A DNA stretch of 60,036 nucleotides from positions 71,949 to 131,984 of the forward strand of contig FN648436.1 in assembly GCA_000310025.1 (NCBI GenBank). The letters run 5' to 3'. Both the position numbers and the translations under genes were made by a program. A model generated the notes under the pieces. That model was not told where the DNA came from. It did no database searches and worked only from the letters and a program-made list of their open reading frames with translations. Source of the stretch: Ectocarpus siliculosus. Its lineage: Eukaryota; Sar; Phaeophyceae; Ectocarpales; Ectocarpaceae. Shown here piece by piece: positions 1-60,036 of this stretch (the first letter of the stretch is position 1; each line of letters starts with the position of its first letter).

Positions 1-338
1 GGGGGGGGGGGGGCTGTCGAGAGGGTGTCAGGGTTGGTGGTGGTAGTAGTGGTAGTGGTGTTGCTGTTTTTTTGTTGGGATCTTCGTCGTCATATTCGTC
101 CTCGTCCTCGTCCTCGTCCTCGCCATTCTTGTCGTTGACAACACTCCCTCTCCTCTCGGAGCTTGGGTGTGCGTGAATTATTTGTCCCGCCCGTAGGGAA
201 CGCCATGGCCCTTCCATACGCCCCAGTTCGAGAAAGAGGGCGGATACATAGCCTGTGAAAAATTGCCCTAAAGAAACACCGTACCCCGCGGATGAAACTT
301 GCATCCCTTCTCCGTTGACGTTGTATTCCCCTTTTCAG
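1..338 (+). other. Intron fragment at the left edge
   Basis: Sequence up to the acceptor (cttttcag, ending at 338) of the first visible exon of the Sec6-like gene. It holds a poly-G start and simple GGT/TTG-rich stretches. No coding signal is seen. The missing 5' exons of the gene should lie beyond the left edge. Confidence 0.55.
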
Positions 339-3300
339 GCCGTGCTCTGGACCCTGTGGAGCAGACTGGTGAGGCTGCACGCCTACTTGAGGCAGCTGCT
401 GGCGGAAACTCCGGCACAGAAGCTGCAGATCTGCGCCGCGGTCAAGCGCAAGGACTGGGGCGTTCTCGTGGGATGCATGGATGCAGAGGTAAGACGATAA
501 GTTTGTTGGTGGGGCGTGTGTGTGGGCCCCGCGGGGTTGGTTGGATTTTGGGTAGCGGTGGAGTAGTTTTTCGTGGTATTTTAGTTGCTTTCTTTGTTGT
601 TGTTGTTGCTGCTGTCGTCGTCTTTGGTGGTGTTGTTGGTGTTGTTGCTGTCGCGTTGTAGGTTGTCGTTCTTGTTGCTGTTGCTGCTGCTGCTGCTGCT
701 GTTCTTGTTGCTTGCTTTTTTTTCATCGCCGTGGTGTCGACGGCTGGCTCATGACGATACGATTGCTGCCGCTATTTACTCAACAGTCACCCCAAACACA
801 CCTAACTCCCGCAACCGATTAATTCTTCTTGCTCAACTCACACACGTAAAGTACATCTATCCAGCTCCGATTCCTCCTCTCGTTAATCCTCCACTGGCGC
901 AAACAGGCGGCGCACCAGCGCAGCGCGGTTCTGTCTGAGATCGAGGCCGAAGCGGAAGCGGACGAGGGCGAAGATTCCCCCGCTAGGCCATCCGGACCGG
1001 GGCGCGCTCTGCAGGGGAGCATGAAGGTCGTCAAGGGTTTGTGTGGTGCCCTCGACCGCATGGTGAGTGTTTTTGTTCTTTGCGAGTCACTGGTCTCCCT
1101 GAGTTGATAGTTACGAACATCGAAGGGGGGCAATGGGGAGGGTAGAGAGGGACTCTTCTGTGTGACCACGGGTCGGAATAAACGGCACTAGTGCTGTGAG
1201 CGCTGATTTGAAGTGAAGAAAAAAAAAAAAAAGTGATGGATCGACTCGAGTGTTATTTGTTTCCGGTTGAGTGCAAAGAAGTTCATGCAGCGGCCAAGCG
1301 AAGATGGTTGATCTTTTTATGAGTGTGTTCCACCCGGCGCTCCTTTTCTTGTTCAGTTGTTCAGAAAGAGGCGCGTACATCGAAGTATTGTACCCTGGAC
1401 CTCGTGATGAGCTGCTGTTGTTGCCATGTAGAGCTGGTTTTCACAGAAGTTTCTAACAAAAAAAGGAAAACTCTGCCGCGAGATTCTACTTGTAGTAGGA
1501 CTGATTTTCTTCCTCGCTGTAGACTTGTGAGACAATCATCGCTCCATCCTCATCGGTTCCTTGTTCTCTGGTGTGTCTAGGCTGCTCTGGCTTTGGAATG
1601 CTTAAGACACCTCCGCTATCTTTTATGTCTGGCGTCGCGCTTGTTTGGTGGCTGACGTCATGATCGTGATCGATCGCAGGTGACGGAGATGCTCCTTTGC
1701 GCCGACACGGTGCCGGAGAGCGTGCTAAGGAGAGCCGTCGAGGTGCTTGCTTCTCAGTGCTACATCAAGGTATGCATGTATGCATGCATGCATGTATTAT
1801 TCACGTCGTGGCTGTCGGTTTGGGAAGAGAAATACTCGAGCACCGATGGCCTGGGGTAAATTGGCGGGTGGGTTTTTATGGCGAGGGTGTTACAGTACAC
1901 AAGAACGGATTATGAAGTAACGGAATGAGAGGATAAGAGGAGGCGAGGCCGGAGCTAAGGTGGGCCAAAGTCTACTACTGTAGAGAGAAAATAGCCAACG
2001 TGGTGATGGGTCATCGTCTCTTGAGGTGTTGGCAGCTCCCTGCCTGCGGGGGCACACAGGGTGCAAGTTATCGCTTTCACCCGAACCGCAACGAGTTTCG
2101 CCGCGTTTCTTATCCTCTACTAAAGGTATATGAATGTGTACGTAACTGCTGTGCTGTTTCAGGTGGTGTGGACGAAGTGGGAAGACGCCTCACGTTCTGG
2201 TGCACATCATCGCGTGCATCCGAACCGTAATATTTTTCGCCGCGTTTTTTTCTGTTCGTTGATGTATAATCACGTTGTTGTCATCTGCTGTGTCTTTTTT
2301 TCAGGTGGTGGACGAAGTGGGAAGACACATCACGTTCCGTTACGAGGGCGTGCTTCCTCTCGCCGATCAAGAGCTGCTTGCACTTCTCGACGTCCTCGTT
2401 AACAAGGCGGATCTCATAGAGGTACCTGCATACAAGCAATTGGAGTGATGGTTGGTCGTCCGGTTCTCTAGCCTCTCGCCCCTCCCTAGCATACAATAAC
2501 TGCACGATGTTTGTGAACGATCCTAACTAATGGGAGTCATAAAACCACCGCAACAATCTGCACTCTAGGCTGCTAACGACCGTGGGCACTTTCTTGGCCT
2601 AAAAGAAATGTCATCTCGAGGCCTAACTGCATAGGTATATTTTTTATTCATGAGGTCGACCGGGTTGGTAGATGTCATGGTGTATCGCTCCACAACAATC
2701 ACCCCTAACTTCCGTCAGTCTATCGCACACAACAAGTCCCCGACGTATACCCAACCGACAACCCCGAGCGTACGAGGATCCACCCGCGACCCCTTCCATG
2801 AAACGGCTGGTTCAACACGAAGCCGCTATGGTATCTCAGACTTCTCTTCATCGTTGTAACGAAAACAACGGGACCACTCCTGGCACCCACCCCCACACGC
2901 TCCCTGGTCTCAAACGAATTGGCAGCGAACGCTCCAGCCTCGTCTCGACCTCGTCGGGTGGAGGTCGTCGCCCCCGCCTCTGCTCACCAAGGCCGTGAGC
3001 GTGCCGTGGCTGCTCCGGGCGTACGCCACCAGCATCGAGGGGAAGCTGTCCGGCCTGTTTAGGAACATCCTCGACACCAACAAGGTACAGTACAACAGAG
3101 TTTTCAGGTGTACAACTGTTTATTTAGGAACATTGTCAGCACCAATAGGGTGTGTCCAGCATTTTGTTTTAACGTGTACAACTGTTTAGGAACATCCTCG
3201 ACAACAGTAAGGTACGGTACAACAGAGTTTTCAGGTGTACAACTGTTTATTTAGGAACATCCTCGACAACAGTAAGGTACAGCAGTTTTTTTTACCGTGT

Positions 3301-6300
3301 ACAACTGTTTATTTAGGAACGTCCTCGACACCAATAAGGTACAGTACTACAGAGTTTCCAGGTGTACAACTGTTTATTAGGAACATCCTCGACAACAGTA
3401 AGGTACAGCAGTTTTTTTTACCGTGTACAACTGTTTATTTAGGAACGTCCTGGACACCAATAAGGTACAGTACTACAGAGTTTCCAGGTGCACAACTGTT
3501 TGGTTAGGAACATTGTCGACACCAATAGGGTGTGTACAACAGTTTTTGGAAGGTTTACAACTGTTTAGGAACATCCTCGACACCAATAAGGTACAGTACA
3601 ACAGAGTTTTCAGGCGTACAACTGTTTATTTAGGAACATTGTCTACCCTAACAGGGTACAGCAGTTTGTTAGGTATGTACAGCTGCTGAGGGATGTCCGT
3701 GGCACTATCAAGGTACAGCAGTTTTGCTACGAGGCACGGCTGTTTCGGAACGTTCTCGACACGAATCACGATTACAGCTGTTTAGGAAAACCCTCGGCAA
3801 TAGTAGGGTATCTGAACAAGGGCAGGAGAAACACTGATACTTGTTGTTGGGGGGGTAGACAAGGCTCCGTCCTAAGACACTGTCGGGCGTTGCCTGTTGT
3901 TGCTCTGGCTGTTGACCTGAACCACGCAGAAAACAAACGTTGTCTTGCGCACCTTGTTTCCTGTATATATCAACATCTCATGTGTATACTGGCACAACAC
4001 CCGATGGTACTTTTGCTGACTTGCATTTTTCAAAGTGTTTTTTCTGTCTCCCGCTTTCTTTCGCTCGTTTTGTTTCTCGCTCTTTTTTTATTTCCGCTCC
4101 TTTTTTTTTTTCGCGTCTCTGATAGGAAACCCACGAGTTCCCTCCCGAGCCATCGGCAACCTCAGACCAGGCGGGGGAGGGGAACCCACAGCCCAAATCC
4201 CCTACCAGCAACGCCCTCATGCGCATGAAGCTAGCAGGCCGGGGGGTAGGGGTGGGAGGGACCAAGTCGAAGCAGCGGCGGCAGCAGCAGCAGCAGCAGC
4301 TCGGGTTTTCCATGTGGACGCTGCACGAGTCGACGGCTAAGCCGTTGTCCGTGGTGCCCACGACGGCGATAGCGCTTCTGGACACGTATGTCGTGACGGT
4401 GGCGAAGAGGTTTCCAGACGACGCAGGCGTGCAGGTGCTAAGGTGTTTCTGGGGGGGGACAGGGGGCGGGAGGATATACGGGGCAGGGGGGTTCGTACTT
4501 GTTTGTAGGGCAAGGGGTGGAGGCCAAGGGAACGGAAGTACTTACACGCTTCTTTTTCCGAGGGTGCGTGTTAAGATGAAGACAGGCGGCTATCCTACCT
4601 ATTTAGCCTAACACCTAGCCCCAACCCTGACCGTCAAGACAAGTTTCGTCGTTGGCGCCCTTCGATGTGGGAGGCAACGATACCCGCGTGTGCGTCCCCT
4701 GCCCTCCAAGATTCCAAGACTGTTTGTGTGTGTGTGGTTCCATCCCATTTTCGACGAAAATAGTCCGGAGTTACCGTATATGACACAAGATAACACACCC
4801 CCTTGGCCGATTTTCAAAGCTCGATTTCTCAACAGCAGGAAGAGTCACAGCGCCGAAAACGGCGGCGTTGGAACCGTCTCGTCGAGAGCTGTTCGAAAAC
4901 GTATTGTTTCATTTATGCATCCTCTTCGTCGTGGAGTAATCGAGCTTTGAAAATCGGTCCAGGGGGTGTGTTATCTTGTGTCATATACGGTATACCTGTC
5001 AAAGGTGGTTACAGCAGTCCCGAACCTTGAACCCATTTTTTTTCAAAGGCAATCGCTGTCTACCAACCTGTCGGCCTTTCGAAGGAACTGCATCCATCTC
5101 TAGAGTCGGGGGGGATACCGCAAGGATGCGAGAGAGCGCACGGTGCGGTGATATCGCACGTGCCGGCGATATCGCCCCGGCGTGCGATAAAGAGTCAAGA
5201 ACAAAATCATTCAAAAATCGATCGCACACCCGTGCGCTATCTCGCACCCTTACGGTGTTGTTTGTTTTGGCGGTTCGTCCCAGAATTGCGTGTTTTGATT
5301 CTGCGGGGCCCCACTACCCAACACTTAGGGGCCCCAACACTGCTGTGCTGCGCCGAGTTCTGTACGTAAAAAGAACGCGGTAATTTCATTCCATGGCGGC
5401 CGCCCCTAGTATCACCTTTACGACATGCGTGGGCAACAAACACCTAGTAGAAAGACTTTGCCTTTTACGATTACCCTAACATTGTTTGATGTGACCGAAG
5501 GACAACATAAACCTGTGAACAAAAACGTCAAAAAAGTCGTTTCAAGGGCCGAAACTGGCTCCGCTTCAGATGCCTTCACGTTCTACCACAACTTAATAAA
5601 GCAACTCTGCTACCCGCCCCCCCCTCCCGCGAAAATATAATAGGCCGTCATTCTCAGGGCGGGCGCAGGCGCCCTCGGGTCTCTCCGCAACGTCATATCG
5701 GCGCACGCTGAGGCGGCGGTCTCGCAGTGTCCGGAAAAGGGGTGGGACAAGCTTCTGAGATTTCTGTGCGCCACGGCGAACGATTGCTGGCACCTCGTGT
5801 CGGAGGCGTTGCCGGCGATAGAGGAGAGGCATCCCCAGGCTATGTCTGGTGAGGGGGAGTGTTGTGTTGGTGTTGTGCTGTGGTGACGTGCACGCGCGGT
5901 CTTGGTTTAGAGGTTGTTGTTGTTGTTGTTGTTATTGTTGTTATTGTTGTTGTTGTTGATTATGATGATGTTGTCGTTGTTACTGCCGCTGCTGCTCCTG
6001 CTGTTGTTGTTGTTGCTGTTGTTGTTGTTGATGACGATGATGATGATGTTGTCGTTGTTACTGCTGCTGCTGCTGTTGCTGCTGTTGTTGTTGATGATGA
6101 TGATGATGATGATGTTGTCGTTGTTACTGCTGCTGCTGCTCCTGCTGTTGTTGTTGTTGTTGTTGTTGTTGTTAATGTTATCGGTGGCGATCTATGTCCG
6201 GCAAGACCCAGCAGCAAGAATCTGTTTCACGCGCGCAGGTTTGCACACGCGCAGGTTTGCACACACGCAACACTCGTGGCCGCATGGATGAGTAATAATT

Positions 6301-9300
6301 CTCTCGTAGGTATTGTTCCGCAGCACTAGCTATTGCGTTGTAACACACGCGTAGCTTTACTTCATTTACCCCCCTCCTCCCCCTTTTCCTGCCCGCACAT
6401 GTCTGCCTGTCGTTGTTGCCGATGTCGCAGAGGGAGCGGAGGAGTCGTACGAGACGTTGAAGGAGCTGTGGGTGCTGCTGGGCGTCAGCTGCTGCCGGAA
6501 GGCCGCTCGGCTAGTCCTAGGCAAGAATGCTGCCACAAAGCCACACCTGAAACTCTAGTATCAAGCTCTGCTGCACGAACAGAGAGAAAAAAAAGATGAC
6601 ATAACCGCCACGTGGCAGAGAAAACTACAACCTTTTTGGATGGTGGTGCTACTGTAGGCATAGGTACCACGGTTCGATATTTTCGCTTTCAAGCGTTGAC
6701 ACCCTGCTTGGAGGTGAGCATACAGACAGTGCCCACCTTCAAGAACCTCTAGTTTTGAACTGAAAAAAGGCTCCTGTGTGGCCTTCCTCTTGTGTGAAAC
6801 CCGGGTGATACGTCAGGTATGGTATATACGTCGAAAGGCCTGTAAACCGGCGCCAGAATAGATGAGACGAACACACACATACATTGGCTTAGGGCGGGGG
6901 TTCTTACAGTAGTTCCTCTTGTGGGCTACAAATGACCATCATGTAGGTTTTAGTGTGGGGGTTAAGCTTGACCGGTTTGTAAACGGTGCTCAAGTTGCTA
7001 CGTTTGGTATGTACAATGTTGATAATAAAGTTTTCAACTAAATTGCCAAGGCGCTATCTGTATACAGCAGTAAGCAGCCCGATACAGTGGCATGTAGGGG
7101 CAAGAGGAGAATAGGGCACTATTCAGGGGAGTGCCACAATTCGATATATCGGGTTCAGGTGCTTGTTGAGATTGTGACAAAGAGACTTTGACGCCACTAA
7201 ATATATCGACAGTTCCACTATTCAAGTTGCCACTATATCGGGCTGCATATTGTACCTTCGGGCGGCATGGTGACAATTCTTGCACCCGCGTTGCTGCCGC
7301 TTTTTTTTTATTTTATTTTTGTCGTCGACAGGGTTCATGGAGGCAGACGGGCTGTTTGCCTTGGAGGGCATCCACGTGGCGGGGGCGGAGGAGTCGATGG
7401 TGGAGATCAGGGAAGCGCTGGAGTACTACTGCATCAACTTCCTCAGGCCCTGGCTAGAGGAGTACTTCTACCAAAAGGTGTTTGCTGCTCAGCAGAGCCT
7501 TGACTGACCATGCCCTCACGGTTCCGTAATGAAATCCTAAAGATACCGTGGGATTGCATAGGATACCATATCCCCTGGACCGATGGTCAAAGCTTCAGAG
7601 GTTTACCGTGAGTTGCGTATGGGAAACGGGCGATGTCATGTGAATGATGATTACGCGACCCCTTCATCCTGTTCTATTTTTACTATTATTGCTGCAAGAA
7701 TCCGCTGTTGTAACATACGGCGACCCCTCGATGAGCCTGAACCCCTTTGCCTACATAGCCGTCGCGATGACCTCTCTTCTTTCCTCGCCATACCCCACCC
7801 GTGTGCACGTGGCACCTTGCGGATCATGGATTGGCCCATCACAAAATCACGTCCAAGGTTTTGGTGCGGCTGTGCGACCACATCGTGGTCTGGGCAGCCC
7901 AAGGCCTAGTCAGAGCCGCCGCTGCCGGCCGCCCCCCCCTGCACAGCGGCCAGATGCTACGCCTAGCGGCGTGCAGAGAAACGCTGGCGGAGGCTCTCAA
8001 GACTTGCTCTGTGAGGAAAGGGGGCGACGCAGGCGACGGGGGGGGGGAGGGGGGCGCCGGGGGGGGGATGTACGAGCGACGGCTTGCGTTCCTGGACGAC
8101 TTGTTGGAGCTCCTGCGCGTGCCCTCGGATCAGCTTGAAGGTTAGTTAGTGGTGGGGTGCGTGTCTGGACTTTTCGTTTCTCGAGCGGGCATTATTTTTT
8201 AACGCACGCCTACGAAGCAGCACATGAAGGTTGCGTTTAAATCCTCGAAGCCGACTCTCGGTTCAGGATATGTTGAGCTCCTCCTAAAGCTAATAAAGGC
8301 GGAAATCTGACAGAGACGATTTTGGTTCTCTTTTAGTATTCTTCTTAATATGAAACAACGAATCCATCTCTATCCATTGAGAAGAGTCTAAGATAGATTG
8401 GCAGTGAATTCACAGCGTCAGCGAATGCTACCTGTATTTGTGCGATTTCCACAGCAAGTGTTTTTTTTTTTTTTTGTTGCGGTGATGGCCGTGGACGAGG
8501 TTCATGTTCGTTGTCGTTGTTCTTATCGTCGTTTGTGACAGTAGAGGTCAAAAGTGCCAATGGTACTGCTTGTAGTTTGTTGACTCGGTGCCTCTAGTGC
8601 AAGCTATATATAGTGCAAGCTATACGCCGGTGCCGTCTTTGCTGCCGTGCTCCCTTGTCTATTGTTGGGTGGTTCATTTTTCGTTTTCATTTCGCACGAT
8701 CATCTAATTCGGCATCACCAATTTTTGATTTTGAATTCTTATATTAATAGAGGTTCTTTTGCTTGTAAGGGCGAAATACTTTAGCTTTGGTTTGTCAATG
8801 TTCGGCCACGCTCATCGTCAACACATAACGCAAACGCAACACATCTGCTGTTCATTTTCGTCTGTGTGATGTGTGTCAGGCGTCTTCACTGGCATGCTGG
8901 GACGACACATCCACTGCCAGCGGTCGGTGCAGCACGCCTTGCAGGTGAGCTGGTTCATCAACTACAGTAGGAAGTATTGTTCTCGCGGTCCTGCTCAACT
9001 AAACCGGGTCCGTTATTTTTACGGTTGGGAGTTGCCTCTCCCGGGTTTTCCCATGGTTGTTTTATACATTTTGTTTGTTGGCATCACTGTAAATCAGCGC
9101 TCAGCATTTCTGCCGGTAGGCGCTCAAATCCGTGGTCATTATTCCAACCGGAAGTACAGGTTTGATTTCTGTCGGTTGTTCTCGAAGTGGGTACAATACC
9201 CTGTTGCGGGTAGTTGGCCTGTGGCTCACGGATCGCGTCGGCGTCAGTTGGACCGGTGATAGTTAATAGGAGTATTAGAAGGGACTGAACACCGTCAAGC

Positions 9301-12300
9301 TTTTGCGGAAAAGCCGTGAAAGCTTGCTAAAGCTTGCTGAAAACCGTCAAGGTTGTAGAAAACCATGAACGACGTTGCCGCTGACATCCAACCGCCAACG
9401 CCAGAGAAAATCGTCAAATTTTCCTACCGTACCGTACCGTACCGTATCGTACCGCACGCACCGAGAAAGGTGGTGCTCTGCCTGCGCGCGGACGGGAGCA
9501 CGGTACCCGGGGGGGTGTCCAAGTGGGCTGACGAGGATAATTGGATGGGTGGCGACGCGATCGTTCTGACAGCTGACACGGCAGAGGTGTGTATCGTGTA
9601 CAAGGCGTGCCTCCGTACAATAGTGGTGTTTGAAGGCGTGATGCAAGATGAAAGCAAAGCATGTGTTGGTATGTTGAATCAGCTGCCAGCTAGCTACCAT
9701 CAGTGACGTGTCACAAGCTCGAACAGCTGACGTGTTTTTTGACTCGACGAGCCCAGCGAACCTCAACCAACAAGAAGAATTTTACGCATCTGTTATACAG
9801 CAGTTGTATGTATGCTTGATGACGTCATCGCGAGACAAGAGCAGGTGCGCATCATGCTGCACAATTGCGTCAATGCCGAGGTGTATGTGTGTCCGGAATG
9901 ATTGGTTTGGGGTGGTACCGGGCGTTTGTATGGCACACTGGATGAAACGTACGCTTGCACGATGGAGCCGGTATCTTGCGTGGCGTAGTCCCAAGTGACC
10001 ATCCGATACGGCAGGCAGAGTGTGTGGTTCGATCCATGCGTCCCTTCCCTCTCCGCTTGGCCAATACGGCCATCACCGACCGCCACCAACCGGCAGCAGT
10101 GCCACGGTTTGCCGGTTTATCTTTACCCGACTCGACCCATTCATTTTCATCATTCCGTTTTCACTGTTCCGTTGAGACCAGTTTCACCTTTCATTGTTGC
10201 CGTTGTTCCAGTTTCGTCGTTCTGTTTCCATCCACCATTTCCGCCGTTATCACCCCATTTTCACCATTTCGTTGCGCCTAACCCAGCTTCACCTTTTCAT
10301 TGTCGCCATCCATTCCGTTGTCGGCATCACCCCACTTTCCATCATGCCACTTTTCGCAGATCGAGCCCTTCCACCGGGTGTTCCGGCGGCCCCTGTCCCT
10401 CCTTCGGGCAGACCCGACGCCCCTCGTCGCACCCACGGTCCTTAACCGGGCATCCGACGGCGGCCGGCGGCAGTCCGCGGCCCCCCTCCCCGCCGCAAAG
10501 GACGCCACCCACGACAACACCACTGGAAACCCTTCCGCAGGAGGAGGAGGAGGAGGGGGGGGCTGGGCGAAGCGCGGCCTAACTTTTGCCGGGAGCGGGG
10601 GGCTCGGCATCGCGCTGGGGGGGGGGGACGGGGGGGGGGCGACGTCCGGGGTTAAGAAGGGGATGGCGAAGCTAAAGAAAGGGGCCAGGAAGGCGTCGAC
10701 GAGGGGCGGGGGGAAGGGCGGCGGGGGGGGAGCGGCGGCGGTGGCCATGTCGGGGGTGGGGGTGGATGACAGCGGGCCTCAGACGGTGAGAAAAATGCTA
10801 CAAGTACATAGCAGTATTAGATTGCGTGGTGATGATTCGACGTTTAGTTGTATTTTTCCTCTGTTGTGTGTGCTGTTCCTGTCGGCACTGCTATGTGCGT
10901 GGCCCCTTCCAACGTAGTACATGCTATGGTGAACACGGTGAGATTGACAAGGGCGACCGGCATCGTTTGTGGTGGGCGAATGTGAGGTGCCTATGTGCTA
11001 CACGTGCTGGCTTCTTCTGCCACTACAGCAGTACTCCGCAAAAGCTGCTTTTCCCTTAACCCGCAAGTCTGGTCGGTATCCCGAACAGCCTTCCTACCAA
11101 GCACAGCCCTTGTTATAACACGGTGTACCCTGCGCGTGCTTGTTTGTTCGCCTCCCCGCCCCCTGCTGTAGATTCTTCGGGTGACCATTCTTGAAGCAGA
11201 GGGCCTTCGTAACGTGGCCGTTCTGAAAAAGACGGATTCCTACGTCGCCGCCGAGCTGGTCACGCGTACCGGGAGACGGGAGGGCAGAACTGCGGTGCAA
11301 AAGGTAATGAACGGGCACAACTATGCATACACACTCGTAGCTCCGATAGAAGAGTCGAAGGTGGCGAAACAAAGGCTTTCGACCCTCTTACATGAGCCCC
11401 CCGTCTTTTTCGGGAATAAGAGGGTACTCAACTAGGGGGGTCGAGTTCATGACAACAGATTTCGACCTTCATACATTGGAGCCCCCCCCCCTTTGTAAGG
11501 TACCCCTCACGTATCGGAGCCACGACTGAATTAACTTGTGCCGGAGGAAGTTGTCCTTGTCTAGGGAAGGCGGCAATGTTGCCGTCTGGGTCCTGTAGAA
11601 TACTATTTCCGGCATTGCTGCTCTGCGAAAAGCTCGGGCAAGTGTTCCATTCCTCTCCAACCCAACCTCTTTGCGGCCTGTGATCGAAAAATAACCCCCC
11701 CCCCCCTCTAAGAACAGTAAGAACAATAAACATTCTTAGGTGAGGGAATCACTAATCGCCAAGGGCCCAGGTATTAGCGGTGTCTGTTGGGGCGTAGGAA
11801 CGGCGCTCCGCCTGGGTATGGACTTGTGGTCAACGGTCAAATGACTAGGGCAGACAACATAGACAACCCCCCCCCTACCCCACCCCCCCTATCCTTGGTA
11901 TTTGGGCGGCAGTTCATCCTTGATGGTATAAAACAGAACAAATCCATCCCCCGGTCCCCTCGAGTTCACCGATTACTGTGCGAAACCGCCTAGCGAACCA
12001 CCTCCCGTCGTTGTTGTGCTTGGTGAAATGATTATTTCCGCCTGGCTGGCAAGCTCTCTCTCTGGCTGCCGTACTGTACGTGCTCATTGTCCAACCAGGG
12101 TTCGATTCCTTGGACATATAACGAGCTGAACGTTCTCTATCATGTGCGCAACACGGCGGCAGTACCAGTCACCCTCCCTGACCAGCAGTCACTCAATCGC
12201 AACTGCTGTGCCCCCCCCCTCCCGCTTGCCTCGAAAAACCACGTCACGTCCGCAGTGTCGTTCTTGCCTGTTGTGTCTGACCAAATTCTGTTCTTGTATC

Positions 12301-12618
12301 CTCCTCCTACTGCTGCTGCTGCTGCTGCTGTTTGCCCTTCCTCAGAACACGTGCGATCCCAAGTGGAACGAGCCCCTGTCCTTCCTCCTCCCGTCGGGGA
12401 GCGTCATCGACGCCCAGCTTTCTCTCAGGATCGTGGGGAAGCAGAAGCTCCGGGACGACTTGCCCCTTGGCCGTGTGGAGTTGCCCCTGGCAGGCATTTC
12501 GACGGCGGGAACGAAGGGACCGGGCGACATCGGGGCCTGGTTCCAGCTGCTGGACGGCCAGGGGAGGCTTAAGATCGATGCGGAAGTGGTGACTCGCCGA
12601 CCCAGTCTCATCGTGTAA
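339..12618 (+). CDS. Sec6-like exocyst subunit with C-terminal C2 domain (5' partial)
   Basis: Fourteen exons join in phase: 339-488, 907-1062, 1680-1769, 2305-2421, 2992-3084, 4126-4434, 5644-5848, 6431-6520, 7332-7477, 7858-8140, 8880-8944, 10360-10785, 11172-11303 and 12346-12618 (TAA). They give 844 residues; the N-terminus lies outside the window. Exons 4-11 recall Sec6/EXOC3 helical rods: a segment ending LFRNILDTNK, then LLRFLCATANDCWHLV at the conserved AxxNN position, LEEYFYQK, and a C-terminal stretch RRLAFLDDLLELLRV. Sec6 is a subunit of the exocyst, which tethers secretory vesicles at the plasma membrane. A Gly-rich linker follows (exon 12), then a C2 domain split over exons 13-14 (ILRVTILEAEGL, TDSYVAAEL, DPKWNEPLSF, LPLG). 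Several C2 calcium-loop aspartates are missing, so calcium-independent binding is likely. Exon 5 could start at 2938 instead, also in frame. A MUN-domain (Munc13-like) protein is the main alternative. Exon structure is firmer than the family name. Confidence 0.66.
2078..2350 (+). repeat. Tandem duplication copying an acceptor and exon start
   Basis: About 135 bp is present twice. The segment with ccgaacc...tttcgccgcgttt at about 2082 recurs at about 2219. The acceptor plus exon start (ttcaggtggtg...gacgaagtgggaagac) at about 2157 recurs at about 2300. The second copy is the exon 4 used in the Sec6-like model. The upstream copy has one extra base (gtggtgtggacg) and changes frame, so it is a decoy or pseudo-exon. 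Confidence 0.75.
3054..3790 (+). repeat. Intronic tandem array of an exon end plus splice donor
   Basis: About twelve diverged copies of a roughly 60-bp unit begin with the last bases of exon 5 (3054-3084) and run through the intron. Each copy resembles ctgtttaggaacatcctcg, then acaccaataag, then gtacag, so most copies rebuild both the exon end and the GT donor. Units are separated by short T-rich or acagag/ttttcagg stretches. Later copies (after about 3660) are more degraded. Confidence 0.9.
4774..4990. mobile_element. MITE-like element with ~53-bp terminal inverted repeats and TA flanks
   Basis: A 217-bp element in an intron of the Sec6-like gene. The left end (ccgtatatgacacaagat...) and the reverse complement of the right end match over about 53 bp with few mismatches. 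A TA dinucleotide flanks both ends (4772-4773 and 4991-4992), as expected for Tc1/mariner-type insertion. There is no transposase inside, so it would be non-autonomous. Confidence 0.78.
5911..6176. repeat. Compound triplet microsatellite (GTT/GAT/GCT)
   Basis: A long run of gtt, gat and gct triplets. A block of about 75 bp (gatgatgttgtcgttgttac followed by gctgctgctg) recurs about three times inside it. It lies in the intron after 5848. The Leu- or Val-rich open frames across it are products of the repeat, not genes. Confidence 0.9.
6521..7331 (+). other. Probable GC-AG intron of the Sec6-like gene
   Basis: Exon 8 reads ...CGGCTAGTCCTAG and is followed by gcaaga, a typical GC donor. Cutting at 6520 leaves phase 1, which matches the phase-1 start of exon 9 at 7332 (GGG-TTC-ATG). 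The only nearby GT (6514) would break the phase. Confidence 0.6.
7072..7243. mobile_element. Short inverted-repeat element, possible MITE
   Basis: gcagcccgatacagtggca near 7074 and tgccactatatcgggctgc near 7224-7242 form an imperfect inverted repeat of about 19 bp around a ~130-bp core. It lies inside the intron 6521-7331. Short subterminal pieces (agtggca, actattca) recur within it. No clear target-site duplication was seen. Confidence 0.45.
8334..8418. repeat. Dispersed repeat, copy 1
   Basis: The segment ttcttaatatga...atccatctct...agattggcagtgaattcacagcg resembles segments at 25699-25780 and 39775-39847, each ending near (gaattcacagcg / ggattcatagcg). It is in the intron between exons 10 and 11 of the Sec6-like gene. 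Confidence 0.6.
9424..9456. repeat. CCGTA pentanucleotide microsatellite
   Basis: About six copies of ccgta in an intron of the Sec6-like gene, one of them changed to tcgta. Confidence 0.85.
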
Positions 12619-15600
12619 GGTTGGGTCACCGCAGGCGGTGGGTGGTGCCGGGCAAGCGGTCTGTGTCTTCGAGATTTACGCCGACTTGGTGTGTGACCCA
12701 TGTAGGCCTGGCGTTTTGTCATGTAGCGTTCCGCGTCCACCAACAGGCGTTTTAAGGTTCGCTTTTTTTACATATTTTGTATCTGAGGTTCGCTTCGACA
12801 TGGATAAGGCCTTCTTGTTGATGGGGGTTGCTGCATCCGATGAGGGGCGGAAATTGAGGTTTCCTTTTTGTTGGAAGCGGGAAGGTGGTTTTTGATGGCG
12901 TGTTTACGGACCGTCGAGTTTGTACGAGGTTTCGCAGAAATTGAAGACGAAGTAGTAACTAGCATATGCTTTAGTTGTCGTGTTGGGTTTTAGGAGACAC
13001 TCGCGGACGGTTTGCGACAGTAAAAAGCGAACGGCAGGGGGGGGGGGGGAGGGGGTTGTGGTCGATGGTTGTTGCCTACGTCTTGAGACTTATTTTTAGG
13101 CCTCAACTCGTGTGCGACTTTTGTGTGTAATGACGTGGATCCACCGTTCGTAGCGCTACCGACCCTCCCTCGAGCGTGTTTTGCTGCACAAAGGCTGAAG
13201 TAGATAAATGGATGCACGGGCCGGCCGATATGGCGACGGGTTCGCTCACGATCAGGACATGTGGAAGCATAGGGGTGTGCACGAGGGAGGCGGGAATGAT
13301 GGTTATTTTGTCGCCTCTCGCCGGGGAACGAGATAAGAAAAGGATATTTTGTTTTCGTCGAATCTTGGGATCCGTTTCCCCACGGTTTCCGGGCGGAATT
13401 AACGATGATCTCCGGCAAACGTCGGCGAGACAATACCCTACGTCACTGGTTGGGTGTTTTCGTATTTTTTTGTCATTAGGTCCCAGTTCGATGATAGTAT
13501 CTAGGAGTCGGAGGCGTTTTTGGTGGTGTTGTGTCTTTTTCCTCGTGCCACCTTTCTTTCCTGGCCCTGTGGTCTTAGCCGACTTCTTTTGGTAAATCGA
13601 CCCGTGGGCAATGGGTGTTGGTGTGCATATGTAGCATATGATGCGTAATATGGCGTCTCATAATTGTGTTCATTTTTCCCCGCACCCGTGCGTGTGAAAC
13701 CAGGCTTGCTTATCTTTTTCGCCTGGTACACCTTTTAACTTGGTTGGCGAGCGCATTTTATTTTTTGGCTTGCCAGCTCTGGAATAAAACAGCCTAGTAC
13801 TCCGTACACATTCACTCCATCCTTTCATCGCACATGCTCAGCCGCTGTATGTGTGATACTTGTAGCGACGCCAAACGATTCTTGAGGTGTTCCTATGAAG
13901 TAGGTTTGTTTTGGGTAGTGTTCAATTTTCAGTTTTGGGGACGCAATTGCTGGTACACAATGATTGTGCCTCCCCTAGTCCTTGCCTTGCTGTGCACCCG
14001 GGTACATACATGCATGTATGTACTTCGTATATGGTTTCGCTCACGGGCCGCGCCTCTTGACACGTTGATTGGTGAAGAACTGGGGGTGATTGCGGCGGTG
14101 GAGGTGGCCTATTTAGCGTTATCTACCGTTGGTATGCAGAGGAGGTGTTACAGTGTTCCTTGGTTCCGTTGATAATAATAGCTTTTTTTCGGGCGCGCCG
14201 ATCATCTACTGAGTCATCCACGCGTGGCACTCGTAGGGGCCTAGTGTAGTAGACCTACATATATATGTATATATATCCATCCATGAGTAGTAGAAGAAGA
14301 CTGGTTTTATGGTCCTCCAAAGTGAGATAGATCTTTTGCCTGCGGTGTAACTAGCACCATCGCGTTATTTGCCGACGAAGTGTTTTTTTATGGTCTCCCC
14401 CCTCCGTTCTGGCGCCAGTCTACACAGCTTTCCGTGCGAGAATGTCGGCGTATGTATCAGGGAGGCCACATATATATACGCTTGCAGGAGGAAAATGTAA
14501 CACGGACTACAGGAGGATTTTTGTTTTTTAGTTTGAACGACCCACCATTGCTCTGGCGTTGATGCTCCTGTTGATGCCGATGTTGAGTGTTGATTGATTT
14601 TCCTTGGTATTGATAACGGTGGGGACAACAATATTGACATAATATGGAATGCTCACGAAATAAATGTAGCGGGCTCAGGCACGACATGCAGCGGGCTCAG
14701 GACATGAAGTCCCTAACGTGAGCGTGTGGATGGATGGCACGGGAACCGGCAAAAAAAGCAATTCATCCAGCCAAAGCGAAACCTATCGTCGAAACGCTAT
14801 ATTATGCGGGCTAGCTAGCTGTTTACCATCACGAGGGATCAAGCACGTGGCACAAAACAAAGCAGCACCTTACTATTTATCGATGGAGGAGGTGGTTGTG
14901 GCTCAACTTCTTGGTGGTGTGTTCGAAAAAGAACAAAATTTGGTCGCCCGGACAATAAATAAACACACGAACGCGTTCGTTCGATGAGGCATTACTTACG
15001 CCCTGTAAAACTCCACAAATAATCTGTCGCGAGATTTTGTCGTAGTATTGTGGTGGTTGTTTAAGAAAAAATCGTCAAAACAACAAGCAGACACCGCCGT
15101 ACGATTTGCGTTTTGGACCTGCTTCAACGTTTTCGGTCGAGGATGAGGGGAGAGAAGAGTAACAGGGGAATTCGGATCGTGTCTTTTGATGTCCGCAGCA
15201 ACAGTATTATCAGGACGGCGGGTGAAGTGTCACTGTCAACCCTATGCACCCCAAGGACATACATCCACTGTCTCTTGGTGATGTGTAAAAGAAAGACGTT
15301 CGTTCGCCGATGGGAACAAGATTCATTCCACGAACGGACGTCTTACGCTACGGTCAGTGAAGCACCATGACTTTCCCTCTCCCTCTCTGTGATGGTGTGA
15401 AAAGAGGGCGCCTCAAGTCTATATTATAACGGCTTTGATTGGTTGCTAAATCTCCAGAGGGTTGCGCACATACATGCACAACAACGACAACAAGCGTGTT
15501 CTCCGAAGCAACCCCGGCAGAACGATGCTGGGACCGTCAGCAAAACAGGTGACGATGCTCGGTTGAAACCGAGCTGTCGCTATTGCTGCCATCAGCTGCA

Positions 15601-16689
15601 ATCAATCTCGTCGTCAATTGTTTGCATGTTTCATAGTATCTGGTTTGGTCAAAGCTTGGTTTTGTAGTATCTGGTTTGGTCAATCAATCAGTCAATACTG
15701 GAGACGAATCTACTCGTTCGATAATGCTTCATGCGGCATTCAGACGTACGACAACAACGACGCGCACACCAATACTATACTGACGCCCGCAACAATTAGA
15801 TTGCCTTCTTCTTGCTCGCCCACCTGACCCTCTACACCACCCGCGACAGACAGGTACAAATCAATCCTCGACTGCTTGAGCCATCAACTTACACAAAACG
15901 GTAACAAGAGGACATAAACAGGCCCAAATTTCCTCAATAACGACACAACAACAGGAAACCATGCTCGAAATCGAAGCAAACGAAAACAAGGGTGAACAAT
16001 TTGACCGACCACATGATGATGGTGTGCTCGCTAATCGCCAGGCGCGGCGACAACAGCACCAGCTACAGCAGGCAGGCCCGGGAAAACACCCATGGAAGCC
16101 AAAGCCGTCATCTTGCAAACCAGAATGTTGATTCTGAACCGCTCTGCATCTCAGCAACCAACAACAACGTGAAAATAAGAGCACGGCCAGAAAGAACCTC
16201 GCGGATTTAACCCCTCCATCGTGCCAACCGCTCGCCGTCTCTACATCCATCCGTTACATTCTCATCTTGGTCTGACAGCGCGCCTCACCCACCGACCGTC
16301 TCGTAAATTTGTGTTCGAACCCCAACAACGCCATGCTACCCCTGGCACCGACAAACTCCAGCACCAGCACACGGCAGCAAGAACGCCGCGAACGCCAGCA
16401 GCAAGAGAGCGTCCGTACAAAACCATCAGACAATAAACTCTTCCCTGGCAAGGGCTAAATCTCATCATCGAAGGTCACCCACCTACATAATACCTATGTA
16501 CCCCCCCCCGCCCCCGTAAATGAAACCACGCTACAACACGTGAAACAGATATTGTCCCCGATCGATTGACGCTACATATCGCCATCCAAAGTCAAGGTGC
16601 ACGAAGGTTCTCCTCACGTTACTGCCCCCCCCGCCCCCCCCTCCGACCTTGCGACTCGCCGAATATCACCTCACGGCGCTTCGCGCTTG

Positions 16690-16813
16690 GTGATGTGCTA
16701 CTAGCATGGTCCGGTGAAAACCCGGCTTGCTCCGTCTCGGCTTTGTAGGGATGCGAGGTCAATGGTCTAACGACCACGGCATGCACGGCTATGAGTACAC
16801 CCCCACCACCACG
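16690..16813 (-). repeat. C-tailed, tRNA-like dispersed repeat, copy 1
   Basis: On the minus strand it reads tgtactcatagccgtgcatg, then ccgtggtcgttagaccattg, then acctcgcatc and gccgagacggagc. It aligns with copies at 20685-20800 (minus) and 36805-36875 (plus). The core gtcgttagacc resembles a polymerase III A-box / tRNA D-arm, and cgggttttcaccgg resembles a T-arm. On the plus strand the end is gagtacacccccacc. Confidence 0.5.
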
Positions 16814-18880
16814 CCGCCTGACCTCTCCCCTTGAGGACAGAAACAGGACGCGATTGGTCTTGTGTGCGCCCCATACATAACTGCGGAATGACCTAGAAGT
16901 ACTTCTACACTAAAAATCTATGCCGAAATTGAACCGCACGGAAAGGAAAAGTGAAAAAAAGGGTTTGGCGCGCGCTCCCGCGCTGGAGACCAAACAAACT
17001 GCTCCTTCCCTCGTTGCACTGAAGTACCATGCAGCTCCTGTCTCCGGCCTTAAATGCTAAGCGAAAAGCCAAAGCAACTAAATACCCTACATGCCGAGGG
17101 GATGAGGCCACGCCAACCAAGACCGCCCAGTAAGCGCGCTCGAACGACCGCGGCAAGACGAAGAAAAAGAAGAGAGGCACAGGCGAAAACGGGCGGCGGG
17201 TGATCTGGCAGCCGCCAAATAAACATCATACACAGGGGGCGCACACCCAAAACCGGTCTTAGAATAAGGGAAAGAAGCGGCAACACAACAAACAGGCGAA
17301 TACTTCCCTCTCGCGCTGAAGCAATTAATACCCTGTATCTCTCGTCCCCCCTAACCCCCCCCCCTGGGGCGCGCGCCAAGTGCACGATCGAAGCCCACCG
17401 GAAGGAGCATCTAAGCAACAACCAGGTGTTGAGACCGACACTAGCACCTTCCCTTTTGAGAATCCCCTCCAAATGTCATCATCATCCTCAGAAAAAATAG
17501 CAACCTCCTTTCGTGCCGCATGGATGATAAAAGAGGAAACCTTGCCCTCGCCTCCCCGGACCTAAACCCAACGCATCGACACCGAAAGGCATGATCTCCG
17601 CTGGTCGTCTTCCTTTTCGCAGGACATACATACTGTTACAACTCTCATAAGAAGGTGGGCAACACACCACCACCGTCCTGCAGCGCAGTTTTGTTGGCAG
17701 CTACTAGATAAGCAAGCTTGAAAAAAAGCTAGAGTAAAAAAAAGAAATGCAGGGCACTACCCATGAGTGTGATTAGACCGGCCACGCCAAGAAAGTCAGC
17801 AACTAGACGTGTGCGACGTCTCCAAAGTCAAACACGTTGTCACGAAGAGCGAGCGAGCACTCGAAAAAAAACAACAAAATCAACATAGATTTCTTCCCCT
17901 CACGCATGAGCAGCGTGTGGTATTGACAGCCTAGGTTTTCCACCGAGAAAGCGTCGTCCTACCTTACTAAATACCTCTCCTTCGATACCACCTCAAACCA
18001 CACGTCGGTAAACTCGCGCGTTCAAGGCCGTCCTTTGCTAAAATACTCTCGCTGGTGATGGTTGTATTCGAACCGCGGTCGTACCGTAAACGTGTCCCGC
18101 GTCATGGCGGTGGTGCCCCCCATAGCCGCCGCCGCCGCCGCCGCCGCGCCGCACAGTGTGCGGTGTGGTTCATAAGCCACAAAACCCCATCTAGTGATGT
18201 ACATACAGCCTGCCTGCTTACCACGAGACCAAAGAAAACAGTCTCCGAGAATGTCGTTGGAGTTCGGGTCCTTCGGTTCGTTTGTTCCTGTTCATATCTC
18301 ACAAAAAACGTTCATATACATGGTGAAACAGCCCGGGCTACAACCTCTTGGAAACTGCACCACTAAGCAAATACTCTCGTGCGAAGGATACTGTTACGGG
18401 AAAAAAGCAGTGCCATGCCCCAGGATGGATACCATCGCCCATCAACCTTCCGGGGAACATGGGAGGGGCATCTAAAACAATAGGCTTCTTATATACAAGA
18501 GGCCCAACCCCCCCCCCCCTCCCCCCCCCCTCCACCCCCGTAAAAAAACACACACCACGTTAACCCCGGGCACCCTCGGCATACACAATACTCTTCCCTA
18601 TCGTCCATTGCTCTTGGGGCACACGTACAGCCTCGGCTTGCCGCACGAATACCAGCTCACCAAGACAACCAAACCAAACGAACAACAAGACAAAGAGAAA
18701 GAAAGGTACGAAAAAAATGAACCGTGCTGGGGGGGCAAAACAAACGGTATCATCGTATGTACTGCTGGGATACTTTTGTACGTTCTCCACGCAAAAAAAA
18801 AGGATAAGAAAAAACGTGTCATGCATACATTGATGCACGTCTACGCCGATGCGTGGCCTGCTCGATTCTCTACCCGGTTC

Positions 18881-18948
18881 CGTCCCGACCCGTCCCGCCC
18901 CGCCCCGCCCCGCCCCGCCCCGCCCCGTCCCGTCCCGTCCCGTCCCGG
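18881..18948. repeat. CCCGY pentanucleotide microsatellite
   Basis: Thirteen or so tandem copies of cccgc or cccgt. The open frame of about 296 codons that runs through it on the plus strand is an artefact of this repeat and of the antisense of the RCC1 gene's last exon. Confidence 0.9.
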
Positions 18949-19165
18949 GATGCAAGCATTCCGGTGGTCGACCGGTGGAAGCCCGAATTCTCGCTTCCTT
19001 ACACCCATGACGAGACCATATCAAGATACATACCCCTCCTCCCGTTTCCCACCCGCAGCCCCCCCCCCCCAGCCTCAACTTTCCATCAAGCCACGTAACA
19101 TAAAACCACGCCGGAAAAACCGTCGTACAGCCGAAAAAAAAAACGATTTTTCCACAAAGCATCCA

Positions 19166-22100
19166 CTATGCCTGCTCACCCCCGAACGCGGCGGGCGTCG
19201 AGCTCGGTTTCGGCCCGATCATGCCCCCAGATCTCCCGGCCTTCCCAGGCTTGCCAGACTTGGGCGCGTTGTACGGCGGCGGGGACGCCTTCGTCCTCGT
19301 CTTGGCCCCGACAGCAGCAGTAGCGGCGGGGACGGTGGCGGGGGGGGCGGTGGCGACGGTGGCGGCGGCGAGGGAGTTCGGGCCGCTTCCCGCGGACCCG
19401 TTCGGCGTCTCCTCGCTGCCCGGCAGTGGGGATTTCTTGTAGCCGGGGACTGGGGATCTTCCGTCTGCCGGGGTCTCTCCGGTGCGGGGTTTTGCTAGAG
19501 AGAAGGGAAAGAAAGAGAGAAAGAGAGAGAGAGAGAGGGGGGGGAGGGAGGGCGGGGTGAGGAAGGGGACGGGTGGGACGGCTAAGATATACTACTGCGG
19601 TCTACGTATTGTACATTAACTGACTATCGCCTCGAGGCTTATACCCTCCTCTGCTTCCCTTCTCCCTTTTCGTCGAATTGTCAGCCGGTCTGCGTCAGCA
19701 AGAGGCCAAGCACGCCCATTTCGACTCTCAACTCGAAGAAGCGGCTTCGACAATTCCGTGGGTATCGCCGCCACACGGCCACCAGGGGGTCGGTCCTACG
19801 GAGGCGCTACTGGGACGTACGTGAACATGTGTTGCGACTGCATACATCGTGGTACACTGTATGATGGCTCACCGACAGCGTGAGTCTTGACGGGACCCCT
19901 CCCACTGGTGTCGCCATGCGCCTGCCGGCAGAGCACGCAGAGGCAGCACAGGAGCACGGCGCCCGCGCATCCGCACGCGATGTAGAACCACTGCTTCTCG
20001 TACCACTCGTCCCCCGGCTCTGCCACAAACTCGCCTGTCCAAAGTGTTTTTTGTTGTTCGGTGGCAGGGAGAGGGCATCGGTCGATCACATGCGCAGGTG
20101 GTCACGCCGACGGAATTTGAGGTATGCCTTCAAGACTGGTACACTAACCCGACAACATGCTTTTACGAGAACGCTCGGTGTGATGGGTCATGCCAGCAGC
20201 GGTGCTGGCTCGTCCAGTCGCAAGACGTCCACCACCAACTACAGCAGCAGCAGCAGTAGGGAGCAGCAGCAGGGAGCAAGACTCCGCAGCAACTAACCTC
20301 CGAGGTTGGCCATTTGTAGGTTCTCGCCCATCTCGCCCTCCTCGTCCCCGATGTGCTCGGTCTCGCTGATGCCCAGGCCGATCTGTGGCAAAACACCGGA
20401 GATATCAGACGCGACCCATCCAAGAGGGTGGTTACATGTAAGCTGGTAGACTCACTGCGGGCAGCGTTGCAAGTAGCCTTCAAACGCCCCACACGATGAT
20501 GTACTTACGTGGCACCACAGCTCTGCTGTTTCTTGTGGTGACCACTGCCCTCGCAGCACCTGGGGACAACATGGCATGCCCCATGAAATCCTAGGCAAAT
20601 AAACATCCTCCTTGTTTATAGCTACAACAACATCAAAAACGCCACCAAAACACGAAACCTCCCAAACGCAGGGATGATGACCAGCTTCTGGTTCATTCAC
20701 TAGGTAGCCAGGGGCAGCGATCGCTCCGTCTCGGCATCGCAAGGTCAACGCTCTTACGACTACAGCGTGCACACGAGTACACCCCCCCCCCCCACACACA
20801 CACACCTGTCCGTTGAAGTTGGCCCCCCAACACACGACGCTGTCCACCGAGCCGACCTCCGACACAAGCGCGCACGTGTGGTAGTAGCCCGCGGACAGAG
20901 AGTGCAGCGTCCAGCCGGTGGGCAGCGAGATTGCCTCCAGGTTGTCCCCCATCTGGTTGGGAGCCAGCCCCCTCGAGAAAGTGTCCTCCTGGCCGAGTTC
21001 CCCATAGTCGTTTTCACCCCAGCACTTGACGTCGTAGTTGTCCAGGAGGGCGCAGGTGTGGTTTCCTCCCGCTGTTACCTCGATGGCCGTGCGGCCGGTG
21101 CCGAGATCGATGGGGTCCTGGACGGGGCGGGGAGGGGGGATGGGGGGGGGTGATGGCAAGGTTTTTAGGTCGGGGACAACGACACAACTAGCTGGAAGGG
21201 GAGTGATGGAGACGAGAAAGAGGGGGGAGATAAGGGGAGAACGGCCAAGTAAAGAGACCGTTGACAAAATGAAAAATATGACGCGAGGACCAAGCGACGA
21301 TGACGGAGACTCAAGCAAGGGGCACGAGGCGTCAGCGCCAAGGTTGGTGTGATAGTATTCAAACTCCTTCGTCGGTTTCACGCAACTCCCCCCCCCCAAA
21401 AAAAAAAGACGGGCACGAAAATCTCAGTCGTCATCGACACTGCCTGGTTGCCCCAACGCAGTGTGTGGTCTGCGGGTAGATGTTGTAGGCAGACCTGGCT
21501 TCACAACGCGCTGCCTTTTGAGACAGGGGGGAAAAGCAACTTAGTGCAGACGGACGGGGACAACGCACTCACCAGGGACGACACGTCGTTGCCTTCGCCA
21601 TCGCCGACGTTCATGGCGTTCCCTTGCCCGAGCTGCACAACATCAGCAGCAACGACAAAGAGGGGCGGCAGTCAGGCACCGGGACCCGGGGTGACGGCCA
21701 GCCAAGGCCGGGCTCGTCGTGCGAGGAGAACGGCGTTCTTATTCCCCTCGTAATCGCAGACAGTTTTTTCTTGACTAGTGCCCCACACCAGAGGAAGGCA
21801 AACACGTCTTCGGCCCGCAGTCACCGCGCTCCGCGGGCCCATACGCTAAAGCCACACCTTGCCGCAGGTCCCTCTTGTACCAGACGATAAGTTTCTCAAG
21901 ACAGACATACTACCGCACACAGCGCAGCCACTCCTCCGCTCCACGCGGACTCTGGTGTGCCAACTTTTACCCTTCCGCCTTATCCGTCGCACCTGACCGG
22001 ACGACCCCAAGCCCCAGCAAATCAGATCGCCACCCTCTAGAATGGCGCACCTGCAGCAGGACCGCCGGCAGCAAGGACGGCAGTGGTTTCAGCAGAGAAA

Positions 22101-25100
22101 GCACCAATGGCAGAGGCGATATCAAGTGGAAGGTGATATACGACAAGTGTAAACTTCCAGAGTGCTTCAGCCCCTTCACCGTGTACCTTTACACGGTGAG
22201 GCCTGGCCGTAGTCAATAGCGCAAACGGAGGAGCAGCGGTACCCAGTCGTAGAGCGATGCAAAAAGCCGTCAGCGTCAGCAGCGCCCGTAACGCAACCAT
22301 CGCTAGGTGGGGACCGTTTATTGCCCCGCTGGGCTGGGTGTCAACACGGGATATCCGTGGACTGACGGCAAAAGATGGATGGCAACACGTGACGTGCTCG
22401 TGATAAAAGGACCTCAAACAACAACAACAACAACACGGCCGATGCAGTCGAAACAACGCAACGCCCCAACATCGAAACCAAAACACCACCATGCCACGGT
22501 AACTAAGGCTCACGTGTGCTCTTCGCCAGCGGCAATGGCTGTCGCCTTCTTGCCGTTAAGGTTCACCGTGTCCAAGTCGTCACCCATCTCTCCCGGATCG
22601 TCCCCACGGTTTTCCGTGTCGTCGAGACCCAGTTGTCCCGCGTAGTTCTTCCCGAAGCACTTCACGTCGCCCTCGTCAAGAAGAGCGCACCTTGTAACCA
22701 AAAACCAAGACAACAACAACAGAAAAAACGGCAAGAAAGCCATCAGAAGTTGTCACACTAAAAAATAGTCAAGACACAATCGACGCGCTGCAATACAAAC
22801 AGGATCGCATCCTGAGCTACGACGGAGTGGTATTACTATAGTCCTCCTGGTCCTGTCCTCTACCAGGCATGACGCACGGGGACAGCGGATCGCCGCTCAT
22901 GCGCGCCGCAGTTGCCATAGCGGCCACATAACGAGACGGGAGGGAAAAAGAGACTGCTGGGGCAGCAAAACGCGCGTTCAAGAACACGCGAGGGATGCAC
23001 GACGCTGCCGCTCCCAAGCCCAGGGTCTCACACAGCCGGGGGGCGGGGCGCCCCTTGGCGATTGAAGTGCTAATGAAAACACTCTGTCTTTTGCCGTGGC
23101 GACAATTGGTCGCCAAAAATACGTGGTATGCGTGATACCTTTGCTCTAACGTTCCTAGAACCTGTTCAGAGCGTTTCCAGAACCGCCCGTCTTCACAACG
23201 TACTCTTCTCCGAAACAGTCGCTCTCGTTGGACCGAAACCGCTATCTACGTGACTACTGCTTGTGTTGTATTTTCTCACGAGTGCCAGTCGCCGAGCGCC
23301 AGAGCAAGAACCCGAGCGTTCGATCCGATATCGACAAAGTCCAAGTTGTCGCCCATTTCATCCGGTTCATCTCCACGGTCCTCTTGGTCTCCCAAGCCGA
23401 GCTCACCCCACTGGTTATAGCCTAGGGAAACAAAAACCAAAAGGATGCTATGCGTATTAATTCATTTGTCCTGGACCCCCCCTTTTTTTTTGTCCTAGAC
23501 CCTTACCTATAAGGAAATAAATGGATTTACTCTACAAGTATTGGTAAACTTGTACAATAAAAAGCATGGGGCCCGCGCGAAAGAGAGAAGAAGGGTCACA
23601 AACTTGTCTCGGGGGTTGTTCCCCCGCAAAAAAAAAAAATGCACCGCCGTTAGTAACGTATTGCTCCGCAACCGAGTTTTCTCCGTCAACAAATAGTACG
23701 AATTAAATCGTATCCCGGACTCTTTGTCTGTGGAAGAGGTCTGTGTTGTCTTTTAAACCCCCCCCAACACATACATTTAAAGCAGTAACTCAATAAATAC
23801 TAAAACTCATAAAACCTGCCGCGGCTTCCGCGTGTATGCGCAAGCATGCGTGCAAGGCTGAGAGAAACGGCCGAATGGCACAAGCAGACGAGCTGACTGA
23901 GGATAAGGACCGCATCATGGCTCTCCTCTTCCACCCAAAAATATACTTAATATTGTTGTGTTCATGGCTCTCCTCTTCCCATGCAATAATATAACACCTT
24001 ATTGTGCTCTTGTATCACAGGGTGTGGTGTTTTCCTCTGCTTGCTGCAAGGTTGCACAAGAAAAGATTTTCATTCCACCGGGCACGAGGATTGTGTAGCG
24101 TTTTTACTGGTTGGATGAACGCTTCTCCCGTCTGCACCGCAAGACGCTGCAGCATACCTCAGGGACCCTAATAACTCAACTACAGCAGCCCAGTCAACTC
24201 CTACGCCTCCTCCCATCCCCAGCAGGTACGAGTAAGCGACGTGCTTGGCGAAACAACTCCACCCCGCCTAGGGAACTCTCGTCCTATGCCCCCCTTCGCC
24301 ACCTCCCCACCGAAACAGACCTGCGAGTACCCCTCCCCCCCGTTCCGAACTCACCCCAGCACTTGATAAGGTCGCCGTCGACGATGACACACGTGTGCCA
24401 GCCCCCGGCGGAGATGGTCACCGGAGACACATCCCCGAGCTCCGTAACCGCCATGAAGTCGCCCATCTCTTCCGCCCCGTCGCCGACGTGGGCCGTCGTG
24501 CCCACGCCGAGCTGCCCCTTCTCGTTGTAGCCCCAGCCCCTGACAGTCCCGTCGTTCATGATGGCGGCCGTGTGCCGGAGACCGGCGGTAACGTCGACGG
24601 CCTGGAGGTCCGTGCCGAGGGCGACCTCGGGGAGGAGGTTGCCGACGTCGCCGTTGTTGTCCCCCCGGTCCTTAGTGTCGTTGAGGCCCAGCTGTGTGTA
24701 CATCACGGAAGGGGTGTGTGTGTAATCACAACAACATCAGTATGGACGACAACTCGTGCGCTTCCTATGCATATCAGCCGTGTTACTTCTGCGGCGGAGT
24801 AGAGAGGGGGGTCACAAGGTTGTATCATATTGCGGTCGTGTCGTGAAGATGATCCCTACCGAAGGGAATGGAACGCCGCCTTTCCTATTCTACTCTTGGT
24901 AGTATTATACTCTTTTGCCGAAGAACATTCTGGTTGGTTCTTTTCATACACTGCTGTGCAGATCCTGGGGCTGGTTGTGTTCTCTTGTCTTCGCGTTCTG
25001 ACTACATGCAATACCTGCTACGCCGATATCTACTGCTGCAGCAACAGCAAATGTGTCGCGGGCCACCGTCCTAGCGTAATACGCACAGCAGTACTGATAT

Positions 25101-27877
25101 AGTATTTAGTATCGCAATACAAGAACCCAACCGGACCACGCATGCATGCAGAACGGGGGCGACCAACAACATCGACCTAAAAAAAAACATGCCACTACTA
25201 CGATGCATACAAACCTTCACAACTTTTTGGTCACTGCTGTATACAAGTCAAGTAGCATGCGTAAGAATATTTACGCTCACCCTCGTATGTATTTATGCAT
25301 GCCTGCTACATATAATAGCGAGGAGAGAGGAGAACGATGCATGTTCTCAATTCATCTTCACGCGTGTGGGACACGTGCGTTACAGCACAACTATTTATAC
25401 TTATGCACAACTATTTAGCGCTTTCTCAACGAAAAATGCGAAGCGACAGCAGGAGTAGTGGTGGGAACTCAAAAGTTCTGTCTGCAGACAGTCAGCGGCA
25501 GCAGCAGCACCACAGGTTGATTAATTCGTAACCAAGCGCTATGTTCGAATATCGAGCGCCGTTGCTGCTGCGGACGCATGTGTGCATACACGAGAGCATC
25601 GGAGCAGGCGCCCAAAGCAACCACCAACGACGAACGAACATGCGCATGGAAATTTAACAAAAAATTTCACCAACAAGCAGTTCGGAAAACGTTTTTTTTT
25701 ATTTTTCTTAATATGACACCACGAAGCCATCTCCATCATAGAAAAGAGTCTGAGACAGATTAGCAATGGATTCATAGCGTTTTTAAAACGTTTTAGGATC
25801 TGTCATTGCTTGTTGGGGATGGTACTGCATCGTTGTTTGTCCTCGAAGCACAGCATATACTGCTGTATGCGTATGTCGTCGACAACAAGTGGTATACTGC
25901 TGTCGACAGGAGACGCCTCCCCCCACCTCCCGCAGACCACACGTAGAAAAAGAACAAAAATCACCAACGCAAAAATAAAAGGCTGAAGTCATATATTTTA
26001 GTTCCTCTTCCTGCTGCTATTGGCGGTATTAGTATCGGTCGGTGTCTTCGTAAACTGGCAAGAGTTAAAACCATCGGCGGGTCTACATGCGCGTGATGTG
26101 TTCTTTTCCCCCGAAAAAATTAGCCCAAAAGACGGCACGGTAAAGCCTTTTGCCACAAGTCACAAGCTTCTATTCGGATTGGATGGGGTGATAACATGAG
26201 AATTTGAGTGCGACATTCAAATCATGACCACAGCAGTATCGTAGGCGGCGAATGAAATTGTCGGACTAAAACTCGAACTCGCAACCTTGGGGAGAGCGCG
26301 ATCGGTGCATCGCATGACCCATGTCCCTCGCTACATGCAGTGGTCCAGTAGTCGACTTTGTCGTCATGTTTTCGGTGAGGCGTAACATGAGGAGGATGGT
26401 CGCAGCAAGAAAAAAATCCGCTTGTCTGTGTGTGGTGCTCTGCATGGATGGGACGAAATAATACAAACCGAAGACTGCTACAATATGACGACAAGTGAAG
26501 AAGTACGACCGAAAGGCCGCCGTCACCATGGTGCATGAATGCATACACGCATACGTGCATAGGACGCCTGCGCTCAGTACATAGCACGAGGAGGCTGCTG
26601 CTGCGTTGAGAGGCTATCTACATGACGGGCTGGTCTCGGATTTGTGTGGGTGCACCAAAACCACAACTATCGATGCAACACTGGATTGCTGGCTTGTGTT
26701 TGCGAATGAATGGACACGTCGTTATTTGTCGGCCACGACATCAGCAGCAGAAACATAGAGCATGTGTCCCAGCCAGCCATCTACGTCGACGACTTGAGCG
26801 AAACCCATATTACAACGAAGGCACCTTGACATCGCGGCCGCGCTACACTGAGGGGAGTTGCAGGATGCTGTCTCCCCCTGCATCATCTAGACATTCGGCA
26901 CGATGCTTCCCCGACCCCCCGCCAAGCTCCTTCACGCTACTTCGAGGAACCTTCTGTACGCTAGTTTCACCCGAAGATATGAGTAGACGTGGTGTAGATA
27001 CACATCGGGAGGGAGCAAAGATCCTTTACCAACAGGTTCGCATGCCTTGCATCATCAGCAGGATCGGGAAAACGTCTACTCCTCGCCACGAAGCATGTAT
27101 GTATGTGTCGGAGGGAGGAGGGTGGAACTCAAAGAAGGCCTCTCTCCGTTCCGAGAGCACCCATCACCGGGCGGCAGGGGGGAACAATCGATATTTATTT
27201 ATTGTCTCTTTTTCGAACGATTCCATCGCAAATCCCAAAGGCACGCTCTTGCGGGCGGCTGGCCCTGCTGGCGTACTTTTATAGCCACCCAGAAAATACA
27301 AGGAGCAAGAGCAACGGAAGGACACCCTTTGGATATGATCTATACATTGCTGTTGTTGTTGTTATTTCTCCTTGTGGAGGGAGACATTGCTCTCTCCAAT
27401 GGAAGAGTCGGAGATTGGCAGGAAATTGACATCTCTCCTTCCCGTCCGTTGCATCCTCTCGACCGAGCGGCTTTCGACGCCAAATATCTATATATAACCG
27501 AATCAAGCGGGCATCAAGGTTATTATCATTGCACATGCTTTTTTCGTGCACCAAAAAAAAACTCTCATCACCTGGCCTTTGCCATTCGCCCCCCAGTCCT
27601 TCACCACGTTCACCGTGCTATCCCTGATTATCACCACCACGTGGAAGGATCCCGCGTCCATGCTCGTCACCGGCGCCAGCTCGTCAGAGAGGGAAGCCGA
27701 TGCAGACGACGACGACGCCGAGGAACCAATCTCCGCCGGCGAAGAGGTCCCGATCGAAGACGTGGCCGTAGCGCCCGCCGCGGCACTGCTAGACGTAGTC
27801 GCGGCCATCATGCCTCCCAAACACCACCCCGACAGCAGCAGCAGCAAAGCGGGGAACCGTACCCCAACCATCGTCAT
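19166..27877 (-). CDS. Secreted/type I membrane protein with seven RCC1 repeats
   Basis: Complete 640-residue model, ten exons in phase: 27877-27572, 24691-24355, 23421-23280, 22690-22514, 22050-21993, 21632-21573, 21117-20806, 20382-20298, 20034-19873 and 19449-19166 (TAG). Residues 1-25 form a signal peptide (FPALLLLLSGWCLGG), followed by a Ser/Ala-rich linker. Residues 72-492 hold seven repeats of about 50-60 residues with the RCC1 signature (HTCALLD..DVKCWGEN..GQLG, RGD..EMGD), enough for one closed seven-bladed propeller. Repeats 3-7 each carry a Cys pair (HTC...KCWG), fitting an oxidising, extracellular or lumenal location. WFYIACGCAGAVLLCCLCVLC (residues 508-528, shown here in the mature order) is the membrane span, followed by a Pro/Ala/Ser-rich tail of ~112 residues with no kinase. 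RCC1-like propellers with a membrane span occur in plant CRINKLY4-type receptors, which do have kinases. Ligand and role are unknown. Confidence 0.85.
19494..19550. repeat. GA-rich simple repeat
   Basis: A purine tract (gaaagagagaaagagagaga then poly-G) in the last intron of the RCC1 gene, just upstream in genome order of the final exon. On the transcribed strand it is a CT-rich pyrimidine tract. Confidence 0.85.
20685..20800 (-). repeat. C-tailed, tRNA-like dispersed repeat, copy 2
   Basis: It lies in the intron between exons 7 and 8 of the RCC1 gene. The minus strand reads gggggtgtactcgtgtgcac, then gctgtagtcgtaagagcgtt, then gaccttgcgatgccgagacg. It shares long matches with the copies at 16690-16813 and 36805-36875. 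The plus-strand end is gagtacac followed by a run of C. Confidence 0.6.
23912..23987. repeat. Short tandem duplication
   Basis: catggctctcctcttcc occurs twice, about 46 bp apart (near 23918 and 23964), in an intron of the RCC1 gene. Confidence 0.7.
25699..25780. repeat. Dispersed repeat, copy 2
   Basis: It reads ttcttaatatgacaccacga, then agccatctccatcatagaaa, then gattagcaatggattcatagcg. It is similar to 8334-8418 and more weakly to 39775-39847. It lies in the first intron of the RCC1 gene. Confidence 0.6.
26250..26345 (-). other. tRNA-like sequence, possibly a SINE remnant
   Basis: The minus strand contains gggtcatgcgatgcaccg followed by ggttgcgagttcgagtttt. The second part resembles a tRNA T-arm / B-box and the first a D-arm. 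A complete tRNA cloverleaf could not be drawn, so this is not called as a tRNA gene. It lies in the first intron of the RCC1 gene. Confidence 0.3.
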
Positions 27878-28140
27878 CGCTGTTCGCTCTCTCTCTCTCT
27901 CTCTCTCTGCTGTGCGTGTGCGATGCGCGCGTTTCCCGCAGCAGGGGCGAGAGGAGAGAGAGGATGAGAACGGACGGAAGCCTTTTTTTTTGGTGGGGGG
28001 AGACGAGGGAACTGACTAGCACTGACAGCAGCAGCAACAACAATAGCAGGGGATGAAAAAGAAAAGGAAAGCGCGGTACGCACCGGTATCCCCTTGGTCT
28101 CCCTCCAGCTATCGATCGATCGATCGATGGTCTGTCTCTC
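27878..28140 (-). promoter_or_regulatory. Likely 5' UTR/promoter of the RCC1 gene
   Basis: Immediately upstream of the ATG (27877, minus) lies a CT dinucleotide tract (27887-27908 on the plus strand, GA on the sense strand). A run of gatc tetramers lies near 28111-28128. No TATA box is evident. The regulatory role is inferred only from position. Confidence 0.3.
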
Positions 28141-29254
28141 TCTGTTGTCTGCCACGCACAGCAGCGCCACCACCACACAGCCAGCCGGTTGTGATTAGAG
28201 TGCGTCGCTATGTTGTACGCCTGCTGGGGAGTCACAAAACAAGAAAAAAGTTGTTGTCGGCTCTCCCGTGTTGTGGATGTGGTGGGTCTGGCGGGGGAAA
28301 ATAAGCAGAAACTGGGTGTGGCTCTCGGTTGAAACGTACTTGAAATAAAATGAGCTGGATTTTTGGGGTTGTTTTTTCGAATCTTTAAATTGATACCACG
28401 AAAACTCAGGACGTCGGTTGCTGCCTGCCGTCGGATCGAGCTCATCATCTTCTTCAAATTAAGGAATAATAAAAACACACACAGAAAGACTACCCATTCG
28501 AGACAAATGATAAAGACATACTAGAAGAAAACAAATATTTGGGGCCAAGTGGAAATGTAAACGTTTTCTACCGAACGGATGGGGGTCGCACTTGAGGAGA
28601 CGTGTGTAGCGCAAAAGTACTACCTATCACTGCTGTGTCTTGGGGATTCGCGCTGGTCGAGCGGGTGCCACGGCGGAGCGACTCGCGTTGCCACACACTC
28701 CTCTCTCTCGGAAATGAATGACGAAACTTAGAAGATGGCAGACCTGCATACGATGTTGATGGGACGTACGTACATATCGTCATAAAAGCGAAAGAAGAAC
28801 GGAATGATTGGTTCCGAGTTCTTCAAGGTTCAAACCAGCAGCAGCCGAGCCGCGCAGAACTCTTGAACCCCCGCTGACCCAACTGCTGCGTGTGTGGTGT
28901 GTACGCAGCACACCCTCCATAATACCCTATTGGACAGGCCATTGGTCCATACAAAACGTATTACGGCAGCGTATCGACACCAATTAGACATTTCAACAGG
29001 TATTTGCAGTCCCTGCCGATATTTATATGGTCGATTCAACAGGTAGGTACTGTATGTATGAATGAATGTATGTAGTGTCTCTCGGCTAACATGTTGGTGA
29101 AGGTTCTACGATATCATATCGCAAGTCAGTGATGATGAACTTTGCGATCGGTTTCAAGGAGTGCACCAACACCTGCTGGATATTTCAATAGGTCGATGAA
29201 AAAAATATGAACACATTTTACAACCGTCAATAATAATAATAATATGGAGGAGGG

Positions 29255-29400
29255 GGACTTATCGATACCTGTTGCAACGGTCAACATGCACGCACGGGAG
29301 GAATTACCCGTACCTTTTGCAACGGTTAACACGCGGGGGGTAAACTTATCGATACCTGTTTGTTGCAGCAGTTACCATTAAGGGGAGAACGGTACCTATT
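29255..29400. repeat. Short imperfect tandem repeat
   Basis: Three diverged units of 50-60 bp share cttatcgatacctgtt...gcaacggtcaac (near 29259, 29307 and 29344). One unit has gtaccttttgcaacggttaac. Confidence 0.6.
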
Positions 29401-32339
29401 GTAGGGGCCATGCATGCGTTCATCAATCAAGGGTTTGGCGTGTGTGCGGCACCCTGCAACAACATCACAACACCGCTCAGTCGTACGGCGTTTCAATCAA
29501 TAGAGATACACACAGCAGCAGCAGTTGCTTCAAATATTTGTGTTCGGTATATATAGCTTTGTGGACGGAACGGGTCTTCGGATCACTCCGCGCGACCTCA
29601 AGAGCCAGACTTACAGCAGAGTAGGCGAAGCACACCAGACACTCCCCAGGTTCATCTATCTCGAGGTCGTACTCATATCTTGCTGCAACTAACATGAAAC
29701 TTTCAACCCACAAACTAACTGCTGTTCCCACAACTCTCTCTGTCTGCCAGATTCCATAAAAAAAACGAAAAACGATGGATCCCTCGTACACTCCAGAGTT
29801 GGTACTGATCGATGGTGTGCTAAGCATACTGTTCCTCCAACACAAGTTGATCGATTACGCATTCAACCTTTTGTGTCCCCCGCTAGGTACCGATCGCTTG
29901 CCGTCATCATGTTGATGTATTCGATACGTGTCAGAGCGAAAGGCGAGACAACGCCTTTCTTCGGAGAAAATTCATACCGATAGAGAGAAAAAAAACATAC
30001 ATGCTGTCGGAACAAGTCGGAAACCGTAAGTCTCGAAACGATTTGTGCACTCTTCCTATCGGTTCGGTGTTCTATTGATAATTTATCCTGCTGATATCCA
30101 TCCTATTATCCAGGGTGTGGTGCGCAAGCAGTTGGGTCAGCGGGCTGCGGTACGTTGGTACCTACACGCAATGATATTTATTATGCAGCTACAGCAGCAA
30201 GCTACCCATCCATGCTACCGTTGACCATCACATATATATGAAGACCAAGCGACAAAGCAGCCACCACGTGCCGGAAGTTCGCAAGACGGCATCACTTCAG
30301 AATTGACTGCTGTAATTTTTTCTCGTCTTCTTGTGCTCGTCGGCTTCGCACGATAACCCATCGTCAGCAAGGTGTATCTACCGCAAACCTGCTGCTGTAG
30401 TCCGCTCCTGCGGATGTGTTAATAATGAAACGGCTGTTGGTGGTTGGCCTCTACGCGTGTAGATAGTTGCAGGAAAATATTGATCCTGCAGGAACTGCTT
30501 GCGAACGAACTCTCTAATCAGCCACAGTCTGCTTCCTCGCAGAAAGAAGCCACCACAGCAGCAACACTCCAGTGTGTTCCAGTTGTAAGTTGTGGTTGGT
30601 GGAGTCTTTTTCAAGGGAGGGCCTCGATTCGTCGAAAAAACAGCAGGCCGCCCGGTGGTGTTGGCGTCAGCTCTGCAGACTTTCTTTTGGAGAAGGCCAG
30701 AACTTGCACCCGTACAATGTAGGAGCTTGCACGATTATTACGTGGTGGCGAGTGGGGTGTGATGACGGAATTCATAAGCGTAGGGCGGTTACTGTTGTCT
30801 TGTGGGTCGACACGGCATGGCTATGGCTCGTGTACACCCGCGTCCAGTGTGAGCCGTCAACCACCTCAACAAAACCCAAGGGACCAACATCACGATCTGT
30901 CTCGGGGGGCAGAACGATGATCATCATGATGGTGGTGGTGAATCGTACACCGATTGTGTCATCACAACAAAAGCTCGGAGAATCTCGTTCATCATCAGGT
31001 CGCCTTGGCTGCCGAGCAAAATGAACGGCTGACACAAGCCACCAGGTCCCACCGCAACGGAATCACGTCCGCGTATGGCAGCAAAAAAAAAATTGCGGCT
31101 GAAACATCTTGAATTGGGTCTCTCCACGCTTTGGGCCTCTCGTCTCTCCCTTTCAGGCCCTTAAGTGGTCACTCTCACACTCTTCGCACCAGCAAAATGA
31201 ACGGACAAACAACGGCCAGACTTTCTCCGTGTACCACAACACAGTCGGAGACATTATAGCTTCGGTGGGGTTGTACAGGAATGAGCAACGCAGAGGGGGT
31301 GCAAGGCAGCATCCCTATAGGAAACCATCATCGCCGGCACCATTTTGTCCAACAAGTCCGCTGCTCAGGTACGACACGAATTTTCACGCAAAAAAAAGAA
31401 AAGATCTATCGCCGCCAGCCTTCTCTCGCGATCCAATGCCTCCCTACGAGCACGCCTCTCTGCCTGACTCAAACTTTTCAGCCTACCTAGCGCTAGAGAT
31501 AAAAACACTAGCACCATCGATCACCTTTCACTAAGTCAAGTCCCAATCATTCGCTCAGGGTGTGGTTTCAACCTAATAGCCAACACCAAAATTTCAATCT
31601 CGATCGCGCGCGCAAACCCCACGCCTGGGGAGACGAGGGGGGGGGGGGGGGAAGGGGGTCTCGCCGTAACCAGCGAGAGGGGTGGGGGGGGGGGGAAAAA
31701 AAACGGGGGGAAAAAGGGGGGACCCTTACACGACACACCAATTGGGTGCCCAAAGCCGGGCTTCCTTCAGTTCAGGGGGGTCGACAACAAAGCCAAATCA
31801 ATCGGCCGTACCCGCCGCGCAGCATTCGTAAGAACACAAAAAAACAAGACCAGGCAAAAACAACATGTGCTCCTCCGTTCTACGCAGCAGGTACCAGCGA
31901 GCCTCCAAAGGGGGGGAGGGGGGGGGAGGGGGGGGGGATGGGGGTCGGATTTGGGATTCCAACGCCCCCAGGGCTGCAAAGTTGTCTCCTGAGGCACGCG
32001 CCTGCCTCCAGTACGTTCTTTTTCTCCATCTCTCAGCAATTTTAAACCTTGCTCCACCTTCCCGCGATACCGCCGCCAAGGCGGTGGGAGCGCGCACGAA
32101 AACCGCTCACACAGATGGAAAGCCTGCGCGGAACTTCGGGTCTCGCCGAACGATGGAATATCATGCCGTCGTGCTTTGGCCGGTCGATCGCGAAGAGCAA
32201 CCCGGCTTGCGCAACGGCGCCGCGGCGAATGTCACAAGGACGGGACCCTTCTGGGCCTTGGGGAGGCTCAGTCAGGGGGGGTCAGGGGCTGGGGTGCCGG
32301 TGCCGGACGGTCACAAGCAGGGGTTGGGGTAGCCCCCCC

Positions 32340-32830
32340 CCCCCTCCCTCCCCCCTCCCACACTCCTTTTGGGGCGCGAAATGTGTGGGGGGGGGGGGGA
32401 AAGGGGGGGAAGGGGCTAAAGGGTTTTGGCCCAAAAACAGGGGGGCCCTTAAAAACCTGGGGGGCCCGGGTCTCCAACAAAAGTTTTGGGGCCACCGGGG
32501 GAAGGAAAGGAGGGGGCTGGGGGTTGCCCCTGTTTGTGGTGGTCCACACGGGCGCCAAGCCAAAAGGGGAAGAATGGGGGGGTGGGGGTTGGGGGGGCCA
32601 TCGCCCACCAGGGGCACANNNNNNNNNNNNNNNNNNNNNNNNNTGGGGGTCCTGGCTCTCGAACTAGATGTCTTGGGGCCAACGGGGGCAGGGAAGGGAG
32701 GGGCATGGGGGTTGCCTCTGTTCGTGCTGCTCAACACGGCCGCAAGCCTACAGGGGGAGGAGTGGGGGGGTGGGGGTGGGGGGGGCATGCGCACACAGGG
32801 GACACAGGGGAGGGGGGAGCTGGCGGCATC
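32340..32830. other. Low-quality G-rich sequence around an assembly gap
   Basis: 25 Ns lie at 32619-32643. Left-flank sequence (about 32455-32618) and right-flank sequence (about 32650-32800) are near copies: ttggggccaccgggggaagg against ttggggccaacgggggcagg, and ggttgcccctgtttgtggt against ggttgcctctgttcgtgct. The left copy has extended homopolymer G runs. The simplest reading is a false duplication from poor read ends. Confidence 0.8.
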
Positions 32831-32999
32831 AGACAACACCTATCCTTATCAATTCATGCTTCTTCCGGGAAACACTCGACAGATTTTCACTAACGACATC
32901 GGATCCAAACCTGTTTCACCAAGCGCTGAAGTAAAACAGACAAGACAGGAGTATACAACTCCCATCTGTCGCACGCGCAACACTCATCTCCTTAAAAGG

Positions 33000-33470
33000 G
33001 CAATCAATCCTTGGCTAGTCAACCTTCCGTCGCTTCAACTAGAACCCACACCCGAAGCATCCACCAAGTCCCATCTGTTGTTGCTTGAGTGGCCCCTCTC
33101 CGGAATCGTTTCGAAATGGCGCCCCAATTCGTGATCCCTATGATGAAGCGAAGTGATTTCGCCGTGGGGGACACAACATGGAACGCCACTACGAAACGGT
33201 TCCAGAGAGGCGACACTCAAGCCACAACACATTGGGCAAGTTACAGGGCAATCGATGCTTGAGAAGTCCACCTTCCGTGATTTGCACTAGAACCGACACC
33301 CCGAAGCTCCGTCAAGCCCCGGTTGTGACTCGAGTGTCCAGATTCGTTTCGTACTGGCGCTCCATTTCGCAACGCGAAACGGTGCCCTACGACGAGACAT
33401 TTCAACGCGAACTGATTCCGTAGACGGGACACTCCAGCCACAATAGCTTGGCGCTTCGACCGCTACGACA
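33000..33470. repeat. Diverged tandem duplication (~247 bp)
   Basis: The block starting ggcaatcaatccttg (33000) is repeated from 33247 (ggcaatcgatgcttg). It shares ccttccgt, actagaacc, cacccgaag and gtttcg...tggcgc. It lies just downstream of the importin alpha stop. Confidence 0.7.
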
Positions 33471-33531
33471 GACCAACCCAACGAATTACCTCTGGGGGAG
33501 ACCCGCAGCCGAAGCTGCTGCGTCGCGGAGC

Positions 33532-36500
33532 TTATCCGAAGTTGAAGCCGCCCTGGTTGGGCTGCGCGCCGAAGGTGGTGTCAGTCCCTGCTTGTGTCGG
33601 CTGCCCGAAGGCGAACTGCTGGGCGCCCTCGGCCTCCAGGGGTGCGATGCCGTTGTCCTCCTCGTCCTCAACCCCGAAATACCGCTCGAGGAGCTTCAAG
33701 GCCTTGTTGTAGATGTTGTTGTTGTCGTGCATCTGGAGCTGTTCGATACGTTCCATCCCTCCGCACTCCATGATGTACGTGGCCATCTGGTTGATCTCCT
33801 GCCCCTGCGCCTTCGCTTCCGTGTCGCCAGTCTGCAACACACGTCCACAACGGAGCAAACAACACAATACAGGGCCGTTGAGAAAACAACAACGTCCGGA
33901 AACTCCACGAGCCCAGAGGCAGGATAAGTGGTCTGCGCGAAGTCTAAGAGTCATCACTCTCTTCGTCCCCTACTGCTTTGCGCCTGTAACAGCCAAAAAG
34001 CGTCCACAACGCTTTTCAATCTTGTTTGTCGCTGGGTGATGACAATCGCCGTCAACCTGGCTGCGATAGGGGCTACGGCAGAGCAGGTACTAAATACCAA
34101 CGGATCAAAGTGTTGGCCTCATCGCACCTTGAGGATGTTCTCGAGACCCTCGAGCGCTACCGTAACGATCTTAGCGTCATGGACTTCAAGCAAGTCCGAC
34201 AGGGGCGGGATGCAGCCCTCCGTAACCAGGTACTTGATCTGCTCCGGCTTGCCGCCACTAGTGGCGTTCGAAATTGCCCACGCTGCTTCCTGGAGGGGGT
34301 GGAGCGCGCGCAAAGTTGGCGACAAACGCACGTGGCACCCGGGAGCGCAGCAGTTGAAGGCAAGTGACAAAAAACATGTTCAAATAATTCGAATGGGCCC
34401 TGTTGTACGCGCGCGAGACGAATTTTCGCTTGTTCGGGGGTACGGCAAGCGCGGTTAGACTAGACAGCACCCCCCCAACACTCTGGCGGTTTCGAGATAG
34501 CCAAGAGGGTCGCCGAGCGCGCACAATATCAGCAGGAACGAGAGGGGACGAGAGTAGAGCCCACAAGGCAAACCCGAACAGTCGCGGGACGCTCACAAGA
34601 AGACCCAAGGAATCCGGTCTGGAGGGCCCCGTCGCAAACATCACGCCGACACCAAGCACCGTCAAGACACGAACACCAACAATGACCTCGGACATGGACC
34701 GGCTTCGCGAGAAAATCAAGATAACGAGGAACTACAGAACGGGGAAGGGGGTACCCAGACCCTGTCCCTACCCCAACTTCCGCGATTGCATTCTTCATCC
34801 AACACGTGTGTGTAAAAAACGAAGCATCCTGCGAGAAGGCTACTATCGGTACCGTGGAACCCCACGCACCTTACGGATGTCGAACTCCGCGTTAGACAGT
34901 AGCTGGATGAGCGGGGGGATAATGTTCGCGTCGATGACGGCCTGGATCTGCTCCTTGTTCCCGGCGGTGATGTTGGAGATGGTCCAACAAGCCTCCTTGC
35001 GGATGCCCTTCTTAGACGAGCTCAGCAGGTTCAGCAGCCACGGCAACGCGTTGAAGTTGATGATGACCTGGTTCGGCGGCGAAGGTGGGTACGAGGGAGG
35101 GACATGCAAGTCGGTGACGAGACGAGCAGTTGGAACGGAACGAGTCGGTCGAAGATGTTCCTGCATGTCCTATAAAGTTCATTTACGCCATTGGGTGTAG
35201 GTGGTTAGAACCCAATGGCTCCTAGAGCAGTCGGGGCCCACGCATTGTAGGTTGTCGATAGTGCTGCCGATTGCCCCCGCACGCGTCTCCCCTCAACCTC
35301 TGTTCGAAACACCAGCACCATCTCAGAAGCATGTTCATAGCATACAGGTAGTTCACAACAACAGTAGCAACCGATGTCACGCACATGATAGTTTCGGAGC
35401 ACAAAACCATAATACCGTAATCAGCGTAAGTGACACGGCGCACGAAACTCGACACAAACACTCAGGTCTTGGACGTTTTGCAGAACAAAAACTATAACAG
35501 AATTTTCAGCAAAAGTAACATGGCGCGCCAAATACTTCGACACAAATATCACGTCTAGGAAATATAAATTTCTCAGCGCAAAACACATATAAAATGCCGT
35601 CTTCAGCAAAAGTGACATGGCGCACCATACTCGGTCATAAAATCAGGTATCCGCAAAAACAACGACTGATAAATTTTGTAGTTGAATGTACCCTGATCTC
35701 ACCTGTGTCTGAAGGTCATCGCCCGTAACGATGTTACCGACGGTCCGCAGCGCGGGGGTCTGTACGGCGGGGGAAGTGTGGATGAGCAGCTCGACCAGGC
35801 GCTGGCAGACGCCGGCCTCAATTACGGCCTGGATCTTGTCGTTCTGGCCGTCCGAAAGGTAGCTCAGGGCCCAGCACGCGTCCGTCAGGACCTGGTCGCC
35901 CACAAGAAGCAGCAGCAGCAGCAGCGGCGGCAGCAGCGGCACGAGGATGTGGGCGTTCAAAGGAGAGCGGGTTGAGGCTGAGGGTAGCGGCGGGTGCAAG
36001 AAAGAACGACGGCGCAATTAACATCAGCGACCAAATCCACATTTGTGATTTTGTTCTGTTCCGTTCTCACGGCGGATTTCTCCCCCCTCTCTTGCACAAG
36101 CGCTGCGCTACTTGTCCCGTTATTGCCTCTCTTGGTCATGAAATCAGACACGGGAGCCAACTTCAGACGAGGCCGTCCACGAACTTGGAAATATCTTGGT
36201 ACAGTAATCGTGGGCAAAGGGCAAAGTGTCCAAGTGTCCGACGTAGACACTTGCCACTCTCGGCCTGTCAAAACTGCCACCCGGACGCCACGACAAATGC
36301 AGCTTGCTGCTGTATGTACCCTCCAAGACCACAAAATGCTTCGTCGACGGTCGCCTCTTTACATGTACAACAAAATTTACGACGCTCAGAAGAACAGGGC
36401 GGACGTCTATATACTACTGGCAGATAATTTACTCTTCTTAGTTATTGGTTTTAGGGAGGGCGCATATGTACCGTAAACAAATCGAACCCCCGGCGACAAA

Positions 36501-39500
36501 AAAAAGTCCGCGCGTTGGCGCTCTGCACACCTCCTCGTCGACCGAGTGGATGAGCTGTGCCAAGGTGGGCAAAGCCGGGCGGACGTGCTCGAAGCTGGGC
36601 TGCGGCTTGCCGCGGCAGAAGTTCGACAGCGTCCAGGTCGCGTTACGAAGCATCGACAACTTAGATCGGTCCGTCAGCTGCTGGAGAAGGGGACCCATCG
36701 CGCCTTGCTGGAGAACCAGGTCGCGACACACGGGGGAGTCTCCCGCGATGTTGCCCAGCGCCCACACCTGTTCACACCACACGAAGGCCGGGGGGGGAGG
36801 GGGGGGGGGTACTCATGTAAACGCTGCTGTAGTCGTTAGACCTTGACGTCGCATGCCGCGGGGGATAGGAAACAGTGCAGCGATTGTTGGGTCATCGATG
36901 GCGGAGGAGAAGAGGCATAAGCAAGCATTCGAGAGGGGAGGGCATGTGGAGTGTCGTGAGGTAACAGAGGACAGAGGGCAGGTCGTTCTTTCTTGTTCGT
37001 GTGGTTCTGCCCATGACTAAAAAAAACGACATGGAAAAATATATCTCGGGTGCTTTTTATTGCAGCAAAATCGGCGAAGCGAGCGAAGACAGCCCCGACA
37101 GCCCAACGCCCGATACGGTGAAATCAGCCTAAAGTTGCGGGTGGTGCGAGCCTCCCGTGAGCCGACAAAATACAAACACCAACGCCGTGATGTAGCAAGG
37201 TTGCGCAGCAGATGTCTTGGTATTTTCCATCGCCTTCTTGGTGCCGGCTTGAGCCTACGTACGGACGCGCCTTTTCCGAAAAATGGTGGCACCACGCATT
37301 GAGGGAGGGATAAGGTGCTTTAATATTTGACACTATCGCTGCTGCTGGAGACCGTTGATGGTGCGGTACATGCGGGACTCGCAGCAAACCATCAAATCAA
37401 CAACACGCAAGGACAAAAAGACAACACAGCGGCATCGTATCCATACGAGACGCACCGCCTGCTCGCGAACATCATCATTGGGGCTCATCAGCAGGCGCAC
37501 GAATATCGGCACGGCTCCCTTCTCGATGACCACGCGGGTGTGGTCGCTTGTGCCGCTGGCAATGTTGGTCAGCGCCCAGGCGGACTCGAACTGCAGAGCC
37601 GGGTTGTCATCTCGCTGGAGGAACTCCACGAACTTCGGCACCACGCCGGCGTCAATCACGTTTTGGATCGGCGGGTTGCGCTCTGCGAACGGTGTCGATG
37701 GTCAAAACATCATCGGCGGCAAGAGGGAGAAAAGGCGTCAGCACAAGCTTTCAAGAGACCACCAACGCTAACTGCAAACCCACGACTGGTCAGTCGACAT
37801 CTACAAGCCCATCACTTGTTGGTCGCCAGAGCGTTGTATCTGCCGCGAGCTCTTCTATCCCCGAGAACGCCGTTACCAGCAACTCGGCTCGTCCGACGCA
37901 AACGTTGGTACGTAGTAGCGGCATCCCTTTTTGCTCAACGAGTCGATGTTCGATCGTGTAAACGAGGTGAGCCTCAGCGCACCACTTAAAAACCAGCAGG
38001 TCGTGCACCGAAAAGCCGGGTGCGCAAGCGGCGAGAACACAGACACAGACACACGCACCTATCGAAAGGATCTTCCGGAACGCCGTAGTCGTGTCTAGCT
38101 GAACGGACGGGTCCAGGCTCTGCACTCCGATCACGAGTTGAGGCAATTGGTCGAGCTGAAACTCACGCGGCAAGGGGGGCCAACAGATGGCACGAGGGCG
38201 GGTATGAAGTAAGGGGGAAGAGATCGGGGTAATGCTCGAATCGCACATGGAGTATGGGGGTAGAAGGACTACGGTGGGGATTGGGAGAGTGAAAACAAGT
38301 CACGCCTCCGAAACGCTCCCCAAACTGCTGTCATTTCCACCAGCGCGTGTAGCGGTACGTGGCCCACGTGTTCATCTGGATGTGATCCCCCTCGGCGACA
38401 GCGGTAGTAAGACGGTTGGCGTTTGCATGGAAACCTACCCAGTGTGTTCGGCGCCCACCAAATCGCCACCAATAGGCGCCAGCAAGGCTTACCATGTATC
38501 ACGCCTGCAGAGAGTTCAGAACCTACCGGGCCGCTATACAAACCAAAACCGTCGTCCGAAAGAGATAAACCCGTGAGTCCAGAAAAATTAGCGAGGATTC
38601 ACGCACAACGGGACGAAGCGTCAAGACGAAATCGACACAGGGAGGAAGACAAGACTTACTTTTACTCAAGTCGCGACCAACAAAGAGACAAGCAGCAGGT
38701 TGTGCTCACGAAAACCAACACACGGAAAGGCAGTAGGCACATACTATCCGACACACAAAAAAACCTACCCGCATGTGGGCCGGGGTGTCGACGGCGTTGG
38801 TCCCCGCCGCCGGCGCGCCACCTTCGGGGATGGTGGCGAAAGAGAAAGCTCCCAGCGTGTCCCCCGCGGCGCCCTTGCGTCTCCGCTGGTTGAGGCGCTC
38901 CTCCTTCTTTTCTTTGCGGATCTGGACCTGTGTCTCGCTGCGGCCGCGGCGGGCTTCATCCCTACCTACGCCGGCCTTAAACAGCTTCGCGCGCTGCAGG
39001 TAGAGGGGAAGGCCGTCGTAACATTACCATCGTTTAGTAAGTCAGCCGCATGTCCATAGCTGTGTGGCACTACAGCTTGATACAGGGGTATGCATGTCGT
39101 AGGAACATTTTATTCTTTTCGCCGAGTTGTTGACGTTTGAGGTACTGTATTGCAACTGCCTTGATCCAAACTACTGCTGTGTGCAAACATGCGAACTACT
39201 TGAACTTCCGCAAACCCAAAGCTTTGAAGGCGTAGATATGCAATAAAATTGAGACGTATGCATACGTGTATTCACACGACTTTGCACAATGACATCACTC
39301 GCACCACAGACAACAGTAGTGGCTATTGCTATCGACGTTTTGCGGAGGACAGGTGACGTCAAGGGTTGCACTTGGACAAGGAGGGGGGGGCAAAGCATTT
39401 TCCTCCCTCGCTGTTTCGTAGTCTATTGCGTGTGTACGTGTTTTTTCCTATTTAATAAGTTTGACGAGAGGGGCGCCGAAGAGGGGGGATGACATCCGGG

Positions 39501-40714
39501 AGCACCAACAAAGTGTCAGTGTTGCGGGGCTGTAGCGACGGGAATGCGCAATACTTGTTGTAATGTCGTTGATTATCGTATCTACCCTCCTAAAAGAAGG
39601 CTGGCATGTTGATTTATTTTGCAGAGTTGGTATGGTATCACGGCCAAAAAAAAAGCTAATGACAGCAGCGGCTCCGTGATGACAGCATCGGCTCCGTGTG
39701 CGTCAATGAACAGCAAATCGAGAGCCCCGCCGCAGGGACTTCCGCCACGAGATTGTTTTTTTCCGACTGACAAACACGAACGAATAATTCATCTCTACCT
39801 CCCACAGATGAAAGATTCCGGGACAAACTACAGATGAATTCACAGCGTTCAACGACCAACCTGTGTTCCTACTGCTGTTCCCCATACAGCCATATTTCCC
39901 TTATGAGTGACAGGCTTCAACGAAGACAGCAGTAGTCTCGGTGGCCATTCTTGTGTGGTATCTGACTGACTTTTGAAACTGTTCGCAAAAAAACACAAGG
40001 GGAATGGCGTGTGTTGTACGTCGCACGAGAGAGGCAGACGCGACTGATCCACCTTCACCAACCAAAATAAACGGATCGCTCCTGGATGTCTCTGCGCTGT
40101 ACCACAAGGCGACAGCAGTTCAAGGGTCTGAGTTCAGGAGGGAACGTGATCCCTCCGTCATGCCCGTGCCGGGCAAACCGGAAGGCAATCGCTCTCTTCG
40201 CTCCTCCATGGGTCGATTCTGCTGTCTTTGTTTGGCGGTGGTACAAAAAATTTGAAAGGGTAAAACAAGCGCGAAAAACTCCAAATCAGAAATCAAAACT
40301 AACGGGGGCAAGCACACGGCACACCCTCCCACGATAGCGACAGGTTGTGAGGCCGTTCTCACCCCCCTCTACGCAAGGATGGTGCCGTGATGAATGTCCC
40401 GCGGGTTCGCACGTGGCGGTCAACAAGATGCGGCAACGCACAGAGCCCTTGACCAAAAAGGCATGGCCGAGAGAGGGTAGGAACAAACTCAAAGGGACCC
40501 AAGACACGAACCCTCCGTAGCGCCTGACGGGCGAAGCCGCTACCCCGATCAAGGTAGCCACATGCATGGCACCAGCGATCCGCTCGACCGGCCGTGAACC
40601 CGGCATGATGTGAGGGGGCTATGTGGAAGCACACGCGACATGATGATGTCGGATCAAAAGAGGCGACCCCTCTCTCACCTCCGCCTCCTTGTCCTTCCCC
40701 ATGTAGCTCGCCAT
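33532..40714 (-). CDS. Importin alpha (karyopherin alpha), nuclear import adaptor
   Basis: Complete 556-residue model, nine exons in phase: 40714-40679, 38993-38769, 38155-38059, 37682-37456, 36767-36531, 35891-35703, 35067-34870, 34289-34128 and 33831-33532 (TAA). Importin alpha binds nuclear localisation signals and hands cargo to importin beta. Residues 10-60 are the importin-beta-binding domain ([34 protein letters not shown]). Armadillo repeats follow with the family's NLS-groove Trp/Asn pairs: [68 protein letters not shown] and [12 protein letters not shown]. The C-terminus has the acidic [11 protein letters not shown] and a GFNFG-like end. The 12-residue first exon ([12 protein letters not shown]) is placed 1.7 kb upstream: it ends in phase 0 at a gtgaga donor and supplies the residues before the IBB. 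The frame upstream of exon 2 has a stop and no ATG. Length is normal for the family. Confidence 0.95.
35390..35660. repeat. Three-copy tandem repeat in an importin alpha intron
   Basis: Units of about 85-97 bp start at the related segments tcagcgtaagtgacacggcg (35421), tcagcaaaagtaacatggcg (35506) and tcagcaaaagtgacatggcg (35603). A shared gcacaaaac / gaacaaaaac / gcgcaaaac element precedes each. It lies between exons 6 and 7. Confidence 0.75.
36805..36875 (+). repeat. C-tailed, tRNA-like dispersed repeat, copy 3
   Basis: The plus strand reads gggggtactcatgtaaacg, then ctgctgtagtcgttagacct, then tgacgtcgcatgccg. It lies in the importin alpha intron between exons 4 and 5, in the opposite orientation to the copies at 16690 and 20685. 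All three start with a G run next to gtactc. Confidence 0.6.
39775..39847. repeat. Dispersed repeat, copy 3 (weak)
   Basis: It reads cacgaacgaataattcatct, then ctacctcccacagatgaaag, ending cagatgaattcacagcg. It resembles the repeat at 8334-8418. It lies in the first intron of importin alpha. Confidence 0.45.
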
Positions 40715-42349
40715 CGCGGTGACGAGATTTTTCGATATCTACGGCGTAGGGACGAAGAGAGCGCAGCACGCGCACGGGATCACCAGAAGATCGAAACCAA
40801 CAGGGCACGGGAGTAGATAGGATGCCTGGCGACAGCTCCTTTCACACCTCGACCAGTTTTGTTTTGTTCGGCGCTGTTTCATTTACCCCCGTCGGGGAGG
40901 AGGCTTTTCCCATCTCGGAAGGCAGAAAGGGGACAGGGGACACGTTCTAGTTTGCGGGCTTGTTGTCTGCCAAATGTCTTCTTGTGTCTGAGTTGGTCAG
41001 CGAGCGGTATGCAATGAGCCGCCAGCGCTGAAACATCAAAGTACCCCGTGTGCGATTGGTTGGGGTGGGTGTCATGAGCAGTGATTGCTGGCACCATTCT
41101 AAGAAGGTCAAGGCAGAACTCATCACTCGGCTGCTGTCGGAGGAGCATCATTAACCACAAACGCTGGGGGCGTGAGAGGCCCGCATGTTTTGTTTTTTTT
41201 TCATGTTTTTTGGAGGAGTTTTGACCAACAAACAAACCTCGGCTTCACGGCACACAAAGCCGCCATCAGATTAGATGTACATGCAGTCTAGTGCGTTTCG
41301 TCATGGTACGCGAACCATGAATAAGTAAAAGGATATATATCCACAAATTGCATGTCTGTTTGGGAACGGTATTATCTTATCTCGAATAATATATAGCGGT
41401 AGTCTTTTTGTGTGGTTGTCATGTGCATGGTCTGAATATATATGCAAAGACAACAGCGCGGAGGGCCACAACGAGCACAACTTCTTGTTGTAGACTAGTC
41501 CACAGACGCACCCAAGAAACGCAAACAATCAAGATTGTCCACGGTGTCTGGGTTGATTGCATACCATGCATCACAATGAAATGAGGTGAGGCCCGCATGA
41601 AAGTCTCGAGTTGTCTCGAGAGAAGATTTCAATGCGTCCGTCCATGCATAGACAACGAGGCCGTTCAATTGACGACTCGGGGTTTGCCCTGCCACGTGAG
41701 AATCCATGACACAACCGCCATGGCCTCGCCCAAATCCCACCAATGCATGCGAGACACTGCTTACGCCTCACCACGCACAGACAGAAGGCACCACCAGGAG
41801 CCGGTTAGTATACAGACCCATGTACCCTTGCGTGTAGAGGTCAACCGAGGCACAATACTCGCTTGGGGCGTATCCAAAGCATACTACTGCTGTGTAGAGC
41901 AATCGTAACGAACCGAGATGGGTGGAAAGACGAAGCTAGTCCGCCCGTGAGTAAGCATCGAAACAGACCGAGGTGAGTGGGAAAACGAGCTAGTCCGCCC
42001 GTGCGAAAGAGCGCAAGCCAACAACTCGTCTCAAAGTTGTTCCGCATTCCATTCACTTTGTGGCGCCAAACACCATGAAGGAGATGTTACTTCAACTGAC
42101 TAAGCCAAGCGGACCCACCATGCCAGCAGAAAAAGTCCTTCAAAAAACAAAAAAACATCATCCCTAACCTCACAACTCAGAAACCTATCAAAATTGTTGA
42201 ACCTAACGGCGCCAGACACATCGAGCTAGCTCTAGGAATGAACGCTCGAACAGAGGTATTATACAGATCCACAAAAACCGTAAGGCCTCTCATCCGAGAC
42301 AAAATGCTCAAGTCGACATGAGCAAGGGCAGCTAATGCTGTCTTCTCCC
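40715..42349. other. Intergenic region between importin alpha and peroxiredoxin Q
   Basis: It contains the likely importin alpha promoter at its left edge and the peroxiredoxin Q 3' UTR at its right edge. No gene is recognised. A short tandem duplication lies at 41905-42010. Confidence 0.5.
41905..42010. repeat. Two-copy tandem repeat (~52 bp)
   Basis: aaccgagatgggtggaaagacgaagctagtccgcccgtg is repeated with changes about 52 bp on; both copies end in gctagtccgcccgtg. Confidence 0.75.
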
Positions 42350-45300
42350 TCATGCCTCGAGGGCCTTGAGGGCCTCCTTGCTGTGGGCGGCGCCGTCGAG
42401 GAGGTTGTCGTACATGCTGGTTACGACACCGTTCTTGTCCAGGACGTACGTGACGCGGCCGTCGATGGTGCCGAACACCGCGCCCTTCACCTTCCACGCC
42501 TTGCGCACCTGATTTCGCCAAGTTCCGGTCAAGCAAGACAAAAAGGGACAACCAACAAAAGGGCTCGGTTGGGGGGACGGTGCAACCTATCGACAAAGAG
42601 GGCCCATCAGCGGCCAGGCGCAAGTGACGAGGTACGCGGGTTCGGGGCGTAAAGATGGTCTGGAGAGAGGGGAAAAAATCCACACGTTGCAAAAGGCAAA
42701 AAGTTTCCCTCCGAGTCTGGCTTGTAAGGTGTATTCGAAATTGGATTGGGCTGCTGTCACTCGTTCTTGTTCATGGCGCTAACCAAGCGGCCGCTAGATG
42801 GAGACTTCCCCGTGCATCCAATAGGCGAGAAGGTTTCCGTCGCTGTCGGCGGAAAGAAACGACGAAATGACCAAGTGATTAGAATTGCTTGCTGCCAATA
42901 GCGGTGAGATAGTGATAAGACGCGAACTGGGATCAGCATCTACAGGTGTGCGGTTATCATTGATAGTCTACAAGAGGGACCCGAGTAGGACGTGCCATCT
43001 ACGGTAGCGAGGAGCAAAGTGATCAACTTTCACAGATTGATGTCTTTGCAACGTCAAGGATGCCACGAGATGTGTACAAGATTTAACCAGCACCAACCGA
43101 GTCAAATTGTTACTTGCTTCACTGCAAACAGACGGGGTCAAATGAACGTGCAGCACGGGTGACACCTACGCAACACAGATCCCACCCAACACAGGCCTGT
43201 GTGACAAAAACAATGCCTCACGGAAGGTCCCTACCTTGCCGCCGATGTCGCTCAACAGAGTCATGCTCAAGTTGTTCTCCTTCACGAACTCGGTGTGGTC
43301 AGCGTCGCTGCTGATTCCGATCACTTCCGCGCCGGCCTTCTTGAACTTTGCGAGGTCGCTCTGGAAAGTCTGGGCCTCTTTCGTGCAGCCTGGCGTGCTG
43401 TCCTTGGGGTAAAAGAACACCTGGCCGGCAGTGACAAGAAATATCGTTTGGGGCGTACAAGATTCAGAAGCCGTTACACGTCTACGGGGGACCTGGGGGG
43501 TGTATGACGGTGTGGCGGAAGCCCCAGAAGGGTTGTAAGTTTTGTCTCGATCATCGATAAAGGTCTTGAGTTGACCTTATTCCTCTTGCGGTCTCTGGTG
43601 AGCCTGCTAAATACAAACACGACATTGACACCGTTAGGCCTTTCGGGACCGACCTTGTGTACTGAAAATCGTTTTGGATGACCGTTCTATAGCTGCAGTC
43701 GATCGATCGATCGATCGCTGTCTGACGCCATCGGCCACAAAAAGATCTTGTCCAACCGAGCTCCAACGGCCGTTTGAACTGTTCACTGGTTGCGCCTTAC
43801 CACCGACTAGGACTTTCGGCGATTTCCCTTGACAGACTGAAGCAGCAACAACGACAGCGCTATTCCCCCCCACGCCGTGTCTTGTGCGTGGTAGGAAATA
43901 GGGACCCCGAAGCGATAGGAGGCTCGGGAGTTGAGTTGGCAAGGGTCAACACGCTGTTAAAAAAAACAACCGAGGAAATTGTTTTCTGCAATGCCGCCAG
44001 CTTGTTTTGTCGGCGATCCCTCTTCACAGGTGAAAGCAGCGGTAATGCCAAAGCTGTGGCTGTGGCGCGTTTTGGGTGCTTGTCAATAGAGATCACGAGG
44101 GGTGAGGACGCTCGCAAATCGAGTCGACGAGCGTCGACAACAACGAAAAAAGGCCTGCCACCGACGAGGCCAGCTTTTTAATACCGCGTCACTTGGTGTC
44201 ACCTGTTTTTGTTTTTCGATGGCCCCTCTCTGAAGGCCAAGCAACCTCTATCCTCCCACAGCGAGGTTCAGATGGCTCGGGTGGTGATTAGGAGAAATCG
44301 GCAGGCTGCGCACTAGAGCAGGGCATCTACGAGATTTTTGCGACGATACAAGTATACTTCCTATCTGGCACCACCCATGAACTTTAACGTGTTGGCTAAT
44401 TCCTTAATAATTGCGGCCCTACAACCACTCCCTGCGCCTCTTCTGAGGAACTCAAAAGCTCTTCACTTTTAGCCACAACGCTGCGGCGTCGAGCTGTCCC
44501 CCTACACAGCGTGCTGTGCCTGAGGCCGGCGTTCCGCACGGTGACAAAACTTATTCTCCTCCGAGAGACCGATTGCGGAGCTGGAATCGCAACAAACTGA
44601 GTCTTTTGGGGGCTTTCGCGAGAGCCACGGCCTCAGCCGCGGCCAGCTCCGCCCCAGTCAGCTACATTTGTGGTCTCTGCTGTTCCGGGGTATGGACGAG
44701 GACCTCTTCCTTGGATTTCTTCGCCTCTGTACATGCCTGAAACTCGTCTGCCACCACGCCTAGATATAAGCGTGTCTCTCTCTCGTCGTCGTCGTGTTGA
44801 GAACGCGCCGTTGACCCCAACCCTAGGAAGTGAAATATGGCGAAGTGCCTGGGATGGGTGAGGTCACCGTGTGCGGGGCACTCAAAAGAGGTACCGTGCC
44901 GATGCAAGTACCCCGCACACGGTGGCCTCGTCCACATCAGCCATATCGCCATATTTCCCTTCCAGGTGTTGGGGTCGCCGGCGCGTTCTCAACACGACGA
45001 CGACGAGGAGCAAGACACCCAGTCGCAGGCGGAGTCCAGTGTGCATCCCGGCAGCAAACGGACTACATAGAAACGGGAGGGGACCCGGGATTACAGAGAC
45101 TGCGATGCCAGCTGCCCGAGGCTCAGCTGACAGCGGCTAAGGCCGTGGATCTCGTTACAATTCCAGCTACTCTCGGAGGAGAATGAGTTTGTCGCCGTGC
45201 TGGACGCCGGCCTCAAACACAGCACGCTAGCTAGGCGGATAGCTCGACGCTGCAGCCTTGAGGCTAAGCGGAAAGCTTACGAGTTCCTCAAAAGAGGAAC

Positions 45301-46203
45301 AGGAATTGGATACGGTGGCAATTCTTTAGGAACTAACACACATGTCGAAATTCATCGGCGGTGCCAGAAATAGGAGTTTTGGTAGATAATCCACCAACGG
45401 CGGACTGCTCATTGCTCACCACCACTTTCTTCTTGTTCTTGAAGCTGCTTAGCGCCACCGGCTTCCCGTTCTGGTTGTTGAGCTTGAAGTCTGGCGCCGC
45501 TTGGCCGACGGAAACCATCCGCAAAGCCGTGGAGCTAACCCTCTGACAATAGTTGGCATGACACAAAAGAGTGCAAGGATATAAACAAGTTCCGCAACCA
45601 AAATTTACATGTACGACTACAGCATAGACCATGCATATCACATTTTCGTACTGCACAAGGCACACGACCAGACTAGACTACAGCAGTATACCAACGAAGG
45701 GAGAGCTACATATTACAGCAGTAGATTCTGGGTGGAGAGTGCTGAACCACAAAGTGAACATACACACATACGACGGAGTCGCACAACATGAAATCATTGC
45801 GGAAGGCATGGGACAGACAAGGCCATGTCTGGAAGCGCCCCCCCCTATTTTGATTTTGCCCGCTCACTACTGCTGCTGTACACATGAACACGCAGGTCCG
45901 CCTCGATGGGCGAACGGCCAGGGGACGACACGTCACCAGTGCTGCAAACATGTGCAATACTTGGATTTTCAGCCGGCCACCACACTGCTGTCCATGCAAA
46001 GCGCACCCCGTAATGGCCAAGGATACAAGACGAGTCCGCACTGGTTGGCCTTGTGCAGGAGTCCATATCCCGTGCCCCAGACCTGGACACACCTGTGCTG
46101 ATCCCGAAGTTTGGAGGGCGGAGCGGCCCAGAGCTGCGGGAACAAATCCGTTCGCCTGACCCACGAACGCCAGAGCCGCGCAAGCCGTCTTCATTCCGAA
46201 CAT
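42350..46203 (-). CDS. Plastid peroxiredoxin Q (BCP family), single-cysteine form
   Basis: Complete 192-residue model, four exons, all phase 0: 46203-46093, 45542-45420, 43420-43235 and 42508-42350 (TGA). The family reduces peroxides through a peroxidatic Cys. Residues 1-20 are a signal peptide followed by [11 protein letters not shown], the heterokont plastid-import motif with Phe at the cleavage site. The mature domain has [38 protein letters not shown] (peroxidatic Cys90), [10 protein letters not shown] and [10 protein letters not shown], all typical of PrxQ. Gln95 stands where most PrxQ proteins have the resolving Cys (PGCTxxxC). Cys90 is the only Cys of the mature chain, so it should work as a 1-Cys enzyme needing an outside thiol. 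Intron 2 (43421-45419) holds a large inverted repeat. It is divergently arranged with the PsbP-like gene. Confidence 0.93.
44396..45343. mobile_element. Large inverted repeat (foldback element) in peroxiredoxin Q intron 2
   Basis: The left arm (44396 to about 44895) matches the reverse complement of the right arm (about 44905-45343) along nearly its whole length. Matching blocks include tgaggaactc, gcgtcgagct, gaggccggcgt, ttctcctccgagag and, near the centre, cgtcgtcgtgttgagaacgc and accgtgtgcggggca. The loop is only about 10-30 bp. Degenerate, related open frames ([20 protein letters not shown] in the right arm; frameshifted in the left) suggest an inverted duplication of a decayed coding sequence of unknown family. 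Confidence 0.8.
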
Positions 46204-46731
46204 CGTTTGTGGATAGAGTCGTGATGAATTTTGTGAGTGCTTGGGGTGCCTTGCGATCGTCGATGGCGTTGTTGCTTGTGTGTGCGTACACGGCTTAGCT
46301 GGGAGTGTGGATGATTTCGAAAGCACACGCGCACAAACGCACGTTCCCGAAAATCGAGTCAGCGAAAGTGGACCAACCAATTTCACCCCGCACCGGACAT
46401 GCCTACTTCATTTTTGGTATTTGGGAATTGCCCCGCACAAGTTTTGAGCGGTGTAGCGGTGTACACATGTGGCAACGTGTGGATCTGCACAGCTATTGTA
46501 GCCCACAAGCATAAACCTCCTTGCATCTCTTGATTCTAGGCTGCTAAACACTTCCTCACAATCGCTCTGCCTCGCATGTTTCTCATATGCGACATAACTA
46601 ACGCCTCCAGAACCAAATTGAACTCCCCGCGCGCGCGCACGACACCCGAAACGTTGTCGGCTGCCGCTGCTGTGCTGCTGTTGCATGCCGGTCAAAGCAC
46701 ACAAGGGACTCGCTTCCACACACGTACTACG
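46204..46731. promoter_or_regulatory. Divergent promoter region, peroxiredoxin Q / PsbP-like gene
   Basis: 528 bp separate the two start codons (46203 minus and 46732 plus), so both promoters and 5' UTRs must share or abut here. No TATA box or named element was recognised. Longer upstream ATG-open frames exist on the plus strand (from 46576), but the start at 46732 gives the proper signal peptide. Confidence 0.5.
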
Positions 46732-49700
46732 ATGCTTCGCGTTGTCACATTCGCTGCGGTGGTGGGGTGTTCCAATGGTTTCGTCGCACCGAACGCCGTC
46801 CGGGCAGGGAGCAACCCGACTCTCGAGGTCAGTCCGCTTTCTCCCCGACACAACAAACGCACGCGCGTCCTTACCCTTATCTGCGTCGTAGTCATGATTG
46901 GGTACATGTTTGTTGTCTCTGGCTGTACTCTGGTACGTGCTTAGACTCTCCACCGTGTACGCTACAGAGTGGTTGTTTCAGGAGCGCTTTGTCACGAGGG
47001 CCTTTTGAAAACATGAGTGGTCATGCACATAGAGATCATGCACAACCCTTTCTTGTCTCGTCCTCTATCAGACCCCAGCGGCGCGCCGAAGGCAGCAAGC
47101 AGTATACGTGAAACAGGTTGCTTACAGCGGACTTTATTCTGGTACAGCAGTGTTGAACTCTCACGCACTTGCACCGCTAGTCTGCTACCGACATAACTTC
47201 TACAAATGTCGATTTATTGTAGTATTGCACTGGACTTTGGTCTTCACCCTCCGGCCCTTCGTTCCTGTCCTTTTCATCGTCGGCGGATCTCTCTCCCTGT
47301 ATACGGATAAACAGAAAGGCAGGAGGATGGGAGATAGAGAAAAATGCGAGTAGACGGCGGGCATGGCACACAGCGGTAACGGCACTGAGTGCCTGATCGC
47401 GTCGACGTTGTTGAGTATATGAGGCTAATCCTCCTAACCAAAGTTAGTGAGCTTTTGGTGTACAAGATAGACGGCCCCTTCTACCCTAGCGTCGGGAGCT
47501 TTCTGTTGTTGTTGTTGTTGTCTCTACTTTAAAAAACCGTTCCGGTCTCCGCTCAGTACCTTCTCATGTCCGTATACTACGGTCCAACTGGCGCGGACTC
47601 CTTCCGTGGTCACAAGCCAGCTACCCCCAAAAAGGGGGCAGCTTTTTTGTTGGAGTTCGAATTCTAGACCTCCTCTCTCTCTGTGTCCGGTGACCTCACA
47701 CATCTGACGGAGTGTGTGCACACAGCCCAGCTGGTGCGTTCACGGGATCTGACCCACGCGCCGGGGGAAATGCTCGGGATTCTCGACACCCGTCGTCACT
47801 CGTTGCACCCTTCCGAAGCGTTGCCTGCTGTGTTTTGGCACGATTTCAAGTGCAATGGGGCATGCTCTCAACCCTAACCCTAACCCTAACCCTAAGTCAC
47901 ACCTCCAAGCGACAGGAATGATTGGGTGTCAATTCGATGTGTTCAGTGCTCACATCCCTCTAAGCCCTTCGTATCGGAACTGGCCTTGCATATATAGTTC
48001 CTCCTCTCTGTGTATAGGGCCGATCTTAACATTGACCTCCATCTGGACGTCCGTACTGTTTGGAACCTCTGCTTTCCGCTACACATTCTCCCCCAAGCGG
48101 CACACCGTACGGATGTCAGCGGAAGGACCGTCGGACAGGGCGCAGTTCCTGACGACTTCTGCTGCCGTGGCTGCTTCTGCCGTGATGCTGCCGTTGGTGG
48201 CCGTGGCGGATGAGGGGGAGGCAAGAGCGGTTTCAACACTCGTCTTGTTTTTTATCCAGCATCGGCCGCGCTATCCGGCTGACCAATGAAGAGACGTTAT
48301 GTTTTGTAGCGGGATAACAAACTTGTGTTCTTTCTTATTAGCATCGACGGCGCTGACCGGCTGACCAATGAAACCCGTAAGTCTCAGTGCGGTGTAAAAC
48401 ACGAAGTGCTTCTATAGGCCACTGGGACCCTGTGACCGATTGTCATGGGGGGGTCAACTTGCGTGTGTGCGTGTGTATGCACTGTTGTGGTTGGTTGTGT
48501 GCTTGCTTTTTTGAACAGGGTTTTGGTGGAGTTTAGAGCCACACTTGTCTCGCTGTTCGCGTTTTTTTTCTCCTTTCCGCCCATGGGAAGCAGACCGGAT
48601 CGAAACAGGTGAAGCTCGTGACTACCAAGCTCGGCGGGAAGCTCGAACCTTTCGCGGACGTCTCCAAGGGCTACCGCCTGGCGAAGCCACTGGGATGGAA
48701 CCGTTACGACGGGACTTCGGGGGAGTACACAGTCAAGATGGTGGACCTCGTTGACCCCACCACACTTATCTTGCTCACCAACTCGCCGGTCAAATCCGAC
48801 ACCGAGGTGGGGAGAGTGTTAGATTTCGAAGATGCCGTCCGTTCCTGCGTGTCAGTTAGATGTGGACCAGGCTATGTAGTTCTAGACCTCCACCTAACTG
48901 ATCATGCTCAAAAGGAGAGAACCACTGCAACCCTAAGGTTTCTGTGACGCTCGGGCCGCGCGTTACAAGGGCAAACTGCGGTGCAATGTTTCCCCGAAGC
49001 ATGCATGTAGTCTATCCTCTTTGGTCAGCACTGCGCGATTGCGTCGAAGTGGTGCTATGTAGTCTATGTACGAGGTTACTAGTAGATGAGTCAACGCAAT
49101 CGCCAAACTCCAGGTATTGGTCTCTAGGTTTTGGTGGAAGGCCGAGCCTAGAGGTCATTTTGTGCGTCCGCGCCTCCGATGGCTGGATTTAACCCCTGTC
49201 GGCGACGATCGGATCACGCCCTGCCGGTCGACCTAACGACCACAAGGAAGCGAGCTCTCCAAACCTACAACCAAAGCGATAGACCCTCTCTATGCCCCGA
49301 AGCCCACTCTCAACCATGCACGCTATGAATCCATCACAGCCTGCCGTGCGGTAGTGTGCTCTTCGATGCTCATGCTTTTTACCATCCCCGGATGCTCGTG
49401 CGCTTTTCTTTCTTTCGATGGTTCCGCCGGCCGTTGTCCGGCAGTTGTCCACGCTAGGATCCGCAACCCAGGTCGGCGAGAAGCTGAGCAAGGGGAGGGA
49501 CATGGAGTTGGTCAGCGCAAGGGATCGGGTCACAGAAGGCATCCGACTCTACGTGAGGATTTGTTGCCGCACGTCCTAGCCTGCTGCTATGGCTCTCTGT
49601 GCCCCCCTGTGCTCTCGCGAGTTGTTACCTCTCCTTTGTGGGTGACACCCGCAGTTTGTTTCGAGGCTAGTGATGATTTCCCCTCGGTAGACGACGTGTA

Positions 49701-50531
49701 CATTCGACCTGGAACTATTCCTTGGAACTATTCCATGTACAGCTCGCGTCCTACGTTTTCGACCTACACATGTACTGGTACGAAGCTTTTTCTTGTGTCG
49801 TAGATGACACTTTGGGAAGTGCCTCCGAATAGATTGCCGCAAAGCGTGGGTGTTGAGGAGACGCCATTGCTGTTTGTGGAGCTAGAGCACGCAACCATGC
49901 CTGATTTTACAAGTGCCCCGGTTGATGTTGTTCTGTTGTTTCGGCTTTCACACAAAGAGAAGCGGTCGCGCGAGCACAGAATCCGGGTGAAAATTCCTCA
50001 GAAGTTCCCCGCCCCCCCCGACTTGGCGGCATTCATAATGCGCCTGCTGCTGCTGGCATGATGCTGTTTTTCCAGGAGTCTAGTGTTGTATATGGATGCT
50101 GGAAGTTCCCGGAAGATTTCCGCCAACCATTGCTTTGACCAAGTTGTAACGTAGCTTCAACAATACAGGATATGCAGATGTTTTTGTGCTTAGCACCAGC
50201 TGGTACCATTCAGTGTATTGGCTAAACAGACTCAAGAAGACGCCCTGTTGCCAGCCGGTTTCCCTCCACTCACTTCAAAGGCTTCAGCACCCCCCTTTCG
50301 TCTGTGTTTATATATCGAACGGGGAACCTGACATGCATATATCCGCTGTGCTGCATCTTGGTGGGCCCGCAGGACTTCGAGTTCAAGGGAGGGGGGCGCC
50401 GCGAGCTCAAGACCCTCTCGGTGAACAAGAACAAGCTGTGGAACCTTACCCTGGGGTGCCCAGAAAAGGCCTGGGAGAAGCAAGAGGAGCCCTTCAAGAC
50501 GATCGTCGATTCCTTCTTGCCTCGGCTGTGA
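46732..50531 (+). CDS. PsbP-family thylakoid lumen protein
   Basis: Five exons: 46732-46827, 48098-48220, 48609-48806, 49445-49552 and 50373-50531 (TGA), giving 227 residues, all junctions phase 0. PsbP proteins support the oxygen-evolving side of photosystem II or related lumen functions. The N-terminus has a signal peptide and NGFVAPNAVRAG (plastid import). A second, thylakoid-transfer hydrophobic stretch follows (FLTTSAAVAASAVMLPLVAVADEG) with an AVA|D cleavage site. The PsbP fold is recognised from GYRLAKPLGWNRYD, GEYTVKMVDLVDP, LLTNSPVK, STLGSATQVGEKL, DFEFKGGGRRELKTLS, KLWNLTLGCPEKAWEK and KTIVDSF. Exon 2 may end with a GC donor at 48220 (gcaaga) or a GT donor at 48229; both keep phase and differ by three residues. 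No twin arginine precedes the second signal. True PsbP and a PsbP-domain paralogue cannot be told apart here. Confidence 0.88.
47872..47895. repeat. Interstitial telomere-type repeat (CCCTAA)4
   Basis: Four exact tandem ccctaa units, i.e. TTAGGG on the minus strand. They lie in the first intron of the PsbP-like gene. Confidence 0.95.
48257..48377. repeat. Repeated exon-like 35-bp segment in the PsbP-like intron
   Basis: agcatcggccgcgctatccg plus gctgaccaatgaa (about 48259) recurs as agcatcgacggcgctgaccg plus gctgaccaatgaa (about 48341). Each follows a pyrimidine-rich tract ending in AG, and the second is followed by cgtaag. Including them would break phase or add a stop, so they are left out of the CDS. 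Confidence 0.6.
49183..49255 (-). other. tRNA-like sequence in a PsbP-like intron
   Basis: The minus strand reads gtggtcgttaggtcgaccgg followed about 30 bp on by acaggggttaaatccagcc. These resemble A-box and B-box segments. No clean cloverleaf is visible, so this may be a tRNA-derived SINE fragment. Confidence 0.3.
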
Positions 50532-51061
50532 CGAGGAGGAGGATTAATGGTTGCAGCGGGTACATAGTCGCCACGTCGTCTGCTGTGGCAGGCACACTCC
50601 GGCGCTGGGGGCGCTAGAACGCCGGCGGCAATAGAGAACGAGGCACAGATACTTTTACCCGAAATAGATCGGGAAGAGAGCTTGGGGACTATCCTCAGGG
50701 CCATAGATAGGAGGGGGCCGGCGGATTGTACCTTTGTGAGCGCGGAGGTCATGCTGCTGTCGCGCGAACGTTTTTTTCTTTGTCAGGGCTCGTTTTGTGG
50801 CGAGCAGGCTTTCATTTGTGAACCAAATGGTTCAGAACTTAACAATAATCACAAGAGCTCACGGCGGTGGCTTGGGCGATCGATGGCCTCGGCGAGACAC
50901 CCAATGCGTCCTGCGCCAAGCTCGCCGATCTGGTAGTTGGATTTGTAGATGCGGACTATACCACAACCTGGACGGCGCCGGCAACTAACTGCCTATTTTT
51001 GTGGCAATCCACTTTTTTTTTCTACTTCGATGTTGTCGAAAGTTCAAGGAGGGAGGCGCGG

Positions 51062-51458
51062 TATCACCGGTCATCATAAATAAACGCCGTCTCGACAGAG
51101 CTGAAGGGAAGAAGAAGTTTATTGTGTATCCGCAGTCGGATTCACTCGTTGATGGTGTCGGCAACGGCTGCTTTTTTTGTGACAAGGCGCTTTGTTTTTA
51201 TACAATGTTGAAGAGAATATCGCGCAGCTTACGGCGTTGCTTGCTGCTTTGTTGTGTTGACTGCGGAAGCATGAGCACCGTCATTTGAGGTCCAATGCAG
51301 GCATGTTTTGCTGTGTAAGGTTTTCTTGTGTTTGGCCGACTACAGCAGACCTTTGTCAATTCCTATTTTGCGGACACAGAGTCTAAATACGTTGTTCCCT
51401 TCAGCGCTGTCGAGACAGCGTTTCATTTTCTTGTGTTGTACGGTGATGACCGGTGACA
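51062..51458. mobile_element. MITE-like element with imperfect terminal inverted repeats
   Basis: The left arm (tatcaccggtcatc...cgtctcgacagagctgaaggga) and the reverse complement of the right arm (tgtcaccggtcatc...ctgtctcgacagcgctgaaggga) match over about 50-60 bp with an internal length difference. No coding sequence lies inside. Confidence 0.65.
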
Positions 51459-51483
51459 CTCGCCTTCCTCTTTGCCTGTTTGG

Positions 51484-51608
51484 TGTTGAGAAGCACGATG
51501 ACCACTGGACCAGCCACTAGATCGACTAAATACTTCAAGTAGTTTAGTTTAGTCACTGGCTAAACTAGAGTGGTCTATCTACTGTAGTGGTCATCGTGCT
51601 TCTCAACA
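51484..51608. mobile_element. 125-bp MITE with perfect 23-bp terminal inverted repeats
   Basis: The left end tgttgagaagcacgatgacc(act) is exactly complementary to the right end (agt)ggtcatcgtgcttctcaaca. The 5-bp sequence tttgg flanks both sides (51479-51483 and 51609-51613), a likely target-site duplication. The inner part is also partly palindromic (ccactag...ctagagtgg). Confidence 0.88.
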
Positions 51609-53626
51609 TTTGGCATCGCTGACACAGGCGAGACCTACGCTGCATACATGCACCCAATCCCAATTACAGTGGAATCTTGCCGGCCCACATTGACAAGACT
51701 TTTTACAACGAACGGTTGACCTTTGGAGATACATAAAAGGCTAATCTTGAGCTTAGTGTACGTAGCGCCGGCGGCTCAGCTCAACCCTTGCAGCATCTGT
51801 CTTGTTTTTGCAAAAATCTAAGCCTCGGTTTCTTGATTCTTGTGAGTAGGCCGGCACACTCTGCGTCCTTATAGTGCAGGTGATTGAGTCGCGTTTCGCG
51901 TTGTGCGTGTGAAGCGAAATTTAGGAGGAAGTAGGCGGGGGCAAGGCGGGGGGGGTAGGGGGAGACGCGGAATAATTCTAAGGCGGAGAGAAAGCAAAAC
52001 TCATCCTCTCCACTACTCACATTTTGTCATATGGTGTGTCTGGCTGTGTGCGGTACACGACTACATACAGCCTTCACGCATACGATACACGCGCGCTAGC
52101 CTAACCGTGTGCTCTACAGGAGCTTTACGGATAAATAGGCCTGTGTCGTGCCTGTATTTTGCAATTGGCCTCATTTGCTTTCGGACAGCAGCAGGAAGGG
52201 GTGTTTCGCAAGGTGAGTTGTTGCGCCGAAGCGGGTAACGCAAGACAACGCCAGCGTTTGTGTGTGTGTCCACGTTCAATGGGACAACACCGCACATTGA
52301 GTGATGCTACTGTCGTAGTAGCCTGTACTGGTCGGCGTACGCGCCTTCCCTAAACTGTGCCATGAGAGCTTACTTCCAGATAGGAAAGGGCCGAGCTGAG
52401 GTATTGGTACCTATCTCGCCGCGTCCAATCCGGTCCATGTACATCTGCCTAAATTGTAGCCTAGGGCCTAGGGCGCAGGGGGCGACTGCCTACTTCGACG
52501 ATGGCGTATAGGGTGGGAGAGTCTCGAGATCCCTGTCCTTCGACTCGTTGCAGTTGCTCCCTGCGATGTTTGATTCTTTCTTCGCACTACCAATTCCGAG
52601 ATACACCGCAGGTCGTCGGCACAACCGACCGCAGCGTAGCGTAGCAACGTAGCCTCGACTTCTCACTACGATATCATGCATACTCTCGTGCGTAGTGCGT
52701 AGGCACATGAGCACCTGTTATTTGCCCGTGATGCCGCCGCGTGAACTGGAGCTTGGTCGTACTGATCGCTCGCTCTCAGTTCGGCGATCTGACTCCTTCC
52801 CACGAGCAAAACCTGTAGAGAACGATCATACAATGCACATTCTATTATAGACTAATGTCCTGCTGTGTGTGTACCCTCGGGATGGAAGCAACGATGTTGT
52901 ACCAACAGCAGTTCGGTAGCTCGCCACCCACGCCGCCCCTTCACAGACACCGATGTGGACACAAAGAAGCACAGCCCAGTTGCAGGATGTTCTGGAGTCA
53001 TGCTTGTGTGTAAGGATATGTTTGCGGCCGGTCGAGAGTATCAACGCTCTTCCAAACTCTGTAATGTGTATGTACCAGAGTTTTTGCCGAGCTTGGCTTC
53101 GGGCATGTCTTACATCATCACGACGTGCACAAGCCTTATTGGTGCTTAGGCACTAATGACGTATTGACTTGTACTTTCCCATACCAGAAATCGAATGTGA
53201 GACAGCTGTGTTGCAGTACTGCTGTACATTGACTGCTGTGGGAGGTCAGCAAAACCCGGTCTTTGATTCGGGACTGCGTGTTTTGTAGGTTTTCGACCCC
53301 ATCAATTTTATCCACTTGATTGTAAAGTGAAGACAACAACAACTCTGGCGCCAGTCTCTACCTTTCGGTACGTGTTTGACGTATCAGCCGATGCTCATGA
53401 CAAACCAACCATCACTGATCTTGAAGTACGAAGCAGATTTTCTCTCAAGACCGTCTGGAAAGACTTCCAACACTTTCCTTCGATTGGGGCATTTTCTCGA
53501 ACGAGAGCATGTGCATGCGTATTTTTTTCTACAGTACAGCCTTCGCATGTTTTTTCGATTAAGTTAATATATTGGATAAAGCATGCAAATGGGGGAATTT
53601 GGGTTTGGGTTAGGGTTAACGGTAGG

Positions 53627-53745
53627 GTCTGTGTACCCCCTCTCTATTATTTTTCCTCATAAAATTTATTTCTTGCAAAGGCCGTCTGTGTACCCCCTCC
53701 CTATTACTTTTCCTCATGACACTTTTTTTCTCGCGAAGGCGGTCC
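53627..53745. repeat. Two-copy tandem repeat (~58 bp)
   Basis: gtctgtgtaccccctctctatta...ttgcaaaggcc is followed by gtctgtgtaccccctccctatta...tcgcgaaggcg. It lies about 170 bp upstream of the ATG of the next gene. Confidence 0.85.
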
Positions 53746-53915
53746 CATTTTCTCAAACGTTTAACGTTGAAAACCAAGCAGGTAACGGATAGGCAGCCGA
53801 AGCAGCACGGGATCCGCGCGCCTGTCTCTCGCCGATGCTTCCCCCACAGCAATTTTCATTTCTTCTCCCTCTTCCTCCGCTTGTTCTGCTCTTCAGCGCT
53901 CCTTTTCCCTTGGAG

Positions 53916-56900
53916 ATGGACGCGAGCAGCCTGTTCGGGGGCGGGCCTCCCGGGGGCACCGCCGCCGCTGCTGCCACCTTCGCCCCCAGCAACGCAAGCG
54001 ATGACGCCCCCCGCTCAGCGGCTTCGCTGTTTGGCGGAGAACCCGAGGACAACCTGGCCAATCCGCCGGGATCAGGCGAAGGCCAGCAAATACAAGGCGT
54101 GCCGGACGACCTTTTCGGCGGCGGCGGTGCCGGCTCCGGAGGCTTCGGTACGTCGCCTTCACCGCAGGCTCCTTTTGGTGGGGGCTCCGCAGCTGGTACT
54201 TTCGGGGCCCCGCCGCCGGTGCCCGCGGGAGCCGTGCCGGAGGAGTTGTTCGGCGGTAACGGCGGGGGGGGTGCCGTTCCGCAGGAATTGTTCGGCGCTA
54301 GCGGTGGAGGGGGTGGTTCCACGTTTGGTTTCGGGGCAGAACACGGGACGAGGAGAACTAGCTCCGAGGTGCACACGAGCCCGCCAGCGACATCGGCGAC
54401 GCCGAATGCCCTTGGCGGGGTGTTCCCGGGGCGGTCATCACCGCCATCAATGTCGGGGGGCAGCAACCCCACGCCTGCGGGACCCCCGACCGCCTCCTCC
54501 AAGCAGGGCGACGGCGGCAGCGGAGGCTTCGGCGCCCCTCCTTCGAACGCGTTGGGCGCGCCGCCCGGCGAGCTGTTGGGCGGACCCCCTCCGCCCCCTT
54601 CTCCCGGCCACGACGCTTTCGGGGTCGCATCCTCCGTGCCACGGCCGCCGCCGCCGCCGTCCGACGCGGCAACAAGAAGCAGCAGCCTCGGCTCTTCCCC
54701 CCCCCCGCCCCCCCGGGCCCCCGGGGGTCCGCAGAATGATGGGTTTCCGCCAGGTGCTGCTGCGCTCTCGGCGCGCCAGCCGGGGGGGAGTCTTGGTGGC
54801 AGCCCTCCTTCCTCCGAGCTTGGCTCGCCTCCCGCTACGATGTTTGGGGCGCCCCCCCCCGGAGTTTTTGGAGCGCCGCCTCCCCCCGCGCCTGCCGAGC
54901 TTGGGTCTCCCCCAAGTTCGGTGTTTGACGCGCCATCGTCGGGGGCGTTCGGGCAGCCACCGCCAGGCGGCGGTCGTGGAGCCTTCGGAGCGCCACCTTC
55001 AGCGGCGTCGGGCCTTGGCTCTCCGCCATCTTCGGTGTTCGGTGCACCCCCCCAGGTGGGTTTTAGGCGCGCCGCTGTTTGGGCCGAACCGGTGGAATCT
55101 TTTGAAAGGCGTGATGGTGTTGTGGTGTTCAACAGAGTTGCGATCGGCGCTGCAGCCAGAGGCGTAGCAGGTTGATCGAACACCCCACGGAGAAAGTACG
55201 GCTGTGCGTTCTGGAAATCGTCGACAGTACTGAGTGTCGGGGTATCAAGTGCACTAGCCGTAACGAAGACCGACAGCCGCAGAACGCGTGTATCTTCAGG
55301 TCTTGATCATATTTGTTGATGGGGGCTCCGCACACATGTTATGGGCACAGGTGTACACCTTTGCGCGGACACTCAGTCCTGCTGGTGACGCCGGAAGACA
55401 TGTCTTTTTCGTGTGGGATGCACGACTAATCTGTTACACCCCCTGGCTGCAGCGCCGATCCGAACGTATTGGTTGCAAAGCTCTGTTGCTGCTCTGTGCA
55501 CACAAAAAACATGACGCGCCTATCGATTTTGGCAAGTGTAAGGGTTCGGATGTAGGTGCTAGCAAACACCTGTGAGGGGTCATGCAGATTTCGTGACAGG
55601 AAGCGGTTGTTTGGAATGAGTATCGATGGCAGTGGCACAAGGCTGGTAACCTGGTTCGCTAAACGAAGACATCAGAGGGGCTCCGGAGAATCGTTGTGGT
55701 GGCCCTCTCTACAAGTAACTTTTCTCCGTAGGGGATCGACAAATAGAACAAGCTTCTTCCAGAGCAACAACAGCTAGTTTCATTTGTCGCAAAGCCCCCT
55801 GGTAAAACGTGTTGTAGTTTCGTCGGGAGTATTCTAACGACACATGTGCGATGCTTGATGCGCTACCGCAGGAAGGGCCGATGCCACCTCGCCCGGGTTC
55901 ACGGACCGGGAGCCCTCCCACCGCCGTAGCGCTTGGCGTCGCGCCTCGGGACGCGTGCACGGCAGTAGCGCCGCAACCGCATTCTTGGGGCCGGCCAGGC
56001 CGCGACAACAAGCCTCCCGCAGCAGCCCCGATGGCTGGATCCCCTCCTTCTGCCGTGTTTGGGGGGGCTCCGCCTGGGTCATCCGTGGGGGGGTCGCCTC
56101 CTGCGGCTGGCGGGTCTAGGTCACCACCGCCTTCGATGTTCGGGGCGCCTCCCGGAGAATTGTTTGGAGGGTTACATTCGGCAGGAGTCGCGTCTCCTAC
56201 CCCCGCGGAATACGGGTCCCCTCCCGCAACGCGTGAACGCGGCCCGCCTACGGCCTCGGTGTTTGATTCGCCGTCACGGCAGGAAGCGTCTGAAGTGCCG
56301 CCGCAGCAGCCATCCGGGAGCTTCGGTGGTGGCGTCGGGGTAAAACGCCAAAGCGGGTCTCCTCCGACAACAGCAGACCTCGGCTCGCCTCCGGCCTCAA
56401 TGTTTGATGCGCCACCGCCGGCGGCCCAGGAAACGCCCGGAGTGCCGCCGCTGCAGCCACCCGGGAGCTTGGGCGGTGTCGGCGCAAGACACCCAAGCGG
56501 GTCTCCTCCCACAACGGCAGACCTCGGCTCGCCTCCGGCCTCGATGTTTGATGCGCCACCACCGCCGTCGCAGCAGGAAGCGTCCGGAGTGCCGCCGCAG
56601 CAGCCCCCCGGGAGCTTGGGCGGTGTCGGCGCAAGACGCGAAAGCGGGTCTCCTCCGACAACGGCAGACCTCGGCTCACCTCCGGCCTCAATGTTTGATG
56701 CGCCACCGCCGGCGGCCCAGGAAGCGTCCGGAGTGCCGCCGCAGCAGCCACCGGGGAGCTTCGGCGGTGTCGGCGCAAGACGCGAAAGCGGGTCTCCTCC
56801 CACAACGGCAGACCTCGGCTCACCTCCGGCCTCAATGTTTGATGCGCCACCGCCGGCGGCCCAGGAAGCGTCCGGAGTGCCGCCGCAGCAGCCACCGGGG

Positions 56901-59900
56901 AGCTTCGGCGGTGTCGGCGCAAGACACCCAAGCGGGTCTCCTCCCACAACGGCAGACCTCGGCTCACCTCCGGCCTCAATGTTTGATGCGCCACCACCGC
57001 CGTCGCAGCAGGAAGCGTCCGGAGTGCCGCCGCAGCAGCCCCCCAGAAGCTTCGGCGGTGTCGGCGCAAGACACCAAAGCGGGTCTCCTCCCACAACGGC
57101 AGACCTCGGCTCGCCTCCGGCCTCAATGTTTGATGCCCCTCCGCCGTCGCAGCAGGAAGCGTCCGGAGTGCCGCCGCAGCAGCCACCCGGGAGCTTCGGC
57201 GGTGTCGGCGCAAGACGCCAAAGCGGGTCTCCTCCCACAACGGCAGACCTCGGCTCGCCTCCGGCCTCAATGTTTGATGCGCCACCGCCGGCGACCCAGG
57301 AAGCGTCCGGAGTGCCGCCGCAGAAGCCACCGGGGAGCTTCGGCGGTGTCGGCGCAAGACGCCAAAGCGGATCTCCTCCCACAACGGCTGAACTCGGCTC
57401 ACCTCCGGCCTCGATGTTTGATGCGCCACCACCGCCGTCGCAGCAGGAAGCGTCCGGAGTGCCGCCACAGCAACCGCCCCGGATCTTGGGCGGCGGCGGT
57501 GGCGGCGGGGGCAGTGGCGGCGGCGGCGTAAGACGCCCAAGCACAAGACCGTTCGGCTCCGCCTCGCGCGATATCGGTGACGCTTGGGAAGGTGATTCGT
57601 TTGGTGGCGGCGAAGCGGAGGGCGCGGGGGATTCAAGCGCCGCGGACTTGTTCGGTTCGTCGGCGGCGGCGGTAGTGCCCGAGGAAGACATTTTCGGCGC
57701 GGCAGCAGGGGGCTCCGCGGAACGGGCTGGTGGGGGGTGGCAGGGGGAGCAGCGACAACACGAGTCTGCTGGAATGGAGGCAACGTCGTTTGGGTCCCCG
57801 GCGCAGCAGGGGGACGCGTTTGGAGGGGGGGGCGCATTCGGAGGGAACGGCGAGGAAGACCAGTCGTGGTGGCAGCAAGGCGAGGCCGGAAACGGTGAAA
57901 CGGCAGCAGTTAGTCCGCCGATGGACACGTCTGCTGGCACCGCCCCAACAACCACGCGGGAAGAGGGAGGCTCCGTCGCCGTGGACTCGTTCGAAGGATT
58001 CGGCGGTGCACGCGAGGGGACCCCCGAAGCGTCACCATCTCCCGGCACACCACCGGAAGAAAATAACGAGGAGCCTGGGCAGGCCGATTATTCTTCGCCC
58101 CCGGCTTTCCCGCAGGCAAGCGAAGAGGAGGAGGACCTCGGAGCGCCGCCGGCTGACATGTTCGGGCCTCCGCCAACGGCGGTTGCCCACTTCGCTCAAC
58201 CCGAGGTGAAGGCTCAACAGAAGGGAGGAGGGGCTCCGCCGAATCGGTCTCCGAGGGCCGGCGCTCCTGCGGCGGCGGCGGAAGCGGGGCCGCCGCGGCC
58301 ACAGTCACGGTATGGCGGCGCCAAGATTGACGTGGGGGACCTTGAAGGGGTTGCGGCGGGGGGACCCGCGGCGGGAGTTGGGATCGAAGCGGGCGCGGCT
58401 TCTGGCCCCGGAACGCCGGCGGTAGCCGCGGCGGGTACGTGGGCGGCGAGCCGGGCGGCGTCGCCGGGGTGGGAGAAGCAACCGTCGCCCCCGCTGGAGC
58501 TCGGCGTGTTCGGCGAGCCCGCTCCCGCGGAGGCGTTCACGTCCGAGACGACGGCGGCGGCTGCTACGGCGGCGGCCGATCTGTTCGGCGCCTCTGGTGG
58601 AGTTGATGCCGCCGTCGGAGAGGGGGGACCAGGCGAGGGTGACGCGGGGTACCAAGGGTGGGGAATGTACGCCGCGGATGCTGCCCCCGGGGGGTCGGAC
58701 TTGTGCGCTCCCTCCTCCTCCGCGCCTACGGCGCTGCCGCCGCCCCCGCTCGCTACCGGCGCCCCGCCGTCCCCGCGGTCGTCGTTTGTCGCGAATGACG
58801 GCCACGGAAGCCTGACCATCGCCGCGTTGGCCTCGGCAAGCGTTCCCCCTTCGACACCGCCGAGGCTCTTCGCGACGCGGTCTTCGTCGTGGGCGGCGCA
58901 GGACAAGGCGCAGGCGGAAGGCCACGGCCAAGGTTTCCAGCGAGACCAAGGGGGCGTGTTCGCGAAGAGGGACCACCCGCCGAGCAGTTCCGCTTCGACG
59001 GACGGGCCTGAACCAGCTGCCGAGGACAACGACGACCTTTGCCAGGGAGACAGCGGCTCGATGATGGCGTCGACGCCGCCCCCTCTCGGGGCGGTAGAGG
59101 CGGCGGCGGCGGCGGCGGAGCTGACTCGGTCTCCCGTAACAAGCCCTCGACCCACCTCTCCAGGAAGCCCTGGAGCTGCCTCCCCGGCAGACCGCCACCG
59201 CGGCGGCGGCGGCGGCGGCGCGAAGTCGGCGAGGTACTCGCAAGCCCACCAGCCGCCGTTTTCCACCATCCCGGAAGCGTTGGACGCGCAAGGCCCGCCG
59301 AGCTTGCGCGGCGCCCCGGCGGATCATCGTCCCGAGGGCGGGTCAGCGACCAGCCTCGCGCCGAGCGGCAGCACGCGAAGCGGGAGCAACGAGCCGGCGG
59401 TGGCGGCGACGCCCCCGGAGGGCGGGGGTAGGGTTGGGCCCGGTTCGACCCTAAGCACCCCGTTCGGGGCCTGGAGCAGGGGTTCTGGGACTACCCCCGA
59501 GGTAGGAGAAGGGTTCCCGTCCTCGGAAGATGACGAGGTTCTGGACGAGTCCCCGAACATACTGTCGCCGCCGTCGGCGGTGGCGGCGGCAGCGGCGGTG
59601 GGTAAGGATAACGCTGCGGAGGAGGAGCCTTCGGGATCATCGAAAGCGGAGCCGGCTTCGGTTGCTGTGCCAGCAGGCGTGTCTGTGGAAGGCGCCGGCG
59701 ACGGTGGTGGTGCCCTCAACGCCGCCTTTGCCCTTCCTCCCCCCCTTCTTGGAGGCGTGTCTGTGGAAGGCGGCGATGGCGGTGCACAAAACGCCGCCTT
59801 TGCCCTTCCCCCTCCTCCTGCCGTTGATGTCGCTCCTGTGGCACCCGTTGGTATTACCGGCGCCGTCGGGGATACCGGGTACGGGGGAAAGGAGGGGGAG

Positions 59901-60036
59901 ACCATCTCCGAGGAGGTGTCCCGGGCGGTGGAGGGCAAGGAGGACGAGCAACCTCGCGCCCCCCCCCCGCAGGCGGCAGCGAACGACCCGCGGGCGGCGG
60001 ATTCCGCTGCTTCGGAGGAAGCCGCCCAGAAGGTGG
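53916..60036 (+). CDS. Large Pro/Gly/Ala-rich protein with [DE]-[LIM]-F-G repeats (3' partial)
   Basis: Exon 53916-55055 (380 codons, donor gtgggt) joins in phase 0 to an exon that starts at 55872 after ctaccgcag and stays open to the window end, at least 1,768 residues in total. The chosen start is MDASSLFGGG; the frame is open to an ATG at 53835, but that part looks like an intron tail (pyrimidines, then cag), so the true start may be further upstream. The chain is low complexity with many short motifs of one kind: DDLFGG, EELFGG, QELFGA, SVFGAPP, SMFDAPPP, DMFGPPP, DLFGSS, EDIFGAA and DLFGAS. Eight 48/49-residue repeats lie at 56351-57510. No catalytic domain is visible. The style recalls disordered scaffold regions of COPII Sec16-type or endocytic adaptor proteins, but this is a guess; a conserved domain may lie beyond 60036. 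The opposite strand is also open (779 codons) only because of the repeats. Confidence 0.72.
55135..55465. mobile_element. Inverted-repeat element in the intron of the large repeat protein gene
   Basis: gatcggcgctgcagccag (about 55141) and its reverse complement ctggctgcagcgccgatc (about 55443) anchor arms of about 45-70 bp, around a ~250-bp core. The left arm begins about 80 bp after the splice donor. Confidence 0.6.
56351..57510 (+). repeat. Coding minisatellite, eight 144/147-bp units
   Basis: Unit starts (aagcggg/aagcgga) lie at 56351, 56495, 56642, 56786, 56930, 57077, 57221 and 57365. Spacings are 144 or 147 bp, all multiples of three. Each unit encodes SGSPPTTADLGSPPASMFDA, then PPPAAQEASGVPPQQPPGSF, then GGVGARRE or a variant. 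Longer units carry PPPPSQQ instead of PPPAAQ. A partial, older unit precedes at about 56231. Confidence 0.95.

Follow-up and report, generated by a model that had tools for sequence, protein, structure and literature searches.

A minisatellite in register with the end of a predicted exon in what looks like an algal gene

In a presumed algal gene, a unit of about 62-65 bp comprising the last bases of a predicted exon and the splice donor recurs head-to-tail within the adjoining predicted intron, giving 13 diverged copies in all, one at the exon end and 12 in the intron. By structure, and with its placement in an intron being predicted, the array is an intronic minisatellite, a class which comprises head-to-tail units of roughly 10-100 bp. 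Most probably it goes back to a tandem duplication at the end of exon 5, with the first donor still being used, the copies drifting neutrally and the array being mostly tolerated.

The host gene and the extent of the array

The window, i.e., the whole stretch of 60,036 nucleotides that was analysed, carries the array on its forward strand. Predicted exon 5 (2926-3084, + strand) comprises 53 codons, is in phase 0 at both ends and terminates with LFRNILDTNK followed by gtacag; its placement considers the open frame, the acceptor ggcag and the donor AAG/gtacag. Frame, GC3 (0.91 for 2926-3054 and 0.90 for 3055-3084) and splice consensus point to 3084 as the real exon end. Predicted intron 5 (3085-4125, +) has a length of 1041 nt, 723 nt of which (3085-3807) are array, and since 318 nt of intron remain beyond the array, the intron looks pre-existing; the four introns placed before it measure 418, 617, 535 and 504 nt. 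Predicted exon 6 (4126-4437, +) follows with ETHEFPPEP behind the acceptor gatag/GAAACC, its 3' end being uncertain. Splicing by hand yielded a product of 432 aa from eight segments, with the borders of the last two (about 5.66-6.56 kb) being set by eye. For this product no Pfam family scored above the cut-off, only NTPase_1 appearing with 19.2 bits as compared to the 23.9 required, and comparison with solved structures gave nothing convincing, the best E value among the four matches listed being 0.13 (a lipid kinase stretch). Relatives of the protein were looked for in viral_contigs, where 14 pattern stretches were obtained and none was confirmed. A FANCI/FANCD2-type helical repeat protein had been suspected, an identity which none of the searches run supported.

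When the exon end plus donor, taken as a 33-nt core, was compared with either strand of the whole window, 13 places with at least 20 of 33 positions identical were identified, all of them on the + strand. No copy at this threshold was found elsewhere in the window, and within these 60 kb dispersed copies as carried by introners or by transposons with splice sites were hence not seen. One copy (core start 3058) covers the predicted exon end and donor, its exonic part spanning 3055-3084 and its homology to the intronic copies beginning with CTGTTTAGG at 3055, and 12 copies locate to the predicted intron (3123-3807, +), starting at 3123, 3185, 3250, 3312, 3376, 3438, 3503, 3564, 3629, 3686, 3743 and 3781. 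The about twelve intronic copies of exon end and donor reported in a preliminary description were thereby recovered. The extent given there (3054-3790) is to be amended, as the homology begins at 3055 and takes in 30 exonic bases, and the end lies at about 3807-3815, slightly beyond 3790; likewise, the unit does consist of exon end and donor but also includes about 30 nt of intron, and alternate units carry an acceptor-like ttycag. Shuffling of 3085-3815 (n=300), which preserved base composition but not dinucleotide content, gave on average 0.003 matches of at least 22 of 33 (maximum 1), as compared to 12 observed.

Periods of 65 (9.2 copies), 126 (4.8 copies, score 773) and 191 (3.1 copies) were reported by TRF, and a repeat search revealed five 108-nt copies spaced by 126-127 bp, i.e., a higher-order period of two units. 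Within the array, 3251-3375 and 3377-3501 (+) are identical at 123 of 125 positions (lag 126), suggesting a recent change, and the last three intronic copies (3686, 3743 and 3781) are degenerate with 17, 20 and 19 of the 27 exonic positions kept. With respect to a structured RNA element, neither a known family nor an unusual fold was found: no Rfam family reached its gathering score anywhere in the 60-kb window, and the fold of the whole array was unremarkable (z -1.26, with 3 of 20 shuffles being equally stable). The exact 19-base core pattern had 0 matches in viral_contigs.

Donor copies, reading frames and drift

Most copies had been described as carrying a GT, and indeed 11 of the 12 intronic copies keep it at the donor position, in each case as AG/GT or GG/GT; gtacag is kept in seven of the 12 and AAG/gtacag in six, and hence decoy donors exist. 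In five alternate units, ttycag/G is present as well. The predicted U1 pairing of the 11 GT-holding copies ranges from -5.1 to -7.9 kcal/mol, as compared to -7.9 for the donor at 3084 and -5.7, -5.7, -9.6 and -11.1 for the four other placed donors of the gene, so that the decoys equal the weakest donors placed in the gene or fall a little short of them. The U1 5' end used for these energies is not that of the host, and duplex energy measures donor strength only roughly. None of the 12 later positions yields an in-frame open product. Splicing from the first of them (3149) would put the next exon out of frame, and the other 11, including the one without GT, read into an in-frame TAG (3187-3189, +), which ends every exon 5 read-through past copy 1 and arises from the repeat's own TTTAGG in a different frame. 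The proteins with duplicated LFRNILDTNK segments that, as had been suggested, later donors could provide are consequently not supported, and the array would not act as a set of alternative 5' splice sites giving such variants.

Considering these donors, it may be supposed that the array lowers or tunes gene output, with U1 being shared among near-equal donors, transcripts from later donors being degraded and the effect being set by copy number. This reading appears unlikely, even though the wide retention of GT would suit it, as would the predicted U1 energies of copies 3312, 3438 and 3564, which equal that of the real donor (-7.9), and of copy 3185 (-7.6), the frameshift or early stop (TAG at 3187) in all 12 later-donor products and a publication on Drosophila in which nonsense-mediated decay is described as enabling introns to be gained (PMC2809761). 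Against it, the donor columns are no better conserved than their neighbours: across the 13 copies G is found in 13 and T in 12, with six other columns also reaching 13 of 13, and hence no excess conservation was seen.

In-frame peptide repeats could be gained from the array only through spliced-in cassette pseudo-exons. A hypothetical example of 42 nt is 3235-3276 (+), bounded as tttcag/VYNCLFRNILDNSK/gtacag, and similar open stretches of 42 nt, equally hypothetical, are 3108-3149, 3488-3529 and 3614-3655 (+); a fifth such unit (3362-3402) has 41 nt. Further open candidates have poorer acceptors, as 3543-3590 (48 nt), which repeats LFRNILDTNK exactly. Among the 21 listed AG-to-donor stretches that are divisible by three, 17 are open. 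Of the 12 positions considered at each acceptor, 6-7 are pyrimidines in the ttycag units and 4-11 in the acceptors predicted for the gene itself.

Codon changes gave no support for coding selection on the 12 intronic copies, as 13 of 46 changed codons were synonymous, where random change would give 9.8 +/- 2.9 (P 0.17), a comparison in which copies rather than independent events are counted and the null uses a transition bias chosen by the analyst. Nor did the absence of stops from all 12 copies support it (P 0.64 under random change), and both results are consistent with neutral drift. Two observations, namely the GT in 11 of 12 copies and the 17 open stretches among the 21 listed, would also be predicted by a splicing role and thus count against the preferred explanation.

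Proposed origin and competing readings

We infer that the exon end was the founder. A short tandem duplication astride the 3' end of exon 5, covering about 3055-3116 (30 exonic and 32 intronic bases), would have been followed by formation of the two-unit block of 126-127 bp and, via slippage or unequal exchange, by growth to 13 units, which lengthened the intron, with the near-identical pair at 3251-3501 representing the newest step. Splicing is expected to occur still at the first donor (3084), as this donor adjoins the exon body and all later ones break the frame. The copies would drift neutrally as intron filler, and as a consequence of this drift the array would be mostly tolerated noise, with a small fraction of the transcripts perhaps being mis-spliced and running into an early stop.

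The same gene holds a second junction duplication. A decayed upstream copy (2060-2197, +) of the end of intron 4 and the first about 33 bases of exon 4, with a decoy acceptor ending at 2162, is identical at 102 of 142 columns to its partner (2199-2337, +), which carries the predicted acceptor (2304) and the exon 4 start. This separate duplication suggests that junction-spanning local duplications are not a single accident in the gene. It is a long shot that junction-seeded minisatellites serve as a heritable copy-number dial of competing donors, acting via unproductive splicing, as well as, through alternate units, a reservoir of in-frame 42-nt exons, in which case the second duplication would make junction seeding a recurrent mutational route in the lineage.

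Very improbable, in turn, is the reverse order of events, with an intronic minisatellite unit having been exonised and LFRNILDTNK being a late addition to the protein. The agreement of the exon copy with a consensus built from the 12 intronic copies, at 32 of 33 positions, counts for the preferred explanation. The exon copy is not the most central one, however, and therefore the array could in principle predate the exon end: mean identity is 0.859 for the exon copy, 0.879 for copy 3564 and 0.859 for copy 3312 over the first ten copies, and 0.813, 0.831 and 0.818, respectively, over all 13. The total GC of 3055-3084 (0.47), which is below that of the rest of exon 5 (0.71), also fits this order. 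Against it, none of the 12 intronic copies, when read in the frame of the exon over the same 27 nt, attains the GC3 of the exon copy (0.56-0.78 as compared to 0.89), a value near the 0.91 for the rest of the exon, and the homology stops sharply at 3055 within a continuous frame.

Least probable of all, and to be given hardly any weight, is a use of the units as small in-frame exons (tttcag/42 nt/gtacag) adding VYNCLFRNILDNSK-like protein segments: the four 42-nt candidates are all open and in phase 0, most listed stretches are open, 3543-3590 would repeat LFRNILDTNK exactly despite its weaker acceptor and the ttycag acceptors fall inside the gene's own range, but the first candidate begins just 23 nt beyond the donor at 3084, a distance too short for a normal intron, the fifth unit has 41 nt, gtgtgt is all that two of the four 42-nt units offer as donor, the copy without GT forms the end of four of the 17 open candidates, the substitution pattern is not coding-like and the common frame reflects one inherited event rather than several.

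Relation to known systems

It had been stated that arrays grown from an exon-intron junction are not a standard repeat class, which holds in part. Structurally, the array is a minisatellite in a predicted intron, and junction-spanning tandem duplications, as well as tandem duplications of segments with splice-like sites, have been published before; a donor array of 13 copies can be regarded as a variant of these. Among the open-library papers listed for tandem repeats at splice junctions, no title or abstract opening describes a multi-copy intronic array of exon end plus donor. In outline, the potato RdRp gene was reported to carry a tandem genomic duplication across the border of its first intron and second exon, with a new intron being detected (PMC4974935); as here, a splice junction that was already present was duplicated in tandem along with its signals, but it concerns the acceptor side and a new intron, whereas the present array concerns the donor side, where 12 copies were added and an intron already in place would have become longer. 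The fission-yeast introns SPOG_01682 and SOCG_00815 were summarised as holding 24-nt tandem repeats with proto-splice sites (PMC3629103, PMC4974935). Like the array, they consist of diverged tandem copies with counterparts in the neighbouring exon and with a possible splice site in every copy. In fission yeast, however, the repeat is exonic and is regarded as the source of the intron (PMC3629103), and here a junction unit of about 62-65 bp would have expanded within a seemingly pre-existing one. Novel introns of Drosophila are reported to have arisen via tandem duplication of coding sequence (PMC2891723); duplicated AG/GY splice sites and early stops within introns are common to both cases, but in Drosophila proto-splice sites were duplicated inside coding sequence and here the array lies in a predicted intron. 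In the [D] stwintrons of Lipomyces, the donor element of an intron is duplicated, and alternative splicing was proposed to arise from this (PMC7138796). An extra donor-element copy in an intron is thus found there too; these donors abut, however, and form nested introns, and the abstract mentions no tandem exon-end array. With intronic minisatellites and VNTRs, as they are generally introduced (PMC4039745), the array has in common that tandem units of some tens of bp have diverged from each other, but unlike these it begins inside an exon and copies the donor.

In this way, 11 related GT donors, all of them preceded by an exon-like end, follow the real donor as a natural series within a single intron and offer a ready test of whether the spliceosome chooses donors by distance from the exon body or by U1 pairing. 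The array may further be viewed as a snapshot of intron lengthening by junction-spanning tandem duplication, a process by which exons could also arise; should splicing be confined to the first donor, the array would be an ordinary but instructive minisatellite. The closer match to the potato RdRp case, as outlined in that report (PMC4974935), is the duplication at 2060-2337, which likewise affects the acceptor side and comprises two copies.

The repeat array at the exon 5 donor

The DNA of the window, evidently eukaryotic, carries many introns, which are T/G-rich and several hundred bases long each, and RCC1-repeat open frames are present. Together with a weak, sub-threshold PsbP match, these features suggest, by resemblance, a brown alga such as Ectocarpus. 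At the left edge lies a partial + strand gene, whose exons were placed from open frame and splice consensus at 339-488, 907-1062, 1680-1769, 2305-2421 (exon 4), 2926-3084 (exon 5) and 4126-4437 (exon 6, 3' end uncertain). All six span a multiple of three bases, with GC3 between 0.64 and 0.91; the gene probably comprises two further exons, and family searches gave no assignment for its product.

The preliminary description, according to which the end of exon 5 and its donor are repeated in the following intron, was found to be correct in outline. When the window was scanned with the 33-nt core (exon end plus donor), 13 matches at >=20/33 were obtained, all on the + strand with starts from 3058 to 3781, and no further copy at >=20/33 was found elsewhere in the window. 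The first copy coincides with the 3' end of predicted exon 5, and the remaining 12 locate to predicted intron 5 (3085-4125); shuffled sequence yields no such array. The unit spacing alternates between about 65 and 62 bp before shortening at the far end, which explains the additional TRF periods of 126 and 191, and a repeat search returned five 108-nt copies spaced 126-127 bp. Alignment revealed two alternating + strand unit types, namely type A, whose exon-like part is followed by a stretch like gtacagtac...gagttttcag, and type B, where a shorter T-rich stretch follows. Blocks 3251-3375 and 3377-3501 mismatch at 2/125 positions, a near-identity that points to recent expansion. The final three copies have degenerated and retain 17, 20 and 19 of the 27 exonic positions. 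As the copies diverge enough from one another, simple assembly stutter was judged an unlikely source, and the true copy number could differ from the assembled one.

Decoy donors and hypothetical cassettes

GT is retained in 11/12 intronic copies, gtacag in 7/12 and AAG/gtacag in 6/12. Using an assumed U1 snRNA 5' end, not that of the host, pairing energies of -5.1 to -7.9 kcal/mol were computed for the 11 GT-keeping copies. The predicted exon 5 donor has -7.9, and the gene's other four placed donors have -5.7, -5.7, -9.6 and -11.1. By these energies, the array holds decoy donors of like or somewhat lower predicted strength. Testing the frame of the later donors identified no productive shift: splicing from the first (3149) would bring in 65 nt and cause a frameshift, and for those beyond it read-through meets TAG at 3187-3189, 34 codons past exon 5. 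Because a different frame is read in the following copy, giving YLGTLSAPIG, read-through yields no second LFRNILDTNK. The proposed protein variants with duplicated LFRNILDTNK therefore do not arise through donor choice and are retained only as hypothetical cassettes, i.e., pseudo-exons spliced in from the array. Among the AG-to-donor stretches listed, 17 of the 21 divisible by three are open. The most plausible candidates, all 42 nt, on the + strand and with a ttycag acceptor, are 3108-3149 (gtgtgt donor, 23 nt from the 3084 donor), 3235-3276, 3488-3529 (gtgtgt donor) and 3614-3655; a fifth ttycag unit measures 41 nt. Candidate 3543-3590 (+ strand), with a poorer acceptor, would give an exact LFRNILDTNK repeat if spliced in.

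Origin and interpretation

Repeat homology reaches into exon 5 from 3055 and includes 30 coding bases. An exonic founder would fit the sequence, because the exon copy shares 32/33 positions with the consensus built from the 12 intronic copies and its GC3 (0.90; 0.89 across 27 compared nt) is at the level of exon 5 (0.91), as against 0.56-0.78 for the intronic copies in the exon frame. This is not proof, since the copies starting at 3564 and 3312 match or exceed the exon copy in centrality, and total GC is 0.47 in 3055-3084 versus 0.71 in the rest of exon 5.

Within the intronic copies, 13/46 changed codons are synonymous (9.8 +/- 2.9 expected, P 0.17), and random change would leave the copies free of stops with P 0.64. 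In the copy alignment the donor columns are conserved no better than several neighbouring columns, and folding of the array RNA revealed nothing unusual. These results give no sign of a function beyond drift, although the array may have one. Most likely it is a minisatellite that started from a splice junction and has been tolerated, of modest interest unless the decoy donors prove to be used in RNA.

The array can be placed, as a variant, among the junction-spanning duplications already known. Published reports describe a new potato intron from tandem duplication over an intron-exon border (PMC4974935), fission yeast introns built of 24-nt tandem repeats carrying splice-like sites (PMC3629103), Drosophila introns arising by tandem duplication of coding sequence (PMC2891723) and, for Lipomyces stwintrons, a proposed donor duplication (PMC7138796). 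As compared to these cases, so far as described there, the array differs in its 13 units, its donor-side position and in apparently having lengthened an existing intron. For Ectocarpus, one study gives relatively evenly distributed tandem repeats across the genome and long introns (autosomal median 524 bp; PMC12477816).

Further duplications and repeats in the window

The end of intron 4 together with ~33 nt at the start of exon 4 is present in two tandem copies (2060-2197 and 2199-2337; 102/142 columns identical). The upstream copy retains tttcag/GTGGT, with two additional bases in its exon part, and this decoy acceptor lies 142 nt upstream of the predicted exon 4 acceptor; if spliced, it would insert 142 nt and break the reading frame. 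As the predicted exon 4 acceptor and exon 5 donor are each duplicated, two adjacent introns carry a junction-straddling duplication.

The next predicted intron holds a palindromic, foldback- or MITE-like stretch of ~220 bp (4772-4992, 75% to its own reverse complement), and a self-complementary ~1 kb (44359-45375, 67% over 1081 columns) is a possible large foldback element. A palindromic stretch of ~166 bp (33070-33235, 71%) overlaps, then precedes, the copies of a direct repeat (32997-33131 / 33245-33369, 73%). A coding tandem repeat (56269-57493; 144 bp, 8.4 copies by TRF) lies inside a long Gly/Pro-rich open frame (55818-60035), for which no Pfam match at E 0.01 was found. Finally, a ~53-bp tandem pair (48238-48372, 43/53 columns identical) with an acceptor-like tract in each copy may represent a further duplication close to a splice junction; it precedes an open frame whose PsbP match is weak and falls below threshold (17.4 bits against 23.5).
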